Under the pieces are notes generated by a model that saw only the letters and a program-made list of their open reading frames with translations, did not search any database and was not told the DNA's origin. From Corallococcus sp. NCRR (GTDB taxonomy: Bacteria > Myxococcota > Myxococcia > Myxococcales > Myxococcaceae), in assembly GCF_026965535.1 (NCBI RefSeq), contig NZ_CP114039.1, forward strand, positions 5,704,001-5,768,000: DNA of 64,000 nt, given 5' to 3'. Positions 1 through 64,000 of the stretch are shown piece after piece. A program made the translations under genes and the position numbers. Numbering within the stretch: the first letter of the stretch is position 1; each line of letters starts with the position of its first letter.

Positions 1-123
1 GGCATGGCCCTGCTGGCACTGACCAACGCCGCGTGTGACGACATCCTGGTCCAGCAGTTCCACCAGCATTGGCGGACCGCCTGGCTCGAGGCACTGGTGT
101 ACGAGACGAAGGAGGCGCCATGA
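1..123 (+). CDS. C-terminal tail of an unidentified protein (5' truncated)
   Basis: An open frame enters from the left edge and ends at a TGA whose last bases overlap the ATG of the ABC transporter (ATGA overlap), so the two are probably translationally coupled. Only about 40 residues are visible, ending in YETKEAP; they are rich in W, H and L and carry no motif I recognise. Because the next two genes are an exporter and an FkbH-type protein, the missing gene may belong to a natural-product pathway, but that is inference from context only. Confidence 0.6.
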   Translation, partial: GMALLALTNAACDDILVQQFHQHWRTAWLEALVYETKEAP

Positions 124-1955
124 CGGCGGTGAGCAGGACGGAGAAGTCGGAGGAGGTGTCCGATCAGCAGGGACGCCTGGCCGCGCTCCGCAACATCCTT
201 CCCGTGCTCCGCATCGTGTGGGAGGCGGGGCCCCGCACGGTGGTGGCGCACGGAGTGCTCCGCTCGCTCGCGGCGTTGTGTCCGCTGGCGGTGTTGCTCG
301 TGGCCCGGTGGATCGTCGATGGCGTCGTGGCCACGGCCGGAACGGGGCAGGGCATGACGCCCCGGCTCTGGGGCCTGGTCGCGCTGGAGTTCGGCCTCGC
401 GATCCTGGGGGCGGTGCTGAACCGGGGCATCGAGCACATGAACGTGGTGCTGCGTGAGCAATACACGCGGCACATCAGCCTGCGTCTGATGGACCAGGCG
501 TCGCGGCTGGACCTGTCGACCTACGAGGATCCGGGCTTCCATGACCGGCTGGAGCGGGCGCGGGCCCAGGCCACGGACCGGCTGATGATGGTTGCCGCCA
601 TCGCCCGCTTCCTGCAACTCGGGCTGACCACGGTGAGCCTGTGCGCGGGCATCGTGCTGTATTCGCCGTGGCTGCTCCTCAACATCGCGGTGTGCCTGGT
701 GCCCGCCGCGCTGGGCGAGGCCTGGTTCGGGGCGCGCGGCTACGCGATGAACTTCCGGCACACGCCCAGGCGGCGCGAATTGGACTACCTGCGGCAGTTG
801 GGGGCGAGCCGGGAGAACGCGAAGGAGCTGAAGATCTTCGGGCTCAGCCCCTTCCTGATGCATCGCTATGACGCCGTGTCGAAGGAGCTCATGCGGGACG
901 TCGTGGGGTTGTCGGGGCGCGCGCTCTTCGGGCTCTCGCTGCTCTCGGTGGTGAGCTCGTTCGGCTACTACGGCGCCTATGCCTTCGTCATCCACCAGGC
1001 GGCGAGCGGCGTGTTGTCCGTGGGCGAACTCACGTTCCTGGCGGGCGCCATCGCGGGCGCGAACCGGACCCTCCAGGAGCTCTCCATCACCGGGGCGGGG
1101 ATCGCGGACCAGTCGCTCTACCTCCGCGACATGCTGTCTTTCTTTGCCCTCAAGCCCTCCATCCATTCCCGGCCCGACGCGCTCCCGGTGCCCCGGCCCA
1201 TCCGCAAGGGCCTGGAGTTCCGCGACGTGACATTCATCTATCCGGGCCGGCCGGAGCCCATCCTCCAGGGCGTCAACTTCCACATCGCTCCCGGCGAGCG
1301 CATCGCGCTCATTGGAGAGAACGGCCAGGGCAAGACGACGCTCGTGAAGCTGCTGATGCGCCTCTACGAGCCGACCTCCGGGCAGATCCTCCTGGATGGA
1401 GTGGACCTCAAGGACTACCGCCTGGAGGACCTGTGGAACGAGGTGGGGGTCATCTTCCAGGACTTCGCCCGCTATGAGATGTCGGCCCGCCAGAACATCG
1501 CGGTGGGGCGCATCGAGCAGCACGAGGACGACGAGCGCATCGTGGACGCCGCCCGCAAGAGCCAGGCGGACACCGTCATCGACAAGCTGCCGGCCCGCTA
1601 CGCGCAGATGTTGGGGCGGCGCTTCGACGGTGGGCTCGAACTGTCGGGAGGCGAGTGGCAGCGCATCGCGCTCGCCCGCGCTTACTTGCGCGACGCGCAG
1701 ATCCTCGTGCTGGACGAACCCACCGCCGCGCTCGACGCGCGCGCCGAGCTGGATGTGTTCAACCGCTTCGGCGAGCTGTCCAGCGGGAAGATGGCGCTGC
1801 TCATCTCGCACCGCTTCTCCACGGTGAAGATGGCCGACCGCATCTTCGTCCTGGCGAACGGGAAGATTGTCGAAGAGGGCCACCACGAGCACCTGATGGC
1901 GGCGGGTGGGCGCTACGCGACGATGTACGAGCTTCAGGCCTCCCGCTACCGCTGA
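120..1955 (+). CDS. ABC exporter, fused permease/ATPase
   Basis: A 611-residue half-transporter of the type I exporter family: an N-terminal transmembrane domain (about residues 20-330, several long hydrophobic stretches) followed by a nucleotide-binding domain (about 365-600). Visible motifs are Walker A GENGQGKTT (near 398), Q-loop FQDF, signature LSGGEWQ (near 508), Walker B ILVLDEPT (near 528) and the switch His in SHRF (near 563). It should work as a homodimer in the inner membrane. The ATG at 120 is chosen because it overlaps the upstream stop; an in-frame ATG at 69 would lie inside the upstream gene. Substrate cannot be read from sequence; an exported metabolite of the neighbouring FkbH locus is plausible. 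Confidence 0.93.
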   Translation: MTAVSRTEKSEEVSDQQGRLAALRNILPVLRIVWEAGPRTVVAHGVLRSLAALCPLAVLLVARWIVDGVVATAGTGQGMTPRLWGLVALEFGLAILGAVLNRGIEHMNVVLREQYTRHISLRLMDQASRLDLSTYEDPGFHDRLERARAQATDRLMMVAAIARFLQLGLTTVSLCAGIVLYSPWLLLNIAVCLVPAALGEAWFGARGYAMNFRHTPRRRELDYLRQLGASRENAKELKIFGLSPFLMHRYDAVSKELMRDVVGLSGRALFGLSLLSVVSSFGYYGAYAFVIHQAASGVLSVGELTFLAGAIAGANRTLQELSITGAGIADQSLYLRDMLSFFALKPSIHSRPDALPVPRPIRKGLEFRDVTFIYPGRPEPILQGVNFHIAPGERIALIGENGQGKTTLVKLLMRLYEPTSGQILLDGVDLKDYRLEDLWNEVGVIFQDFARYEMSARQNIAVGRIEQHEDDERIVDAARKSQADTVIDKLPARYAQMLGRRFDGGLELSGGEWQRIALARAYLRDAQILVLDEPTAALDARAELDVFNRFGELSSGKMALLISHRFSTVKMADRIFVLANGKIVEEGHHEHLMAAGGRYATMYELQASRYR

Positions 1956-2014
1956 GGATGCCTTGTCGTGGATGTCATTGACTACTTGTTGTTTCGGGAA
2001 AGGGGAGAAACACC

Positions 2015-3985
2015 ATGATCGAGCCGCGAACGTTGGATGAAACCAAGCTGGTCATCTGGGATCTCGACGATACCTTCTGGTTGGGGACCCTGACGGAAGG
2101 GGGGATCCGATACCAGCAGGAGCTTCACGACGCCGTGATCCGGCTCGCTGAGCTTGGCATCATGAGCTCCATCGCGAGCAACAACGACCATGAGACCGTC
2201 CGAGAGGTGCTGCGCCATCACGGGCTCTGGGAGTACTTCATCTTTCCCGCGATCCATTGGGGCACCAAGCCGGAGATGGTTCGCGCCATCCTCGCCAACG
2301 CCCAGCTTCGGCCGGCCAACACGCTGTTCTTGGATGACAAGCTCCGGCTCCGCGAAGCCGTCGCCGCCGAACTGCCCGAGCTTCTCGCGGTCGACACGGC
2401 CGATGCGTTCCTCCCTGCGTTCCGCTCCTGGTCGTCGGGTCGCGTTGCTTCCGGCGCCGGGGTCGAGCGCCTCGCGCATTACAAGCTTCTGGAGTCGAAG
2501 GAGGAGGCCCGCTCCAGGTTCGTGTCCCACGGTGCGGGCTCCGCGCAGGATTTCCTCAGGGCGTCGGATGTGGTCTGCACGGTGCAGTCCATTCCAGAGT
2601 CGATGTTTGACCGCATCCTCGAGCTCGTCTTGCGGACGAACCAGCTCAACTACACCCAGAAGCGCCTCTCCGCCAAGGCACTGCGCGCGTTGCTGGCCCA
2701 GCCGACGGTCGAGTGTGGCGCGGTCTCCGTGCGAGACCGTTTTGGCGATTACGGCGTGTGTGGCTTCTACGTGTTGGAGAAGTCTCCAGAGCCCGTGCTG
2801 AGCCACTTCCTGTTCTCATGCCGGATCCTCCAGATGGGAGTCGAGGAGGCCCTCTATCAATGGCTCGGTCGTCCGCGGATCGAACCCGCCGCCGGACAGC
2901 AGGATGCGGTCACGAACCTCGCCGCTCGCGCTCCCGGGGTGGACTGGGTGACGCTCGTCGACGCACGCGCCCAGAGCCCGGAGGAGGCCGCTGCAGCCGC
3001 CGCCCCGGGCAAGGAGGGCAGGTCTGGAACTGGAGGGCGCCTGCTCATGGTCGGCCCTTGCGAGCTGGAGATCATCGGCGCGGGTTTGGAGTCGTATGGA
3101 CGTGGAATCGTGGAGTCTTCCCTGGCCGTGACGTTCCGGGCCGATGACGGGCGGATCATTCGGCAGTTCGGACATGCGTCCTGGCTGCGGCTCGCGGCGG
3201 CTCCGCATCTGGTGGAGCGGTGGGCGGAGGACCTCGAGATGCTCCCCTGGTACCACCCGACGCTCGTGGATGGCCGGATGGCGGACGGAGGGGGAAACAA
3301 GGTCGTGGTGATTTCGTCGGTGCGCAACGCGCAGGCCGCTGTCTACCGCCACGTGAGTGGCGAGTTCACGGTCCCGTTCGACTACTTCGGCACGCTACTG
3401 GGAGGGCTCGACCTGACGAACCCTGACGACTGGGCACGGGCGGACTTCTATTCCGCGACGACGTATGCCGTCTCCCTGTCAGAGGAATTCCTCAAGCGTT
3501 TCTCCGAGCGCTACACCTTCGCGGGATTGCTGAGCGCCGAGGAGTACGAGCGTTGCCTGCTGCGGATCTGTGAGCTCCTTCCCGCCGACGGCCACCTCGT
3601 GGTGCTCACCGTGCCGGACCTGTCCCAGGCGCGCGTACCCGTCGGGTCCGCGCACGTGGCGGAGCGCTTCGGGCAATGGCAGCGCCAGCATCAAGCGGTG
3701 AATGACGCCATCGCCAGGGCGGCGAAGGCCTCCCGTGGGAAGATGGCTGTCCTGGACATCAACGCCCACGTCACCGAGGAGTTCGGTTTCCTGGGTTCGA
3801 AGGAGCCCAGGCCCGAGGATTCCGAGCCCGAGCAGGTGTTCGATTGGGTGTTTCACCGGTACTACCACTTCGAGCGGCAGGTCTACGTGAACCTCGGCAT
3901 GGATCTGCTGCGCCAACTCAAGGCGTGGGGCGTGCTGTCCTTCGATGAGGAGCAACTGAGAGAGCGGGCCAGGCTCGTCGGCTGA
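2015..3985 (+). CDS. FkbH-type HAD-family protein with C-terminal SGNH-like domain
   Basis: A 656-residue protein. Residues about 10-330 match the FkbH family: the HAD nucleophile motif DLDDTFW lies at 16-22, followed by SNND, LFLDD and the second-domain motif RTNQLNYTQKR. FkbH enzymes take a 3-carbon unit from 1,3-bisphosphoglycerate and load it as glyceryl-S-ACP for polyketide extension. The remaining part (about 390-640) opens with VVISSVRNAQ and contains conserved-looking D/H/W residues, resembling an SGNH-hydrolase fold; this is my reading of the pattern, not a certain match. The start has a good ribosome site (GGGGAG, 9 bases upstream). It follows the ABC exporter by 59 bases and is probably co-transcribed. 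No ACP or PKS gene is visible, so the substrate is unknown. Confidence 0.85.
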   Translation: MIEPRTLDETKLVIWDLDDTFWLGTLTEGGIRYQQELHDAVIRLAELGIMSSIASNNDHETVREVLRHHGLWEYFIFPAIHWGTKPEMVRAILANAQLRPANTLFLDDKLRLREAVAAELPELLAVDTADAFLPAFRSWSSGRVASGAGVERLAHYKLLESKEEARSRFVSHGAGSAQDFLRASDVVCTVQSIPESMFDRILELVLRTNQLNYTQKRLSAKALRALLAQPTVECGAVSVRDRFGDYGVCGFYVLEKSPEPVLSHFLFSCRILQMGVEEALYQWLGRPRIEPAAGQQDAVTNLAARAPGVDWVTLVDARAQSPEEAAAAAAPGKEGRSGTGGRLLMVGPCELEIIGAGLESYGRGIVESSLAVTFRADDGRIIRQFGHASWLRLAAAPHLVERWAEDLEMLPWYHPTLVDGRMADGGGNKVVVISSVRNAQAAVYRHVSGEFTVPFDYFGTLLGGLDLTNPDDWARADFYSATTYAVSLSEEFLKRFSERYTFAGLLSAEEYERCLLRICELLPADGHLVVLTVPDLSQARVPVGSAHVAERFGQWQRQHQAVNDAIARAAKASRGKMAVLDINAHVTEEFGFLGSKEPRPEDSEPEQVFDWVFHRYYHFERQVYVNLGMDLLRQLKAWGVLSFDEEQLRERARLVG

Positions 3986-4013
3986 GCCCGCCCTCTCGCG
4001 TCGCCATCCTGGC

Positions 4014-4039
4014 GCTCCGTGGCCTACGGGCCGCGGAGC
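4014..4039. terminator. Hairpin at convergent gene ends
   Basis: GCTCCG-T-GGCC, loop TACG, then GGCC-G-CGGAGC: a 10-pair stem with one G-T wobble. It lies between the stops of the FkbH gene and the convergent lipoprotein gene, and overlaps the latter's stop codon. There is no T-run, so activity as an intrinsic terminator is inferred. Confidence 0.4.
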
Positions 4040-5508
4040 ACCGTGAGCCCCTTGTCGGTGAGGACGAGCAGCATGCTCGGCGTCACGGTGGGCTCGTAGA
4101 CGAGCTGTTTCACCTGCTGGCCGGGCACGTCGCGCACCTGGCTCAGCGTGGTGCCGTCCGCCTCCAGCCGCCAGAGGCCGGCGCCGTCCGTGCCGATGTA
4201 GAGCGCGCCGTCGTCCGTCGCCTTGAGCGAGAGGATGCGGTTGGACGGCAACCCCGCGAGCTTCGACCAGTTGCCCGTGGAGCGGTTCTTCGGCGTCAGC
4301 GCCCAGACGCCGTACTCCTTGCTGCCCAGGTAGTAGCGGCCGGAGCGGACCTGTTCGAAGGCGCGCCAGTAGTCATCGGTGGCCTGGCCGTTGAGCGCGT
4401 CGTTGAAGCTCTTGAACGACCAGGGCGTGGGGCCTTCCCATGTGAACTCGCGGTCCCACTCCTCCAGCTTGGGGCTGGGCACGAGCACGCCGACCATCTG
4501 CTCGTTGGCGACGAGGACGTCCCCGTTCTGCCCGATGCCCAGGCCGTGCATGTAGGGGCACTGCAGCGAGCCCCACTCCGAGCCGTTCTCGTAGAGGTAC
4601 CAGCCCGGGTGGCGGTGGCTGTTGTAGACGAGCCCCTGGATGCGCGTCACGCCGTGGTTGGTGGTGATGTAGAGGTCGCCGCGGTCGCGGCCGCGCGTCA
4701 CGCGGGCGCAGTTGAGGACGGTGCGGTCCTCCTCGTAGTGGAAGTCATTCGTGTTGTGGATGCCCGCCTCGCGGCCCGCGTTCGACGCGCCGGTGGTCCG
4801 CCAGAGGTGCTCCTCGAGCTTGACGGTGCCGTCCGGCTGGAGGCGGACCGCGTCGAGGTCTCCCTTGCGGTACTCGGCGAAGCGCTCGGGGGAGTAGCCC
4901 GCCTCGCCCCTCCAGGGGATGTACGTGCGCTGCTCGATGCCCTCCGCGCGCTTCATCTCGTTGGCGGAATAGCCCACGTAGGCGCGTCCGGCCTCACCGC
5001 CGCAGATGACGGTGGAGTCGGTCGCGAGCGCGTCCGGACCGAAGGGCTCCGCCGCCTGCCCGACGTTGGAGCTCCACGTGGGCCGGGTGTCGCCCGGGCG
5101 CAGCACGCCGATGCGGCGGCCATCGAGGATCCAGAGGTTGAGCCCTTCATCGAGCCCGACGCTCTGGGGTCTCTCGACGCCGAACGTGCGCGTGTAGTCG
5201 AGCACCGCGTCCGTGGGCCAGGGGCCTGCGCCGGGCGTCTGGCCCGTGCCACCATCGGAGTCCGGCGGCGGTGTCCCCGAGTCAGGGGTTCCGCCGGCAT
5301 CGGGTGTCCCGCCATCTTCATCCGGAGGGGGCGTGCCGGCATCCGGAATGGAACCCGGAGGGGGGAGCGAGGGAACTTCGTTTCCATCGGATGGATCCGC
5401 GGTGGTTCCCTCCTGCGGGTCAACTGTCGGGGACTCGTCGCTGCAACCCGCCGACAACAAAGAGATGACCACCAACCCCGTCCCCACCACGCCTGCGCGA
5501 ATACCCAT
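4024..5508 (-). CDS. Lipoprotein with beta-propeller-like domain
   Basis: A 494-residue exported lipoprotein. The N-terminus is hydrophobic and ends in a lipobox LLSAGC (Cys22). A low-complexity linker rich in P, D, G and T follows (about 25-100; repeats of the form GGTPDAGGTPDSG). The rest has repeated blades such as LYIGTDGAGLWRL, like ligand-binding propellers of the two-component-sensor type. The start at 5508 is chosen over an upstream ATG at 5670 because it carries a GGAGGAA ribosome site and begins the signal peptide directly. It probably sits on the cell surface, with the linker spanning away from the membrane. No enzyme motif is visible and function is unknown. Confidence 0.85.
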   Translation of the reverse strand: MGIRAGVVGTGLVVISLLSAGCSDESPTVDPQEGTTADPSDGNEVPSLPPPGSIPDAGTPPPDEDGGTPDAGGTPDSGTPPPDSDGGTGQTPGAGPWPTDAVLDYTRTFGVERPQSVGLDEGLNLWILDGRRIGVLRPGDTRPTWSSNVGQAAEPFGPDALATDSTVICGGEAGRAYVGYSANEMKRAEGIEQRTYIPWRGEAGYSPERFAEYRKGDLDAVRLQPDGTVKLEEHLWRTTGASNAGREAGIHNTNDFHYEEDRTVLNCARVTRGRDRGDLYITTNHGVTRIQGLVYNSHRHPGWYLYENGSEWGSLQCPYMHGLGIGQNGDVLVANEQMVGVLVPSPKLEEWDREFTWEGPTPWSFKSFNDALNGQATDDYWRAFEQVRSGRYYLGSKEYGVWALTPKNRSTGNWSKLAGLPSNRILSLKATDDGALYIGTDGAGLWRLEADGTTLSQVRDVPGQQVKQLVYEPTVTPSMLLVLTDKGLTVLRGP

Positions 5509-5585
5509 TCCGTGTCTTCCTCCATGAACGCTCCATGGCAAGACACGGGCCAGCGTGTTTCGCGAGCACGCCGCCCGAGGAAGGC

Positions 5586-6366
5586 CTATTCGCCGTGCCC
5601 CGCGCGCTCCCCGACGAAGAGCCTGCGCGTGTCCACTTGCGCGAGGCACCGTGCGCCGCTCGCGGAGCACGCGACAGGCTTGAGGCCCACCGCATCACAC
5701 CAGGGGCGCCGCGGTTCAGGCGATGAGCACAGGCCGTCAATGCCGGGGGGCGGCGGCATCACGTCCCGCGCCCACGCCATGAAATCACCGGGAGACTCCG
5801 TCCGGGCCGCGCCTTCAATCATCACGAGGGTGGGCTTTCCGTCACGTTCGGCACTGACGCCAAGCACATTGCCCGCGAAACACAGTTGCGTGAAACCGAA
5901 CGTGAGGTGTTCGTCGCTGTGGAGCACCTCGCGTACTTCGCCCGTGCCGACGTCGATGATGACAATGACCGAGCGATCCTTCTGTCCGTAGCCCTGGGAT
6001 TGTCCGTTGACGTGTCCCGGCGTGACGAGCGCGAGTGCCAACTGCCGCGGCGTACTGGCGATGGCCGTGCAGAGCCCCGGCATTTCGAAGACGTCGCGAC
6101 CTTCAATCGCGACCGCTGACCGTCCCAAGCGCCACCACGCCGTGACGAGCCGCTCTCCCGCGAACGCACCCACGGCATGCGTCGTCGGTTCATTGAACAC
6201 GCGCTCGAAGTCCCGGTACACCGCATGGCCATTCACGCGCTCACCCACGAGGGCACGGGTGAGTCGAGTGACAAGGTGTCGCCGCTGGTGGGGACTGCGC
6301 TCCTCGAGTTCCGCGATACCGAGGTCCCTCGCGGTGTGCAGGAGGAACTCGCTTCCTCCGTCTTCG
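5586..6366 (-). CDS. Downstream fragment of a frameshifted gene
   Basis: The reading frame from about 6375 down to 5586 encodes protein-like sequence (starting around LGEDGGSEFLLHTARDLG and ending RLFVGERAGHGE) but has no credible start of its own: upstream residues in this frame are low-quality and overlap a different, better frame. It therefore reads as the C-terminal half of the gene starting at 7263. The content (VIVIIDVGTGEVREVL, alternating strands) suggests a beta-rich, possibly propeller-like domain. I do not recognise the family. Confidence 0.55.
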
Positions 6367-7263
6367 CCGAGAGACCAACTCTGTCTCGAAGCCAGCGCGC
6401 GGGGTGTGTTCGCTCGGAGGCGCGCGTACGCAGAACAGGGAGCGTGGCACGCCGGGTTCAAGCTCGACCGGAACCCCGAGCCAGCGAGCGACCTTTTCAA
6501 CGAAGACGGCGCCCGATGCGGAGGTCGCCGCATCGATGCTTCCGCTGGTGATCAATACGCTCTCGTCGAGCACGTAGCGCGTGTCAAGTGGGTGCTCCTC
6601 CACCGCGAGCTTCACCCGAAGCGGAGGTTTCTTTTCGAGCGCGGGGCGCATGAAGGACAACACGCGTGCGGAGGGAATCTCATCGCCCTCGATGAGCTTC
6701 AGCGAGACGTCGGCCCAGTGCTGTCCGGCGAGCGTTTCGAGCAACGCGTCGAATCCATCGGAGGAGGAGTGCTCGAGCGCTTCCTGGATGGAATCGGGAA
6801 TGCCCGGGCCTTCAATCCTGGGCTCGAGCCGGTGCTCCTCGATTTCGACGCCATGGAAGCTCGCGCCGTCCATCGAGTAGCCGGACAGCACGACTTCACC
6901 CGTCGGCGCGGCCTGGGCAATCACCATCGCCGTGCCATCATACAGAGAGACATGCAGGGCTTCGCACCCGAGCACGCGCGCGATGCGTCCCAGTCTGTGC
7001 TCACCGGAGGCTCCGGGTTCCGCGAGCAGCTCCAACGGAGCCGTCTTGACGACGGACCAGCCGCCGACTCCTGCTCCGAGCGCGAGGGACCACCGGTCGG
7101 AGGTCGCGCCGGTTCCGTACTGCATCCGATCCCATGTCTCGCGCTTGCGCCGCACGTAGGGCGCCGTCACGAGGCCTTCCGCGAGGCAGCTATCCCGGAT
7201 GGCCCGTCCCAGCGAGTCGAGGTCATCCGTCCGGAAGAGCGTCACCTGTCCCCATTCACCCAT
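6367..7263 (-). CDS. Upstream fragment of a frameshifted gene, unknown family
   Basis: Starting at ATG 7263 (MGEWGQVTLFRTDDLDS) this frame reads as an ordinary soluble protein for about 298 residues, up to GFETELVS near 6370; beyond that it turns into Arg-rich nonsense (RRRRRKR) before stopping at 6241. The other frame becomes sensible at the same point. Restoring a TC dinucleotide in the short TC run at 6369-6375 (GTCTCTC on the coding strand) would join the halves as a single protein of about 558 residues. It is divergent from the RNA-repair fusion gene (125 bases between starts). Function unknown. Confidence 0.6.
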
Positions 7264-7388
7264 GGGCGCCGTATATCGAAAGCGGGGGACGAGCGCCCTG
7301 TCAGGCGGGCTCAAACCGTCGCGTCAGCGCGGCGCGTGCGCGGCCCTTATGGGCGTGCCTTCCAGTACCCTTCGCCAAGAGCCCCGCC

Positions 7389-10300
7389 ATGTCCCAGGAA
7401 CGCTTCACGACCAGCCGCGAGGTGTATCACCGGATCCGGTGGGACTCGCGGATCGACGCCCGCGAGTTCGTTGTCGGTTACGATGCGCACCGCGGCGCGA
7501 TGGAGGAGATGCCCTTCGAGGCGTTCATCCCCGACGGCGAGATTCCGTGGCACCGCGTCTGGTACTTCAAGCGCGGGACCCAGGTGGTGTGGGACCGCAA
7601 GGCGCGCATCGACCTGGTGAGCAACGCCCGGCCCGTGGAGGAGGCGCCCGCGCCACCTCCGAGTATCACGGTGCCAGGGTTCACCCCCTTGCCCGCATGG
7701 CGGTACGACGCGCGCTCGGGAGCGTGGACCCAGGCCTCTCGTGAGCCGGGCCGCGCGTCTTCCTCCGCGGCGCCGCTCACCATCGCCACCTTCAACGTCC
7801 TCTTCGACCTGTACGACGCGCAGTTGCTGGCGACCGGGCGCAGGACCCCGGCGGCGCTCGCGCTGCTCCGTGAAACGGGCGCGGACGTCATCGCTCTTCA
7901 GGAAGTCACTCCGTCGTTCCTCGAAGCCCTGCTCGCGGAGCCGTGGGTCCGCGAGCGCTACTGGATGTCCGACGGTCCCGGTGCACGGACGGTGACGCCC
8001 TACGGTCAGGTGCTCCTGTCGCGCGTGCCGCTCGCCTCGGTGTGGCAGCGCGTCTTCTCCCGCGACAAGCGCGTCATCACCGCCGAACTGCATCTCTTGG
8101 GCGGTACGCTGTGGGTAGCCACGCCGCACCTGACGAGCGACCGGGACGCCTCCGGAGCCTCCGCGCGCGCCGTCCAGGTCGAGGCCCTCCTCGAATGGAC
8201 CCGCGTGCTCGGTTCCACGGGTGATGCCGAAGCGCTGGACCTGGTGCTGGCCGGTGACTTCAACTTCGGCGACGGCGCGCCAGAAGCGGCATCCTTCGCT
8301 CGCGCGGGCTTCGTGGATGCGTGGTCCTCGCTGCGACCTTCGGAAGCAGGGGAGACGTTCAACCCGCGGTTGAACAGCCTGGCGGCGGTCACCACCGTCT
8401 CGGGAGCGCTCCAGCGGTTGGACCGGGTGCTGGTGATGTCTCCTTCGGGCCGGCTCGCTCCTGAGTCCGTGGAGCTCTTTGGTGAAGCGCCCCTGGCGGG
8501 ACCGCCTGGGCCCACCGGGCAGGCCCTCTTCGCTTCGGATCACTTCGGTCTGCGCTGCGTCCTGCGCCGTGAGGCCATCGGGTCTCGCGAGGCGCCCTCC
8601 GCGCGCTCCTCCACGGCGCTGGTCCATCACACGGCACTGGTGCTCATCCCGCCTGACGATGTCTGGGGCCCCATCCAGGCACTGCGCAAGAAACACGACG
8701 CGAAGTTCCAGCGGTGGATGCCTCACATCACGCTGCTGTATCCCTTCGTTCCGGAAGAGGACTTCGAGACGGCGGAGGCCATCCTCGTGGATGCACTCCA
8801 GGGCGTCGAACCCTTCGACGTGACGCTTTCCTCGTTCGGCCACTTCGAGCACCGAGCCAACGCGACAGCGTGGCTCCGTCCCGACGACCAGCCCTCCGGC
8901 GCGCTGGCGGCCCTGCACGCGAAGCTCGTGGCGGCCCTCCCTGAATGCGCCTCGTCCGCCCACGGTGGCTTCACGCCCCACCTCTCCGTGGGCCAGCTCT
9001 CGCTCTCGGCGGACATCGCTCGCACGCTCGCGGAGTGGCAGCGCGCATGGCGTCCGCTGAAGTTCCGCGTGGGCGAGCTCTGCCTCATCCGGAGGAAGGG
9101 GGACACGCCCTTCGAAGTCATCCGGCGCATTCCCCTGACGCAGGCGCCTCGTGCAACCCCGGAGCACGAGGATGCTCCGCTGCGCGATGCACTGGCCTCC
9201 ATCAACGCCGTCGAGTCACATGAAGGACGCGCCGCCAGGACCTCCGCCGTGGAGCAGCTGCGCCAGCATTGCGAACGGATCGGCGCCACGCTGCATCCCT
9301 ACGGCTCCTATCTCCTGGGCACGGATGGCGCGGGCAGTGACGTGGACGCGGTCGCCATCGGGCCGGCGAGCCTGTCCCGTGATGACTTCGCACAAGCGCT
9401 CCTCCATGCGCTGGCACCGGGCACGGCCCGCTACGTGGCGGACGCCGCCATCCCGCTGGTGAAGCTGTCCCTCCTGGGCGTGAGCTTCGACCTCGCCTAT
9501 GCGAGCCGTCCGGAGGGCGCGCCCCCGGGGGAGCCCCTGACGCTGCTCGAACGGCACGGTGAGCAGCTCGACCCCGCGGGCCTCCGCGCCGTGCTGGGGC
9601 TGGCGGACACGCTGGGCGTGATGGACGCCATCACACGTGACGCCGGACGGACCGAGCGGTTCCGGACCCTGCTGCGCGCGGTGAAGGCCTGGGCCCGGGC
9701 CCGAGGCATCTACTCGCACGCGCTGGGTTACCTCGGAGGGCTGTCGTGGACGCTGCTCGCGGCGTGGGCCTGCACCCGCGCGACCCCGGACGCCATGCGG
9801 TCCGACGCGGCGTTGCTCTCGCACTTCTTCGGGACCTTCGCCGCCTGGCCGTGGCCCCAGCCGGTGACGCTCACGGCCGAGACGGCGCGCTACCGGCCCG
9901 AAGGCAAGCGCGACCTCCTGCCCGTCATCGCCCCCTCGCTCCCGGCTCGAAACACCGCGCGCAACGTGTCGCGGTCCACCTCCCGCGTCATCCGGGAGGA
10001 ACTGCTCCGTGCCCGCGAGCTCGTGGCCCGGGCCCGGGCCTCACGCGCGCCTTCGGCCTGGGCGGAACTCTTCCAGCCCCTGAGCGCCAACGAGACGCCA
10101 CCGGCCGCGTTGCTCCTGTCCGTCGACGCGCCCACCGCCGAGGACCGGGACGCCGTCGCGGGTTGGATCCTCGGACATGTCACGGCCCTGGTGTACCGGC
10201 TGGAGGGTGACCGGCGCCTGTCCGTGCGTCCGCTGCAACCCGCCCAGGCCGGAGGAGCGCTGCTCATCGGTCTGGACGTGCGTGAGGCGCGGGACGCGGC

Positions 10301-10457
10301 CGCGCTGGCCTGGCATCCGTCCAGCCCGCTGTTCGCGGCGGTGGAGGCCTTCCGCGCGTCCTTCCAGGAATGGACGCACCGCCCATTCGGCGCGGTGCTC
10401 CAGGTCGAATGGGTGCGTGGCCATGACAGCTCACGGAGCGACGCACCCGGTTCGTAA
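7389..10457 (+). CDS. Multidomain RNA-repair protein: MJ1316/DUF504 - EEP - 2H phosphoesterase - poly(A)-polymerase-like nucleotidyltransferase
   Basis: A 1022-residue protein with four recognisable modules. Residues 5-78 match the MJ1316/DUF504 domain (YHRIRWD...IPWHRVWYF), proposed to recognise RNA cyclic-phosphate ends. Residues 128-395 form an endonuclease/exonuclease/phosphatase domain (TIATFNV, ALQEV, GDFNF, SDHFG). Residues 410-590 form a 2H (LigT-like) phosphoesterase with both H-x-T/S motifs, HITLLYPF and HLSVGQL. Residues 625-1015 form a polymerase-beta-type nucleotidyltransferase with poly(A)-polymerase arrangement (GSYLLGTDGAGSDVDA, then FDLAYA as the third acid). Together these could open a cyclic phosphate, trim the end and re-extend RNA. 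This architecture is described in comparative-genomics work on bacterial RNA repair. Start ATG 7389 is chosen because upstream in-frame sequence overlaps the divergent gene. Confidence 0.9.
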   Translation: MSQERFTTSREVYHRIRWDSRIDAREFVVGYDAHRGAMEEMPFEAFIPDGEIPWHRVWYFKRGTQVVWDRKARIDLVSNARPVEEAPAPPPSITVPGFTPLPAWRYDARSGAWTQASREPGRASSSAAPLTIATFNVLFDLYDAQLLATGRRTPAALALLRETGADVIALQEVTPSFLEALLAEPWVRERYWMSDGPGARTVTPYGQVLLSRVPLASVWQRVFSRDKRVITAELHLLGGTLWVATPHLTSDRDASGASARAVQVEALLEWTRVLGSTGDAEALDLVLAGDFNFGDGAPEAASFARAGFVDAWSSLRPSEAGETFNPRLNSLAAVTTVSGALQRLDRVLVMSPSGRLAPESVELFGEAPLAGPPGPTGQALFASDHFGLRCVLRREAIGSREAPSARSSTALVHHTALVLIPPDDVWGPIQALRKKHDAKFQRWMPHITLLYPFVPEEDFETAEAILVDALQGVEPFDVTLSSFGHFEHRANATAWLRPDDQPSGALAALHAKLVAALPECASSAHGGFTPHLSVGQLSLSADIARTLAEWQRAWRPLKFRVGELCLIRRKGDTPFEVIRRIPLTQAPRATPEHEDAPLRDALASINAVESHEGRAARTSAVEQLRQHCERIGATLHPYGSYLLGTDGAGSDVDAVAIGPASLSRDDFAQALLHALAPGTARYVADAAIPLVKLSLLGVSFDLAYASRPEGAPPGEPLTLLERHGEQLDPAGLRAVLGLADTLGVMDAITRDAGRTERFRTLLRAVKAWARARGIYSHALGYLGGLSWTLLAAWACTRATPDAMRSDAALLSHFFGTFAAWPWPQPVTLTAETARYRPEGKRDLLPVIAPSLPARNTARNVSRSTSRVIREELLRARELVARARASRAPSAWAELFQPLSANETPPAALLLSVDAPTAEDRDAVAGWILGHVTALVYRLEGDRRLSVRPLQPAQAGGALLIGLDVREARDAAALAWHPSSPLFAAVEAFRASFQEWTHRPFGAVLQVEWVRGHDSSRSDAPGS

Positions 10458-10468
10458 CGCCTTGCGTG

Positions 10469-11650
10469 TTACTTCGCTCCCGTGAGCCACGAGCCCCAGC
10501 GCACGATCCGCGTGCCGCCCTCGGGCTCGCGCTTGCCGCCCGTCACCACGCGCTCGGTGGTGTTGGCGAGCGGCTGGAAGCGCGCCTCATACGGCAGTCC
10601 CGCGAGCCCCGGCGCCCACGGGTCGGCCGCGTAGGTATCGGAGAAGGCGCGCTGGGTGCCTTCGACGTCCTCGGTGCTCTGCGTGATGAGGGCGGGCACA
10701 TCGTGGCCCTCCGCGCTGAACGTGCCCCGGGTGCCGTTGGCCGCGGCGGCGGGCGGCCAGTCCTCCGTGAACACCACCTCCGAGGGCAGCCCCATCAGCA
10801 GCTCCTCCAGGGGCTCCGGCTCGGCCTGGGAGAAGTCGGAGCAGGGGGCCGCGTTGGCGTCGACGGGGCCCTCGGAGCGCAGCAGGTAGCCGCGCTCCGC
10901 GGTGAAGCAGACGCGCTGCACGCCGGGCGAGGGCCCCACGTCCACATACCGCTCGTAGTACGCGCCCGGGCCCAGGGGCCGGTCCAGCGCGGGCGCCGGG
11001 GCGCTGGCCTCGGCCGAGCCCTCGCGGACCTCTTTCAGCTTCAGCTGGTGTCCACCCGGCACGCGGAAGCCGGCGGACTCGGTGCTCGCTTCAATCAGCC
11101 CACGGGCGAGGTACAGCGGGCCCGGCGTGTTGGCGTACACGCGCGTGCGCAGCGGGCCGTCGAAGGAGCGCTGGTCGCTGACGTAGCGCACGGCCTCCCA
11201 GGAACGGCCGGCGCTGGAGGCGACCTCGGCGGTGGCCGTGCCTCCATGCGGCACGTCGAGCGGGCGCGACAGGTCCGAGCGCACCGGGATGATCAGGTCA
11301 CGCGCCAGCCGCACCTGGGATTGCGGCTTGCCGCTTTCATCGCTGAAGGCCGCGCGCACCCAGACCCAGGGTTGCTGTACGGCCACCACCTCCAGCGTCA
11401 GCTGCCCCTGGATCGTGCGCGCGGTACCACCGCCGCGGGGCTCGGGGCCCCGGGTCGCGCTGAAGGAATACGTGACGCGGTCGCCCACGCGGGCACGCGC
11501 CCAGGCCTCGGAGGCCTGCACGGACGCCGTGGTGTCGGCTCGCGTGTCGGATGCGGAAGGGCCGCTCGACTTCGTGCTCTCACAGCCGGGGAGGAACGAC
11601 AGGGCCGCACCCAACAGCGCGGCGATGGGGAGGGAAGGGCGCATGGTCAT
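10469..11650 (-). CDS. Lipoprotein of unknown function
   Basis: About 393 residues. The N-terminus is hydrophobic with lipobox SFLPGC followed by a Ser/Thr/Asp linker, so it should be lipid-anchored outside the cytoplasm. The mature part is beta-rich (for example RVGDRVTYSFSATRG, TARTIQGQLTLEVV) with no catalytic motif I can name. Two in-frame ATGs (11650 and 11644) give nearly the same signal peptide, and neither has a strong ribosome site. It is convergent with the RNA-repair gene (11 bases between stops) and divergent from the first metallopeptidase gene, with an inverted repeat at 11690-11708 in the shared upstream region. Confidence 0.8.
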   Translation of the reverse strand: MTMRPSLPIAALLGAALSFLPGCESTKSSGPSASDTRADTTASVQASEAWARARVGDRVTYSFSATRGPEPRGGGTARTIQGQLTLEVVAVQQPWVWVRAAFSDESGKPQSQVRLARDLIIPVRSDLSRPLDVPHGGTATAEVASSAGRSWEAVRYVSDQRSFDGPLRTRVYANTPGPLYLARGLIEASTESAGFRVPGGHQLKLKEVREGSAEASAPAPALDRPLGPGAYYERYVDVGPSPGVQRVCFTAERGYLLRSEGPVDANAAPCSDFSQAEPEPLEELLMGLPSEVVFTEDWPPAAAANGTRGTFSAEGHDVPALITQSTEDVEGTQRAFSDTYAADPWAPGLAGLPYEARFQPLANTTERVVTGGKREPEGGTRIVRWGSWLTGAK

Positions 11651-12025
11651 GGGGACGGGAAATACCGGGAGTGGATTCAATTCGCAGCTATCGCACGACC
11701 AGTGCGATTTCCCTGAATAGTGGGAGTAAATGCGACCCCGGGGAGGGTGACTGATGAGAAGACACCCTTGTCCGAAAATCGGTGGGTTGCGGGGTGGCAG
11801 GTAAAAACCACGTCACAACAAGCACTTGCGACTCAAAACGTTACGCTTTGTTACGCTCACATTCTTGGAAGCTGGAGTGCCGGTGCTCCAAGCAATTCAA
11901 CAAAAGCCGGTTATTCCCTCTGGGGCACGGTTGGCCCGGCAGTTGCTCAGTGGCTGGGCAAGCTGTCCGCGGCTGACGGGAAGGTCAGGCGGCGGCGGAT
12001 CTCCCCCGAACCAGAGGAACGACGA
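11651..12025. other. Intergenic region of 375 bases with AT-rich patches
   Basis: This non-coding stretch separates two divergent secreted-protein genes. It is noticeably less GC-rich than the genes around it. It holds a perfect inverted repeat (11690-11708), a direct repeat GTTACGCT-TT-GTTACGCT near 11839, and an imperfect dyad TGGAGTGCCGGTGCTCCA near 11873. An open frame from 11720 runs into the metallopeptidase but has no ribosome site and unlikely composition. I expect promoters for both flanking genes here but cannot place them. Confidence 0.5.
11690..11708. promoter_or_regulatory. Inverted repeat ATCGCAC-N5-GTGCGAT
   Basis: Perfect 7-base arms with a 5-base spacer lie 40 bases upstream of the lipoprotein start and 318 bases upstream of the metallopeptidase start. 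The size and symmetry fit a dimeric repressor site; no regulator gene is adjacent. Confidence 0.4.
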
Positions 12026-12799
12026 ATGTTCAAGAAGGCGGCAGTCCTCGTGGCGAGCTGTGGTGCGTTGCTGTCTGGCTGCGGTACCGACCTGGAGAGC
12101 GAGAACCAGGAGATCGTCTCCAACCTGATCGAGGCCGGCTTCCCCGCGGACGACATCATGGTCGCTGACGGTCAGGTGTACGTGGGCCGTGACGCGCACG
12201 TGAGCCTGGAGGCCTCGCGCGAGATGCTCCAGCCGGCCACCCAGGAGACCCAGGAGCAGTACCGCACGACGAACCTCGTCAGCTCCACCAAGACGAAGAT
12301 CTGCATCAACCCCACGTCCACGTTCAACAGCTACAGCCGCCTGAGCCAGGGCCTGGATCTGGCGATCCAGAACTACAACCAGCGCGGTCTGAGCTTCACG
12401 ATGGCGCGTGGCCCCACCACGGGCTGCAGCGCGAACATCACCGCGACGGTCATGTCCGGCGCCGGCGGCTCCGCGGGCTTCCCGTCGGGCGGCAACCCCT
12501 ACGGCACCATCAACATCGGCACCGGCCTGCAGAGCTACAGCGTGGACGTGAACGAGCACGTCATCACGCACGAGCTCGGCCACTGCATCGGCTTCCGTCA
12601 CTCGGACTACTACAACCGCGCCATCAGCTGCGGCGGCTCCGCTTCCAACGAGGGCACGGCGGGCGTGGGCGCCATCCTCATCAGCGGCACGCCGAGCACC
12701 GCGACGGTGGGCGGCTCCATCATGAACTCCTGCTTCCGCTCGACGGAGTCCGGCGAGTTCACCAGCTCCGATATCACCGCGCTGAACGCCCTCTACTAG
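12026..12799 (+). CDS. M57-type HEXXH metallopeptidase lipoprotein (copy 1)
   Basis: A 257-residue secreted zinc peptidase. The signal peptide ends in LLSGC (lipobox). The active site is HELGHCIGFRHSDYY at about 182, an HEXXHxxGxxH zinc motif, which with the sequence around it fits the Myxococcus-type M57 (dual-action HEIGH) family. Start ATG 12026 has an AGAGGA ribosome site and begins the signal sequence; the longer frame from 11720 is rejected. About two thirds identical by eye to the copy at 13630, with a trypsin-like gene between them. The conserved stretch ICINPTS-FNSYSRLSQGLDLAIQNYN is shared. Likely extracellular, perhaps used on prey protein. Natural substrate unknown. Confidence 0.9.
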   Translation: MFKKAAVLVASCGALLSGCGTDLESENQEIVSNLIEAGFPADDIMVADGQVYVGRDAHVSLEASREMLQPATQETQEQYRTTNLVSSTKTKICINPTSTFNSYSRLSQGLDLAIQNYNQRGLSFTMARGPTTGCSANITATVMSGAGGSAGFPSGGNPYGTINIGTGLQSYSVDVNEHVITHELGHCIGFRHSDYYNRAISCGGSASNEGTAGVGAILISGTPSTATVGGSIMNSCFRSTESGEFTSSDITALNALY

Positions 12800-12802
12800 G
12801 CG

Positions 12803-13603
12803 ATGGCGTCGCGACCCCTTGAGTCCTTCATGAGTCCGAGGGGTCGCGTCCTCGCGGGCACCTTCTTCCTCCTGGGCCTTGCGGCCTGTGGAAAGGAGGA
12901 GGAGCCCGCGGCTTCCCATCCGTTGGTGTGTGAGAGCCCCGCGGCGTCGCGGGTGCGTCCGCCTCCGGAGGTTCGCGGCCAGACGCAGTGTGGCCCGACC
13001 GCTGATTTCACCCCCATCAACAGCTACCAGGGCGAGTTCGCGGACGTCGCGCAGGCGGCGGAAGACGCGGTCGTCCTGATTGACGGGCGCTGCACCGGGA
13101 CACTGATTGAAGCGAGCGCGGGGCCCGTGGTGGTGACGGCGGGGCACTGTGTCGCGCTCGGTGACCGGCCGCTCATCGTCTTCAACTTCGAGGACCAGCC
13201 GGACGGAGACCCGCTCATCACCGAGGGCACCGTCATCGAGCAGTCGCTCGAACCCGACTACGCCCTCATCCAGTTGGACGTGATTCCCCAGGTCACGCCG
13301 GTCCTGCTGTCGGCCGTCCCCAGCGAGCGGCTGGCCATCATCCAGCACCCCCGGGGCAAGCCCAAATCCATCGCCGAGGGCGACTACCTGGATGCCTGCG
13401 ACTCGCAGGTCTACTACGTGGACCTGGACACCCTGGTCGGCAGCTCCGGCGCGGGCGTGCTCAACCGTCAGGGCCAGCTGGTGGGCGTCCACACCGACGG
13501 CGATTGCGACACGGCTGGCCGTGGCGCCAACCGGGGCTGGACGACGGAAGCGATTGTCGCGGCGTCGCCGTACCTAGTGGACGCCGACATCGTCGCGCGC
13601 TGA
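12803..13603 (+). CDS. Trypsin-like serine peptidase, lipoprotein
   Basis: A 266-residue protein with a hydrophobic leader and lipobox GLAAC. The chymotrypsin-fold triad is visible: His in TAGHC (about 115), Asp in DYALIQLD (about 152) and Ser in VGSSGAG (about 214). The domain is compact, starting with a run of strands after the linker, as in glutamyl-endopeptidase-like bacterial enzymes. It begins only 3 bases after the first metallopeptidase stop and is followed 26 bases later by the second, so all three probably form one transcript. ATG 12803 is used; ATG 12830 would give a shorter, equally good leader. Neither has a clear ribosome site. Confidence 0.88.
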   Translation: MASRPLESFMSPRGRVLAGTFFLLGLAACGKEEEPAASHPLVCESPAASRVRPPPEVRGQTQCGPTADFTPINSYQGEFADVAQAAEDAVVLIDGRCTGTLIEASAGPVVVTAGHCVALGDRPLIVFNFEDQPDGDPLITEGTVIEQSLEPDYALIQLDVIPQVTPVLLSAVPSERLAIIQHPRGKPKSIAEGDYLDACDSQVYYVDLDTLVGSSGAGVLNRQGQLVGVHTDGDCDTAGRGANRGWTTEAIVAASPYLVDADIVAR

Positions 13604-13629
13604 AGCCAGACGGAAGAGGGGAGACGACC

Positions 13630-14406
13630 ATGTTCAAGAGAGCGGCGGTGCTCGCGGTGGGCTGTGGCGCGTGGCTGTCCGGCTGCGGGGCCGACCTGGG
13701 GGAGGCGCACCCCGAGATCATCTCCAACCTGATGGAAGCGGGGTTCCAGGCCCGCGACATCCAGGTCGTGGGCGACGCCGTCTACGTGGGCGGTGACGCG
13801 GAGGTGAGCGTCGAGGCTTCCCGCGAGATGCTCCAGGCCCCTGGGGACAGCGAGGAGCAGTACCGGACGACGAACGTCGTCAACAAGTCGCTCGTGAGGA
13901 AGATCTGCATCAACCCCACGTCCGCGTTCAACTCGTACAGCCGCCTCAGCCAGGGCCTGGACCTGGCCATCCAGAACTACAACGCCCTGGGCCTCTGCTT
14001 CACGATGGTGCGGGGCCCGTCCACCGGCTGCAACGCGACCATCACCGCGGCGACCGCGGCGGGCACGAGCTACAACTCGGGCTACCCGTCGGGGGGCCTG
14101 CCCTACGGGACCATCACCATCGGCACGGGGTGGAACACCGCGCCGCTCGACACGGTCGAGCACATCGTCACGCACGAGCTGGGGCACGCGCTCGGCATGC
14201 GCCACTCGGACTACTACTCCCAGGTCATCAGCTGCGGCACGGGCGGCAGCGAGGGCACGGCGGGCGTGGGCGCCATCCTCATCCCCGGCACGCCCGCGAC
14301 GTCCTATGTGAACGGGTCCATCTTCAACGCCTGCCTCCCGCCGAACCCGACCGGTGAGTTCACCAGCACGGACATCACCGCGCTGACGTACCTCTACCGC
14401 TGCTGA
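13630..14406 (+). CDS. M57-type HEXXH metallopeptidase lipoprotein (copy 2)
   Basis: A 258-residue paralogue of the gene at 12026. It has the same leader (MFKRAAVLAVGCGAWLSGC, lipobox LSGC), the same zinc motif HELGHALGMRHSDYY at about 182, and the same C-terminal pattern TGEFTS-TDITAL. The start has a GGGGAGA ribosome site. Copy 2 ends in an extra Arg-Cys. The pair probably arose by tandem duplication around or beside the serine-protease gene. One copy might process or protect the other; nothing in the sequence decides this. It is convergent with the TetR gene, with 6 bases between stops. Confidence 0.9.
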   Translation: MFKRAAVLAVGCGAWLSGCGADLGEAHPEIISNLMEAGFQARDIQVVGDAVYVGGDAEVSVEASREMLQAPGDSEEQYRTTNVVNKSLVRKICINPTSAFNSYSRLSQGLDLAIQNYNALGLCFTMVRGPSTGCNATITAATAAGTSYNSGYPSGGLPYGTITIGTGWNTAPLDTVEHIVTHELGHALGMRHSDYYSQVISCGTGGSEGTAGVGAILIPGTPATSYVNGSIFNACLPPNPTGEFTSTDITALTYLYRC

Positions 14407-14412
14407 GGGCGC

Positions 14413-15045
14413 TCAGTCCGCCTGCGCCGCGCGCTTGGGCGCAAGCTGCGCTTCGAGCGTGCGCGCCCAGTGGGCCAGCACCTTGCGACGCCGGGCCGTG
14501 TCGTCGTGGAGCAGGCTCGCCAACGCCAGCCCGCGCAGCAGGTCCAGCGTCGCACGCACGGCGTCGCGGACGTCGCGGTCGCGCTCATCGAGCCCCAGCA
14601 GCTCCACGGTGAGCCGGTGCACCTCGCGGCCTACCTGCGTCTCCAACGGAATCAGGATGGCCTTCAGCTCTTCATCCGCCACGGCCGCCACCCAGAGGTG
14701 CGTCGCGGCGGTGAAGAGCGGGCCGGCGTAGACGTCGTGGAGCAGGTTCAACAGCGGCTCGACGCGCCGCCGGCTCTCCGGCAGGCCGTTCGCGCGCCGC
14801 ACCAGCTCTTCGACCTGCTGACGGAAGACGTGCTCGACGGCCGCCGCGACCAGGGCCCCGCGCGTCGGGAAGTGGTGCTGGCAGGCGCCGCGTGACACTC
14901 CCGCGCGCTCCGCGATGGCGCCCATGGTCGCCCCCGCCCAGCCCTTCTCCACCAGCACCTCGATGGCGGCCGTCATCAGCTTCTGCCGCGTCACCCGGCT
15001 GCGCTCCTGCTCCTGCCGTGTCGTTCCGCTCGCCGTGCCGCTCAT
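14413..15045 (-). CDS. TetR-family repressor of the terpene operon (AtuR-like)
   Basis: A 210-residue regulator. The N-terminal helix-turn-helix (about 18-65) reads ATMGAIAERAGVSRGACQHHF, typical of the TetR family, followed by an all-helical ligand-binding part. It is divergent from the acyclic-terpene operon, and a 20-base perfect palindrome lies between the two starts (15074-15093). By analogy with AtuR of Pseudomonas it is expected to repress the operon and itself until a pathway acyl-CoA intermediate is present; the ligand is inferred, not seen. Confidence 0.88.
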   Translation of the reverse strand: MSGTASGTTRQEQERSRVTRQKLMTAAIEVLVEKGWAGATMGAIAERAGVSRGACQHHFPTRGALVAAAVEHVFRQQVEELVRRANGLPESRRRVEPLLNLLHDVYAGPLFTAATHLWVAAVADEELKAILIPLETQVGREVHRLTVELLGLDERDRDVRDAVRATLDLLRGLALASLLHDDTARRRKVLAHWARTLEAQLAPKRAAQAD

Positions 15046-15073
15046 GGAGCCACAGTGTTGCGGCGGGAAGAAA

Positions 15074-15093
15074 AAAGCAATCGTGATTGCTTT
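15074..15093. promoter_or_regulatory. Operator palindrome AAAGCAATC-GT-GATTGCTTT
   Basis: Perfect 9-base arms with a 2-base spacer lie in the 96-base gap between the tetR start (15045) and the atuA start (15142). This is the most AT-rich part of the region, suited to overlapping divergent promoters. The size is right for a TetR dimer pair. Assignment to the adjacent TetR is inference. Confidence 0.75.
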
Positions 15094-15141
15094 ATTTGGA
15101 CGTGGGGGACAGACTCGGCGCTCCCTGGCTCAGGAGGTGCG

Positions 15142-16836
15142 ATGGACGCGCGTTCGCTGCGTATCGGCAATGCATCCGGCTTCTACGGCGACCGCTTCTC
15201 CGCGTTCCGGGAGATGTTGGAGGGCGGTCCGCTGGACGTCCTCACCGGCGACTACCTGGCGGAGCTGACCATGCTCATCCTGGGGCGGGACCGGCTGAAG
15301 AACCCGGCCAGCGGGTACGCGAAGACGTTCCTGCGCCAGCTGGAGGAGACGCTCGGCCTCGCGGTGGAGCGCAAGGTGCGCATCGTCGCGAACGCCGGTG
15401 GCCTCAACCCGGCGGGGCTCGCGAGCGACCTTCGCGCGCTCGCCACGAAGCTCGGGTTGACCGTCAACGTCGCGCACGTCGAAGGCGATGACCTCGTCGG
15501 ACGAGCGGACGAGCTGGGCTTCGATCAGCCGCTCACGGCGAACGCGTACCTCGGTGGCTGGGGCATCGCCGCGTGCCTGGACGCGGGCGCGGACATCGTC
15601 GTCACGGGACGCGTGACGGACGCCTCGCTCGTCGTGGGCCCCGCGGCCGCCCACTTCGGCTGGAAGCGCGACGACTGGGACCGGCTCGCGGGCGCCATGG
15701 TCGCGGGCCACGTCCTGGAGTGCGGAGCCCAGGCGACCGGCGGTAACTTCGCGCGCTTCGGCGAAATCGACGTGCGCCGGCCCGGCTTCCCACTGGCGGA
15801 GATCTTCGCGGACGGCTCCAGCATCATCACCAAGCATCCACACACCGGCGGCGCCGTCACCGTCGACACCGTGAAGGCCCAGCTCGTCTATGAGATTGGC
15901 GGTGCCCGCTACGCCGGCCCGGACGCGACGGCGCGCTTCGACACCATCGTGGTGGACGCGGACGGCACGGACCGCGTGCGCCTGTCGGGCGTGCGCGGCG
16001 AGCCGCCTCCTCCGGACGTGAAGGTGTGCCTGAACCGGCTCGGCGGCTTCCGCAACGAAGCCTGGTTCATCCTCGTAGGACTGGACATCGAAGAGAAGGC
16101 CGCGCTCGTGCGGGCGCAACTCGACGCGACGCTCAAGCCCCGGCCCGCGGAGGTCCTCTACACGCTCGCGCGCACCGACCACGCCGACGCTCCGAGCGAG
16201 GAGCAGGCGTCGGCGACGCTGCGGGTCGCCGTGAAGGACGCCGACCCGAAGGTGGCGGGCCGTTCCTTCAGCGGCGCCGTGGTGGAGCTGGCCCTGTCCA
16301 GCTACCCCGGCTTCTTCCTGCCCGCGCTGCCCAGCGACGCTTCGCCCTTCGGCGTCTACACCCCGGGCTATGTGGATGCGCGCAAGGTGCCGCACGTCGC
16401 GGTGCTCCCGGATGGCCGGCGCATCGACGTGCATCCCACGGAGGAGACGCGGCGGCTCGAACCCGTCCCCGCGCCGTCGCTGCCCGCGCCGCTCTTGGGG
16501 GGCCCCACCCGGCGCGTGCCGCTCGGCCAGGTGGCCCTGGCCCGCAGCGGTGACAAGGGCGGAGACGCGAACATCGGCGTCTGGGTCCGCACCGACGCGG
16601 CCTGGAGCTGGCTGGCGCACACGCTGACGGAGGAGCGGCTGCGCACGCTGCTTCCGGAGGCTCGGGACCTCAAGGTGCAGCGGCACGTGTTCCCGAACCT
16701 GCGCGCGCTGAATTTCATCATCGAGGGCCTGCTCGGCGAGGGCGTGTCGTCCTCCACCCGGTTCGATCAACAGGCCAAGGCGCTCGGCGAGTGGCTTCGC
16801 TCGCGCCACGTCGACATCCCTGAATCGCTTCTGTAG
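15142..16836 (+). CDS. atuA: Acyclic terpene utilization protein AtuA
   Basis: A 564-residue protein matching the AtuA family (formerly DUF1446): RIGNASGFYGDR at the N-terminus, a glycine-rich VANAGGLNP near 90, and ATGGNFARF near 195. AtuA proteins occur only with acyclic-terpene degradation clusters; their reaction is not settled. The C-terminal 110 residues (from about 460, VALARSGDKGGDANIGVWV) form the small domain often fused to or encoded beside AtuA. Start ATG 15142 has a strong AGGAGGTGCG site; the longer frame from 15055 would overlap the operator. First gene of the seven-gene operon. Confidence 0.93.
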   Translation: MDARSLRIGNASGFYGDRFSAFREMLEGGPLDVLTGDYLAELTMLILGRDRLKNPASGYAKTFLRQLEETLGLAVERKVRIVANAGGLNPAGLASDLRALATKLGLTVNVAHVEGDDLVGRADELGFDQPLTANAYLGGWGIAACLDAGADIVVTGRVTDASLVVGPAAAHFGWKRDDWDRLAGAMVAGHVLECGAQATGGNFARFGEIDVRRPGFPLAEIFADGSSIITKHPHTGGAVTVDTVKAQLVYEIGGARYAGPDATARFDTIVVDADGTDRVRLSGVRGEPPPPDVKVCLNRLGGFRNEAWFILVGLDIEEKAALVRAQLDATLKPRPAEVLYTLARTDHADAPSEEQASATLRVAVKDADPKVAGRSFSGAVVELALSSYPGFFLPALPSDASPFGVYTPGYVDARKVPHVAVLPDGRRIDVHPTEETRRLEPVPAPSLPAPLLGGPTRRVPLGQVALARSGDKGGDANIGVWVRTDAAWSWLAHTLTEERLRTLLPEARDLKVQRHVFPNLRALNFIIEGLLGEGVSSSTRFDQQAKALGEWLRSRHVDIPESLL

Positions 16837-16872
16837 CGCCTTCGCACGCGCCCGAGCCCACCGAGGAAGCCC

Positions 16873-18039
16873 ATGCAGCAGACCCAGGAACACCGCGCCA
16901 TCCGCCAGACCGTCCGCAAGTTCGTGGAACAGGAGCTGAACCCGCACGTCGACGCCTGGGAGGCCGCGGAGATCTTCCCGGCGCGGGAGGTCTTCAAGAA
17001 GCTGGGGGAGCTCGGGCTGCTCGGCATCACCAAGCCCACGGAGTTCGGCGGGCTGGGACTGGACGCGTCGTTCTCCGTCGCCTTCGCGGAGGAGCTGGGC
17101 CACTGCACGTGTGGCGCGCTGCCCATGGCCATCGGCGTCGTGACGGACATGGCCACGCCCGCGCTCGCGCGCTTTGGCAACGACGAGCTGCGGCGGGAGT
17201 TCCTGGCGCCCACGCTCACGGGTGAGCGCGTCTGCTCCATCGCGGTGAGCGAGCCCGGCGCCGGCTCCGACGTGGCGAGCGTGACGACCACGGCGCGCCG
17301 CGACGGCGACGACTACGTCATCGACGGCAGCAAGATGTGGATCACCAACGGCATGCAGGCGGACTGGATCTGCCTGCTCGCCAACACGGGGGATGGGCCC
17401 GCGCACGCGAACAAGTCGCTCATCATCGTGCCCATGGACCGCCCTGGCATCACGCGGTCGAAGATCCGCAAGCTCGGCATGTGGGCGTCCGACACGGCGC
17501 AGCTCTTCTTCGACGGCGTGCGCGTCCCGGCGCGCTTCCGCATCGGAGATGAGGGGCGCGGCTTCGCGATGCAGATGCAGCAGTTCCAGGAGGAGCGGCT
17601 GTTCGTGTCGGCCAGCACGCTGGTCACCTTCGACCGGCTCATCGCGCAGACGGCGGAGTACACGCGGCAGCGCAAGGCCTTTGGCCAGTCCATCCTCGAC
17701 AACCAGAGCGTGCACTTCCGGCTGGCGGAGTTGCAGACGGAGGTGGAGGCGCTCCGGGCGCTCATCTACCGGACCGTGGGCATGTACATCGAGAACAAGG
17801 ACGACCCGGAGGTCGTGAAGCTCGCCTCGATGTGCAAGCTCAAGTCGGGCCGGCTGGCCCGCGAGCTCGTCGATGGCTGCCTCCAGTACTGGGGCGGCAT
17901 GGGCTTCACCTGGGACAACCCCGTCGCCCGCGCCTACCGCGACCTGCGGCTGGGCTCCATTGGCGGCGGCGCCGACGAGGTGATGCTCGGGATCATCAGC
18001 AAGGCCATGGGAACGCTGCCCCGCAAGGCGCGCGGTTGA
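16873..18039 (+). CDS. atuD: Acyl-CoA dehydrogenase, probable citronellyl-CoA dehydrogenase
   Basis: A 388-residue flavoenzyme of normal acyl-CoA dehydrogenase length. Visible family motifs are CSIAVSEPGAGSD (about 120), MWITNG (about 156) and the flavin/tetramer region RQRKAFGQSI, with the C-terminal stretch QYWGGMGFTWDNPVARAYRD. In the Atu pathway this enzyme introduces the double bond that converts citronellyl-CoA to geranyl-CoA before carboxylation. The exact substrate is inferred from its place between atuA and the carboxylase genes, 36 bases after atuA. Confidence 0.88.
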   Translation: MQQTQEHRAIRQTVRKFVEQELNPHVDAWEAAEIFPAREVFKKLGELGLLGITKPTEFGGLGLDASFSVAFAEELGHCTCGALPMAIGVVTDMATPALARFGNDELRREFLAPTLTGERVCSIAVSEPGAGSDVASVTTTARRDGDDYVIDGSKMWITNGMQADWICLLANTGDGPAHANKSLIIVPMDRPGITRSKIRKLGMWASDTAQLFFDGVRVPARFRIGDEGRGFAMQMQQFQEERLFVSASTLVTFDRLIAQTAEYTRQRKAFGQSILDNQSVHFRLAELQTEVEALRALIYRTVGMYIENKDDPEVVKLASMCKLKSGRLARELVDGCLQYWGGMGFTWDNPVARAYRDLRLGSIGGGADEVMLGIISKAMGTLPRKARG

Positions 18040-18050
18040 GGAGCAACACG

Positions 18051-18929
18051 ATGGGATACCGTTCAGTCTTCGCCCCGAATTCCTTCGCGGGCCGCACCAT
18101 CATCGTCACCGGCGCCGGCAGTGGCATTGGCCGGTGCACCGCGCATGAGCTGGCGTCGCTCGGCGCGCACATCGTCCTGGTGGGCCGCAAGACGGAGAAG
18201 CTCGCGAAGGTCGCTGGCGAGCTCTCCGCCGAGGGCTACGCCTCCACGCAGCACGCCGTGGACATCCGGGACGAGGCCGCGGTGAAGGCCATGGTCGCCG
18301 CCGTCGTCCAGGAGCACGGCCGCATCCACGGGCTCGTGAACAACGCCGGTGGGCAGTTCCCGTCGCCGCTGTCGCAGATCTCCAAGAAGGGCTTCGAGGC
18401 GGTCGTCTCCACGAACCTCACCGGCGGCTTCCTGGTCGCGCGCGAGGTGTTTACCCAGTCCATGAGCGAGCACGGTGGCGCCATCGTGAACATGCTCGCG
18501 GACGCCTGGAACGGCATGCCCGGCATGGGGCACTCGGGCGCGGCGCGCGCCGGCATGTTCAACCTGACGCAGACGGCCGCCGTCGAGTGGGCCGCCTCCG
18601 GAGTGCGCGTCAACGCCGTCGCGCCCGGCTGGGTCGCCTCCAGCGGGCTGGACACCTACGAGGACCCCTTCGTCCGCGAGATGATCCCCTTCCTGCGCAA
18701 GCAGGTGCCCCTGCACCGGCTGGCCACCGAGGCGGAGGTGAGCGGCGCCATCGTGTTCCTGCTCTCCGACGTCGCGGCGTTCATCACCGGCGAGGTCATC
18801 CGCATCGACGGCGGCGCGTCCTGCAACACCAAGGCGTTCCCGCTGTCGGAGCACGACAACTCGAAGCCCTACGACGGGTTCCACCTGGCCAAGGGGCCCG
18901 CCATCCTCGACGGCCCGAAGGAGAAGTGA
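18051..18929 (+). CDS. Atypical short-chain dehydrogenase of the atu operon (AtuB/AtuG-like)
   Basis: A 292-residue SDR with the cofactor motif TGAGSGIG (about 20) and NNAG (about 99). The usual catalytic YxxxK is not present: the position reads MGHSGAARAGMFNLT, aligning Ser and Arg with the Tyr and Lys. This resembles the 2,4-dienoyl-CoA-reductase branch of the family, in which the Tyr is also replaced. The operon carries one SDR where Pseudomonas has two (AtuB and AtuG). A redox step on an isoprenoid acyl-CoA or alcohol is likely; which one is not decided. Start ATG 18051 follows the previous stop by 11 bases. Confidence 0.85.
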   Translation: MGYRSVFAPNSFAGRTIIVTGAGSGIGRCTAHELASLGAHIVLVGRKTEKLAKVAGELSAEGYASTQHAVDIRDEAAVKAMVAAVVQEHGRIHGLVNNAGGQFPSPLSQISKKGFEAVVSTNLTGGFLVAREVFTQSMSEHGGAIVNMLADAWNGMPGMGHSGAARAGMFNLTQTAAVEWAASGVRVNAVAPGWVASSGLDTYEDPFVREMIPFLRKQVPLHRLATEAEVSGAIVFLLSDVAAFITGEVIRIDGGASCNTKAFPLSEHDNSKPYDGFHLAKGPAILDGPKEK

Positions 18930-18930
18930 C

Positions 18931-20547
18931 GTGCCCACGCTCGTCTCCCAGGTCGAACCGGCCTCCGCCACCTTCACCACGCAGCGTCAGGAGATGCTCG
19001 CCCGCGTCGCGGAGCTGCGCGCCATCGAGCAGAAGTCGCGCGACACCGAGCAACTGGCCCGGGACAAGTTCAAGCAGCGGGGGCAGTTGCTCCCGCGTGA
19101 GCGGCTGGCGTTGCTGCTCGACCGGGGCTCGCCCTTCCTGGAGCTCTCCACGCTCTGTGGCTACAAGCACCACGACGACACCGACGGCTCGCTGGCGGGT
19201 GGAAACACCCTCATCGGCATCGGCTTCGTGTCCGGCGTGCGCTGCCTGGTGTTCGTGAGCAACTCCGCCGTGAAGGGCGGCACCGCGACGCCCTGGGGCG
19301 TCCAGAAGGCGCTGCGCGCGCAGGAGATTGCCCTTCAGAACCGGCTGCCCGTGGTGTCGCTCGTGGAGAGCGGCGGGGCGAACCTGCTCTACCAGCAGGA
19401 GATCTTCATCCCGGGTGGGGAGACCTTCTACAACCAGGCGAAGCTGTCCGCGGCCGGCATCCCCCAGGTCACCGTCGTCCACGGCTCCAGCACGGCGGGC
19501 GGCGCGTACATCCCGGGTCTGTCCGACCACGTCGTCATGGTGCGCGGCAAGGCGAAGGTGTTCCTCGCCGGCCCGCCGCTGCTGCTCGCGGCCACGGGCG
19601 AGGTCGCCACGGACGAGGACCTGGGCGGCGCGGAGATGCACACCACCGTGGCCGGCACCTCGGACCACCTCGCGGAGGATGACGCGGACGGCATCCGCAT
19701 CGCGCGGGAGATCGTCGCTTCGCTCGGATGGAATGACGCCCTGCCGGCGTCCGCGCGTCCCGCCTTCGAGCCTCCGCGCTACCCGGTGGAGGAGCTGTGC
19801 GGCGTCGTGCCCATGGACCACCGCAAGCCTTACGACTGCCGCGAGGTGATTGCCCGGCTCGTGGATGGTTCGGACTTCTCGCCCTTCAAGGACGACTACG
19901 ACGCGCTCACCGTTTGCGGCTGGGCGCGCATCGAGGGCCGGGCGGTGGGCCTCATCGGCAACAACGGGCCCATCACGGCGAAGGGCGCGACGAAGGCGGG
20001 GCAGTTCATCCAGCTCTGCTGCCAGGCTCGCACGCCCATCATCTACCTGCAGAACACCACCGGCTACATGGTGGGCACGCAGTCGGAGCAGGGCGGCATC
20101 GTGAAGCACGGCGCGAAGATGCTCCAGGCGGTGGCCAACGCGACCGTGCCGCAGATGACCCTCCTCATGGGCGGTGCCTTCGGCGCGGGCAACTACGGCA
20201 TGTGCGGCCGCGCGTTCCACCCGCGCTTCATCTTCGCCTGGCCCAACGCGCGCACGGCGGTGATGGGCGGCGAGCAGGCGGCGAAGGTGCTGACCATCGT
20301 CGCCACGGAGAAGGCCCGGCGCGCGGGGCTGCCGCCTGACCAGGAGTTCCTGGACGGGATGGCGAAGCCGCTCATCGAGCAGTTCGACCGCGAGTCGGAT
20401 GCCTTCAATTGCAGCGCCCGGCTGTTCGACGACGGCGTCATCGACCCCCGCGACACGCGGCGGGTGCTCGGGTTCATCCTGGCCACGTGCGACGAGGCTT
20501 CGCGCCGCACGCTGTCGCCCAACTCCTTCGGCGTCGCCCGGCTGTAG
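18931..20547 (+). CDS. atuC: Geranyl-CoA carboxylase, carboxyltransferase (beta) subunit
   Basis: A 538-residue biotin-dependent carboxyltransferase. Both crotonase-like halves are visible, with VKGGTATPWG, SGGANL and GSSTAGGAY in the first and LIGNNGPITAKGATKAGQFIQ, TTGYMVGTQSEQGG and GGAFGAGNYGM in the second, the pattern of methylcrotonyl/geranyl-CoA carboxylases. With the biotin subunit encoded next it should add CO2 to the gamma-methyl of cis-geranyl-CoA. Translation starts at GTG 18931, one base after the SDR stop. Assignment to geranyl- rather than methylcrotonyl-CoA rests on the atuA-containing operon. Confidence 0.9.
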   Translation: MPTLVSQVEPASATFTTQRQEMLARVAELRAIEQKSRDTEQLARDKFKQRGQLLPRERLALLLDRGSPFLELSTLCGYKHHDDTDGSLAGGNTLIGIGFVSGVRCLVFVSNSAVKGGTATPWGVQKALRAQEIALQNRLPVVSLVESGGANLLYQQEIFIPGGETFYNQAKLSAAGIPQVTVVHGSSTAGGAYIPGLSDHVVMVRGKAKVFLAGPPLLLAATGEVATDEDLGGAEMHTTVAGTSDHLAEDDADGIRIAREIVASLGWNDALPASARPAFEPPRYPVEELCGVVPMDHRKPYDCREVIARLVDGSDFSPFKDDYDALTVCGWARIEGRAVGLIGNNGPITAKGATKAGQFIQLCCQARTPIIYLQNTTGYMVGTQSEQGGIVKHGAKMLQAVANATVPQMTLLMGGAFGAGNYGMCGRAFHPRFIFAWPNARTAVMGGEQAAKVLTIVATEKARRAGLPPDQEFLDGMAKPLIEQFDRESDAFNCSARLFDDGVIDPRDTRRVLGFILATCDEASRRTLSPNSFGVARL

Positions 20548-20558
20548 CGAGGGGAATC

Positions 20559-22571
20559 ATGAAACGCATCCACAAGGTGCTGGTGGCGAACCGGGGTGAG
20601 ATCGCCGTGCGCGTGTTGCGCACGTGCCGCCGGCTCGGGCTGCGCACGGTCGCGGTCTTCTCCGACGCGGACCGGGATGCCCCGCACGTGCGGCTCGCGG
20701 ACGAGGCCATGCACCTGGGGCCGCCGCCCGCGAGGGAGTCCTACCTCTCCATCGAGAAGGTCCTCGCCGCGGCGAAGGCGTCCGGCGCGGACGCCATCCA
20801 TCCCGGGTACGGCTTCCTGTCGGAGAACGAGGACTTCGCGCGCGCGTGCGCGGAGGCCGGCTTCGTGTTCGTGGGGCCGCCCGCGGAGGCCATCGAGCTG
20901 ATGGGGAACAAGCGGCAGGCGAAGCTGCGCATGCAGGCCGCGGACGTGCCCTGCATCCCCGGCTACGAGGCCGCGCGCCCTGGCGAGTCCCTGGAGGACG
21001 AGGCCCTGGTCCGCGAGGGCCAGCGCGTCGGGTTCCCCATCATGGTGAAGGCTGCGGCGGGCGGTGGCGGGCGCGGCATGCGGCTCGTCCGCGAGCCGGG
21101 CGCGCTGCTCGACGCCATCCGCTCGGCGCGCTCGGAGGCGACGAACGCCTTCGGCAGCGGCGAGCTCATCCTGGAGCGGGCCATCGAAGGCGCGCGTCAC
21201 GTGGAGGTGCAGGTCTTCGCGGACGAACACGGGAACGCCGTGCACCTGGGCGAGCGCGACTGCTCCGTGCAGCGCCGGCACCAGAAGGTGATTGAAGAGA
21301 GCCCGTCTCCGGCCGTCACGCCCGAGTTGCGCGAGCGCATGGGGGCGGTGGCGGTGCAGGCCATCCGCGCCATCGGGTATCGCGGCGCGGGGACCATCGA
21401 GTTCCTCCTGGCGCCCAACGGCGACTTCTTCTTCATGGAGATGAACACGCGCCTCCAGGTGGAGCACCCGGTGACGGAGCTCATCACCGGGCTCGACCTG
21501 GTCGAGTGGCAGCTGCGCGTCGCCGACGGTGAGCCGCTCCCGCTGACGCAGCCGGAGATCACCTGGCGCGGGCACGCCATCGAGGCGCGCCTGTGCGCCG
21601 AGGACCCGGCGAAGGGCTTCCTCCCGCAGACGGGCCGGCTGCTCGCGTGGGAGCCACCGGCAGGGGAGGGCGTCCGCGTGGATCATGGCGTGCGTGAAGG
21701 CCAGGACATCACGCCGTTCTATGACTCCATGCAGGCCAAGATCATCGCGTACGGACCGGACCGCGAGACGGCGCGCGAGCGGCTGGCCGCGGCGCTGCGT
21801 GAGCTGACGGTGTTCGGCGTCACGACGAACAGCGCGTTCATCCAGCACGTCCTCGGGCACGAGGCCTTCCGCTCCGGCCGGTACGACACGGGCTTCGTCG
21901 GCGCGCACACGCCTCCGGAGACGCTCCAGACGCTCGGGAAGGCCTCCCCGGAGGACCAGGCCATCCTGGCCGCCTTGCTCTTCCATGACGACGCGCAGGC
22001 GCTGGCCCGGAAGGGCGGCTTCGACGCGACGCTCACGGGCTGGAGCAGCTCCTACGCCCTGCCGGTGCCAGTCAGCCTGCATGACGGTGCTTCGGAGTTC
22101 CGCGCCTCGGTGCGCCCCGTCGCTCCGGAGGCCTACGAGGTCGGTGTCGGCGACACGCGGGTCTCGCTGTCCTTGCGCGCCCTGTCCGCCGAACGCGCCG
22201 AGGTGGAGGTCGCGGGACGTCGCCGCGCGGTCCGCTACCGCCGGGCGGGCGGCACGCTCTGGTGCACGCTCGACGGCATCACGCGCCAGCTTCGCGACGT
22301 GTCCTTCCGGCCGCCCTCCGAACGCGAGCGCGCCAGCGATGGCCGCCTGCGCGCGCCCATGGACGGCCGCATCATCCGGGTGAGCGCCGAGGTCGGCGCG
22401 ACCGTGAAGAAGGGCGACGTGCTGGTGGTGCTCGAAGCGATGAAGATGGAGTCGTCCCTCATCGCGCCGACGGATGGCGTGGTCACGGCGGTGAACGTCA
22501 CGGTCGGGGCGCAGGTTCCGGCACGGCATGTGGTCGCGGTCGTCTCCCCCGCGGCGAAGGAGGCAGCATGA
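20559..22571 (+). CDS. atuF: Geranyl-CoA carboxylase, biotin-containing (alpha) subunit
   Basis: A 670-residue protein. Residues 1-450 are biotin carboxylase: KVLVANRGEIAVRV at the start, IHPGYGFLSEN, the ATP-grasp loop KAAAGGGGRGM, and EMNTRLQVEHPVTE. The C-terminal 75 residues are the biotinyl domain with the acceptor Lys in EAMKMES (about 627). Length fits the alpha subunits of acyl-CoA carboxylases. Start ATG 20559 follows GAGGGGA; the earlier in-frame start at 20409 would overlap atuC by over 100 bases and is rejected. Its stop overlaps the next start (ATGA). Confidence 0.92.
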   Translation: MKRIHKVLVANRGEIAVRVLRTCRRLGLRTVAVFSDADRDAPHVRLADEAMHLGPPPARESYLSIEKVLAAAKASGADAIHPGYGFLSENEDFARACAEAGFVFVGPPAEAIELMGNKRQAKLRMQAADVPCIPGYEAARPGESLEDEALVREGQRVGFPIMVKAAAGGGGRGMRLVREPGALLDAIRSARSEATNAFGSGELILERAIEGARHVEVQVFADEHGNAVHLGERDCSVQRRHQKVIEESPSPAVTPELRERMGAVAVQAIRAIGYRGAGTIEFLLAPNGDFFFMEMNTRLQVEHPVTELITGLDLVEWQLRVADGEPLPLTQPEITWRGHAIEARLCAEDPAKGFLPQTGRLLAWEPPAGEGVRVDHGVREGQDITPFYDSMQAKIIAYGPDRETARERLAAALRELTVFGVTTNSAFIQHVLGHEAFRSGRYDTGFVGAHTPPETLQTLGKASPEDQAILAALLFHDDAQALARKGGFDATLTGWSSSYALPVPVSLHDGASEFRASVRPVAPEAYEVGVGDTRVSLSLRALSAERAEVEVAGRRRAVRYRRAGGTLWCTLDGITRQLRDVSFRPPSERERASDGRLRAPMDGRIIRVSAEVGATVKKGDVLVVLEAMKMESSLIAPTDGVVTAVNVTVGAQVPARHVVAVVSPAAKEAA

Positions 22572-23341
22572 GTGAAGCACCGCTCGTCCGGTACGAAGTC
22601 TCTCGTGGCGTCGCGACCCTGACGCTCGACTCGCCGCGCAACCGCAACGCGCTGTCGCGAGCGCTCGTCACGCAGCTGCTGGAGCGGCTGAACGCCGTGG
22701 GCGCCGACCCGGGCGTGCGCGCGGTCGTCCTCGCGGCGACGGGGCCCGCGTTCTGCGCGGGGGCGGACCTGTCGGAGATGGCGGATGGAGGCGCCGCGAA
22801 GGCACCGGGCGTGCTGCTCGACGTGCTGCGCACGATCGTGACGCTGCCCCAGCCCGTCGTGGCGAAGGTCGCCGGGCAGGTGAGGGCGGGCGGCATCGGC
22901 ATTGTCGGCGCGTGCGACGTGGCGATCGTCGCGGAGTCCGTGAAGTTCGCCTTCACCGAGGCGCGCATCGGCGTGACGCCCGCGGTCATCTCGCTCACCA
23001 CGCTGCCGCACCTGACCAGCCGGGCGGCGAGCCGCTACTTCCTCACCGGTGAGGCCTTCGACGCGGCCGAGGCCGCGCGCATCGGGCTCATCACCACCGC
23101 GGTGCCGGACGCGTCGCTGGAGGGCGCCGTCGAGCAGGTCCTGGAGACGTTCCGGGTGTCGTCGCCGCAGGGGCTGCGTGAGACGAAGCAGTTGGTGGCC
23201 GCCGGTCTGCGCGCGCGCATCGACGCGGGGGGCGCCGAGATGGTCGCGCTCTCCGGCCGGCTGTTCGCCTCCGAGGAGGCCCAGGAGGGGATGCTCGCCT
23301 TCCTGGAGCGCCGGCCTCCTTCGTGGGCCGCGCCGAAATAG
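22568..23341 (+). CDS. atuE: Enoyl-CoA hydratase, probable isohexenylglutaconyl-CoA hydratase
   Basis: A 257-residue crotonase-family enzyme. The oxyanion-hole motifs are FCAGADLSEM (about 62) and VAGQVRAGGIGIVGACD (about 100), followed by EARIGVTPAVIS. In the Atu pathway this enzyme hydrates the carboxylated product before the lyase step. It overlaps atuF by 4 bases and so is translationally coupled. The normal Gly after VAG is followed by Gln-Val rather than the usual Ala-Ala, a mild departure. The substrate is inferred from the operon. Confidence 0.88.
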   Translation: MSEAPLVRYEVSRGVATLTLDSPRNRNALSRALVTQLLERLNAVGADPGVRAVVLAATGPAFCAGADLSEMADGGAAKAPGVLLDVLRTIVTLPQPVVAKVAGQVRAGGIGIVGACDVAIVAESVKFAFTEARIGVTPAVISLTTLPHLTSRAASRYFLTGEAFDAAEAARIGLITTAVPDASLEGAVEQVLETFRVSSPQGLRETKQLVAAGLRARIDAGGAEMVALSGRLFASEEAQEGMLAFLERRPPSWAAPK

Positions 23342-23396
23342 GCTGCGGGGGCACCCGGTTCGACCCGACGCCCGAACGGGCGGAATGGAGCACACG

Positions 23397-25007
23397 ATGT
23401 CCGCGATCCAGGCACCTCGGTCCCCGCGCATCAGCCGCGTCTCGCTGGGAGACATCGTCCACCGGTCGGCGTTGCGCTGGCCGGAGCGGACGGCCCTCGT
23501 CGACGGGGAGCTCGAGTTCTCCTACGCGGAGCTCGACCGGCGCTCGAGCGCGTTCGCGCACTACCTGCTCGCGCAGGGGCTGCCCCAGGGGTCGCGCATC
23601 GCGATGCTCTGCGGCAACTCCGCGCAGATGGTCACCGCGTTCGTGGGCATCTACAAGTCAGGGCTCGTCTGGGTGCCCATCAACACCGGCCTCTCCGTGG
23701 AGGCCGTCCGGTACATCCTCGAACACGCCGAGGCGACGCACGCCGTCGTCGACGCCGAGCTCCTCGCGAAGCCCGGGCTGCGGGCGATGCTCGATGCGCT
23801 GGGCACCCGCGTCATCGTCTGCGTGCCGGAGGGGCAGGCGGCGCCGGGCGGGGACACGGTCGCGTTCCTGGACATGCTGAAGGGGCAGCACGGCACGCCG
23901 CCGGAAGTGGACATCCAGAGCGGCCAGCTCGCGCAGATCATGTACACCAGCGGCACCACCGGCCTGCAGAAGGGCGTCATGCATTCGCATGCGTCGGTGC
24001 AGGCGGCGCTGAGCGGGAACCTCTTCGAGCTGGGCATGCGCACGTCGGACTCCACCCTCTGCGTGCTCCCGATGTTCCACTGCGCGCAGCACGCCATCGT
24101 GATGACCTTCCTGCTGGCCGGGGCGACCGTCGTCGTGCGGCGGGCCTTCGAGCCGGGCGCGATGCTGGCGACCATCGAGCAGCGCGGCATCACGTTCCTC
24201 ATGGGCCTGCCGGTGATGTACGGCGCGATGCTGGCGCACCCGGCGCGTCCGGCCACGAAGCTGTCCAGCCTGCGCCTGTGCCTCTACGTGATGGCGCCCA
24301 TGGCCCGCACGATGCTCGTGGAGCTCATCGAGCACTTCTGCCCGGGCGGCTTCGCGCTCGCGTCGGGACAGACGGAGATGTACCCCGCGACGACCCTGTT
24401 CAAGCCGGAGCAGCAGCTCAAGCGGTTCGGCTCGTACTGGGGCGACTCGGCGGTGACGAACGAGACGGCCATCATGGACGACGAGGGCCGGCTGCTCGGG
24501 CGCGGCGAGGTGGGGGAGATCGTCCACCGCGGGCCGAACGTGATGCTCGGCTACTACAAGGACCCGGAGGCGACCGCGCGGGCGAGCGCCTTCGGCTGGC
24601 ACCACACCGGCGACCTGGGCATGTTCGACGCCGACGGCCAGCTGCTCTTCGTGGACCGCAAGAAGGACATGATCAAGACGGGCGGAGAGAACGTCCCGTC
24701 CATCAAGGTCGAGGAGGTCCTCCTGCGTCATCCGGCGGTGCTCCAGGTGGCGGTGGTGGGGCTGCCGCATGCCCGCTGGGCGGAGGCGGTGACGGGCTTC
24801 GTCGTGCTCAAGCCCGGCGCCTCCGCGACGGAGGCGGAGATCAACGCCCACTGCCGCCAGCACCTGGGTGGGTTCGAGGTGCCCAAGGCCATCGTCCTGC
24901 TCCCGGCCATGCCGCAGACCAGCACTGGCAAGGCCCAGAAATTCGTGCTCCGTCAGCAATACGCCACGCACTACGATGAAGGGCGTGACGACCCGAATCC
25001 CGCCTGA
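23397..25007 (+). CDS. atuH: AMP-forming acyl-CoA synthetase (AtuH-like)
   Basis: A 536-residue adenylate-forming ligase. The AMP-binding loop is MYTSGTTGLQKGV (near 185), with later motifs ASGQTE, GWHHTGDLG and the hinge/lysine region DRKKDMIKTGGENV; the C-terminal Lys in STGKAQK is present. In the operon it probably activates citronellate or geranate to the CoA ester. Two in-frame ATGs exist; 23397 is chosen because GGAG lies 6 bases ahead, while ATG 23385 has only a weak site. The 3' end overlaps the next gene by 32 bases. Last gene of the terpene operon. Confidence 0.88.
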   Translation: MSAIQAPRSPRISRVSLGDIVHRSALRWPERTALVDGELEFSYAELDRRSSAFAHYLLAQGLPQGSRIAMLCGNSAQMVTAFVGIYKSGLVWVPINTGLSVEAVRYILEHAEATHAVVDAELLAKPGLRAMLDALGTRVIVCVPEGQAAPGGDTVAFLDMLKGQHGTPPEVDIQSGQLAQIMYTSGTTGLQKGVMHSHASVQAALSGNLFELGMRTSDSTLCVLPMFHCAQHAIVMTFLLAGATVVVRRAFEPGAMLATIEQRGITFLMGLPVMYGAMLAHPARPATKLSSLRLCLYVMAPMARTMLVELIEHFCPGGFALASGQTEMYPATTLFKPEQQLKRFGSYWGDSAVTNETAIMDDEGRLLGRGEVGEIVHRGPNVMLGYYKDPEATARASAFGWHHTGDLGMFDADGQLLFVDRKKDMIKTGGENVPSIKVEEVLLRHPAVLQVAVVGLPHARWAEAVTGFVVLKPGASATEAEINAHCRQHLGGFEVPKAIVLLPAMPQTSTGKAQKFVLRQQYATHYDEGRDDPNPA

Positions 25008-25671
25008 GTCCGCCCCGCCGAAGAAGACCGCCCTGCCTGGAGTCGCGCTGGGCTTCGCCATCGCGGGCATGTGCATCTACTGCCTGTGGCCGGTGGGGCT
25101 CGTGCTGGCCATCCTGGCGATGCTGAAGACAGGCAAGCCGGAGCATGCCGGACGCAGGGGGCTCGCCACCGCGGCGCTCGTCGTGGCGGGACTGGGGCCC
25201 TTCATCATCGGCATCCAGTTCGCCCTCGCCATCCCCAACTTCATCAAGTTCCAGGCGCGCACGAAGCAGGCGGAGTGCAAGATGAACCTGAAGGCGGTCT
25301 TCACCGCGGCCAGGGTGAGCCTGGTGGACGATGAGCCCCTGGTCAGCCTCGATGCGATGGGCATCGAGGCGGGACCGCGCAATCGCTATGCCTATGTGCT
25401 GCGGATGCCGGAGGAGATCATCCCCGTGGGGAGTGCCTTCCCCGCGCTCGCTCCAGAGGCCATCGAGGCGGCCCTGGCCCAGGCGGGTGTGAAGCCAGGC
25501 GTGGAGGGGACCTGTCCGGACTGCATCGTGACGGCCGCGTGCGTGGGCAACGTGGACGACGATGACACGCTGGACGTGTGGAGCATCTCCACCGTCAACC
25601 GCACGGCCGCCAACGGAGAAACCATCGAAATGGGCACGCCGTACAACCACGTGAACGACGTCCGGCAGTAG
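24976..25671 (+). CDS. Membrane protein with DUF4190-like helices and a type IV pilin-like segment
   Basis: About 231 residues. Two hydrophobic segments (about 20-45 and 60-85) with a short basic loop resemble DUF4190 proteins. The second leads straight into IPNFIKFQARTKQAECKMNL, which closely resembles the N-terminal helix of myxobacterial type IV pilins, though here it is internal. A soluble part with four Cys follows (CPDCIVTAAC). The start ATG 24976 lies inside the end of the acyl-CoA synthetase gene; a GTG at 24985 is an alternative. It may be a pseudopilin-like assembly or sensing protein, but no processing site of normal type precedes the helix. Function unknown. Confidence 0.72.
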   Translation: MKGVTTRIPPESAPPKKTALPGVALGFAIAGMCIYCLWPVGLVLAILAMLKTGKPEHAGRRGLATAALVVAGLGPFIIGIQFALAIPNFIKFQARTKQAECKMNLKAVFTAARVSLVDDEPLVSLDAMGIEAGPRNRYAYVLRMPEEIIPVGSAFPALAPEAIEAALAQAGVKPGVEGTCPDCIVTAACVGNVDDDDTLDVWSISTVNRTAANGETIEMGTPYNHVNDVRQ

Positions 25672-25673
25672 CC

Positions 25674-25898
25674 ATGGCCCAGACCGTTCGGACACGGAAG
25701 CCGGCGCGCGTCATGGTCCTGGGCATTGCCTTGCTGGTAGCGGGCGCTGCGCTCTGGGTTGGGGTTTCGTGGCTGGCGGAGCTGCGAGAGCCGTATCGGT
25801 TGCCCTGTCACACGCTCAAGTGCCAGATGAGCTGTCTCCTCGCGGAGAGCACGCTCCACACCAGGTGCATCTACGGGGAATGCAGCTGCGGCCGCTGA
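25674..25898 (+). CDS. Small single-pass protein with six-Cys tail
   Basis: A 74-residue protein starting 2 bases after the pilin-like gene. A basic N-terminus and one hydrophobic helix (about 13-33) precede a short extracytoplasmic tail with six Cys (pattern C-x4-C-x3-C-x10-C-x4-C-x-C). The Cys pattern suggests disulfide pairing or metal binding outside the membrane. There is no recognised family. It could also be an anchored relative of the Cys-rich peptide encoded on the other strand at 25989. Confidence 0.6.
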   Translation: MAQTVRTRKPARVMVLGIALLVAGAALWVGVSWLAELREPYRLPCHTLKCQMSCLLAESTLHTRCIYGECSCGR

Positions 25899-25941
25899 GC
25901 CCATCACGTCCCCAGGACTGACTGCACGTGGCCGGGTCGTA

Positions 25942-25970
25942 CGGCCGGGCCCACCACGCAGGCCCGGCCG
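25942..25970. terminator. GC-rich hairpin between convergent genes
   Basis: CGGCCGGGCC, 9-base loop, GGCCCGGCCG: a perfect 10-pair stem. It lies between the stops of the six-Cys protein and the convergent Cys-rich peptide and so could stop both transcripts. There is no T-run. Confidence 0.55.
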
Positions 25971-25988
25971 CGGTTCATCCGCTGCGGC

Positions 25989-26189
25989 CTACTGGCAGAT
26001 GGTCTCAGGCGAACACACGCACTGCCCACCGCCCACGCCGGCACACTGGCGGAAGCACGAGCAGTCTTCGTTCATGCAGATGTTGGAGCAGAGGCCGATG
26101 GCCTCGGAGTTGGTGGGCATCAGCGCCCCGACGGCGCCACCGGCCACGACGCCCAGCATGAATACGAACTTCGCGATTCCCTTGCGCAT
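25989..26189 (-). CDS. Small secreted Cys-rich peptide
   Basis: A 66-residue precursor with a basic start, a hydrophobic core ending near NSEAIG, and a mature part of about 35 residues holding eight Cys (GLCSNICMNEDCSCFRQC and further). The start has a strong GGGAGGT ribosome site 6 bases upstream, which supports it as real. Eight Cys in so short a chain suggest a disulfide-knotted secreted peptide, possibly a toxin, inhibitor or surface component. I know no matching family. Transcribed towards the six-Cys membrane protein. Confidence 0.7.
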   Translation of the reverse strand: MRKGIAKFVFMLGVVAGGAVGALMPTNSEAIGLCSNICMNEDCSCFRQCAGVGGGQCVCSPETICQ

Positions 26190-26413
26190 GTACGACCTCC
26201 CGGGTTGAACAGCCCGTCCATTCTAGAGACGAGTCCTCGATTCGACGAGGCTCGACACCGAGGGCCGGGGGTGGGTGCCGACGCCTCTTCGATGAAGCCT
26301 CCCCGTCCCATCCGAGGTGTGCGTACCCGACTCCAAACCCACCCCCAGGGTCAGTGGCTCCCGAGGAGCTGTTTCTCGACCTTCCACCCGGGCCAGTGAG
26401 GGAGGTGCATGCA

Positions 26414-26989
26414 ATGAAGGCATTCAAGGCGGTGCTGCTGGGAACGCTCGTGTCGGCGCTGCTCGTTGGCGCGGGGTGCAAGACCACGAAAGGTGAGGGG
26501 GCGGAGGGGAGCGGCACGGGTGGCTCTGGAACGGGCGGCTCCGGAACGGGGGGCTCTGGAACGGGGGGCTCCGGAACGGGTGGCTCCGGAACGGGTGGCG
26601 CCGGATGGATGGCCCCAAGCGTCGGCGGCAGGACGAACGTCGGAAGCTCCAAGGACTCGGAGGGATCCGAGACCGGCTCTGGCGACGTTGGCGGATCCGG
26701 TTCGGGGACAAGCCAGGGGACTCGCGGTTCCAGCACGGGCGGCTCCAGCACGGGCGGCACCGGCGGTTCCAGCACGGGCGGCACCGGCGGTTCCGGCACG
26801 GGCGGCAGCGGCATGGGCGGCGGCTCCACCTCCGGCGGTACCTCCAGCGGAGGTGGCACGGGCAGCGAATCAAGCACTGGCGGCTCGGGTGGTGGCGGCT
26901 CCGGTGGCGGTGGTTCGAGCACTGGCGGCTCGGGCTCGGGCTCGAGCTCGGGCGGCTCAGGCGGAGGCGGAGGCGGTCTGAGCCGCTGA
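26414..26989 (+). CDS. Glycine-repeat lipoprotein
   Basis: A 191-residue exported protein. The leader ends in a lipobox LLVGAGC (Cys about 21). Nearly all of the mature chain is Gly, Ser and Thr in units such as GSGTG and STGG, with a short non-repetitive island near residues 70-95 (MAPSVGGRTNVGSSKDSE). It has a good ribosome site (GGGAGGTG). The repeats are encoded by 15-base tandem units (26522-26596), so length can change in frame by slippage. Probably an extended, flexible surface protein. Arg-Tyr-type cohesive motifs are absent. No enzymatic role is suggested. Confidence 0.75.
   Translation: MKAFKAVLLGTLVSALLVGAGCKTTKGEGAEGSGTGGSGTGGSGTGGSGTGGSGTGGSGTGGAGWMAPSVGGRTNVGSSKDSEGSETGSGDVGGSGSGTSQGTRGSSTGGSSTGGTGGSSTGGTGGSGTGGSGMGGGSTSGGTSSGGGTGSESSTGGSGGGGSGGGGSSTGGSGSGSSSGGSGGGGGGLSR
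26522..26596 (+). repeat. Five tandem 15-base units inside the glycine-repeat gene
   Basis: Units of the form GGCTCYGGAACGGGN repeat five times without interruption. Each encodes Gly-Ser-Gly-Thr-Gly. Units differ at two positions only, so the array is recent or homogenised. Similar looser repeats (TCCAGCACGGGCGGC) continue near 26730-26815. Confidence 0.85.
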
Positions 26990-26996
26990 CCCTGAC

Positions 26997-27029
26997 GAGC
27001 CGGGGACGCGCGATGGGCGTCCTCGGCTC
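26997..27029 (+). terminator. Hairpin after the glycine-repeat gene
   Basis: GAGCCGGGGACGC, 7-base loop, GCGTCCTCGGCTC: a 13-pair stem with one G-T wobble, 8 bases after the stop. No T-run follows. Confidence 0.5.
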
Positions 27030-27235
27030 TCGATGAGGGCCTTGCCCTGGGGCCAGGCGTCCGTGTGGCGCCTGAAGCCCTGGCGTGCGGCCTTCCGCGG
27101 ATGCGCCGTGGACGACATTTCCACTGGCTTCACGTCCAGAAACCCTGGCGTGCGCGGGTGCCTGCCTCGTTCTGCCTGGTCCCGGACGCATCTGACGCTT
27201 CCCCGAGGCACCTCCTGTGCGTATCACTGGCCTTC

Positions 27236-29905
27236 GTGCGCACGCCCACCGACCGCTTCCTGCCGCCCCGCACCGACGCTTCCTCCTCCACGGCGCTCCA
27301 GCGCGGACGGGTGGTCGTCATCGCACCCACGCGGGCCGCGTGCGAGACCATCGAGCTGGCGCTCGGGTTGGAGCTGCGCACGTACCTGGAAGAGCACCAC
27401 GGCGAGCGCCTCCTTGCGCTGGCGCGGAGCGGGCAGGGGTTCGGCATCGTCGCGGGTACTGGCACGGGCAAGACGCTCGCCATCCGCCCCATCGCGGAGG
27501 AGATCACGGGCCGACGGCCCCTGCGGGTGACAGTGGTCAACCGTGAGCGGGAGGCCACCGCGGAGACACCGCTCGCGGACGTGGCCATCGTCACCACCGG
27601 CATCGCGCGGCGCTGGTTCCAGGGCGGCGTCATCCGGCGCGAGGACACGCTCATCGTGGATGAAATCCACCAGACCTCCGCGGAGCTGGAGCTGTGCCTG
27701 GCGCTGGGCAAGCGCGTGGGCTGCCGCTTCATCTGGCTGTCCGCCACGGTGGATCCGGCCTTCTACTCGCGCTACCTGGACAGCGCGGACGTGCTCCAGG
27801 TGTCCACCTTCGACCCGGCCAAGGCGGCCCTCGTGGAGGTGGAGCGCCGCCAGCCGTTGTCCTTCCTCGATGACGCCTTCCTGCGGGACGCGCAGCAGCG
27901 AGGGCGCGGCGTGGGCGTGTTCCTGGCCACGCGCGCTGGGGTGGAGCAGGCGGCGGCCCACGTGCGCGCGCGCGCGCCGGAGGTGCACGCGGCGCACTAT
28001 CACGGCGGAGAACCGCTGCGCGCCATCCGCCCCTTCCTGGAGGGCACGGCGCCCCGGCCCTTCGTGCTCGCGATGACGGCGGCGGGACAGAGCGCGCTCA
28101 ACGTGCCGGGCCTGGACACCGTCGTCATCGACGACCTGCGCTTCTCGAACGTGGTGGAGGGCAGCCGCAACGTGCTCACCCGCGTGCACCTGGGCAACAA
28201 CGAGTTGTTGCAGATGGCGGGGCGCGTGCACGGGCGGGTGGCGGGCGGGCGCGTCTTCATCCTCAGCGACCGGTTGATCCACTTCGCCTCGCTGCGGCCC
28301 ACGGAGCCCGAGTTCCAGCTCGCGGGCGAGCCGGAGCGGGTGGCGCTCACCGCGGCGGCCCTGGGTGTGCGGGCGGATGAGCTGGACCTGCCCGTGCCGC
28401 TGGACCGCGCCGCCTATCGGCGGGCGCTCGCGAAGCTGGAGGCGCGCGGCATCGTGGACGCGGACGGACGGCTGTCCGACTACGGCCGCGCGGTGGAGGC
28501 CCTGCCCGTGGAGCGTCCCTGGGCGGAGCTCATCGTCAACGCGGAGGACACGCTGCTGCCGTTCCTCGCGGTGTGCAGCGCCGTGGAGTCGCTGCACCGG
28601 ATGACGCGCGAGGAGCGGAACCTGGAGGGCGTGCTCGTGCAGGGCAGCGACCACCTGACCGCGTACAACCTGTACGCCGAGGCCTTCCGGGAAACGGGCA
28701 CTGTGGGGGATGTGCAGGGGCTGCCGCGCCACGTCTTCAACCCGGAGAAGCTCGCGGTGTGGGCGGAGGGGCGCGGGGTGCTGGTGAAGGCCCTGGAGGA
28801 CGCGGCGCTTGCGATGGCGAGCGTGTACCGGAGCGTGGGGTTGGCGCTGCCCGCGCGCATGCCGTTCGCGAGCTCCAGCGTCCACCATCACTTCTGCGAC
28901 CTGCTCGCGCGCTTCATGCCCTTCGACCTGGTCATCGACGAGCGCACGGCCTGGGGTGAGCTCACCCGCGTGTCGAAGACGAGCGTGTGCGGCAACCTGG
29001 GCGCGGTGGTGGGCACGCTGCGCTACTTCGCCGACCGCAATGGTGAGTCGCAGGGCGCCATCGAAGGCACCCAACTGCCCCAGTCGCTGCTGCGCCGCTA
29101 CGCGCGCCGTCACGCGGAGGCGCTCACGTATGACGTGCGCTTCCGCTCGGTCGTGCTCGTCAAGCGGCTGGACTACTACGGCTTCACGCTGGAGCAGGAA
29201 GTGGACGTGCTGCGCGCCTGGGGGCCGGAGCTCGCCAAGGCGGCCCGGCACGCGCTCGCGGAGGCGCTGGCGCGAGGCGAAGCACCCCATCCCGCGGTGG
29301 ACCGTCACCGGGTCGCCATCGCCGAGGTGCGCGAGCTGTGGCGCCGTTCGGGAGGCATCACCGCGCCGCTGGGGCACCCGGAGCTCACCGCGCTCTACGA
29401 GGCGCAGCTGGACGGCGTGGACACGCTCGACGACTTCCGGGAGCGCCCGCTGCGGCTGGACCTGGACGCGCTCGTGCCGCGCACGACGCGTCAGAAACTC
29501 CTGGCGCTCCCGGACACCGTGGAGGTCCGCGAGCACGCGGTGCCGCTCGAATACGACGTGGAGGAGCTGTCGGACGGGGCCCTGCGGGGCGTGGTGCGGC
29601 TGCTCCTGCCAGAGAAGCTCGCCCGCACGTTGGTGCAGGAGGAGCTGCCGCTGCTCGACCGGCCCCAGCGCTTCAGCGTGGCCCGGGGCCGGCGGGGCGT
29701 GCTCCAGGCCCGCTCACTCCTCGAACTCCAGGAGCTGCTCGACCAGCCCTGGATGCCGGACGAGATCGCCGAGGCCAACCGGGAGCGTCAGCCCCCGGAA
29801 CAGGAGCGGGAGCGCGGCGCCCCCTGGCGTGGAGGGCCGCGGGGCCACCATGGCAAGCCGCCCAGGAATGGAAGACGCCCGGGAGGCGGCGGACGGCGGC
29901 GCTGA
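27236..29905 (+). CDS. HrpA-like DEAH-box RNA helicase
   Basis: An 889-residue superfamily 2 helicase. Motif I is GTGTGKT (about 77-83), motif II DEIH, motif III SATVD, and motif VI QMAGRVHGR. The order and the DEIH box fit the DEAH/HrpA group, which unwinds RNA or RNA-protein complexes. A long C-terminal region follows the helicase core, ending in a basic Gly/Arg tail (GGPRGHHGKPPRNGRRPGGG) like an RGG RNA-binding tail. The start is set at GTG 27236, since further upstream residues in this frame look non-coding; it has no strong ribosome site and is the least certain point. Next to no related gene. Confidence 0.85.
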   Translation: MRTPTDRFLPPRTDASSSTALQRGRVVVIAPTRAACETIELALGLELRTYLEEHHGERLLALARSGQGFGIVAGTGTGKTLAIRPIAEEITGRRPLRVTVVNREREATAETPLADVAIVTTGIARRWFQGGVIRREDTLIVDEIHQTSAELELCLALGKRVGCRFIWLSATVDPAFYSRYLDSADVLQVSTFDPAKAALVEVERRQPLSFLDDAFLRDAQQRGRGVGVFLATRAGVEQAAAHVRARAPEVHAAHYHGGEPLRAIRPFLEGTAPRPFVLAMTAAGQSALNVPGLDTVVIDDLRFSNVVEGSRNVLTRVHLGNNELLQMAGRVHGRVAGGRVFILSDRLIHFASLRPTEPEFQLAGEPERVALTAAALGVRADELDLPVPLDRAAYRRALAKLEARGIVDADGRLSDYGRAVEALPVERPWAELIVNAEDTLLPFLAVCSAVESLHRMTREERNLEGVLVQGSDHLTAYNLYAEAFRETGTVGDVQGLPRHVFNPEKLAVWAEGRGVLVKALEDAALAMASVYRSVGLALPARMPFASSSVHHHFCDLLARFMPFDLVIDERTAWGELTRVSKTSVCGNLGAVVGTLRYFADRNGESQGAIEGTQLPQSLLRRYARRHAEALTYDVRFRSVVLVKRLDYYGFTLEQEVDVLRAWGPELAKAARHALAEALARGEAPHPAVDRHRVAIAEVRELWRRSGGITAPLGHPELTALYEAQLDGVDTLDDFRERPLRLDLDALVPRTTRQKLLALPDTVEVREHAVPLEYDVEELSDGALRGVVRLLLPEKLARTLVQEELPLLDRPQRFSVARGRRGVLQARSLLELQELLDQPWMPDEIAEANRERQPPEQERERGAPWRGGPRGHHGKPPRNGRRPGGGGRRR

Positions 29906-29933
29906 GCCGCGAATGTCGACGTGCGGAGCAGCG

Positions 29934-30878
29934 TCATCCCGCGTGTCGATCCAGCCAGAGCCTCAGGGCGCGCGCGATGTCCTCGGGTGCGTCTTCCGGC
30001 GCATGGTGCCCCGCGCGTCCCAGCGGAACGATTTCGAGGGCCGGGAGGTGGGCTCGCGCCCACTCGATGATGTGCGGTGCGTTGAGCCCCGCGTCGCCGA
30101 ACGTCAGCAGGAGCACCGGCTTCACGGAGGGCTGCGCGAGCCACGCGTCATAGCGCTCGATCACCGCGGCGACGTCGGCGGGCTCACCGTCGATAGGAAT
30201 CTCGCGAGGCCACTGAAGCACCGGACGTCGCGACGCCGCGTCTGGATAGGGAGCCTGGTAGACGGCCCGGTCGCTCTCCGCGAGGCCCCGCTGGACGCCA
30301 TTCGCGAAGGACCTCTCCAGGAACGCGTTCTGTTCGAGCACGAGCGTCTCACCCAGTCCCGGCGTGCGCAGGGCGCGGAACAGTTGCTCGCCCTGGGGAG
30401 GCCAGTCGCTCCAGCGCATGGGGCGGAGGAACGTCTCGAACACGGCCACGCCCCGCACGCGCTCCTGATGTCGCCGCGCCCAATCCAGGGCCAGCACTCC
30501 GCCCCAGTCGTAGCCGACGAGCACGACGTCCCGCAGGCCGAGCGCGTCGAACCATGCATCGAGGTACCTCGCGTGGTCCGCGAACCGGTACGGGATGTCC
30601 GGCTTGCCCGAATCCCCCATGCCGATGAGGTCGGGCGCGAGGCAGCGGCCCCGGTCGGCGAGCCTCGGGATGACGTTCCGCCACACGTGTGAGGACGTGG
30701 GGTTGCCGTGCAGGAACACGATGGGCGAGCCCGTCCCAGCCTCACGGTAGGAGATGAACGAATCCAGGACCTGGACCTGGTGAACCATGGACATGGGCGT
30801 GCTCCGGGAAGGAAGCGGTGGAGAGGTGTGGCATGCGATGAGCACGCCCGCGACGAGACAGCCGAGCAGTCTGTGCAT
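29934..30878 (-). CDS. Haloalkane-dehalogenase-like alpha/beta hydrolase with export signal
   Basis: About 314 residues. The catalytic domain has the features of haloalkane dehalogenases: HGNPTSSHVW with the halide-binding Asn, APDLIGMGDSGKPD, and the nucleophile region GYDWGG, in which Asp is followed by the second halide ligand Trp. The catalytic His lies in GHHAPED near the end. The N-terminus MHRLLGCLVAGVLIAC is a lipoprotein-type signal, unusual because known members act in the cytoplasm. A second ATG at 30794 has a GGAG site 7 bases ahead and would give a cytoplasmic form without the leader. Divergent from a LysR gene. Confidence 0.85.
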   Translation of the reverse strand: MHRLLGCLVAGVLIACHTSPPLPSRSTPMSMVHQVQVLDSFISYREAGTGSPIVFLHGNPTSSHVWRNVIPRLADRGRCLAPDLIGMGDSGKPDIPYRFADHARYLDAWFDALGLRDVVLVGYDWGGVLALDWARRHQERVRGVAVFETFLRPMRWSDWPPQGEQLFRALRTPGLGETLVLEQNAFLERSFANGVQRGLAESDRAVYQAPYPDAASRRPVLQWPREIPIDGEPADVAAVIERYDAWLAQPSVKPVLLLTFGDAGLNAPHIIEWARAHLPALEIVPLGRAGHHAPEDAPEDIARALRLWLDRHAG

Positions 30879-30945
30879 GCACCCATGATGGGGAAGGGGA
30901 CACCTCGCTGGTAGTGATGGTTCGTGAGGTCTAGGCTCACCAACC

Positions 30946-31857
30946 GTGAGCATTTCGATCGCCGCCCTCGACCTCAACCTCCTGCTGGTGCTCCACACCG
31001 TCCTCACCGAGCGCAGCGTGGTGCGCGCGGCCGAGCGGCTCCACGTCACGCCGTCCGCCATCAGCAACAGCCTGGCGCGCCTGCGGTCCGTGCTGGGCGA
31101 CCCGCTCGTCACCCGCAAGGGCCGCGGCATCGTCCCCACGCCCCGGGCGCTCGCGCTGGCCCCCGCCATCGCCCGGGGCCTGCGCGAACTGGAGTCCGGC
31201 CTTCACGAGGCCCCATTCGAGCCGGCCCGCTGCACGCGCACCTTCACGCTCGCCGTCGCTGATGCGGGGCAGGTGACGTGGGGACCGCGAATCGCCGCCC
31301 GGATGGCCCAGCAGATGCCGGACGCGCGCCTCTGCGTGGTCGGAATCGCCTCGCTCGTGGCGCTCGGGGACCTGACGTCGTCACAGGTCGACCTGCACAT
31401 CGGCCTCGCCGGGCGGGGCGCGGGCCTGCACGTCGAACCGCTGCTGGACGAGCGCACCGTCCTGGTGGCCCGCGAGGAGCACCCCGCGCTCACGAGGCGC
31501 CTGTCCCCGCGTGCGCTCGGCGCGCTCCGTCACGTGGGCGTGGAGATGGTCCCGGGCAAGGGCTTCCGGGATCTCGTTGGCGCCGCGTACGCACGCGCGG
31601 GCATCCGCCGGGAGGTCGCCATGACGGTGCCGTCCTTCCTGACGGCGGCGGCAATCGTGTCCGCGACCGACCTGGTCGCGACGTTGCCGGAGTCCCTCGT
31701 CGCGGCGCAGGGCGCGCGCCTGGGGGTTCGCGGCGTCAACGCGCCGGTCCCCGCGCACATCGTCAAGCTGGCCCTGTGCTGGCACGACCGCACCCATGCC
31801 GACCCGGCGGCGCGGTACTTGCGTGAACTGGTCCGGCGCGCGGTCCTGGACGCTTGA
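30946..31857 (+). CDS. LysR-family transcriptional regulator
   Basis: A 303-residue regulator with the winged helix at 8-66 (LDLNLLLVLHTVLTERSVVRAA, SAISNSLARLR) and a type 2 periplasmic-binding-like effector domain (about 95-300). Starts at GTG 30946, 67 bases from the divergent hydrolase gene. This arrangement is classic for a LysR protein controlling its neighbour, here the dehalogenase-like hydrolase. I found no clear T-N11-A dyad in the short gap. Inducer unknown. Confidence 0.88.
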   Translation: MSISIAALDLNLLLVLHTVLTERSVVRAAERLHVTPSAISNSLARLRSVLGDPLVTRKGRGIVPTPRALALAPAIARGLRELESGLHEAPFEPARCTRTFTLAVADAGQVTWGPRIAARMAQQMPDARLCVVGIASLVALGDLTSSQVDLHIGLAGRGAGLHVEPLLDERTVLVAREEHPALTRRLSPRALGALRHVGVEMVPGKGFRDLVGAAYARAGIRREVAMTVPSFLTAAAIVSATDLVATLPESLVAAQGARLGVRGVNAPVPAHIVKLALCWHDRTHADPAARYLRELVRRAVLDA

Positions 31858-31934
31858 CCATCAGAAGCTGAATCCCTCCCGCGGTCGGTAAATCGTGGAT
31901 TTTGTGATAGCCCGGCCCAAACCCTGGAGGCGCA

Positions 31935-33569
31935 ATGTCGAAATGGAGTGCCTGTCTGTTCTTGCTGCTGTCCGCGTGTATGTCATCGGAAGGGGAGGTC
32001 GCACTGGCTCCGGGGGACCAGCAGCAGGCCCTGCCGGGCTCGGAGGTCATCGACTTCGCCTCGGTCAGCACGCAGGCGAACACGGACGCGTCGGGCAAGA
32101 GCGGCGGCATGGCCGTGCTCAAGACGAACAGCGCGAACTGCACGGTCGGCGCGTACGCGGACTGCTATGCGCAGTACATCGAGTTCAGCCCCAGCTACAC
32201 GGGCTACCTGTCCTTCAATCTCTCCAGCCTCACCCAGGCCGCGCCCACCCCGGCTCAAGTCTCCCAGCTCAGCCTGCTGACGAAGTACCAGGGGCCCGGC
32301 GTCGCCGCGTCCTACTATCAGTGGCAGCTCTACCGGTTCTCCACCTCCAGCTGGGTCAGCATCGCCAACTCACAGGGGCGCGGTGACTGGGTATGGACGC
32401 CAGCCCTGACGCTCGCGCTGCCCACCACGGAGACCGCGTCGAACTTCGTGTCGAGCACCGGGGAGATCCGCGCGCGCCTCATCAAGGGAGCCGGGACGGA
32501 CGCGGCGCAGCTGGACAGCCTGCGCCTCCAGGTGTCGTGGGACATCGCCTCGTCGTGCACGCCAGAGACGGACGCGGCCTTCTGCGCGCGGTTGGGCAAG
32601 AACTGCGACACGGTGGCGGGCACGGACAACTGTGGCCAGTCGCGCACGGTCTCCAGCTGCGGCACCTGCCAGAGCCCGGCGACCTGCGGCGGTGGTGGCA
32701 CCCCGAACGTCTGTGGTGAGGCCTCCGCCTGCACGGTGGCGGCCTTCCCCAAGGGCACCACCTGGATGTGGGACCTGGAGCACGCGTCCATCCCCACGAA
32801 CCTCAACGCCCAGGTCTACGTCGTCGACCTCTTCAACACGACCGCCGCGAAGATCCAGGAGTACAAGACCGCCGGCAAGAAGGTGGTCTGCTACTTCAGC
32901 GCGGGCTCCTATGAGGACTGGCGGGAGGACGCGAACCAGTTCCCGCAGGACACGTACTGCACCCCAGGGGAGAACTGCTCGCAGTCCGTGCACATCATGG
33001 GCGACTGGTGCACGAGTGGCGGCGGCTGTGAGTGGTGGTTGGATCACCGCAAGCCGGCGGTGCGCACGGTGATGACGTCGCGCATGCAACTGGCGAAGAA
33101 CAAGGGCTGCGACGCGGTGGAGCCGGACAACATCGACGGCTACTCGCACGACGACGAAATCAACTGCACCGACCAGGCCTGCTGGGGCCTCACGGCGGCG
33201 AACCAGCTCGACTACAACCGCTGGCTGGCCACCACCGCCCACTCCCTGTGCCTGGGCATCGCACTCAAGAATGACGTGGACCAGGTCCCCGCGCTCGCGG
33301 ACTCCTTCGACTTCGCCATCAACGAGGAGTGCCAGCGGTTCAACGAGTGCGGCACGTACAAGACCTGGTTCACGAACAAGAACAAAGCGGTCTTCAACGC
33401 CGAGTACCGGAAGGACTCGAGCGGGGACATCACCAACTGGACGTCGTGCACGGGCACCGGTGCGACCTGCGCCTGCGGTGAGAGCAACTTCGCCCAGGGG
33501 GACCTGCGCACCCTGGTCTTCACAACCGCGTCGGTCCGGTACGACAACCTCCAGTTCACCTGCTGGTAG
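31935..33569 (+). CDS. GH114 family lipoprotein, endo-alpha-1,4-polygalactosaminidase-like
   Basis: A 544-residue lipoprotein (lipobox LLLSAC, Cys15). An N-terminal beta-sandwich-like part (about 25-200) leads into a Cys-rich linker (about 210-265). Then comes a catalytic TIM-barrel domain matching GH114: VYVVDLF (295), VVCYFSAGSYEDWR (316), WWLDHR, AVEPDNIDGY (395, with likely catalytic Asp/Glu), and LGIALKND, FDFAINEEC. GH114 enzymes cut alpha-1,4-linked galactosamine polymers such as Pel-type or fungal galactosaminogalactan, which suits breakdown of prey biofilm. Followed by a strong hairpin and a convergent nuclease gene. Confidence 0.9.
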   Translation: MSKWSACLFLLLSACMSSEGEVALAPGDQQQALPGSEVIDFASVSTQANTDASGKSGGMAVLKTNSANCTVGAYADCYAQYIEFSPSYTGYLSFNLSSLTQAAPTPAQVSQLSLLTKYQGPGVAASYYQWQLYRFSTSSWVSIANSQGRGDWVWTPALTLALPTTETASNFVSSTGEIRARLIKGAGTDAAQLDSLRLQVSWDIASSCTPETDAAFCARLGKNCDTVAGTDNCGQSRTVSSCGTCQSPATCGGGGTPNVCGEASACTVAAFPKGTTWMWDLEHASIPTNLNAQVYVVDLFNTTAAKIQEYKTAGKKVVCYFSAGSYEDWREDANQFPQDTYCTPGENCSQSVHIMGDWCTSGGGCEWWLDHRKPAVRTVMTSRMQLAKNKGCDAVEPDNIDGYSHDDEINCTDQACWGLTAANQLDYNRWLATTAHSLCLGIALKNDVDQVPALADSFDFAINEECQRFNECGTYKTWFTNKNKAVFNAEYRKDSSGDITNWTSCTGTGATCACGESNFAQGDLRTLVFTTASVRYDNLQFTCW

Positions 33570-33575
33570 CGCGGG

Positions 33576-33602
33576 GGCCGGGGCGGTCCTCCCGCCCCGG
33601 CC
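33576..33602. terminator. GC-rich hairpin between convergent genes
   Basis: GGCCGGGGCGG, loop TCCTC, CCGCCCCGGCC: a perfect 11-pair stem, 6 bases after the GH114 stop and 6 bases from the nuclease stop. Probably ends both transcripts. Confidence 0.6.
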
Positions 33603-33608
33603 TCATCC

Positions 33609-34349
33609 TCAGTACTGGACGGTCGCGGTGTAGGCGAAGTGGTCGGAGCCGTACTTCTCCAGCCGCTCGGCGGGGCCGGTGCCGATTCCGATGCTGACGT
33701 AGATCTGATCGATGGGCACGCCGCTGACGCCCGCCGTGTTCAGGTGGTTCATCCCGGGGATGTCCTGCGACAGCGCGCGGTTGAAGTCGCCCACCAGCAC
33801 CACGGGCAGCCCCCGGCCGCGCAGCTCCGCGACGACCTCGCGCACCACGGCGTTGTGCGTCCGCCAGCGCTCCTGACGCTCCGGGTGCTCGCCGTTCCAG
33901 GCACCGGAGATGTAGTGGGTGTTGACGAACGCCAGCTTCTCGCCGGTCGCGAGGTTCTTCAGCACGACCCAGTTCACGAAGCGCGACGGCGTCACCCCGG
34001 CCTCCCCGCCGTGCGTGAGCCGGGAACCGTCGCCCGTCTTCTCGAACTTGTTCTTGCGCCAGGAGATGGCGATGGAGTTGCGCGCGTCCAGCCGGTCCTC
34101 ACCGGGCCGGAAGTGGGCGTAGTACTCCAACTCCCCCAGCTTGGAGTGGCCCTCCGCGGTGGACACCTCCTGCCATCCGATGATGTCCGCGAGCGGCTTC
34201 ATGTTCGCCTGCCCGTACCACGTGTTGTGCGTCGCGACCGTGGTCGTGGTGCTGGCGAGCGCCGCCGTTTCCGTCTCCTCGGATGAAGCGGGCAACAAGC
34301 CCAGGGAGAGCAGCAGACTGAGGACGGCTGAGGACAGGAGCTTGAGCAT
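33609..34349 (-). CDS. Secreted endonuclease/exonuclease/phosphatase family protein
   Basis: A 246-residue protein with a signal peptide (MLKLLSSAVLSLLLSLGLLPASS) and an EEP catalytic domain: ATHNTWYG in place of the usual ATWN, IIGWQEV with the metal-binding Glu, VNTHYISG, LVGDFNRA and GSDHFAY with the terminal Asp-His pair. Such enzymes cut phosphodiesters in nucleic acid or lipid head groups. Export suggests use on extracellular DNA, or a role as a phosphodiesterase on prey material. The start at 34349 has a GAGGGAA ribosome site; the longer frame to 34652 lies over the bestrophin gene and is rejected. Confidence 0.88.
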   Translation of the reverse strand: MLKLLSSAVLSLLLSLGLLPASSEETETAALASTTTTVATHNTWYGQANMKPLADIIGWQEVSTAEGHSKLGELEYYAHFRPGEDRLDARNSIAISWRKNKFEKTGDGSRLTHGGEAGVTPSRFVNWVVLKNLATGEKLAFVNTHYISGAWNGEHPERQERWRTHNAVVREVVAELRGRGLPVVLVGDFNRALSQDIPGMNHLNTAGVSGVPIDQIYVSIGIGTGPAERLEKYGSDHFAYTATVQY

Positions 34350-34410
34350 GGTTCCCTCGGAAGGCGCGGCAGGCCATTCCTGGCGCGTCCGAGGCAAGCT
34401 AGCAAAAGCA

Positions 34411-34427
34411 GTATTTACAGAAAATAC
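34411..34427. promoter_or_regulatory. AT-rich inverted repeat GTATTT-N5-AAATAC
   Basis: Perfect 6-base arms lie 62-78 bases upstream of the secreted nuclease start, within the only AT-rich patch of this area. Could be an operator or part of the promoter. Confidence 0.4.
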
Positions 34428-34444
34428 GAACAGGAATGTTTCTA

Positions 34445-35380
34445 TCAGCCGAGGACAAAGTCCCTGGGGCGCAGCGGCTCCGGCTGAGGCTCTCCCAGCG
34501 ATTCCAGCATGTTGATCTCCGCCGTGCGGGACATCGCGAGCAGCGGCAGGTCGTTGGGCGCTTCTCCGAAGGGCTCTTCCATCTCCTCGCTGAGGAGGTC
34601 CAGGCCGAAGAAGGTGTAGGCGATCATGGCCGTGAGCACGGGCGTGAACCAACCCATCGACTCGGCGAGGCCGAAGGGCAGTAGCAGACAGAAGAGGTAG
34701 GCCGTGCGGTGCAGGAGCACCGTGTAGGCGAAGGGCAGGGGTGTGAGGCGGATGCGCTCGCAGGCGGTGAAGATGCTCATCATCGCGTGCACCCGTTCGT
34801 TCAAGGTGGCCCAGGTGATGTCGGTGAGCCGGCCCTCCCGCAGGAGGCGGGCCAGCTCCAGCTGGTGCTCACGGAGGAGGGCATTGGGGCGGTTGCCGCT
34901 GCCCAGGACGCGCGAGCGCTCGGGCTCTTCCAGGTGGCGGCCCATGGCCTCTGAAGCGTCTTGCGAACGCAGGTGCGCGGCGAGCGCGTAGGGGAAGGCG
35001 ATGGTGCGGTGCACCAGCCTCCGTGCCGCCTGCCGTCCGGCGTCGGGCAACTCGGCGCGCCCGTCGTCCAGCAGCGCGATGGTCGCGTGGGTGAAGGCGC
35101 GCACCTCGATGATGAGCGCGCCCCACTGCTTCCGTCCCTCCCACCAGCGGTCGTAACAGGCGTTATTGCGGAAGCCGAGGAAGATGGAGAGCGCGATGCC
35201 GAGCAGCGACAGCGGCGCTGGGGAGGTGACCGGAAGCCGGATGTAGCCCTGCTTGAGCGTCAGGACGACCAGGGAGGCGAGTGCCGCGACCCCCAGCACG
35301 TGGGGCAGGACGCGCGGCAGGATGGTGCCGCGCACGACGAACAGGAGCTTGAAGAAGCCAGGGCGGGGACGAACGATCAC
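34445..35380 (-). CDS. Bestrophin-family membrane protein
   Basis: About 311 residues with four hydrophobic segments in the bestrophin arrangement (two near 20-80, two near 210-255). Family signatures are IVRPRPGFFKLLF at the start, FLGFRNNACYDRWWEGRKQWG after the second helix, and PFAYTVLLHRT. Bacterial members form pentameric anion or cation channels in the inner membrane. The start is placed at the GTG at about 35380, because relatives begin with MIVRPRP; a TTG further upstream at 35416 would add 12 residues of unlikely composition. Stands alone. Confidence 0.87.
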   Translation of the reverse strand: MIVRPRPGFFKLLFVVRGTILPRVLPHVLGVAALASLVVLTLKQGYIRLPVTSPAPLSLLGIALSIFLGFRNNACYDRWWEGRKQWGALIIEVRAFTHATIALLDDGRAELPDAGRQAARRLVHRTIAFPYALAAHLRSQDASEAMGRHLEEPERSRVLGSGNRPNALLREHQLELARLLREGRLTDITWATLNERVHAMMSIFTACERIRLTPLPFAYTVLLHRTAYLFCLLLPFGLAESMGWFTPVLTAMIAYTFFGLDLLSEEMEEPFGEAPNDLPLLAMSRTAEINMLESLGEPQPEPLRPRDFVLG

Positions 35381-35453
35381 GGCGCGTCTCGTGCCCCAAA
35401 TCCGCGCCTGTCGCAAGCGTGCCGCCCTAGACTGCCTCCCTCCTGGAGGCTGA

Positions 35454-36584
35454 ATGCACCCGAAGAGACTTCACCGGTTCCCCGTGTCCACGCTGCGCTC
35501 GCTGGCCGTGGGGGCCGCGCTGATGTGCGCCGCCGGCTGCTCGGACGATGAGGGCGTGGACGTGCCCAACCCGCTGACCAATCCGAAGGACGGGCCACCG
35601 GCCGGCAACCCGAACGCCGAGGCGACGTGCCCCGTGCCCGCCGAGGCGGGGCTCGCGGATGTGTCCCGGCCCACCACCGTGGTCGGGACGGGGACGGCGG
35701 CGAGCTGTACCTCGGAGGCCTTCGTCAATGCCGTGGCGAAGGGCGGGGTCATCACCTTCGACTGCGGTCCGGAGCCCGTCGTCATCACGTTGGAGCGGAC
35801 GGCGAAGGTCTTCAACGACAAGGGGCCGGAGATCGTCATCGACGGCAAGGGGCTGGTGACGCTGAGCGGCGCGGGCAAGCACCGCATCCTCTACATGAAC
35901 ACCTGCGACCAGGCCCAGGTGTGGACGACCTCCCACTGCCAGGATCAGGACCACCCGCGGCTGACGCTCCAGAACCTCACCTTCGTGGACGCCAGCTCCA
36001 AGAGTGAGAAGGAGTACGACGGCGGCGGCGCGGTCTGGGTGCGCGGCGGACGGGTGAAGGTCATCAACTCCCGCTTCTTCAACAACGTGTGCGCGGACAC
36101 CGGCCCGGACGTCGGCGGCGCCGCGCTGCGCGTGTTCGACCAGTATGACGACCAGCCGGTCTACGTGGTGAACACGACCTTCGGCGGCAAGGAGGGCTAC
36201 GGCGGGGTCTGCTCCAACGGCGGCGGCATCAGCAGCATTGGCGTGTCGTGGACCATCATCAACAGCCTCTTCTCCCACAACCGGGCCATCGGCAACGGCG
36301 CCAATCCCGCGCAGCCGGGCACGCCGGGCGGTGGCAGCGGCGGGGCCATCTACAACGACGGCAATACGATGACGCTGTCGCTCTGTGGCACGCGCATCGA
36401 ACACAACGAGGTCAACGCGCACGGCAGCGCCATCTTCTTCGTGAGCAATGACCACTCGGGCGACATCCGCATCGACCGTTCGGTCATCCAGAACAACAAG
36501 GGAGGGTCCTGGTACGAGACCTATCCCCAGATTTCGAACCACGCGGACACGCCCATCCGGGTGACGAACTCCACGATCGAATAA
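35454..36584 (+). CDS. Right-handed beta-helix lipoprotein
   Basis: A 376-residue exported lipoprotein (leader ending MCAAGC). After a Pro/Asp-rich linker the chain shows repeated short strands with stacked Asn and Gly turns (RLTLQNLTFVDASS, KVINSRFFNNV, YVVNTTFGG, IINSLFSHNR), typical of the parallel beta-helix of pectate-lyase-like proteins. No clear catalytic Asp/Arg set is visible. The start has a GGAGG ribosome site 5 bases upstream. Possibly a polysaccharide-binding or -cleaving surface protein. Confidence 0.85.
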   Translation: MHPKRLHRFPVSTLRSLAVGAALMCAAGCSDDEGVDVPNPLTNPKDGPPAGNPNAEATCPVPAEAGLADVSRPTTVVGTGTAASCTSEAFVNAVAKGGVITFDCGPEPVVITLERTAKVFNDKGPEIVIDGKGLVTLSGAGKHRILYMNTCDQAQVWTTSHCQDQDHPRLTLQNLTFVDASSKSEKEYDGGGAVWVRGGRVKVINSRFFNNVCADTGPDVGGAALRVFDQYDDQPVYVVNTTFGGKEGYGGVCSNGGGISSIGVSWTIINSLFSHNRAIGNGANPAQPGTPGGGSGGAIYNDGNTMTLSLCGTRIEHNEVNAHGSAIFFVSNDHSGDIRIDRSVIQNNKGGSWYETYPQISNHADTPIRVTNSTIE

Positions 36585-36672
36585 CGACCGTCCTGGTGGA
36601 GAGCCAACGCGTTTCAGGATGCTCCGCCCCGGTCGGTGTGTCCGTCGTCGTGGACAGCGACGGCTCGGCCAT

Positions 36673-37473
36673 TCAGGGGCGCGGTGGCGCCCAGAGAGCG
36701 CTGTGGGCCTCTGGAGCGTCCGGGGATTCCTCCGCCGTGTAGAAGTAGGCCGCGACCGTGGCCCGGCCCCGTCCGTCGGGACACGCCAGCGCGGCGGGGT
36801 GGCCGTGCCAGTGGGTGTCGCCATGCGCCATCACGACCAGCCGATCCAACACCGGCGCGATGCGGGCCTCGCACCGGGAGAGATCGGCGTTCCACAGCTC
36901 CAGGTCTCCGCCCCACGCGGGCTCCCAGCCCGGGTTCAGGTAGTACAGGACGGTGAGCCGCCGTGAGAGCGCGCGGGTGCGATCGCGGTTGAAGTCCGCG
37001 TGGAGCGCCAGATGGCCTCCGCGCAGCGTGAGGTGCAATCCGGCGCCCCGGAAGTGCGGATCCGCGATGAGCCCTTTGACGCCGGTGAGCGTCTCCAGGA
37101 AGTCGAGGAACGCCATGCCCGAGAGCTCCGCGAGCAGGTGCCGGAGCGCGCCGTGCACGCCCTCGAAGGCCTTGCGCTGAAGCTGTCCCAGGCGGGCCGC
37201 CTGCTCTGGATGATCCCGGCGCATCCAGGGGGCTCCGGTCGCGCCTGGAAAGACGCCGGCCAGGTCCGTGGCCAGCCGCTCCCCCAGGAAACCATCGATG
37301 ACGACGTGCGGATGGGGCCGGGCGCCGCCGTAGGCGTCGCGATGCGCCAGCGCGAGTGAGCGGAGCGCCGTCCGGCTGAGGAAGAAGCTCGGGCCCAGCA
37401 ACGGACCTTCATCGACTGTCGCGACGCTCACGGGGCCTCTTCCGCTGGGGTTGCCGGCCGTCGATGATGCCAT
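36673..37473 (-). CDS. 2-oxoglutarate/Fe(II)-dependent dioxygenase (prolyl-4-hydroxylase-like)
   Basis: A 266-residue protein. The iron facial triad is visible as HADFN (His and Asp, about 160) and the distal His in HGDTHWHGHP (about 235), with the 2-oxoglutarate-binding Arg expected in GRGRATVAAYFY. RRLTVLYYLNPGW and GGDLELW fit the prolyl-4-hydroxylase alpha-like group. The open frame runs far upstream to 39003, but that part is antisense to other genes; ATG 37473 is used. Divergent from the DUF1801 gene, 39 bases apart. Substrate unknown. Confidence 0.85.
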   Translation of the reverse strand: MASSTAGNPSGRGPVSVATVDEGPLLGPSFFLSRTALRSLALAHRDAYGGARPHPHVVIDGFLGERLATDLAGVFPGATGAPWMRRDHPEQAARLGQLQRKAFEGVHGALRHLLAELSGMAFLDFLETLTGVKGLIADPHFRGAGLHLTLRGGHLALHADFNRDRTRALSRRLTVLYYLNPGWEPAWGGDLELWNADLSRCEARIAPVLDRLVVMAHGDTHWHGHPAALACPDGRGRATVAAYFYTAEESPDAPEAHSALWAPPRP

Positions 37474-37512
37474 GCCCGTTGCACCCACGCTTCCGGACAG
37501 ACAGGAGCCGCC

Positions 37513-38298
37513 ATGGCGACGAAGAAGACCCGAGTCCCACAGACGATCGACGCCTATCTGGCGAGCGTGCCCGACCCGGCGGCGAAGAAGACCCTGAGCG
37601 CCCTTCGCGCGCAGCTGCGGAAGCTGCTCCCCAAGGCCACGGAGACCATCAGCTACCAGATGCCCGCCTTCAAGGTGGATGGGAGCGCCGTCGCGGGCTT
37701 CGCCTTCTTCAAGAACCACTGCGGCTACTACCCCTTCAGCGGCGGTGTGGTGCCGGCGATGGCGTCGGAGCTGGAGGGGTACGCCACGTCGAAGAGCGGC
37801 GTCACCTTTCCTCCGGATGAACCGCTCCCCGCGAAGCTGGTGAAGAAGCTGGTGGAGGCGAGGCTCGCGGAGATCGCCACTCGCGCGAAGAAGCCCACGC
37901 CCGCGAAGAAGAAGGCCGCCACCACGGGCTTTCAGGTGGGCGTGGTGCGCACGCTGCGGATGAGCGCCCCCGAACTGTGGGATTGGATCACGACGCAGCC
38001 GGAGCGCTGGCTGGGCGCTGGCGCGACGCTGCAGGCCGAAGTGGGAGGCCGTTATGCGGCGCCCAAGCGTCGCGGCGTCCCCGCCGTGCGAGGCGAGGTC
38101 CGGGGGGTGAAGCCCGGCCAGCGCCTTCGCATGACCTGGGAGACGGACGGTTGGAAGAAGCCGGCGACGTTGCAGCTCACTGTGACGCCGAAGACGAAGG
38201 GCGCCTCCCTCCACGTGCAGATGGAGAAGCTCCCGGACACGGAGGTCCGCGAGGCCATGCGCGAGCGCTGGTCGAAGGTCCTTGCCCGGATCGAGTAG
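37513..38298 (+). CDS. DUF1801-SRPBCC fusion protein
   Basis: A 261-residue cytoplasmic protein with two domains. Residues 1-122 match DUF1801 (TIDAYLASVPDPAAKKTLSALR, YQMPAFKV, CGYYPFSGG). A Lys/Ala/Pro linker (about 125-138) leads to an SRPBCC/AHSA1-like domain (ELWDWITTQPERWLG, GGRYAAP, RLRMTWE), a fold that binds hydrophobic ligands or assists chaperones. The two domains are commonly found in neighbouring genes; here they are fused. No catalytic role can be assigned. Confidence 0.85.
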   Translation: MATKKTRVPQTIDAYLASVPDPAAKKTLSALRAQLRKLLPKATETISYQMPAFKVDGSAVAGFAFFKNHCGYYPFSGGVVPAMASELEGYATSKSGVTFPPDEPLPAKLVKKLVEARLAEIATRAKKPTPAKKKAATTGFQVGVVRTLRMSAPELWDWITTQPERWLGAGATLQAEVGGRYAAPKRRGVPAVRGEVRGVKPGQRLRMTWETDGWKKPATLQLTVTPKTKGASLHVQMEKLPDTEVREAMRERWSKVLARIE

Positions 38299-38312
38299 GG
38301 GCCCGGGTTCAT

Positions 38313-39506
38313 CTACAGGCGGAACTCCTCCTCCAGCAGCGCCGCCGCGCGCGCGGCCCCAGCCTCCGCTCGCAGCTCCTGGCGAAGGGCCGCGAGCCGG
38401 GTCGCGACGGCCGGATCCTCCGTGAGCTGGAGCAGCGCGGAGCGCAACGCGTCCGCCGTGGCGTCCTCCGTGTCGATCCGCTTCGCGACACCGAGCGCGA
38501 CGAGCTGGTCGGCGTTGGAGAACTGGTCCGTCGACTGGGGCACGGCGATCATGGGCAGCCCGCAGTACAGGCCCTCCTGTGCGCCACCCATGCCCGCGTG
38601 GGTGATGAACGCATCCGCCTGTTCGAGCACCGCCAGCTGCGGCACCCAGCGGTGGACCTCGACGTTGTCTGGGATTGCTCCCAGGTCCTCCAGCGCCACG
38701 TGCTTGCCAATCTGCAGCACGACGTGCCAGCCGGGAAGCCCGCCAAACGCGGCGAGGCACGCGCGGTAGAAGGTGGGCTGGCGCGTGAAGGTCGAGCCGA
38801 GCGACACCAGCAGCACCTTGCGCGCGCCTGGGGGGCGCTGCCACGACCCCTGCGCCGAGCGATCCCCGAAGCACGGCCCCACGAAGGTGAAGCGCTTGCG
38901 GTCCACGCGGTCCGCCTGGGGTTGGAGCGCGCGAGGAATCAGCACCAGTCCGCGCGGCGGCTTCCCGACGAAGAGCATGGCGTCGGTCTCCGCCACGCCG
39001 CACTCCTTCAGCCAGGCGGAGTAGCGCTGGTAATGCGCCACGGCGCGCGGGTCGGTGCGCAGCGTCTCCACCAGCGCGGCCATGTCCTGCTCGTAGCCCT
39101 CCCAGGCGACGGAGGAGGGGGAGAGCTGGACCGCGGGGATGCCCCAGTTCTCTCCGAGGATCCGCGCCGTGGAACAGCCGATGTCATAGAGGAAGAGGTC
39201 CGGCCGGTCGTGCTCATACGCCGCGCGCAGCTGCGGAAGCATGGCCATGGCGTCATCGAGGAACATGTCCAGCTGTCCCACCAGGTCGTCGGGCCAGCGG
39301 GTGTCCGGCGCGCCTTCGCGGGGGAGCAGGGAACGGTAGGGGCGAAGCTCCGCGCCCGTGCGGGAGATGGTTTCCGCGAAGTCCGTGTCGTTGGCGTACG
39401 TCACCCGGTGGCCTCGGGACACCAGCTCCCGGATGAGCTCCAGGCTCGGATTGACGTGGCCATGGGCGGGGATGCTGACCATCGCGATGTGGGCACGGCG
39501 AGACAT
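38313..39506 (-). CDS. MGT-type glycosyltransferase (macrolide family, GT1)
   Basis: A 397-residue GT-B enzyme. The N-terminal part begins IAMVSIPAHGHVNPSLELI with the His-Gly-His-hallmark of UDP-glycosyltransferases. The C-terminal sugar-nucleotide motif reads RWVPQLAVLEQADAFITHAGMGGAQEGLYCGLPMIAVPQSTDQ. It resembles oleandomycin-inactivating glycosyltransferases, so it may detoxify a macrolide by adding glucose, or decorate a metabolite. Start ATG 39506 has a GGAG site. Divergent from a TetR gene; two matching palindromes lie between (39530-39602), suggesting induction by the compound it modifies. Confidence 0.9.
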   Translation of the reverse strand: MSRRAHIAMVSIPAHGHVNPSLELIRELVSRGHRVTYANDTDFAETISRTGAELRPYRSLLPREGAPDTRWPDDLVGQLDMFLDDAMAMLPQLRAAYEHDRPDLFLYDIGCSTARILGENWGIPAVQLSPSSVAWEGYEQDMAALVETLRTDPRAVAHYQRYSAWLKECGVAETDAMLFVGKPPRGLVLIPRALQPQADRVDRKRFTFVGPCFGDRSAQGSWQRPPGARKVLLVSLGSTFTRQPTFYRACLAAFGGLPGWHVVLQIGKHVALEDLGAIPDNVEVHRWVPQLAVLEQADAFITHAGMGGAQEGLYCGLPMIAVPQSTDQFSNADQLVALGVAKRIDTEDATADALRSALLQLTEDPAVATRLAALRQELRAEAGAARAAALLEEEFRL

Positions 39507-39529
39507 GGCGCTCTCCTGGCGGAGGGTGG

Positions 39530-39546
39530 CGAGACGAACCGTCTCG
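39530..39546. promoter_or_regulatory. Operator-like palindrome 1, CGAGACG-AAC-CGTCTCG
   Basis: Perfect 7-base arms with a 3-base centre, 24 bases upstream of the glycosyltransferase start. Same core GAGACG-N3-CGTCTC as the second site. Confidence 0.75.
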
Positions 39547-39583
39547 TTTCGTCACAATCCGTCTGGAGGTGTTGGATGTCAAG

Positions 39584-39602
39584 ACGAGACGTGCCGTCTC
39601 GT
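39584..39602. promoter_or_regulatory. Operator-like palindrome 2, ACGAGACG-TGC-CGTCTCGT
   Basis: Perfect 8-base arms with a 3-base centre, 22 bases upstream of the tetR start. The centres of the two sites are 55 bases apart, close to five helical turns, so each may cover one of two divergent promoters. Confidence 0.75.
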
Positions 39603-39623
39603 GAGTTGGTAGGCTGGCCGCCC

Positions 39624-40232
39624 ATGGCTGAACCGAAGACCCCGGAACCGTCCCGCCGCAGTGAGCGCTCCCGCCAGGCCATCCTCACGGCCACCGTGGA
39701 GCTCGTCGGTGAGATGGGCTACGCGCGCCTGACGATTGAAGCGATCGCGGCGCGGGCGGGGGTGGGCAAGCAGACCATCTACCGGTGGTGGCCCTCCAAG
39801 GGGGCGGTGGTGCTGGACGCCTTCGTGGAGTTGAGCGGAGGCCACCAGCCCGCGGCGCTGCCGGACACCGGCAACCTCAAGGCCGACCTGCGGGAGGTGC
39901 TGCGCGCCACGGTGCGGGAGCTCACGGATCCGCGCTTCGAGCTGCCCTCGCGCGCGCTCACAGCCGAATCGCAGGCGGACCCCGTGCTGGCCCAGCAGTT
40001 CGTGGAGGCCGTGCTGCGGCCCCACCTGAGGGCGATCCAGGAGCGGCTGCGTTCAGCCCAGCGCGCGGGTCAGGTCGCGAAGGGGGTGGACCTGGATGTC
40101 GCGGTGGAGCTGCTCGTCGGGCCGCTCTTCCATCGGTGGCTGCTGCGCACCGCGCCCCTCACGAGCGCGTACGCCGACACCGTGGTGGACCTGGCTATCG
40201 CCGCGCTGCGGCCCCTGTCCAGGGGACGCTAG
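39624..40232 (+). CDS. TetR-family repressor next to the glycosyltransferase
   Basis: A 202-residue regulator with a standard TetR DNA-binding domain (about 12-60; ARLTIEAIAARAGVGKQTIYRWWPSK) and a C-terminal domain of the TetR_C_11 kind by general pattern. The long frame upstream (from 37977) is antisense to the glycosyltransferase and is not used. It is divergent from that gene, with two palindromes between, so self-control and control of the glycosyltransferase are likely. Its 3' end overlaps the convergent membrane-protein gene by 38 bases. Confidence 0.88.
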   Translation: MAEPKTPEPSRRSERSRQAILTATVELVGEMGYARLTIEAIAARAGVGKQTIYRWWPSKGAVVLDAFVELSGGHQPAALPDTGNLKADLREVLRATVRELTDPRFELPSRALTAESQADPVLAQQFVEAVLRPHLRAIQERLRSAQRAGQVAKGVDLDVAVELLVGPLFHRWLLRTAPLTSAYADTVVDLAIAALRPLSRGR

Positions 40233-40911
40233 CGGGAGCCGAAGCACTCCGGGCGAAGCGCTGGCGGTAGTAGCGCGTCCACAGGTTCAGCCCCACCACG
40301 CCCACCACCGTGGGCCCCAGGAAGAGCGCGAGCTGGAGGCCCTCGATGCCGACATGCCGGGCGTTCACCACCAGCGCGGCGGTGATGGTGCCGATGCCCG
40401 AGGCCACCATGGCGCCCATGTGCTGGAACCACCAGTGCATGCGGTCCTGCGGCGGACGCATCCAGTACCAGAGCCCGGTCAGCCCGGAGAGGATGCCCAC
40501 CGGCGCGAAGCCCCAGAGCAGGGGCACGCCCATCCGCAGTCCGTACGCCTCGGTGAAGAGCCCCATGCCCAGGAGCAACGTGGACAGGCCCACGTCCAGC
40601 GGGTGCGTGCTCGCCCCGGTGCGCGTCTTCGTGCGTATCACACGCACCCCCATGGACGCGGAGGCCGCGCTCAGCAGCGCGATGTAGATGAAGAAGAGGT
40701 CCATGGGCTGCTCGCCCGGTGCCTGGAGGAAGCGCGGTCCGGAGATGGCCAGCGCGGAGATCGCGGCGGAGATCATGGCGCCCACGTAGGCCTGGCCCAC
40801 GCGCCGGTGCAGGGTGCCTCCCTTGCGCGCCACCAGGGGCAGCCAGAGCGTGACGAACGCGATGATTCCCGACGCGATATGGAGCCAGCGGGCGAAGAGA
40901 TAGAACGACAC
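40195..40911 (-). CDS. Integral membrane protein, DUF2306-like
   Basis: A 238-residue protein with about six or seven transmembrane segments. It begins MSFYLFARWLHIASGIIAF with a conserved-looking His in the first helix and has GTLHRRVGQAYVGAM after the second, a pattern seen in DUF2306-type proteins. The likely role is unknown. Its 3' end overlaps the TetR gene tail-to-tail; its start faces the two-component system across a 140-base gap that holds an inverted repeat (40978-41008), so it may be a target of that system. Confidence 0.75.
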   Translation of the reverse strand: MSFYLFARWLHIASGIIAFVTLWLPLVARKGGTLHRRVGQAYVGAMISAAISALAISGPRFLQAPGEQPMDLFFIYIALLSAASASMGVRVIRTKTRTGASTHPLDVGLSTLLLGMGLFTEAYGLRMGVPLLWGFAPVGILSGLTGLWYWMRPPQDRMHWWFQHMGAMVASGIGTITAALVVNARHVGIEGLQLALFLGPTVVGVVGLNLWTRYYRQRFARSASAPASVPWTGAAARR

Positions 40912-40977
40912 GGGTGCCTCCGACGTGTTGCGAGTCCGGAAAGCAAGGTACGCGTCGGCGCGTGTGCCTCCATCTGG

Positions 40978-41008
40978 CGGAAGTCATACGGTCCGCATGT
41001 GACTTCCG
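40978..41008. promoter_or_regulatory. Inverted repeat CGGAAGTCA-N13-TGACTTCCG
   Basis: Perfect 9-base arms lie between the membrane-protein gene and the histidine kinase gene. Size and spacing fit a site for a dimeric regulator, for example the NarL-type regulator encoded two genes on. Confidence 0.6.
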
Positions 41009-41051
41009 GCACATGGCCCCCGCGCCCCGGCTGGCCTAGGGTCCTTGAGCC

Positions 41052-42215
41052 ATGCCCGAGCAGTCCCCCGTGGCGAAGCCCGCCGCCACCCATCGTCTTC
41101 TCTTCGTCGCCGGAATGCTGACCTGGGCCGTGGTCGGCTTCGCGCGCGCCGAGGACCTGGCGCGTGAGCCCACGCGGTGGACGGCGCCGGACACGCTGCT
41201 GTGGGGACTCGCGCTCCTCACCTTCGGTGGGGCCTTCTGGTTCCAGACGCGGGTGCAGGGCAGGGGGGAGCTGCCGCTGCTCGCCGCGCAGGCGCTCGCG
41301 GCGCTCGTCTGCATCGCCACGGGAGGGAGCGGACTGGACGGCGCGCTGCTCGCCATCACCGCCGGACAGGTGCCAGAGATCCTCCCCCAGCGCCGCGCGT
41401 TGGCGTGGGTGGGGGCCCAGGTGCTGGGAATGCTCGTCGTGTTCGCGATCCAGCGCCCGCCGGTCCATGCGTTGGTGCAGACGCTCATCTTCGCCGGCTT
41501 CCAGGGCTTCACGTTCGGCACCGCGTTGGTGATGGTCCGCGAGGCCGAGGCCCGCCGCGAGCTGGCCCGGGTGCACGCGGAGCTCCAGGCCACCCAGGTG
41601 CTGCTCGCCACGCGCGAGCGCGAGGGCGAACGGTTGCGCATCGCGCGGGAGCTGCACGACTCCGTGGGGCACCACCTCACCGCGCTCAGCCTCAACCTGG
41701 AGGCCGCCGCGTACACCGCGAAGGACACGGCCGCCGCCGAGCACCTGCGCCGCGCACGAGAGACCGCCCGCACGCTCCTGTCCGAGGTGCGGCGCACCGT
41801 GACGGAGCTGCGCGAGGCGCCCCTGCCGCTCCTGCCCTCGCTGCGCGCGCTCGCGGAGGGCGCCCCGGGGCTCGCCGTGCACCTGGAGGTCCCTGGTGAG
41901 CTGGCCCTGGAGTCCACCGAAGCGGCGCACTCGCTGTTCCGCTGCGTGCAGGAGGTGCTCACCAATACGCTGCGCCACGCCGGGGCCCGCAACCTGTGGA
42001 TTGCCATTGCCCCCACGCAGGACGGAGGGGTGCGGGTGCACGCGCGGGATGACGGAAGCGGCGCGGTGAGGGTGACGCCCGGCGCGGGGCTCACCGGCAT
42101 GCAGGAGCGCTTCACCCGGCTGGGCGGGCGCGTGGAGTGGCGCGCGGCGGCGGGGACGGGACTGGAACTGGAGGCGTGGCTGCCGGCCACGCAAGAGCGT
42201 GGGGTGGGGACATGA
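41052..42215 (+). CDS. Sensor histidine kinase, NarL/DesK-type (HisKA_3)
   Basis: A 387-residue membrane kinase. Four or five hydrophobic helices (about 15-165) form the sensor part without a large outside loop. A coiled linker leads to the phospho-acceptor RIARELHDSVGHHLTALSL (His about 202), typical of HisKA_3. The ATP-binding domain has the N-box EVLTNTLRHA and a G-box in DDGSGAVRVTPGAGLTGMQERF. Its stop overlaps the response-regulator start (ATGA), so the two are coupled. The signal is unknown; membrane state or an antibiotic is a common cue for this type. Confidence 0.92.
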   Translation: MPEQSPVAKPAATHRLLFVAGMLTWAVVGFARAEDLAREPTRWTAPDTLLWGLALLTFGGAFWFQTRVQGRGELPLLAAQALAALVCIATGGSGLDGALLAITAGQVPEILPQRRALAWVGAQVLGMLVVFAIQRPPVHALVQTLIFAGFQGFTFGTALVMVREAEARRELARVHAELQATQVLLATREREGERLRIARELHDSVGHHLTALSLNLEAAAYTAKDTAAAEHLRRARETARTLLSEVRRTVTELREAPLPLLPSLRALAEGAPGLAVHLEVPGELALESTEAAHSLFRCVQEVLTNTLRHAGARNLWIAIAPTQDGGVRVHARDDGSGAVRVTPGAGLTGMQERFTRLGGRVEWRAAAGTGLELEAWLPATQERGVGT

Positions 42216-42859
42216 ACACGGTCCGCCTGGTGCTCGCGGATGATCACGCCCTGGTGCGACAGGGCCTGCGGAGCCTGCTGGACCTCACGCCGGACCTGCG
42301 GGTGGTGGGGGAGGCCTCGGACGGCGAGGAGGCGCTGCGCAAGGTCGCGGAGCTGAACCCGGACGTGGTGCTCCTGGACGTGCGCATGCCTCGCATGACG
42401 GGGCTGGAGGCCCTGCGCGCGCTGCGCCGCACGGACGTGGACCGGCGCGTAATCCTGCTCACTACCTTCGACGAGGACGCCGTCCTCATCGAAGCGCTCC
42501 GGTTGGGAGTGCAGGGCTTCCTCCTCAAGGACGTGTCGCTGGAGGAGCTGGCGGAGGCCATCCGGCGCGTCGCGTCCGGTCAGACGCTGCTGCCGCCCGG
42601 CGTCGCGGAGCGCGTGGCGCGCGGCATGGCGGAGCTGCCCCGGGACTTCCCCCACGCGGACCTGCCGGAGGGGCTCACCCGCCGTGAGGTGGAGGTGCTG
42701 CGCCTCATCGCGCGGGGCCTCAGCAACCGGGAGATCGCCGACGCGCTGGGGACGGCGGAGGGCACGGTGAAGAACCAGACCTCCAGCATCCTCTCCAAGC
42801 TGGGCGTGAGGGACCGCACCCGCGCCGTGCTCCGCGCCATGGAGCTGGGCTGCCTCTGA
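42212..42859 (+). CDS. NarL/FixJ-type response regulator
   Basis: A 215-residue regulator. The receiver domain (1-120) has the acidic pair DDH at 10-12, the phosphorylated Asp in VVLLDVRMPRMTG (about 56), and the conserved Thr and Lys (LLTTF, LLKD). The LuxR-type helix-turn-helix (about 148-210) reads LTRREVEVLRLIARGLSNREIA. Coupled to the kinase by a 4-base overlap. Likely targets are its own operon and the divergent membrane protein through the repeat at 40978-41008. Confidence 0.93.
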   Translation: MNTVRLVLADDHALVRQGLRSLLDLTPDLRVVGEASDGEEALRKVAELNPDVVLLDVRMPRMTGLEALRALRRTDVDRRVILLTTFDEDAVLIEALRLGVQGFLLKDVSLEELAEAIRRVASGQTLLPPGVAERVARGMAELPRDFPHADLPEGLTRREVEVLRLIARGLSNREIADALGTAEGTVKNQTSSILSKLGVRDRTRAVLRAMELGCL

Positions 42860-42887
42860 GGAGGCAGCGAAAGCTCACGCGCCCGCG

Positions 42888-43259
42888 TCAGCGCGTCTTC
42901 TGCTGGTACGCCTTCACCAGCGCGTTCATGCGCCGCCCGCTCGGATCCTCCTTGCGGGGATCGGCGACGACGAGCACCCACTTGCCCGAAACCACCGTGG
43001 AGCCGACGGCGTCGCCGATGAGCGCCCAGCCGGCCTCTTCCGCCCTGCGGGCCTGCTCCGCGCCGTCGAAGAGGCACACCGTGGCGTCCAGGCCGCTCAC
43101 CTTGCCGGCCTGGCACCTGCCGCCGGGCAGCTTCTCGCCGACGTCGGTGAAGCCGGAGGGCGATTCACCCGCCGCCCTCCACGCGTCCAGCACGTCGTTC
43201 GCATCGCGGGAGCACCCCGCCAGCAGCAACGCCCCCAGCGCGAAAACCATGCGGCGCAT
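42888..43259 (-). CDS. Small lipoprotein of unknown function
   Basis: A 123-residue protein. The leader MRRMVFALGALLLAGC ends in a lipobox; the mature part is about 107 residues with two further Cys (GGRCQAGK, ATVCLFDG) that may form a disulfide. It starts 2 bases after the stop of the His-rich gene and is probably co-transcribed with it. No known domain. Confidence 0.78.
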   Translation of the reverse strand: MRRMVFALGALLLAGCSRDANDVLDAWRAAGESPSGFTDVGEKLPGGRCQAGKVSGLDATVCLFDGAEQARRAEEAGWALIGDAVGSTVVSGKWVLVVADPRKEDPSGRRMNALVKAYQQKTR

Positions 43260-43261
43260 GC

Positions 43262-43975
43262 TCAGTCCCGCCCCTTGTGCTTGTGCTTCTTGTGTTTGCC
43301 ATGGCCATGACCGTGGCCGTGGTGATGATCATCATCGTCGTCCTCCCGGATGATGATGACCTCGCGGGAGGGCGGCGGTGGCCGTGCTCCGACCTTCACG
43401 TCCACGTCCACGTTCAAGCCCACCTGGATGATGGGGCCGTGGTACTGGGGCGGCGGCGCGAACGCCACCACCGGGCGCGGCACGTTCCAGCCGCGATACA
43501 CCGTGTTGACCCGGACCCGCTTCGGGTTCTCCCGCTGATACGCCTCGGGGTACTCACCCGCGTAGTAGTGGACGTCCTCCTTCTCCACGAACTCCTGGCG
43601 CGGCGGCGGCTCATAGGCGTGGTAGTGCGGCCCGTCGTGATAGCAGTACTCCACCACGTCCACATTCACGTCGATGTCGATGAGCACGTTGAGCACCACC
43701 GGATGGTGCCCGTAGTAGGAGTGCCGGGGACCTTCGTAGCCGAAGGGCGTGGGATCGCCGATGAAGACGTAGACGTTGTCCCGCGTGCGGTAGAGCGTGT
43801 CCGCGTACAACGGCGCGGCGGAGTGCACGTGCATGGATTCGAGGTGGCACAGCCCGTCCCCGGGCTGCCCGGTGCGCGGGTGCATTCCCGCGTACCGCCA
43901 CTGCTTCGCCTCGGCCGCGCCTGCGGCCATGAGCAGCAGCGCCGTGGCCAGAGCGGCCAGATTCCTGTGTGACAT
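43262..43975 (-). CDS. Secreted protein with His-rich C-terminus
   Basis: A 237-residue exported protein with a signal peptide ending AAGAAEA. The middle part is rich in His, Tyr and Pro (DGPHYHAYEPPP). The final 25 residues alternate Asp/His then Gly/His/Lys (REDDDDDHHHGHGHGHG followed by a basic end), a composition suited to binding nickel, zinc or copper. The start at 43975 has a GGGAGA site; the longer frame to 44122 is rejected. The role is unknown; a periplasmic or surface metal buffer is possible. Confidence 0.75.
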   Translation of the reverse strand: MSHRNLAALATALLLMAAGAAEAKQWRYAGMHPRTGQPGDGLCHLESMHVHSAAPLYADTLYRTRDNVYVFIGDPTPFGYEGPRHSYYGHHPVVLNVLIDIDVNVDVVEYCYHDGPHYHAYEPPPRQEFVEKEDVHYYAGEYPEAYQRENPKRVRVNTVYRGWNVPRPVVAFAPPPQYHGPIIQVGLNVDVDVKVGARPPPPSREVIIIREDDDDDHHHGHGHGHGKHKKHKHKGRD

Positions 43976-44365
43976 GGTGAGTTTCTCCCTGGAGGCGGGC
44001 ACGCTCCAGCCTCTCCCTGACCCGGACCACCCCGGGGCGATCACATCCAGGCGCGTGGCCCGCGTCCGGTGTGTCCGTGGAGGTGCGCTACGTGCCTCGC
44101 GGCGACAGCCGGCTCGAAACATTTCGGTGCCGCGACATCACCGCCGCGCAAGAGGCCGTCTCGACTTTCGAACCTGCCCTGGCGTGCGCGGCCGGTGCTG
44201 GACGCTTCATCTGTCCAGACCCAGACGCCACGGCCAGGGGAGGCAAGCGTCCGGGGCACGCGGGAGTCGGCTCCTGGAAGGGCGGCCATTCCCTGGGGGG
44301 CATTGGGCGCGTCCGTTCGCGTCCATACCCTTTCAGGCCACATCGACCTGAAGCGAGGACCCCCG
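43976..44365. other. Intergenic region of 390 bases between divergent genes
   Basis: It separates the His-rich secreted protein from the lipoprotein at 44366. Several open frames cross it, but none has a ribosome site or protein-like composition, and no strong inverted repeat stands out. I see nothing else to call. Confidence 0.5.
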
Positions 44366-45598
44366 ATGTCAAACCCCCGCTGCTCGTGCCGCTCTCGCTG
44401 GATGCGTGTCCCCATCTTGATGCTGTCACTGTTGCTGTGCAGTGCATGTGAGGCCGTGGGACGGATCGAGTCCCCTGAGATGCAGGCCCTTCCCATGGAG
44501 CCATCCTCCGCGTCCGGAGACGATGCGCAGGCTCCGGCTCCCCCCGCGCTGCCTCCGGCCCCCGCGGGGCTTCGTCCCGTCGCGGCCTGGGAGGGGATGT
44601 TCGTGGACGCGTGGGGCCGTGAGCACATGCAGACCTTCCTGCCCTGGAGCAACTCACGCGACAGCTGGGACTTCTACAACCTCGCCTATGGCCTGGACGC
44701 CAACACGGCCATGTACCGCGCCACCGGGAAGCGGGCGTACCTGGACCGGGCCCTGCTCTACGTCAACAACCTGGTGGCCTCCGCCCGCGTCTCCTCGTCG
44801 CTGCCCTACAGCCAGTTCAAGGACGCGTACCTGGGCTGGTCCTCGGCCCTGTCGTCACCGGCCGGGCAGGAGGTGCCGCTCTATGAGAGCTATTGCTGGC
44901 GCTACGTCACGCGCATGCTGCGCGTCATCCGCGAGACGCCGGACCTCTACAATTCCACCAGCTACCGCAGGCAGTACGACCGGCTGCTGACGTTCACGGA
45001 GCGGAACATCTTCGACAAGTGGTACCAGCGCGGGGCGAACGACTTCGTCTACCGCAACCGCACGCACATGGCCGCGCACTGGGCCTTCATCGCCATGGAC
45101 CTGTCGCGGATGACCAACGACCCCGCGCGGAGGGCCCGCTACCTGGAGGTCTTCGACAACATCAACCACGGCATGCCGAACTTCCCGTCCTCGCTGCGCG
45201 ACAAGCTGTCGCCCAACCCCGACCAACCGGCGGCCTGGTTCTGGAACGACAAGTGGGACACGAATGATCAGCCCGGCCAGGACGTGGCGCACGCGAACAA
45301 CGTGCTGGCCTTCATCGTGGAGGCCCACGACGCGGGCATGGAGTGGACGGACGCGGACATGCGCCGGTTCGTCGCCACGCTCAACACCGTCATCTGGCCC
45401 GCGCCCAAGGCGTATGCGGAGTACGTGGATGGCACCGGGCAGGGGGATGGCTGGTTCAACGACGGCCTGATGAAGCTGGGCCGCTACGACGTCAACCTCC
45501 AGCGCCGGCTGGAGCAGCATCGCGTGGGCCAGAACAGCCAGTTCTTCGCCAACGGCGCGCTCAACGTGCGGATGCTGTCCGAACACGCTGTGCAGTAG
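44366..45598 (+). CDS. Lipoprotein, possibly alpha/alpha-toroid glycan enzyme
   Basis: A 410-residue exported protein. The leader ends LLLCSAC (lipobox), followed by a Pro/Ala linker to about residue 75. The mature domain is helical and rich in Trp, Tyr and paired acids (SWDFYNLAYGLDANTAMYRATG, ESYCWRYVTRMLRVI, MAAHWAFIAMDLSRM), a texture seen in six-hairpin glycosidases and polysaccharide lyases. I cannot name the family. The start at 44366 begins the leader; the frame opens earlier but without a credible start. Followed by a 13-pair terminator hairpin. Confidence 0.72.
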   Translation: MSNPRCSCRSRWMRVPILMLSLLLCSACEAVGRIESPEMQALPMEPSSASGDDAQAPAPPALPPAPAGLRPVAAWEGMFVDAWGREHMQTFLPWSNSRDSWDFYNLAYGLDANTAMYRATGKRAYLDRALLYVNNLVASARVSSSLPYSQFKDAYLGWSSALSSPAGQEVPLYESYCWRYVTRMLRVIRETPDLYNSTSYRRQYDRLLTFTERNIFDKWYQRGANDFVYRNRTHMAAHWAFIAMDLSRMTNDPARRARYLEVFDNINHGMPNFPSSLRDKLSPNPDQPAAWFWNDKWDTNDQPGQDVAHANNVLAFIVEAHDAGMEWTDADMRRFVATLNTVIWPAPKAYAEYVDGTGQGDGWFNDGLMKLGRYDVNLQRRLEQHRVGQNSQFFANGALNVRMLSEHAVQ

Positions 45599-45609
45599 AT
45601 GGGGCAGGG

Positions 45610-45640
45610 GCGCCCCGTCCCCGTATTGGGGACGGGGCGC
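45610..45640. terminator. Strong hairpin between convergent genes
   Basis: GCGCCCCGTCCCC, loop GTATT, GGGGACGGGGCGC: a perfect 13-pair stem, 11 bases after one stop and 15 bases from the convergent one. Best terminator candidate in the window. Confidence 0.7.
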
Positions 45641-45655
45641 GGTGTCCGCACCCGG

Positions 45656-46897
45656 TCAGCGGGCCGCGGGGAGCAGGCGGACCAGCAGGCCCGCCAGCGC
45701 GGAGACCGTCGCCAGCAGCGTCACGCCCATCCAGCCCCACGAGGCGAGCACCAGGCTGCCGCTCGCAGCGCCCACGGACATGCCGGCGAACACGCCGACG
45801 AACAGCACCGCGTTGAGGCGGCTGCGGGCGGCGGGCTCGATGCCGAAGACGAGCGTCTGGTGCGCCACGAGCGTCACCTGCGCCCCCAGGTCGAAGCCAA
45901 TCGCGCTGGCGCCAATCAGCCACAGCCGGTGATGGGGTTCGAGCCACGGCGCCGCGAACATCGTGGCGAAGGACAGGACGGTCAGGCCGGCGCCCAGGCG
46001 CGTGACGACCTCCGGCCCGTAGCGATCCGCGATGCGGCCCGCCACCGGAGCACCCAGCGCCCCCGCCGCGCCCGCCAGCCCGAAGGCACCGGCCGCGGCG
46101 CTCCCCAGGTGGAACGGGGCGCCATGCAGCATCACGGCGAGGGTGGACCAGAACGCGCTGAAGCCAATGGAGATGAGCCCCTGCGCCAGCGCCGCCCGGC
46201 GCAGGGCGCCATGCTTGCGCCACAGGCCCGCCAGCGAGCCGAGCAGGGCGCCGTAGGAGAGCGTGTTCGTCGGATGGAAGCGGGGCAGGCCGCGCCAGGC
46301 CGCCACGCCGACGAAGGCCACGCTGGCGGCGGCGACCCCGTACATGGCGCGCCAGCCGAAGCGCTCGGCCACCACGCCGCTGATGACGCGGGACAGGAGG
46401 ATGCCGAGCAGCAGGCCCGTCATCACCGTGCCCACCACCTTGCCGCGCTCGTGCTCGGAGGCCAGGGTCGCGGCGGCGGGGACGATGTCCTGCGCCACCG
46501 TGGCCGTCAGGCCCACGGCGAAGCTCACCCCCAGCAGCAATTGGATGCCCGGGGCCAGGCCGCCCAGCAGCAGGGCCACGCTCAACAGCGCGGCCTTGAT
46601 GAGGATGATGCGGCGCCGGTCGAAGCGGTCGCCCAGCGGCGTCAGCAGCAGGATGCCCAGCGCGTAGCCCAACTGCGTGAGCATGGGCACCAGGCCCACC
46701 GCGGTGTCGGAGGCGCCGAGCGTGCCCCCCATGACCCCCAGCATCGGCTGGCTGTAATAGATGGACGCCACCGACAGGCCGGCGCTCGTGGCCAGCAGCA
46801 GCCGCAGGCCGTGCGACAGGGAGGCCCGGGTGGCGGAGGCGGGTGAGGGGAGGACGCCGGTTCCGGCGGTTCCATGTACGGCGCGAATGAAGGACAT
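45656..46897 (-). CDS. Major facilitator superfamily transporter
   Basis: A 413-residue transporter with about twelve hydrophobic segments. The signature between helices 2 and 3 is TPLGDRFDRRRI, and the second half repeats it as GRIADRYGPEVV. It resembles drug or sugar efflux MFS members of the 12-helix group. The start ATG 46897 has a GAGGTGA site. Divergent from a LysR gene with an ATAC-N7-GTAT dyad between, so expression is probably controlled by that regulator. Substrate unknown. Confidence 0.9.
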   Translation of the reverse strand: MSFIRAVHGTAGTGVLPSPASATRASLSHGLRLLLATSAGLSVASIYYSQPMLGVMGGTLGASDTAVGLVPMLTQLGYALGILLLTPLGDRFDRRRIILIKAALLSVALLLGGLAPGIQLLLGVSFAVGLTATVAQDIVPAAATLASEHERGKVVGTVMTGLLLGILLSRVISGVVAERFGWRAMYGVAAASVAFVGVAAWRGLPRFHPTNTLSYGALLGSLAGLWRKHGALRRAALAQGLISIGFSAFWSTLAVMLHGAPFHLGSAAAGAFGLAGAAGALGAPVAGRIADRYGPEVVTRLGAGLTVLSFATMFAAPWLEPHHRLWLIGASAIGFDLGAQVTLVAHQTLVFGIEPAARSRLNAVLFVGVFAGMSVGAASGSLVLASWGWMGVTLLATVSALAGLLVRLLPAAR

Positions 46898-46981
46898 GAT
46901 GTTCACCTCGGGTGCTGCGCGACGAGGTGACAGTGCGTCAGAGGAAGGGGAGACGGTAGACGCGCGCTCCGTACAGCGGTT

Positions 46982-46996
46982 ATACGCGTGGCGTAT
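46982..46996. promoter_or_regulatory. LysR-type site ATAC-N7-GTAT
   Basis: The dyad ATACG-CGTGG-CGTAT contains the T-N11-A pattern of LysR binding sites. It lies 85 bases from the MFS start and 23 bases upstream of the LysR start, the usual position for control of both. Confidence 0.65.
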
Positions 46997-47019
46997 CACT
47001 CCTCTGGGAGCAGGCTCAC

Positions 47020-48000
47020 ATGCCCAACGCTTCGAAGCCGGCCCGGCGGCGCGGGTCCCCGCCGGGAATCCCCGCGTCCGCCAATGCCGACCGGCTGGAG
47101 CTGATGCAGACGTTCATTCGCATCGTCGACGCCGGGAGCCTGTCCTCCGCCGCCGCGCAGCTGGGCACCACGCAGCCGACGGTGAGCCGCAGGCTCCAGG
47201 CGCTGGAGCGTTCCCTGGGGCTGCGGCTGCTCCAGCGCTCCACCCACGCCATGAAGCTCACCGAGGACGGGACGCGCTGCTACGAGCGGGCGAAGGAGCT
47301 GCTGGCCAGTTGGGCCCTGTTCGAGTCCGACCTGCGCGGCGCGAGCGACGAACCGGAGGGCACGTTGCGCGTCGTGGTGCCTCACGCGTTCGGGCAGAAG
47401 CTGCTGGTGGACCCGCTGACGGAGTACCTGGGCCGTCACCCTCGGGTCTCCGTCGAATGGTTGCTGCATGACCGGGCGGTGGACTTCATCGCGGACGGCA
47501 TCGATTGCGCCATCCACGTGGGCGAGGTGCAGGACCCCAGCGTGGTGGCGATCCGCGTGGCGGAGGTGCCGCGCATCGTCGTGGCCGCGCCCTCGGTGCT
47601 GGCGGGAAGGCCCGCACCGGCGCATCCCGACGAGCTCGCGAGGCTGCCCTGGCTGTCCCTGCGCACGTTCTATCGCAACGAAATCTCACTCACCCACGTG
47701 GCCACCGGCGAGGTCCAGCCCATCGCCTTCCAGCCGCGCGTGAGCACGGACAGCCTCTACGCCCTGCGCAGCGCCGCGGTGAAGGGCCTGGGCGTCTGCG
47801 TGGGCTCGTCCTGGGTGCTCCAGGAGGAACTCCGGCGCGGCCGGCTCCTGCACCTGGTGCCGCGATGGCAGGCCGCGCCGCTGCCCATGTACCTGCTCTA
47901 CCCCTCCGCGCGCTTCCATCCGGCGAGGCTGCGCAGGTTCGTGGCATGGATGCGCGAGAGGATTCCGGCGGCCCTCGCGGTGGCCACGCGCACGGGATGA
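47020..48000 (+). CDS. LysR-family regulator of the MFS transporter
   Basis: A 326-residue regulator. A 20-residue Pro/Ala/Arg extension precedes the winged helix (about 25-85; LMQTFIRIVDAGSLSSAAAQLGTTQPTVSRR, reported here by key residues SSAAAQLG and PTVSRRLQALE). The effector domain follows (about 110-305) in the CrgA-like subgroup style. Divergent from the MFS gene with a T-N11-A dyad in the gap. Expected to bind there and respond to a transporter substrate. Confidence 0.9.
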   Translation: MPNASKPARRRGSPPGIPASANADRLELMQTFIRIVDAGSLSSAAAQLGTTQPTVSRRLQALERSLGLRLLQRSTHAMKLTEDGTRCYERAKELLASWALFESDLRGASDEPEGTLRVVVPHAFGQKLLVDPLTEYLGRHPRVSVEWLLHDRAVDFIADGIDCAIHVGEVQDPSVVAIRVAEVPRIVVAAPSVLAGRPAPAHPDELARLPWLSLRTFYRNEISLTHVATGEVQPIAFQPRVSTDSLYALRSAAVKGLGVCVGSSWVLQEELRRGRLLHLVPRWQAAPLPMYLLYPSARFHPARLRRFVAWMRERIPAALAVATRTG

Positions 48001-48017
48001 GCCGGGCCGCGGGCGTA

Positions 48018-48755
48018 TCAACGGCCTGGGACCGCGGGTGGCGCCGGAGGTGGCACGCCCAGCGCGAGGAGGCGTGGGGCATACCGCTGGTAGAGCTGTT
48101 CCAGGTCCGCGTGGTGCCGCCCCACGTCGACTCCCCGGCTGCTGTTGCCAGGGTGGACGCGGTGCAGGTGGCTCAGGTGGGCGCCTCTCACGGGCAGGTG
48201 TCCCGCGAGCAGGAAGCGCACATAGAGGTCCAGGTCCTCCGCCATCCAGAGCGACTCGTCGTAGCCGCCGACCTGTTCGAAGAGGCTCCGGTGGAAGCAG
48301 ACGTTGCCCTGGAGGAAGTGCTCCGCCCGGAAGATGGCGATCAGCATCCGCACGGGCGTCGGGAACGTCCAGGCCGCGTAGTCCTGGCCTGGCAGGTAGC
48401 GCCTCTCTTCGTCCACGCGCACGAAGTCCGCGACGAACCAGCGCCGGGCGTGATGCTGGAGGATGAGCTCGGCGTAGTGGTGCAGTGTCCGCTGCAACAG
48501 CAGGTCGTCATCATCGAGCGGAACAATCCACGCGTCCGGATCCGACTCGCGGATGAGCGCGTTGCGCGCCGCGCCCGGGCTCAGGCGCTGTTGCTGGACA
48601 TGCACCCGGTGCTCCACGTCGAACCCGAGCGGAGCGCAAACTGTGGCGCGCACGCTGCCCCTGGCTTCCGCCAGGTACTCCGCGCGCCCGTCCATGCTGG
48701 GAGTGATGACCGCGAAGCGTGGACGCGAGCCGGGGGCCGAGGGAGAAGTCTCCAT
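48018..48755 (-). CDS. Family 2 glycosyltransferase
   Basis: A 245-residue GT-A enzyme. The N-terminus reads FAVITPSMDGRAEYL. The nucleotide-sugar metal site is in IVPLDDDDLLL (about 78-88), and the acceptor region is MAEDLDLYVRFLLAG with its ED pair. There is no transmembrane helix, so it is cytoplasmic and may add a sugar to a surface glycan precursor or lipid. It stands between a LysR gene (convergent) and the methyltransferase gene. Short for the family, ending soon after the ED motif. Confidence 0.85.
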   Translation of the reverse strand: METSPSAPGSRPRFAVITPSMDGRAEYLAEARGSVRATVCAPLGFDVEHRVHVQQQRLSPGAARNALIRESDPDAWIVPLDDDDLLLQRTLHHYAELILQHHARRWFVADFVRVDEERRYLPGQDYAAWTFPTPVRMLIAIFRAEHFLQGNVCFHRSLFEQVGGYDESLWMAEDLDLYVRFLLAGHLPVRGAHLSHLHRVHPGNSSRGVDVGRHHADLEQLYQRYAPRLLALGVPPPAPPAVPGR

Positions 48756-48849
48756 GAACCTGCCTCCTGTCGAGGCAAGGGTGGGACGCGCGAAAGCCCG
48801 CGGCCATCACCCCGGAGGGACGGCCCTTCCTTCCAACGGAGCGCCCTGG

Positions 48850-49980
48850 CTATCCGCCGGTGGGCGCGAGGCCGTAGAGGGTGGTGATCTCCTGGGAGCG
48901 CGCGGCGTGCAGCGGGTCCGCCTTGTCCTTCGCCTTGGAGTGCCGCGCCGGGATGGACTTCCGCCACGTCACCTTCAGGCCGCAGCGCTCGAACTGCTCC
49001 TCCAGCCACCCGGCCGGACGCAGGCCCAGCAGCACCGCCAGGTCCGAGAGGATGAGCAGCCCCTCTCCCCCGGGGTTCAGCGCGGCGGGGAGCCCTTCCA
49101 GGAAGCGGCGCAGGAACTGGCTGTCCTCGTCGAACACCGCGCGGTCCACCCGGTTCTTGGGCGGCTCGGGAATCCATGGCGGATTGCAGACGACAACGTC
49201 CGCCCTTCCTTCCGGGAAGAGGTCCGCCTCCGTCACCTGGAAGCGCTGCGAGAGGCCGAGCCGCTCCGCGTTCTCCCGTGCGCACGCCACCGCGCGGGAG
49301 TCGCAGTCCGTGGCCTGCGCGGACGCCGCTCCTCGCTGCAGGAGGAGGAAGGCCAGCACGCCGGTGCCGGTGCCCACGTCGAACACGCGCTTGCCCTTCA
49401 CGTCCGGCACGGCCGCCAGCAGCTCCACGTAGTCCGTGCGCGTGGGCAGGTAGACGCCGTAGTGCGGATGCAGCAGGCCCTTCAGCCCCGGGACCTCCAA
49501 ACCCTTGCGCCGCCACTCCGCGGCCCCGAGCATGCCCAGCAACTGCTTGAGCGGCACGACCGTGAAGTCCTCCGTCGGCTCGCCCCAGACCTGCCGGCAT
49601 GCTTCCGCGACGTCCGGCGCGCGTGAGAGCTCCATGCGGTAGCCACGGTCCAGCGCGACGACGATGCGCGACAGCGTCGCGTGCTCCTGCTGCCGCGCGC
49701 GGCGTTCGGCCCGGAACGCCTCCAGCGGTGAGCGGGCCTGCCAGGGCCGTTCGAGCCGCCGGCCCAACGCGCCCAACAGCTGCTTCGCGTTGTGGAAGTC
49801 GCCGGTGTAGCGCAGGAACTCGCCCCGGCGGACGCGCTTGAGCGCGGTGTCAGCGCTGAGCCCGTCATCCACGGGCGACAGGCGCGTGGGGGCGGGCTCG
49901 TCACTCTCCGAGTGCCAGGTGAAGGCGGCGCCGGGCGGAAACTCGAAAGGAGAGGCGGTGGGGCGGCGGGGACGATCCAT
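48850..49980 (-). CDS. Class I methyltransferase of the HemK/RsmC type
   Basis: A 376-residue enzyme. The N-terminal 150 residues are of unknown fold. The SAM-binding domain starts at about 195 with VFDVGTGTGVLAFLL (motif I) and has the NPPW catalytic motif in VVVCNPPWIPEPP, the mark of enzymes that methylate an amide or exocyclic nitrogen in protein (Gln), DNA or RNA. ATG 49980 is chosen over 50022, since the residues before it are unlikely to be coding. The target is not decided. Confidence 0.85.
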   Translation of the reverse strand: MDRPRRPTASPFEFPPGAAFTWHSESDEPAPTRLSPVDDGLSADTALKRVRRGEFLRYTGDFHNAKQLLGALGRRLERPWQARSPLEAFRAERRARQQEHATLSRIVVALDRGYRMELSRAPDVAEACRQVWGEPTEDFTVVPLKQLLGMLGAAEWRRKGLEVPGLKGLLHPHYGVYLPTRTDYVELLAAVPDVKGKRVFDVGTGTGVLAFLLLQRGAASAQATDCDSRAVACARENAERLGLSQRFQVTEADLFPEGRADVVVCNPPWIPEPPKNRVDRAVFDEDSQFLRRFLEGLPAALNPGGEGLLILSDLAVLLGLRPAGWLEEQFERCGLKVTWRKSIPARHSKAKDKADPLHAARSQEITTLYGLAPTGG

Positions 49981-50011
49981 GGCCCTGGGGTAGCATGTCC
50001 TCGTCCCTCCG

Positions 50012-50506
50012 TCAGGACTCACGGCACAACCGGTCCACGAACTTCAACATCGTTGGCAGGCGTGATGCGCCGTGCATCCGCCGGATGTGCTCCGCGGCGG
50101 TCGCGGTCTCCATCCCAATGGCGGTGATGAGCAGGGGACGCAGGCTCTGCCCCCGCACGATGGGGAGTGCGGACCCCGTGGTGACATACGGCGTCTTGGC
50201 CACGCCGATGACGGGCACCGTGCGGCAGAGCGCCTCGTACAGGTGGGCGCCCAGGCCGGGCACGCCCTCTCCGAGCCACACGTAGCCATCCACGACGATG
50301 GCCTCCAGCGGCTCCTGCACGTCGGCGAGCACCCGCAGCAGGTGCGGCAGCTCGCGGCGGTAGAACTGGCCGGGCTCGTAGGGGGCCGCGATGGGCCCCC
50401 GGTCCACCAGGTGCCCGGCCTCCTTGGCGTCCGTCCACGCGCGAAAGAGGACGCACGCGGCCACGGTGACGTCGGGGCGGTAGTCCACGTCCACGCAGGC
50501 GAGCAT
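50012..50506 (-). CDS. Endonuclease V-like protein
   Basis: A 164-residue protein. It keeps the general endonuclease V pattern: ACVDVDY with the first metal Asp, FYRRELPHLL with the Glu, VVDGYVWLGEG with the second Asp, GLGAHL, and PVIGVAKTPY with the conserved Lys. It lacks the HPR stretch normally found after DG.G, and is short for the family (about 220). Endonuclease V cuts near inosine in DNA or RNA. ATG 50506 is used because AAGGAG lies 6 bases ahead; GTG 50530 is the longer alternative. Divergent from the DUF4185 gene. Confidence 0.78.
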   Translation of the reverse strand: MLACVDVDYRPDVTVAACVLFRAWTDAKEAGHLVDRGPIAAPYEPGQFYRRELPHLLRVLADVQEPLEAIVVDGYVWLGEGVPGLGAHLYEALCRTVPVIGVAKTPYVTTGSALPIVRGQSLRPLLITAIGMETATAAEHIRRMHGASRLPTMLKFVDRLCRES

Positions 50507-50564
50507 CCACGTCTCCTTGGGCGCCCCCACGCTACCGCTGATCCACCGGACACTGGAGTCCTCA

Positions 50565-50578
50565 ACTCAAGGTTGAGT
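50565..50578. promoter_or_regulatory. Palindrome ACTCAA-GG-TTGAGT
   Basis: A perfect 6+2+6 palindrome in the AT-rich gap between the endonuclease V-like gene and the DUF4185 gene. Candidate operator; a related CTCAA/TTGAG dyad lies behind the same gene at 52649. Confidence 0.45.
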
Positions 50579-50635
50579 ATTTCTTGATTTAGAGCTTTCG
50601 CGGTGAATGCAAATTTCCTTGCCGGAGGAGTCCAG

Positions 50636-52591
50636 ATGATGAGGCGCGCGGTGGTGTTGCAGGCGGTGTGTCTGTTGGGGAGCGCGGGCACGGCCGGGGC
50701 GGTGACGCCCACGAACGTGACGAAGGTGGCGCGGGTGACGGGCGCCACGCCCGCGGGGGAGACGCTGCCCAATCCGAACCAGACGCACACCAACCATGAG
50801 GTGTACGGCACGGACCTGGGCATCGTCTGGGACAAGGGCGGCGGTGAGGTGTTCGTCCTGTTCGGGGACACCTTCGGCGTGGGCTGGTGCGGCAACGGCG
50901 GGTGCGGCGGCGGCTGGCGCAGCAATGTGCTGGCGCGCTCGGCGGACACCTCGCTGTCCAATGGCCTGACCTTCACCACGATGATCCAGGACCGCACCCG
51001 CCACGCGAAGGAGGTGCTCGCGTCCCGGAAGGTGGACAACGACGAGATGACCGTCATCCCCACCGCGGGCGTCAGCGTGGGGACGCGCCACTACATCCAC
51101 TACATGTCCGTGAAGCACTGGGGCGACCCGGGACAGTGGACGACGAATTACTCGGGCATCGCGTACTCGGATGACAACGGACAGAACTGGGTGAAGCACC
51201 CCACGGCGCGCTGGGTGAACAACGCGTCGTTCACGAATCCCTTCCAGATGGGCGCCTTCGTGAAGAACGGCGGCTTCGTCTACCTGTACGCCACGCCCAA
51301 CGGGCGCTTCGGCAACGTGCACCTGGCGCGCGTGCCGGAGGGCGCGCTGCTGGACATCAACGCGTACCGGTACTGGGACGGCAACGGCTGGTCCGCGTCC
51401 CAGGCGGCGGCACGGCCGGTGGTCATCGGCGCCGCGGGGGAGTTGTCCGTCGCGTACAACGCCGCGCTGGGCCGCTTCCTGATGACGTACCTCAACGAGC
51501 ACCGGCAGGCCGTGGTGATGCGCGACGCGGGCACACCCACCGGGCCGTGGAGCGGGGAGAAGCCGCTGGCCACCGGTGCCGCGTTTCCCGGCATCTACAA
51601 CGGCTTCATCCACCCGTGGGGCAACAGCGCCAGCGAGCTGTACTTCATCACCTCGCAGTGGACGCCCTACAACACGTTCCTGATGCGCGCGACGCTCACG
51701 GCCGACGCGGACGGAAACAACCTGCTGTCCGAGCCGGGCTTCGAGACGCAGGCCGCGACGCCGACGATGGCGCCCTGGTACCTGGCGGGCGCGGGCGGCA
51801 TCGACCGGGCGCTGGGCAATGCACACTCCGGCCAGGACAACGGCTTCGTGCGGGGGAGCAGCGGCTGGAACGCGCTCAAGCAGAGCGTCGTGGTTCAGCC
51901 CTACACGGACTACACGCTCAAGGGCTGGCTGCGCTCCTCGTCCAACTCCAGCCGGGGCTTCTTCGGTGCGCGCGTCGCGGGCAACGGCGCCGTCCTGGGA
52001 GAGACGCAGTACGGCTCGCTGCCGTCGTGGACGGAGCGCACCGTCACCTTCAACTCCGGCGCGAACTCCATCGTGGAGGTCTACAGCGGTGTGTGGGCGG
52101 ACGCGGGCGACACCTGGGCGCAGCTGGATGACGTGAGCCTCACCCGAGGCGCGAACCTGGTGGCGCAGGGCGGCTTCGAACAGCAGCCGTCCTCCACCGC
52201 CACCTCACCCTGGTACGTCCAGGGTAACGGCGGCGTCGACCGGGGGCTGGGCTTCGCGCGCACCGGCGCCAACAACGGCTTCGTGCGCAACAACACCGGC
52301 TGGAACGCCCTCAAGCAGGAGGTCGCGGTGATGCCCAACACCGTCTACACGCTGACGGGTTGGGTGAAGACGTCCTCCAACCAGAACGACGGCTACTTCG
52401 GCGCGCGCGTGCTCAACGCCGGTCCCATCCTCAACGAGGTGCACCTGACGCAGCCGTTGAGCGGCTACACGCTCCAGTCCGTCACCTTCAACTCCGGCAA
52501 CAACCACAGCGTGGAGGTGTACGCCGGAACCTGGGCGAACGCGGGCGACACCTGGCTGCAGGTGGATGACGTGGCGGTGGTCCGCGACTAG
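50636..52591 (+). CDS. Secreted DUF4185 protein with two C-terminal carbohydrate-binding-like repeats
   Basis: A 651-residue exported protein (signal peptide ending SAGTAGA). Residues about 30-360 match DUF4185 (HEVYGTDLGIVWD, VFVLFGDTFG, HPWGNSASELYFITSQW), a five-bladed propeller-like family often tied to glycan enzymes. Two repeats of about 140 residues follow (365-505 and 510-651), each with FE-TQ...W, NGFVR, GWNALKQ and a closing WAQLDDVSL or WLQVDDVAV, like CBM4/9-type jelly rolls. ATG 50636 has a GGAGGAG site; ATG 50639 is next to it. Probably binds or cuts a polysaccharide outside the cell. Confidence 0.85.
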   Translation: MMRRAVVLQAVCLLGSAGTAGAVTPTNVTKVARVTGATPAGETLPNPNQTHTNHEVYGTDLGIVWDKGGGEVFVLFGDTFGVGWCGNGGCGGGWRSNVLARSADTSLSNGLTFTTMIQDRTRHAKEVLASRKVDNDEMTVIPTAGVSVGTRHYIHYMSVKHWGDPGQWTTNYSGIAYSDDNGQNWVKHPTARWVNNASFTNPFQMGAFVKNGGFVYLYATPNGRFGNVHLARVPEGALLDINAYRYWDGNGWSASQAAARPVVIGAAGELSVAYNAALGRFLMTYLNEHRQAVVMRDAGTPTGPWSGEKPLATGAAFPGIYNGFIHPWGNSASELYFITSQWTPYNTFLMRATLTADADGNNLLSEPGFETQAATPTMAPWYLAGAGGIDRALGNAHSGQDNGFVRGSSGWNALKQSVVVQPYTDYTLKGWLRSSSNSSRGFFGARVAGNGAVLGETQYGSLPSWTERTVTFNSGANSIVEVYSGVWADAGDTWAQLDDVSLTRGANLVAQGGFEQQPSSTATSPWYVQGNGGVDRGLGFARTGANNGFVRNNTGWNALKQEVAVMPNTVYTLTGWVKTSSNQNDGYFGARVLNAGPILNEVHLTQPLSGYTLQSVTFNSGNNHSVEVYAGTWANAGDTWLQVDDVAVVRD

Positions 52592-52648
52592 AGGGCGAGG
52601 CCGGGCGGTCCCCGGCTGCATGTTTCCAGGTGTTATGAAATCTGGATT

Positions 52649-52667
52649 CGCTCAATGACTTTGAGCG
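52649..52667. promoter_or_regulatory. Inverted repeat CGCTCAA-N5-TTGAGCG
   Basis: Perfect 7-base arms in the 156-base gap between the DUF4185 gene and the gene at 52748. May be a weak terminator for the first or an operator for the second. Confidence 0.4.
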
Positions 52668-52747
52668 CAATGACACACGGTGCGAGCGATCTGCTCGACA
52701 GGTCATGGAGGTTGTCTGACGCGCACGCGCGCCCCTAGGCTCGCCGG

Positions 52748-53182
52748 ATGAACCGACTCCTGGCAGCGTTGATCCTTCTCCCCGCGATGGCCTTCGGGCA
52801 GGTGCGTGTCGACATCGATGTGAAGCTCCCCGACATCGTCTTCACGACCCCGCCGCCGCTGGTCGTCGTGCAGCCTGGCGTGCAGGTGGTGGAGGACTAC
52901 GACGAGGATCTCTACGTCGTGGACGATGCGTACTGGGTGCGCCGCGATGGCCGGTGGTTCCGGGCGCGCGACTACCGCGGTGGCTGGGTGGTCGTGGAGG
53001 AGCGGCGGGTCCCCGTCACCGTCGTCAAGCTGCCCCCCGGGCGCTACAAGCGGTGGAAGCACGGGAAGAAGGCCGCCGTGCCCGCGTCGTACCGTGAACG
53101 CGGCCCGGACGACCGGCGCCACGACCACGACGACCACCACGATGATCACCACAAGGGGGGCAAGGGGAAGGGGAAGAGGTAG
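52748..53182 (+). CDS. Small secreted protein with Asp/His-rich tail
   Basis: A 144-residue exported protein (signal peptide MNRLLAALILLPAMAFG). The first half has repeated strands rich in Val and Asp (VDIDVKLPDIVF, VVEDYDEDLYVVDDAYWVRRDGRWFRA). The C-terminus is Asp/His-rich (DDRRHDHDDHHDDHH) then Lys/Gly-rich. The layout (short beta part plus a metal-binding tail) recalls the larger protein at 43262, with the same VDIDV-type strand. Candidate periplasmic metal-binding protein. Confidence 0.75.
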   Translation: MNRLLAALILLPAMAFGQVRVDIDVKLPDIVFTTPPPLVVVQPGVQVVEDYDEDLYVVDDAYWVRRDGRWFRARDYRGGWVVVEERRVPVTVVKLPPGRYKRWKHGKKAAVPASYRERGPDDRRHDHDDHHDDHHKGGKGKGKR

Positions 53183-53201
53183 CCCCTTGCCTGAAGGTCG
53201 C

Positions 53202-53489
53202 TCAACCCTCGACGGTCTGGGGCTGCTCGCCGTCCGGGTGACCCTCGCGGCACACCCGGGCGTCTTCATCGGCGGACAGCTCCGAGGCCGTGGCTTCAGC
53301 GCCCACTCCGAGTGACTCGACGCAGCGATAGCCTGCGTCACCGCAGTTCGTGTCCTGGCCGTTGACGCTGCAGACATCGACGCAGAGCGGATACCTCGCG
53401 CAGACGGTGCTGCACGGGGGCTCCGCGGCGAGCGCCGGCGCGGAGGTGAGCAGGAGGAGGGCAGCGGCGAACGGAGTGGGGAGGCGCAT
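53202..53489 (-). CDS. Small secreted Cys-rich protein
   Basis: A 95-residue precursor with a clear signal peptide ending SAPALA. The mature part has seven Cys (PPCSTVCARYPLCVDVC, then NC, RC and VC) followed by an acidic tail. It is convergent with the His-tail gene (19 bases between stops). Like the peptide at 25989, it looks like a disulfide-stabilised extracellular protein; the Cys patterns differ. Confidence 0.65.
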   Translation of the reverse strand: MRLPTPFAAALLLLTSAPALAAEPPCSTVCARYPLCVDVCSVNGQDTNCGDAGYRCVESLGVGAEATASELSADEDARVCREGHPDGEQPQTVEG

Positions 53490-53606
53490 GCGGAACTCCG
53501 GTGGTGACGTGGAGTGCGGATGCTCACCCGGGACACGCGGCGCGGGAAATCGTGGCTACCCGCTACGCGCGGCGTGTCGCGCGACAGGCCGGACCCGGCG
53601 TCTGGT

Positions 53607-54191
53607 ATGACTTCAGCCATGTTCCTGAAGCACGTCTCGCCTCTCCTCGCGCTCCTGCTGTCCGTGCCCGGCGAAGCGCCCCGGGCGGCGGCTCCGGTGG
53701 CCTCTCCGTGCGCCCAGGCCCCCCTGTTCCAGCGCTACGCGCGCAGCGGCATGGTGGAGTCCCTGCCTGGAAACAAGGTGCGCCTGACGGCGGTGGCGGA
53801 CGTCCACAGCGAGGATTGCGGCGCCCCCGACTGCTATTTCACCCGGGTGCGCGCGGTGTTCCACTTCGCGGAAGGCGAAGGCTGCCAGGTGCGCGAGGTG
53901 AAAGTCTCCACGGAGGATGGCGGCTGCCGCCCGCAGGGGGAGCGTGCTCCAAAGAGACAGGAGGCGTTCTTCCCGAAGGGCCCCGCGGACGTGGCCGACC
54001 CGGCGTTGGCGCAACTCACCCTGCACACGCGCAAGGCGGACCGCGCCCTCATCCTCCTCCCCAAGAACCTCTTCTACTTCGAGGACGTGAAGCCTGGCGC
54101 CTCGCTCCACACGACGCTGCCCACCGGCGAGGCGGGAGAAGACGCCTGCTGTTGGGGGGCCTCCATCGCGGAGCCGCACTTCCGCGATTAG
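53607..54191 (+). CDS. Secreted protein of unknown function
   Basis: A 194-residue exported protein with a leader (FLKHVSPLLALLLSVPG). The mature part has about six Cys in pairs (SEDCGAPDCYF, EGCQVREV, GGCRP, EDACCWG), likely forming disulfides. Start ATG 53607 is used; ATG 53619 would also leave the leader intact. The frame opens at 53514, but those residues look non-coding. No known domain. Confidence 0.68.
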   Translation: MTSAMFLKHVSPLLALLLSVPGEAPRAAAPVASPCAQAPLFQRYARSGMVESLPGNKVRLTAVADVHSEDCGAPDCYFTRVRAVFHFAEGEGCQVREVKVSTEDGGCRPQGERAPKRQEAFFPKGPADVADPALAQLTLHTRKADRALILLPKNLFYFEDVKPGASLHTTLPTGEAGEDACCWGASIAEPHFRD

Positions 54192-54315
54192 GAACCCGCG
54201 ACGCGCCGTGATGGTGATTTCGTTATATTCTAGTTTTTCTTAATAGAATTGACTTGCTGGTTTTGGTGCTCGCAATGTCTCGCCGTCGCCACGATGGCGA
54301 CAGGGGGAGCACACC

Positions 54316-55887
54316 ATGCCGAAGTCGAAGCACCTCGCGTCCTGCCTTGCCCTCGCGCTGGCCACGGTCTCGCCAGTGGCCCTCGCTGATTCGGCCATCT
54401 ACGGCGGCGGCCCGTTCTATTCGGGCGGCACCGCGGTGATGAACGACCTGCGCGGCTCGGGCTTCACGACCGTCATCCTCTGGAGCTTCCACATCGAGGA
54501 CAACGGCGACCTCGTCTACAACGACATCCCGGTCGTCCGGAACGGCGCCTATATCGGCGACCCGGCTTGGCCCACGCGGCTGGCCACGCTGAAGACGGCG
54601 CCGACCTCCGTCAATCGCATCGAGGTGTCCATCGGCGCGTGGAGCGTGCCTGACTTCGAGCGCATGGCCCGGCTGGTCAACGGCACCGCCGCGGGCTGCG
54701 GCAGCACGCTCGTCTGCGGCACCGGCACCAACAGCATCCTGTACCGCAACTTCCAGGCGCTGAAGGCCGTCACCGGCGCGGACGCGGTCAACTTCGACGA
54801 CGAGAGCGCCTACGACCTCGCTCCGACCACGCAGTTCGGACAGATGCTCATCGGCCAGGGCTTCAAGATCACCTTCGCGCCCTACACCCAGCAGGCCTTC
54901 TGGCGCGGCCTCAAGGACAACCTGGGCAGCGCGGTCGACGGCATCTACCTCCAGGTCTACGACGGCGGCGCAGGCAACAACCCCGCGAGCTGGAACACCG
55001 CCATGGGCATGACCGTGGACCCCGGCCTGTGGTCGCGCCACGGCACCAACTGCGCCAGCGGCGACAGCCCGGCCACGGTGCAGAGCAAGATGAGCAACTG
55101 GAAGAGCACCGCCGGCATCCACGGCGGCTTCATGTGGCTGTACGACGACATCCAGAAGTGCTCGGCGCAGGGCACGAGCGCGCAGTACGCGGCGGCCATC
55201 AACACCGCCGTCAGCGGCAACACCCCGCCGGTGGCCCACTTCGGCGTCACCGTGAGCGGACTCACCGCGACCTTCAGCGACGCCTCCAGCGACAGCGACG
55301 GCACCATCACCTCGCGCAGCTGGAGCTTCGGCGACGGCAGCGGTTCGACGGCGACGAATCCCAGCCGCGTCTATGCCACCGCCGGCAACTACAACGTCAG
55401 CCTGACCGTGACGGACAACGGAGGCGCAAGCCACACGAAGACCCAGGCCGTCTCCGTCGGCGCGGGCTACGCCAACCTGGCGCTCAACAAACCGGCGACC
55501 GGATCCACGGCCTGCAACAGCAGTGAGTCACCGGCCAAGGCGGTCAACGGAAGCGTCTCCGGCGGCACCACCGACAAGTTCTGCTCGCTGGCCTCGGGCG
55601 CCTGGCTGCAGGTGGATCTCGGCTCGGTGCAGACGGTCAGCCGCTTCACGGTCCAGCATGCCGGCGCGGGCGGCGAGGCGAGCACCTGGAACACCCGGGC
55701 CTTCACCCTCCAGACCTCCACCAACGGCACCAACTGGAGCACCCCGGTGACGGTGACCAACAACACCGCCAACACCACCACCCACGCCATCAGCGCCACC
55801 TCCGCGCGCTATGTCCGGCTCAACATCACCACCCCCAGCCAGAACGGCGACCCGGCGACGCGCATCTACGAGCTCGAGGTTCGCTGA
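54316..55887 (+). CDS. Secreted GH18-like protein with PKD and F5/8C domains
   Basis: A 523-residue exported protein (signal peptide ending VSPVALA). Residues about 25-300 have the look of a glycoside hydrolase 18-type barrel, with VILWSFHIEDNGDL and a putative acid-residue motif ADAVNFDDESAYD in place of the usual DGxDxDxE. A PKD domain follows (about 305-378; PPVAHFGVTVSGLTATFSD, WSFGDGSG). The C-terminus is an F5/8 type C/CBM32 domain (about 385-523; LNKPATGSTACNSSE, WLQVDLGSVQTVSRF). It should bind and may cut an extracellular glycan. Preceded by an AT-rich leader (54219-54260). Confidence 0.82.
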   Translation: MPKSKHLASCLALALATVSPVALADSAIYGGGPFYSGGTAVMNDLRGSGFTTVILWSFHIEDNGDLVYNDIPVVRNGAYIGDPAWPTRLATLKTAPTSVNRIEVSIGAWSVPDFERMARLVNGTAAGCGSTLVCGTGTNSILYRNFQALKAVTGADAVNFDDESAYDLAPTTQFGQMLIGQGFKITFAPYTQQAFWRGLKDNLGSAVDGIYLQVYDGGAGNNPASWNTAMGMTVDPGLWSRHGTNCASGDSPATVQSKMSNWKSTAGIHGGFMWLYDDIQKCSAQGTSAQYAAAINTAVSGNTPPVAHFGVTVSGLTATFSDASSDSDGTITSRSWSFGDGSGSTATNPSRVYATAGNYNVSLTVTDNGGASHTKTQAVSVGAGYANLALNKPATGSTACNSSESPAKAVNGSVSGGTTDKFCSLASGAWLQVDLGSVQTVSRFTVQHAGAGGEASTWNTRAFTLQTSTNGTNWSTPVTVTNNTANTTTHAISATSARYVRLNITTPSQNGDPATRIYELEVR

Positions 55888-55983
55888 CCGACCCTTCCCA
55901 CGCGCGGGCGCGATGGGGACTCGACAACAAGTAAAAACTGATAAATAGGACTTCCAAGTCTTCGCAGGCCTGGAGGTCCATCG

Positions 55984-57405
55984 ATGAAGAACCCCCCTTT
56001 GTTGTCCGCTGTCGTCCTCGCCGCGCTCGCGGCGGGCTGTGGTGAGGAGCGCCCCGAAGGCCCCGAACTGGCCACGTCCAGCGGGGCGCTCGCGTGCTCC
56101 ACGCGCATCACCTACGGGGACCGGTGGATCCACCCCGGGCACCCGGAGCAGTACGACATCGCGAGCGGCCTGGTGACGTGGGACGGCAGCTGCGTCAACG
56201 AAGGCACCAACTCCTACGCCGTGTTGTCCAACGGCTGGAAGCCGTACTTCACCGGCAACAACGCCTGTGTGATGGCGCTCGACACGACGGACTGTGGTGG
56301 CGCCGCGGCCTGCGCGACGCGCGTCACCTACGGTCCGGCGTGGCTGCATCCGGCGGGGCACCCGGCCCAGTACGACGACGTGGGCGGCCGGGTGACGTGG
56401 GACCGGGGCTGCACCAACGCGTCCCCCAACTCGTACACGGTGCTGTCGAACGACTGGGCGCCGTACTTCAGCGGCACCAACGCGTGCGGCATCTCGCTGC
56501 GCTACACGGGCTGTGGCGGGCTCTACCAGAACCCCGTGGTGCCCGTGGACTGCGCGGACCCGGGCGTCATCTTCGACGGCACGCAGTACGTCGCGGCCTG
56601 CACGTCCGGAGGCGCGGCCAACGCGTTCCCGCTGCGCACGTCCAAGGACCTGGTCACCTGGACGTCCGCCGGCACCATCTTCCCCTCCACGCGCAAGCCG
56701 ACGTGGGCCACGGGTGACTTCTGGGCGCCGGAGATCCACAAGGTGGGCAGCCGGTACATCGCGTACTTCACCGCGCGCCACCAGGACGGGAAGCTGTCCA
56801 TCGGCGCCGCGACGGCCACCAGCGCCCTGGGCCCCTTCACGGACCTGGGCCATCCCCTGGTGCATGACACGGGCATGGGGATGATCGATGCCACGTTCTT
56901 CTACGACACCGCGGGCGTGCCGTACCTGGTGTGGAAGGCGGACGGGAACGCGGTGGGGCAGACCACGCCCATCTATGGCCAGACGCTGTCGGCGGATGGG
57001 CTGTCGCTCACCGGCACGCGCCGCACGCTGATGAGCAACACGCTCGGCTGGGAGGGCGGCGTCGTCGAGGCGCCGTGGGTCGTCGCGCGGGGCGGCTACT
57101 ACTACCTCTTCTACAGCGGTAACTCGTACGCCAACAGCACCTACGCCGTGGGAGTGGCCCGGGCCACGAGCCCGCTGGGGCCGTACACGAAGCTGGGCAA
57201 TCCCATCCTCAAGACGGGCGGCGGTTGGGTGGGGCCCGGCCACAACTCGGTGGTCACCGGCCCCGGCGGGGACACCATCATGGTCTACCACGCGTGGAAC
57301 AGCGCCCACACGGCGCGGGTGATGCTCGTGGATGCCATCACCTGGCCCAACGGCTGGCCCGCGGTTCCGGAAGCGCCTTCCTCCGGTTCTCGGCCCATGC
57401 CGTAG
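55984..57405 (+). CDS. GH43-type lipoprotein with two N-terminal repeats
   Basis: A 473-residue lipoprotein (lipobox LAAGC, Cys19). Two repeats of about 70 residues (38-105 and 108-178) each read TYG-W-HP-Q-D-VTWD-C-N-NSY-VLSN-W-PYF-G-NAC; this small module with paired Cys may bind glycan. The five-bladed GH43 domain follows (about 183-460) with the base DPGVIFDG, the middle Asp in MIDATFFYD and the acid Glu in VVEAPWVV. Likely arabinanase or xylosidase activity on plant or microbial polysaccharide. It has a good ribosome site (GGAGG). Separate from the GH18-like gene by 96 bases. Confidence 0.88.
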   Translation: MKNPPLLSAVVLAALAAGCGEERPEGPELATSSGALACSTRITYGDRWIHPGHPEQYDIASGLVTWDGSCVNEGTNSYAVLSNGWKPYFTGNNACVMALDTTDCGGAAACATRVTYGPAWLHPAGHPAQYDDVGGRVTWDRGCTNASPNSYTVLSNDWAPYFSGTNACGISLRYTGCGGLYQNPVVPVDCADPGVIFDGTQYVAACTSGGAANAFPLRTSKDLVTWTSAGTIFPSTRKPTWATGDFWAPEIHKVGSRYIAYFTARHQDGKLSIGAATATSALGPFTDLGHPLVHDTGMGMIDATFFYDTAGVPYLVWKADGNAVGQTTPIYGQTLSADGLSLTGTRRTLMSNTLGWEGGVVEAPWVVARGGYYYLFYSGNSYANSTYAVGVARATSPLGPYTKLGNPILKTGGGWVGPGHNSVVTGPGGDTIMVYHAWNSAHTARVMLVDAITWPNGWPAVPEAPSSGSRPMP

Positions 57406-57418
57406 CGGTTCGCTTCAA

Positions 57419-57447
57419 GCAGGGGACCGGCGGCTTCCGGCCCCTGC
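57419..57447. terminator. Hairpin between convergent genes
   Basis: GCAGGGG-A-CCGG, 6-base loop, CCGG-CCCCTGC: an 11-pair stem with one bulged base, between the GH43 stop and the TetR stop. Confidence 0.5.
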
Positions 57448-57461
57448 CTGACGACGCGCTG

Positions 57462-58184
57462 TCACCCGGCGTCCGTGATGCGCGCCAGCAGCTCGCTCAA
57501 CAGCGCGCTTTCGCCCGGGGTCAGGACGGTGATCCGGTCCAGGGAGGCGCGCAGCGTGGTGGCCGCTGAGCGGGCCTCCGTGTTCGCTGGACGCGCTGCT
57601 TCGCTGGTGATCGCGGCGATGACCGTCTCCCTCGCGGCATCGGACAGGCCGGGGTCGCGTTGCCCTTCGGGCTGGCGCAGGAGCGTGAGCACCGCGCCGT
57701 TGCACATCGACGACACGAGGCCGAGCGCCCGCTCCTCACTGACCCGCAGGCGGCCCGCGAGCGCGATGTTCCGGATGCGGCGCCTCAGCACGTCGTTGCC
57801 GGTGCTGACCACGGAGGACTCGGGAGCCGGCTCCAGGTCGCTGCACATGAGCGCGAACAGCCCTGGGTGGCTGAGCCCGAACGCGACGTGCATGTCCCAG
57901 CCCATCCGCAGGTCCTGAAGCGGATCCGGGTGCGGCTTGCGCGCGGCCTTCTTCGCCACGTAGCTCGTCAACTCGTGCTCGACCACGGCCGACAGGAGGC
58001 CGCGCTTGTCCCCGAAGAGCCGGTAGAGCGTCGGCGCCTGCACCCCGGCGGCGGCGGCCACCGCGCGCGTCGTCGCGGCGTCGGGCCCTCCTGACGCGAT
58101 GAGCTCCGCTGCGGCGACCAGGATGCGCGCGCGCGTATCGGGGCCCTCGGCGTCTTCGGCGGCGGCCTTCTCGCGATCCTTCAT
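57462..58184 (-). CDS. TetR-family repressor next to the NmrA-like reductase
   Basis: A 240-residue regulator with a TetR DNA-binding domain (about 16-65; [26 protein letters not shown]). It is divergent from the NmrA-family gene across a 125-base gap holding nested inverted repeats (58232-58265). This is the usual layout for a repressor induced by the compound its neighbour reduces, such as a quinone. The ligand is unknown. Confidence 0.88.
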
Positions 58185-58231
58185 GCGACCGACTTAGCAC
58201 GCGGCTGCCGGAACGTCGGTAACGAAGACTT

Positions 58232-58265
58232 GATAACGGCGATAGCAGTCGCTACGTTATCGCCG
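58232..58265. promoter_or_regulatory. Nested inverted repeats, GATAACG-N16-CGTTATC and CGGCGATA-N13-TATCGCCG
   Basis: Two interleaved perfect dyads with 7- and 8-base arms, with TAGC-N4-GCTA at the centre. They lie 48 bases from the tetR start and 45 bases upstream of the NmrA-like start. Best read as one TetR operator with two half-site pairs. Confidence 0.65.
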
Positions 58266-58309
58266 GTATCGGAATTGTGTTTCCGATGGTACTGGACAGG
58301 GGTCGTTCA

Positions 58310-59185
58310 ATGATCGTCGTGACCGGAGCAACCGGGCAGCTTGGCCGCCTCATCGTGGAGAAGCTCATCGCCCGCGTCCCCGTGGACCGGGTCGCCGTCA
58401 GCGTCCGGGACGTCCAGAAGGCCCAGGACCTGGCGGCACGGGGCGTCCGGGTGCGGAGGGGGGACTTCGCGGAGCCGGCGAGCCTCGCGCAGGCCTTCGA
58501 GGGCGCGACCCAGGTGCTGATGGTCTCGTCGAACGCGGCCGCGCACGGGGGCGATCCCCTGGCCCAGCATCGCTCCGCCATCGACGCCGCTCGGTCCGCT
58601 GGAGCGCGGCGCATCGTCTACACGAGCCACATGGGCGCGAGCCCCACGTCGGCGTTTCCTCCCATGCTCGACCACGCGGCGACGGAGCAGATGCTGGCCG
58701 GGTCCGGTCTGGCGTGGACCTCGCTTCGCAATGGGTTCTACGCGTCGAGCGCGGCGTTCCTGCTGGAGCGAGCCCTGCAAGCGGGAGTCTTCGAGGCCCC
58801 GGCGGATGGAAAGGTCTCCTGGACCACGCACGCCGACCTCGCGGAGGCGGCGGCGGTGGTCCTGACGAACGAGGGGCGGTTCGACGGGCCGACGCCGCCG
58901 CTCACGGCCTCGCAGGCACTCGACTTCGGTGAGCTGTGCGACATCGCGTCGGACCTCCTCGGACGGCCCATCCGTCGAAGCACCGTGTCGGAGGATGAGA
59001 TGCGCGCGAAGCTCGTGGCGAGCGGCATGCCCGCGCCGGTGGTCGGCATCTCGCTCGGCCTCTATCGCGCGAGCCGCGATGGCGAGTTCGCCGCCGTCGA
59101 CCCCACGCTGCGGCGGTTGCTCGAGCGTGAGCCGGTGAGCATGCGCGAGTTGCTCGCCGGGAAGCTGCTCAGGGCGCGGGGATGA
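58310..59185 (+). CDS. NmrA/QorB-like NAD(P)-binding protein
   Basis: A 291-residue Rossmann-fold protein. The cofactor motif is TGATGQLGRLIVEKL at 5-19. Sequence around VYTSHMGASP and TSLRNGFYASS fits the atypical SDR subgroup of NmrA and quinone oxidoreductase 2 (QorB), which bind NADPH and reduce quinones or sense redox state. Start ATG 58310 has an AGGGG site; the longer frame from 58277 begins before it with poor composition. Its 3' end overlaps the convergent membrane-protein gene by 17 bases. Confidence 0.87.
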   Translation: MIVVTGATGQLGRLIVEKLIARVPVDRVAVSVRDVQKAQDLAARGVRVRRGDFAEPASLAQAFEGATQVLMVSSNAAAHGGDPLAQHRSAIDAARSAGARRIVYTSHMGASPTSAFPPMLDHAATEQMLAGSGLAWTSLRNGFYASSAAFLLERALQAGVFEAPADGKVSWTTHADLAEAAAVVLTNEGRFDGPTPPLTASQALDFGELCDIASDLLGRPIRRSTVSEDEMRAKLVASGMPAPVVGISLGLYRASRDGEFAAVDPTLRRLLEREPVSMRELLAGKLLRARG

Positions 59186-60314
59186 ACTGCGGCTCCCCGG
59201 GACGCAGGGGCCCCAGGTACTTCAGCCACTTCTCGTACTCGCTGTCGTACGAGGCCCGGCGCACATAGACGTCACCGAAGCTCCCCGAGGTGGGCGTGGC
59301 ACGCAGCCACAGGTCCAGCGCGCCCGTGTCGTCCAGCCGCGCCACGCCGATGTCTCGGGGCGACGGCGTCCCCGGCAACGGGGGCAGCGGCTCCACGCCC
59401 TCGTCAGGCTTCGTCTCCAGGCTCTGCATCCGGTCCCGGATCGCGTCCAGCACCCAGGGGTCCATGCCCGGCGTGGCGCGCAGGCGGGCGTCCTGGGCCT
59501 CCAACCGTGCGCGCAGCGTGGGGAGCACCTGGGTGCGGAGGGTCTCCACGGCCCGGGCGTCCCAGCCCAGGTAGCGGGTGCTGCTCACCAGGGCCTGGTG
59601 CAGACCGTTCAGGTCGTCCAGGGTCGGCAGGTCCTGGGTCCGGGCCAGCCACGTCTCATAGAACGTGCGCAGGAACCACTCCTGCTCATGCCGGATGACC
59701 GGCACCGTCCTGCCCCATTCCCAGTCCGGCGCGAGCCCCGTCTGCCCCAGGTGCCAGGAGTTGAAGCCGCCTCGCGAGTCGGCGAACTTCGAGAGCTCGG
59801 CCCAGCGGGTCTCGACGTCGGGGCGGGACTCGATGAGTTCGCGGCAACGGCGCATGTCCTCGGCCGAAGCGCGCGGGTCCGAGGCCACCAGGTCACACGC
59901 CTTGTCCACCGCGCCGCCCTCCACCGCGGCGCGCAGCGCGAAGCGCGCCTCCTGCTCCTGCCGCGCGCGGTGACGTGACGTCGACCACTCGCCACCCATG
60001 ATGGACAGGGCGGCGGTGACGGCGCATGCGACCAGCGCCACCATGGGCAGGCCCATCCCCAGCGGGACCGCGTCGAACGGGCGGTCCGACAGGAAGCGCC
60101 GCCAGCCGACCCAGAGCGTGAGGAGCAGCGGGAGCACCGCGAGCACGAAGGCCAGGCCGTTCAACGACTGATGCAGCGGCGTGGCGGAGTGCCGGTAGGA
60201 CTCGCTGCTGAAGGCCAGGGTGAAGAAGGTGCCCACCAGCAGCGCCACGCCCAGCCCCAGCTCCACCAGCAGACACACTCCGGCGACGACCGCGCTCATC
60301 CTGGATGCCCCCAT
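59169..60314 (-). CDS. Membrane protein of unknown function with large soluble domain
   Basis: About 381 residues. Three hydrophobic segments lie near 10-35, 55-80 and 100-120, followed by a soluble domain of about 250 residues with many Trp and Arg (TRWAELSKFAD, WHLGQTGLAPDWEWGR, EQEWFLRTFYETWLARTQD) and no known motif. Two starts are possible, 60314 and 60299, neither with a good ribosome site. Overlaps the NmrA-like gene tail-to-tail. Confidence 0.68.
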   Translation of the reverse strand: MGASRMSAVVAGVCLLVELGLGVALLVGTFFTLAFSSESYRHSATPLHQSLNGLAFVLAVLPLLLTLWVGWRRFLSDRPFDAVPLGMGLPMVALVACAVTAALSIMGGEWSTSRHRARQEQEARFALRAAVEGGAVDKACDLVASDPRASAEDMRRCRELIESRPDVETRWAELSKFADSRGGFNSWHLGQTGLAPDWEWGRTVPVIRHEQEWFLRTFYETWLARTQDLPTLDDLNGLHQALVSSTRYLGWDARAVETLRTQVLPTLRARLEAQDARLRATPGMDPWVLDAIRDRMQSLETKPDEGVEPLPPLPGTPSPRDIGVARLDDTGALDLWLRATPTSGSFGDVYVRRASYDSEYEKWLKYLGPLRPGEPQFIPAP

Positions 60315-60378
60315 CCCGTCGCGGTCAGGGCCCCATGCTCCCGGCCGCGCTCCGTGAGCGTAGCCGATTCCGGCGCTC

Positions 60379-61086
60379 CTATGCCGCGAGGGGAAGGCTG
60401 GAGGCGCCAGCCTCACGGAAGATGCGCGGGTAGACGCTCCGGGCGACGCGCGCCGAGAAGAGGATGGCCTCCTGATCCTCGGGGTCCGTCAGCTTCCCCA
60501 AAAGCTTCACCATCTCCGCCACGTGGTCTCCGTCCAGCGCCCCATGGCTGCGCAGGAACGTCACCGACTTGTGGATGTTGGGGATGGCGGACGCCGCCCG
60601 CATCCGCTCCGCCCACTGGCCTGCCCGCGTCTGCGACAGGTACTCCAGCACGTACGCGGTCCCCAGCACGGCCGTCGGTACGCCCGCGCGCGACGTGAAG
60701 AAGTTCCACCCCGTGTAGGCATCCACCGCCGGGCTCTTCGCCGCCGCCTCCACCTGCTCCTGCGACCACCCCAGGTTCTTCAGGTCGGACAGCAACCACA
60801 GGTCATGCCCCCGCTCCTCCTCGCCCTTCTGCACCAGGAGCTCCGCCAGCTCCGGATGCCGCCCCAGCTTCCTCAGCCGCAGGCCCGCTTCGCCCAGAAG
60901 CGCCGTGCTCCAGCGGGCGTAGTGGAACGTCTGGACGAGGTAGTGGATGTAGCCCTCCGCGTCGAGGGTGCCCTCCAGCATGCGGCGGGCGTCGGGCTGC
61001 GCATCCACCGCCGCCACCAGCGCTCGCGCCTCCGCGTCCAGCGCCGCCAACCAGCCCGTTCCCTGCTGCTCCGTCTGTGTTTGCAC
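60379..61086 (-). CDS. Heme-oxygenase-like (HDO-type) putative diiron enzyme
   Basis: A 235-residue all-helical protein of the iron-containing redox enzyme group (heme-oxygenase-like fold). Candidate metal ligands are visible in FHYARW, GEEERGHDLW and FLRSHGALDGDH, the spaced Glu/His/Asp pattern of HDO diiron oxidases and oxygenases such as UndA- and SznF-type domains. It follows the FeeM-like gene by 66 bases on the same strand and is probably in one operon with it, which suggests oxidation of an N-acylated product. Metal use and reaction are inference. Confidence 0.8.
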   Translation of the reverse strand: MQTQTEQQGTGWLAALDAEARALVAAVDAQPDARRMLEGTLDAEGYIHYLVQTFHYARWSTALLGEAGLRLRKLGRHPELAELLVQKGEEERGHDLWLLSDLKNLGWSQEQVEAAAKSPAVDAYTGWNFFTSRAGVPTAVLGTAYVLEYLSQTRAGQWAERMRAASAIPNIHKSVTFLRSHGALDGDHVAEMVKLLGKLTDPEDQEAILFSARVARSVYPRIFREAGASSLPLAA

Positions 61087-61152
61087 GTGCGTCTCCTGTC
61101 CGGGGCCATTCCGGGCGCCCGGTGGATGTCTGTTTTGAAGATGAACCCCAGG

Positions 61153-61965
61153 CTAGGCGGCGGAGCTCACACCGCTCTCCAACGCATGGAAGCGCGCCAG
61201 CGTCTCCGCTGGGATCTCGTCGAGCGCCATGATCAACGGCAGCGTGAACCACTGGAAATACGCGTCGTAGAGCGGCTCCGCGATGAAGCGCGCGCCCATC
61301 GTCCTGGCGAAGAGCGAGGGCGACCTGGGGACCCGCAGTCCGTCCAACAACCCCTGCTTCGCCCGCGCCCGCTCCTCCGGCGTGTAGTAGGGGGTCCGGG
61401 ACTGCGCCGCGGCCTCCCGTGGATCCGGCACCGCCACCTGGAAGCACGGGCTGCGCCATCCCCGGCTCGCCACCACCTGCCATGACAGCAGGGCGTCCTC
61501 GGGCGAATCCGTCTCCAGGTTCGCGGATGCAATCCAGTGGGTCACTCCCCGCCGCCGGCTCTCCGCGTACATGCCCGCCTGCAGCCAGGTCACGGCCTCC
61601 GAGCGCCGCCACTCCGGCAGCACGCAGAAGCGCGAGGGCTCGGCGAACACCATCCCCGGCCGGAGCAAGGCGGAGAGGTCCATCCGCTGCTCCATCTCCA
61701 GGCCCACCCGCACGCCCAGGTTCGCCGCCACCTCCGCGTTGGGCAATGCAATCCGCATCGTCGCCACCGGCTCGGCGCCGTCATGGACCAACACGTGCAC
61801 GGTGGTGTCGAGCGTGTCGATGCAGGTCATCTCCCGCCGGGACACCGCTGACTGCTCGGACAGCAATCCCATCTCTCCGCCAAAGACAGCCCAGCGGATG
61901 CGAGCCGCGTCATCCAACTCACGTTGGGTGGTGGCGACACGCCAATGCCAATGCTTGCGCCTCAT
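61153..61965 (-). CDS. GNAT/autoinducer-synthase-like acyltransferase (FeeM-like)
   Basis: A 270-residue protein. Residues 1-190 resemble the GNAT subgroup that includes N-acyl amino acid synthases (FeeM) and LuxI-type synthases: a near-N-terminal RIRWAVFGGEMGLLSEQS with the Arg-Glu pattern, then CIDTLDTTVHVLVHDG, PVATMRIALP and FCVLPEWRRSEA. An additional C-terminal part (about 195-270; MGARFIAEPLYDAYFQWFTLPL) is not typical of GNAT. The start at 61965 has a GGGAG site. With the heme-oxygenase-like gene downstream, this looks like a small pathway making a modified acyl compound, possibly a signal. Confidence 0.75.
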   Translation of the reverse strand: MRRKHWHWRVATTQRELDDAARIRWAVFGGEMGLLSEQSAVSRREMTCIDTLDTTVHVLVHDGAEPVATMRIALPNAEVAANLGVRVGLEMEQRMDLSALLRPGMVFAEPSRFCVLPEWRRSEAVTWLQAGMYAESRRRGVTHWIASANLETDSPEDALLSWQVVASRGWRSPCFQVAVPDPREAAAQSRTPYYTPEERARAKQGLLDGLRVPRSPSLFARTMGARFIAEPLYDAYFQWFTLPLIMALDEIPAETLARFHALESGVSSAA

Positions 61966-62034
61966 GGGTCGTCTCCCGGGGGCGGGCACCGCCCGAGGCC
62001 TCATTCGAGGGCCCCGGGCGGCGTGAGGCTCACG

Positions 62035-62589
62035 TCACTGCATGTTGGTGACGATCTGCGCCTCGCAGGTGTTGATGTCGATGTAGGAGTTGACGGCGTC
62101 GAGGGTGCAGATGGCGCCGCCGTAGGTCCCGTAATAGACCGTCGCGCTGCAGGCCCCGGCGTTGTCCGCGATGTCCACGCGCCAGATGCACGTCTTCGCG
62201 CCGGCCGGGTTCGCCGGGTCGACCGTCCAGTAGTACTGCTGGGAGAACGACGGGGCCGGCGCGGGGGCGCTGACCTGGAAGCCGCCCAGGTTGGCGGTGG
62301 GCACGGGATAGGGCGAGTACACGCCGTTGAACGTGCCGTTGATGGTCTGGAGGCCCAGGTAGATGTTGGCGCCGCTCTGGTTGGAGACGAAGAAGTTCTC
62401 CAGGGCCGGGCCAATGGCCGCGCCGCCCTTCACCTGCGGAACTTCGAACGCGCCCTCGCGAACGCTGACGTACTCGTTGCGCTGGGAGAGGAAGTCGGGG
62501 AACCCGAGATCGGCCGGAGCGGCAAAGGCAACCGACGGCGCGAGGGACAACAGGGAGGCGGCCAGGAAACGCTTCACGTTCCTCGTCAT
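62035..62589 (-). CDS. Secreted protein of unknown function
   Basis: A 184-residue exported protein (signal peptide ending SVAFA). The mature part is beta-rich with three Cys (KTCIWRVD, AGACSATVYYG, ICTLDAVN, INTCEAQ gives four in all), probably two disulfides. The start has an AGGAG site 7 bases upstream. It begins an apparent run of three same-strand genes with the FeeM-like and heme-oxygenase-like genes, 69 bases before the former, though co-transcription is not proven. No known domain. Confidence 0.72.
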   Translation of the reverse strand: MTRNVKRFLAASLLSLAPSVAFAAPADLGFPDFLSQRNEYVSVREGAFEVPQVKGGAAIGPALENFFVSNQSGANIYLGLQTINGTFNGVYSPYPVPTANLGGFQVSAPAPAPSFSQQYYWTVDPANPAGAKTCIWRVDIADNAGACSATVYYGTYGGAICTLDAVNSYIDINTCEAQIVTNMQ

Positions 62590-62804
62590 GGACTACTCCT
62601 GAGTTGATTTGTGTGGGGTTGGCCGAAGCCGAGGCATTCCTAACACTGGTCTTGATTTAACTGCAAATCAGAACGAGCAAAACGTGTGATTCCTGTGAGC
62701 ACGGATGATTGCATCCGGGCCGTGTTGCACATCGCGTTGGGGGTGGTGGCTAGGGGGTTTCCACGGGTCTGCCCATACACGCCGCCTGGGGCCGGAGCAC
62801 CCCC

Positions 62805-62827
62805 GCTCGCCGGGTAGGCGGGCGAGC
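62805..62827 (-). terminator. Hairpin downstream of the permease gene
   Basis: GCTCGCC, 9-base loop, GGCGAGC: a perfect 7-pair stem about 60 bases past the permease stop. Modest; distance makes the role uncertain. Confidence 0.35.
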
Positions 62828-62886
62828 AGGCCAAAGGCATACGTGACTGTGTATGGCTTCAATCGCTGGCAGTCGCGCTCGGAGCT

Positions 62887-64000
62887 TCAAGGCGTGCCCA
62901 GGGCGGGCGGGGTCTCGGGACGCCGGGTGCGCCGGCGCCAGAACAGGAACACGGGGACGCCGGCGCCAAACAGCAACGTTCCCTTGAGCGCGTTGAGCGG
63001 GTTGGAGGCCGTCGAGCCCAGGATCACGTAGAGCGCCGCCGCGATGAAGAGGAGCGGGGTGACGGGATATCCGGGCACCCGGTACGCGGCGCGGGGCACC
63101 AGGCCCTGCCGTTCGCGCGCGCGGTAGACGAACAGCGTCGCGGCCGTGGCGCCGAAGATGAGCCAGTCGGCGAAGACGACGTAATCGAGCAGCTCGCCGT
63201 ACGTGCCCGTGCCCGTGAGCAGGATGGCCCAGGCCGCCTGGAAGAGGATGGCGTTGGAGGGCGTGCGGAAGCGCGGGTGCAGCCGGGCCATCCACGGGAA
63301 GAACAGTCCATCCGCGGCCATGGCCTGGTAGACGCGCGGCGACACGAGGATGACGAGGTTGAGGAACCCGAAGGTGGAGAGGGCGACCCCCAGGGTGATG
63401 AACGTGCGGCCCGCAGGCCCGATGAGCTGGTCCAGCGCGTCCGCCGCCGGAGCGCTGCTCGCCGCGAGCCCCGCCGCGCCGAGCGTGCGCAGGTAGGTGA
63501 GGTTCGCGAGCAGGTACACCGTCACCACGCCGATGACGCCGAGCAACAGAGCGCGTGGCAGGTTGCGCTCGGGGTTGACCAGCTCCTCGGCCACGAAGTT
63601 CGTCTGCTGCCACCCGCCATAGCTGAACAGCACCGGGACGAGCGCCGCTCCCAGCGCGAGCACGAGGGAGTCAGGCGCCACCGGAGCGGCCACGGCCTCC
63701 ACCGCGGCGGGCCGGACGCCTTCGAGCAGGAGCCCCGCGCCCACGAGCACGGCGAGCGCCAGCAGCTTCAGCACGGTGAAGATGTTCTGCGTGAGCGCCC
63801 CGGGCCGCACGCCGAAGTAGTTCACCCCGGAGAGCAGGAGGATGGCGCCGACGGCGAGGGGGAAGCGGAACCCGGGCCCCAGGCCGGTGAGCGCGAGCGT
63901 GTAGTTGGCGAACGTGACGGCCACCGCGGCGATGGCCCCGGTGGCGATCATCAGCATCAGGCCCCACGCGTTGAGGAACGCGGGCAGCGGGCCGAAGGCA
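62887..64000 (-). CDS. APC-family amino acid permease (5' truncated by window end)
   Basis: About 371 residues of the C-terminal part of a transporter. The frame stays open to the right edge (reading AFGPLPAFLNAWGLMLM ahead of the first internal ATG at 63957), so the start lies outside the window. Nine or so hydrophobic helices are visible, with APC-family features such as LFSYGGWQQTNFVAEELVNPERNLPRAL, where the conserved Glu and Pro-Arg sit in the helix-6/7 loop. Likely exchanges or imports amino acids. No regulator is visible. Confidence 0.9.
   Translation of the reverse strand, partial: AFGPLPAFLNAWGLMLMIATGAIAAVAVTFANYTLALTGLGPGFRFPLAVGAILLLSGVNYFGVRPGALTQNIFTVLKLLALAVLVGAGLLLEGVRPAAVEAVAAPVAPDSLVLALGAALVPVLFSYGGWQQTNFVAEELVNPERNLPRALLLGVIGVVTVYLLANLTYLRTLGAAGLAASSAPAADALDQLIGPAGRTFITLGVALSTFGFLNLVILVSPRVYQAMAADGLFFPWMARLHPRFRTPSNAILFQAAWAILLTGTGTYGELLDYVVFADWLIFGATAATLFVYRARERQGLVPRAAYRVPGYPVTPLLFIAAALYVILGSTASNPLNALKGTLLFGAGVPVFLFWRRRTRRPETPPALGTP

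Follow-up and report, generated by a model that had tools for sequence, protein, structure and literature searches.

An acyltransferase and a putative diiron enzyme inherited together in Myxococcaceae, usually beside a convergent LuxR-type regulator: a possible signalling module

The closest described signalling systems are of the LuxI/LuxR type, represented in myxobacteria by the synthases AgpI of Archangium gephyra and VitI of Vitiosangium; the portion of that report available to us describes M. xanthus as having no obvious LuxR receptor (PMC7862692). A survey of signalling in the Myxococcaceae, as far as its accessible sections go, calls quorum signalling absent from most myxobacteria and reports homologues of CqsA, a single AI-I synthase and, except in C. 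llansteffanensis, LuxR homologues in every genome (PMC7694542). On the side of the oxidative enzymes, the accessible parts of the literature on heme-oxygenase-like diiron enzymes (HDOs) give E-H-E-H-(D/E)-H as the ligand motif (PMC11363339) and 3H/3C as the metal set, with a fatty acid as the substrate of UndA (PMC13108848), and describe HDOs as appearing specialised on amino-acid substrates (PMC13185094). A heme-oxygenase-like protein in signal synthesis has a precedent in valdiazen of Burkholderia, where HamA belongs to a cluster making a diffusible, self-regulating signal, according to the sections seen of PMC5878181.

We analysed a window of 64,000 nucleotides (G000:C1:5704001-5768000) lying within one 9.79-Mb contig. 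The initial annotation of this window had proposed that a FeeM-like acyltransferase and an HDO, encoded one after the other, make and oxidise an N-acyl compound, possibly a signal or an antibiotic-like molecule.

The gene pair and its two enzymes

Both genes are present, on the same strand and in the order annotated, with the acyltransferase first and the HDO downstream of it (Table 1). Pfam scanning of five neighbouring genes identified an NmrA-like reductase, a TetR regulator and an amino-acid permease, the other two having no family above cut-off. A second pair is present in the window genome, at G000:C1:5405428, with an acyltransferase and an HDO that are 54% and 55% identical, respectively, to the window copies.

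Table 1. Coordinates of the features at the window locus (position 1 is the first nucleotide of the window)
Feature	Position	Strand	Description
Acyltransferase gene	61153-61965	minus	270 aa, ATG start; GNAT fold, LuxI/FeeM/OlsB superfamily (PF21926 and PF13444 above cut-off)
Spacer	61087-61152	minus	66 nt, terminating in the AGGAGACG ribosome-binding site of the HDO gene
HDO gene	60379-61086	minus	235 aa, GTG start behind AGGAGACG; putative diiron enzyme (PF14518)
Gene in the place of the regulator	59169 to about 60341		

The spacer DNA is alike across paralogous modules although their proteins are only about half identical, the window copy being short and divergent. Spacer length ranges from 63 to 97 nt in 34 spacers (that of the window and those of 33 loci among L120-L157), which carry a CTTCACCTTCAAC-like tract and a GC-rich stretch ahead of CAGGAGACGT; the latter 10-mer occurs in 29 of 35 HDO upstream stretches. 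Two RNA pairs were predicted in the conserved spacer, neither with compensatory changes, and thus no fold is supported.

The acyltransferase matches Pfam FeeM (PF21926: E 2.7e-8, 34.2 bits against a cut-off of 27) over profile positions 15-123 of 158 only, and Acetyltransf_5 (PF13444: E 2.9e-8, 34.8 bits against 22.4). Its top NCBIfam match is the ornithine N-alpha-acyltransferase model NF052555, with E 7.5e-10 and 38.7 bits against a cut-off of 320; NF052554 (E 1.6e-6, 28.1 bits against 350) and the exosortase-associated acyltransferase model (E 1.2e-6) are likewise sub-threshold. The label FeeM-like is therefore appropriate for the superfamily, the PF21926 and PF13444 cut-offs being modestly exceeded, and is not appropriate for the family, as the best NCBIfam match is to an ornithine N-acyltransferase and falls far below threshold. 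Two more specific classes were ruled out, namely OlsB, as the cut-offs of NF052555 and NF052554 are not reached, and the AHL synthases, as the PF00765 (Autoind_synth) profile is matched neither in the window genome at E 1e-3 nor in the hmmscan of the acyltransferase with E up to 1. Among 20 sequences R24, D50, R71, E109 and R112 are invariant and F28 is at least 90% conserved. These residues form a core R..F..D..R..ExxR that is probably shared with LuxI-type proteins. All six coincide with residues of a PF00765 protein of a relative (L164), one Trp and one Asp of which have no counterpart; the profile comparison with that protein is weak (5.8% probability). Judged by its sequence, the acyltransferase seems to form a subfamily of its own within the LuxI/FeeM/OlsB superfamily.

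The HDO matches Pfam Haem_oxygenas_2 (PF14518) with E 6.5e-17 and 62.3 bits (cut-off 28.9). Residues E91, H94, E148, H181, D185 and H188, a full 3-His/3-carboxylate set, are invariant in alignments of 22 and of 29 sequences, and fall on the Glu/His/Glu/His/Asp/His of UndA in a profile alignment; as all six ligands are kept, an inactive HDO was ruled out. Its AlphaFold2 model (pLDDT 88.8, pTM 0.86) has as closest solved fold 3dde, a structure titled as of unknown function (Foldseek E 5e-6, query-normalised TM 0.76), with CADD at 0.74-0.75 and UndA at 0.68-0.69 on the same scale. A TenA homologue is among the closest solved folds, and matches to the model extend to true heme oxygenases and TenA proteins. 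We thus describe the HDO as a putative diiron enzyme, with a predicted heme-oxygenase-like fold and a complete ligand set. Loss of acyltransferase or metal-ligand residues, which the initial annotation had named as an argument against its own proposal, is not seen in the alignment of either protein.

Co-inheritance and a convergent regulator

Among 145 genomes of the order, 61 have the acyltransferase and 61 the HDO (E up to 1e-8); the two sets are identical and consist of Myxococcaceae only. A profile search for the acyltransferase at E 1e-6, covering 195 genomes of the phylum, again gave 61 genomes and nothing outside this family, and plasmid searches yielded two weak matches at E 0.01, or none when a divergent family member was used as the query. 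We considered as full-length the 95 of 107 acyltransferase matches exceeding 700 nt, leaving out 12 of at most 700 nt, and kept 98 of 106 HDO matches, those below 550 nt or 33% identity being set aside. An HDO lies downstream of 86 of these 95 acyltransferases, on the same strand and within 6 kb. The gap between match ends is 69-160 nt in 84 of the 86 pairs, the other two HDO genes lying behind an insertion of 4.1-4.7 kb. Of the 61 genomes, 59 have at least one complete pair; full copies number one to three in each genome. Chance adjacency was rejected on these counts (the same 61 of 145 genomes, 86 of 95 paired), and the co-occurrence on which the initial annotation had made its proposal depend is very strong.

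A scan of a named genome collection identified 40 loci, from Corallococcus, Myxococcus (including M. xanthus AM003, L132), Pyxidicoccus, Archangium, Hyalangium, one Myxococcaceae MAG and three records labelled Comamonas. In the 31 of these loci with all three proteins (the regulator described below included) near full length, genetic distances of the acyltransferase correlate with those of the HDO (r 0.947; best of 1000 label permutations 0.29) and of the regulator (r 0.882; best of 1000 permutations 0.25), both correlations being inflated by shared species history. A pathway linkage of acyltransferase and HDO is well supported.

Some loci depart from the common arrangement. At L034 and L035 (G100 and G107) acyltransferase and HDO are separated by an opposite-strand gene whose protein has about 1150 aa. 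Six genomes (G098, G099, G109, G094, G076 and G078) keep both the acyltransferase and an HDO-regulator unit, on separate loci, and in G094 a degenerate HDO still lies beside the acyltransferase. The 'Comamonas sp. KCTC 72670' records carry three of these myxobacterial loci (L123, L134 and L144), and their label looks wrong.

Another gene, encoding about 360 aa and in most cases convergent with the HDO gene, recurs in 29 of 41 drawn loci; these are the window and 40 stretches of 16-19 kb, analysed with a simple gene caller and some of them picked for separated pair members. At least 70 of the 86 pairs have such a convergent regulator gene no more than 4 kb from the end of the HDO, 69 of them within 0.9 kb; this is a lower bound, as the regulator table holds the best 119 places of a longer list and the G043 pair, with its regulator on the same strand, was scored as a miss. 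It is also found at no fewer than 9 of the 13 HDO genes counted as unpaired. At 16 of the 86 pairs, including the two most divergent (L048 and L049), no convergent regulator was found. In the named collection the regulator is present in 36 of 40 loci, once truncated (L136), and an HDO match in 35, intact in 34, degenerate in L136 and behind an insertion in L123. Four of the five loci lacking the HDO keep the regulator (L129, L143, L144 and L158, the last with a truncated acyltransferase), and the fifth, L159, lacks both and has a broken acyltransferase. At E 1e-40 the regulator family is found in 62 of 96 Myxococcaceae genomes, which are the 61 with the module plus G045, a count that holds at this threshold, weaker relatives in other genomes being possible.

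All 28 regulators scanned have a GerE (PF00196) helix-turn-helix match. At E 1e-3, weak GAF matches were found in a few (GAF_2 in 4 and GAF_3 in 2 of the 28) and a classical autoinducer-binding Pfam domain in none. The model of the M. xanthus AM003 protein (pLDDT 85.3, pTM 0.50) has as best PDB match CviR with C6-HSL (E 3.7e-7), with SdiA, RhlR and VqsR also ranking high; bacteriophytochrome GAF modules interleave with these AHL receptors at about equal scores. Full-length superpositions are poor (query-normalised TM about 0.35, rmsd above 10), and the isolated ligand domains of CviR and VqsR give a target-normalised TM of 0.62-0.67. The predicted structure supports a GAF/PAS-type sensor as the N-terminal domain; that its ligand is an acyl compound is only suggested. 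Upstream of the three genes, no 6-mer dyad of the lux-box-like kind is common to more than 5 of 35-39 sequences. Dyad counts against the shuffle mean were 92 versus 40 for the regulator, 62 versus 47.5 for the acyltransferase and 46 versus 38 for the HDO, with related sequences counted repeatedly and shuffles preserving base composition only.

Two further gene sets were observed around these loci. In 12 of the 41 drawn loci (L041, L043, L050, L058, L060, L062, L064, L065, L067, L069, L070 and L071) the HDO gene is followed on the same strand by one for a protein of about 86-130 aa, assigned to DUF3892 from the one copy scanned (PF13031, E 2e-10). None is drawn in the window; this protein is possibly a fourth part of some modules. 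Many loci are also flanked by a block on the other strand (L032, L040, L044, L045, L050, L053, L055, L057, L059, L061, L063, L067 and L069-L071), comprising a small sigma-region-2-like protein (14 of 41 loci) and proteins of about 125 and 770 aa (15 of 41), with an M78 peptidase-like protein in seven of these blocks.

The window lineage as an exception

The 16 pairs for which no convergent regulator was found include that of the window and its counterpart in G059; beside the window pair no regulator remnant was detected at a convincing score. As the regulator is missing here, the initial annotation could not see a third gene, and its description as just a pair does not usually hold in the family, in which a LuxR-type regulator accompanies at least 70 of 86 pairs. 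Elsewhere in the window genome there are five members of the regulator family (E 1e-40), one of them, at G000:C1:5407008, adjoining the second pair. Three regulator-family genes stand in tandem at G000:C1:3982569-3986765, the acyltransferase and HDO matches of the genome all being elsewhere.

The orthologous slot of G069 (L036) contains, in order, an NmrA-type gene, a 323-aa gene, the acyltransferase, the HDO, the regulator and a 197-aa gene. The slot in the window is bounded by the same neighbours (58277-59185 and 62035-62589); between them the pair runs the other way, and another gene stands in the regulator's place (Table 1). The simplest account would be a local inversion together with loss of the regulator in the window lineage. 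The product of the window pair would then either act through the second module's regulator or be put to another use.

Possible function and comparison with described systems

From gene content, co-inheritance, conserved residues and predicted folds, we propose that the module comprises a synthase, a tailoring oxidase and a receptor for an oxidised N-acyl signal, in quorum-sensing-like or pathway-specific signalling, a reading to which we give an even chance. The GNAT-fold enzyme would acylate the amine of an amino-acid-like acceptor, with acyl-ACP or acyl-CoA as the donor; the resulting N-acyl compound would be oxidised by the HDO with O2 and its diiron centre, in a reaction such as hydroxylation, desaturation or C-C cleavage; and the product would be sensed, in most relatives, by the convergently encoded GAF-like/LuxR-HTH regulator. 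In this scheme we infer the acyl donor and acceptor, the order of the reactions, the type of oxidation and the recognition of the product by the regulator. A bolder and more tentative proposal, which we would place somewhat short of an even chance, is a widespread new class of quorum sensing among social predators of the genera Myxococcus, Corallococcus, Pyxidicoccus, Archangium and Hyalangium, leading from an N-acyl amino acid made by the LuxI-superfamily acyltransferase through an HDO-made signal chemotype to a GAF-LuxR receptor. If this were true, paralogous modules within one genome would carry separate signals.

The frequency of the convergent LuxR-type regulator favours a signal over the antibiotic-like molecule that had been offered beside it. 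In the latter case a mini-pathway would make an oxidised N-acyl compound directed against prey or competitors, and the LuxR-type protein would be an ordinary regulator sensing something else. HDOs do act in natural-product pathways, as stated in the parts seen of PMC13108848 and PMC13185094; GAF-LuxR regulators need not sense a local product, and the 16 pairs found without a convergent regulator are in keeping with this too. Yet only two enzymes recur, the recurrent neighbours that we inspected in the 41 drawn loci (rare clusters excluded) include no exporter or further tailoring enzyme, and the regulator family at E 1e-40 is nearly confined to the genomes with the pair, a tighter association than that of a generic regulator, so that we consider an antibiotic-like role unlikely. 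We also think it improbable that the pair belongs to an aminolipid pathway, in which an OlsB-like acyltransferase would form a membrane lyso-aminolipid to be hydroxylated by the HDO under the control of the regulator. The scores of 38.7 bits against 320 and 28.1 bits against 350 are far from the cut-offs, no O-acyltransferase is among the recurrent neighbours examined, and a patchy presence (61 of 96 family genomes) in one to three copies is unlike that of a core membrane lipid, even if the ornithine N-alpha-acyltransferase model NF052555 is the top NCBIfam match, with NF052554 among the others, and a C-terminal stretch is common to the acyltransferase and a Variovorax Acetyltransf_5 protein.

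Acyltransferase and HDO might finally work in separate pathways, their adjacency reflecting shared regulation only. With match ends 69-160 nt apart in 84 of the 86 pairs, the two genes are not translationally coupled, and several genomes have the acyltransferase and an HDO-regulator unit on different loci, as this would allow; but the identical presence in 61 genomes, the correlated divergence and the retention of both halves where they are separated make it very improbable. The preferred reading, of an oxidised N-acyl signal and its receptor, matters in that a synthase, an oxidase and a regulator co-inherited in 61 genomes would constitute a directly testable signalling system.

Among known acyltransferases, the FeeM synthases resemble the one described here in that it passes the PF21926 cut-off and that the core GNAT region aligns. 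They differ in that 2 of 20 genomes searched hold separate, far stronger FeeM matches (E 6e-38 and 2e-37), one of which compares weakly with our family (66% probability). With OlsB and other Acetyltransf_5 proteins it shares a domain above cut-off and, with the Variovorax protein, the stretch around 'GARF..PLYDA.F....LPL...LDEIP', whereas it remains far under the OlsB equivalog cut-offs. The HDO has the predicted fold and the complete 3H/3C motif of UndA, CADD, SznF, FlcD and MboA, none of which is described beside a LuxI/FeeM-type acyltransferase in the accessible text of the sources (PMC11363339, PMC13108848 and PMC13185094). The ham cluster (valdiazen and fragin), to which the pvf and mgo signal clusters are homologous, provides the precedent for a heme-oxygenase-like protein in signal synthesis, but its pathway involves an AurF-type N-oxygenase and a carrier-bound amino acid leading to a diazeniumdiolate, as far as the sections seen of PMC5878181 tell; no AurF-type N-oxygenase or other ham-type gene is among the five scanned neighbours of the window pair.

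HDO relatives are also found on plasmids (24 records), in all six regions examined within an operon order of 'thermostable hemolysin', AMP-binding protein, HDO and SDR. This proteobacterial plasmid operon (L114-L119) encodes a small protein in addition, and in L116 the HDO is fused to the AMP-binding protein. The HDO of this operon is clearly homologous to ours (hhalign 99.8%), and the operon differs from our module in having a ligase and an SDR. For the 'thermostable hemolysin' protein, profile comparison (four rows) detected no homology with the acyltransferase. No gene in the six regions is annotated as a LuxR-type regulator, L116 carrying a response regulator, and literature searches found no description of the operon. 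On a Variovorax plasmid (L112:1982-6970) an HDO (PF14518, E 1.9e-44) and an Acetyltransf_5 acyltransferase (PF13444, E 6.8e-32; hhalign 98% against our acyltransferase) lie within about 3 kb, together with an ORF that looks methyltransferase-like by eye and a weakly RimK-like one; this is possibly another acyltransferase-HDO pathway. The set with a LuxR-type partner was met only in Myxococcaceae, the main group surveyed.

The genome of C. llansteffanensis carries the module (L149) and is the one for which the accessible part of the Myxococcaceae survey gives no LuxR homologue (PMC7694542), so that the LuxR hits of that survey need not be our regulator family, which its search seems to have missed. 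Full-text searches, with subscription papers largely outside their coverage, found no description of the acyltransferase-HDO pair or of the module. We know of no LuxI-type signalling with a diiron-oxidase step. Compared with the LuxI/LuxR systems of myxobacteria (AgpI and VitI, as described in the portion seen of PMC7862692), the module has in common a synthase of the LuxI superfamily with several shared core residues and, adjacent in most cases, a LuxR-type HTH partner with an N-terminal domain of ligand-binding type. It differs from them in that the synthase is not a PF00765 protein, that the HDO is inserted between synthase and regulator, that the regulator has no classical autoinducer-binding Pfam domain, and that the order is convergent, the window copy being without a regulator altogether. 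The module may be an undescribed form of synthase-receptor signalling with an added oxidase.
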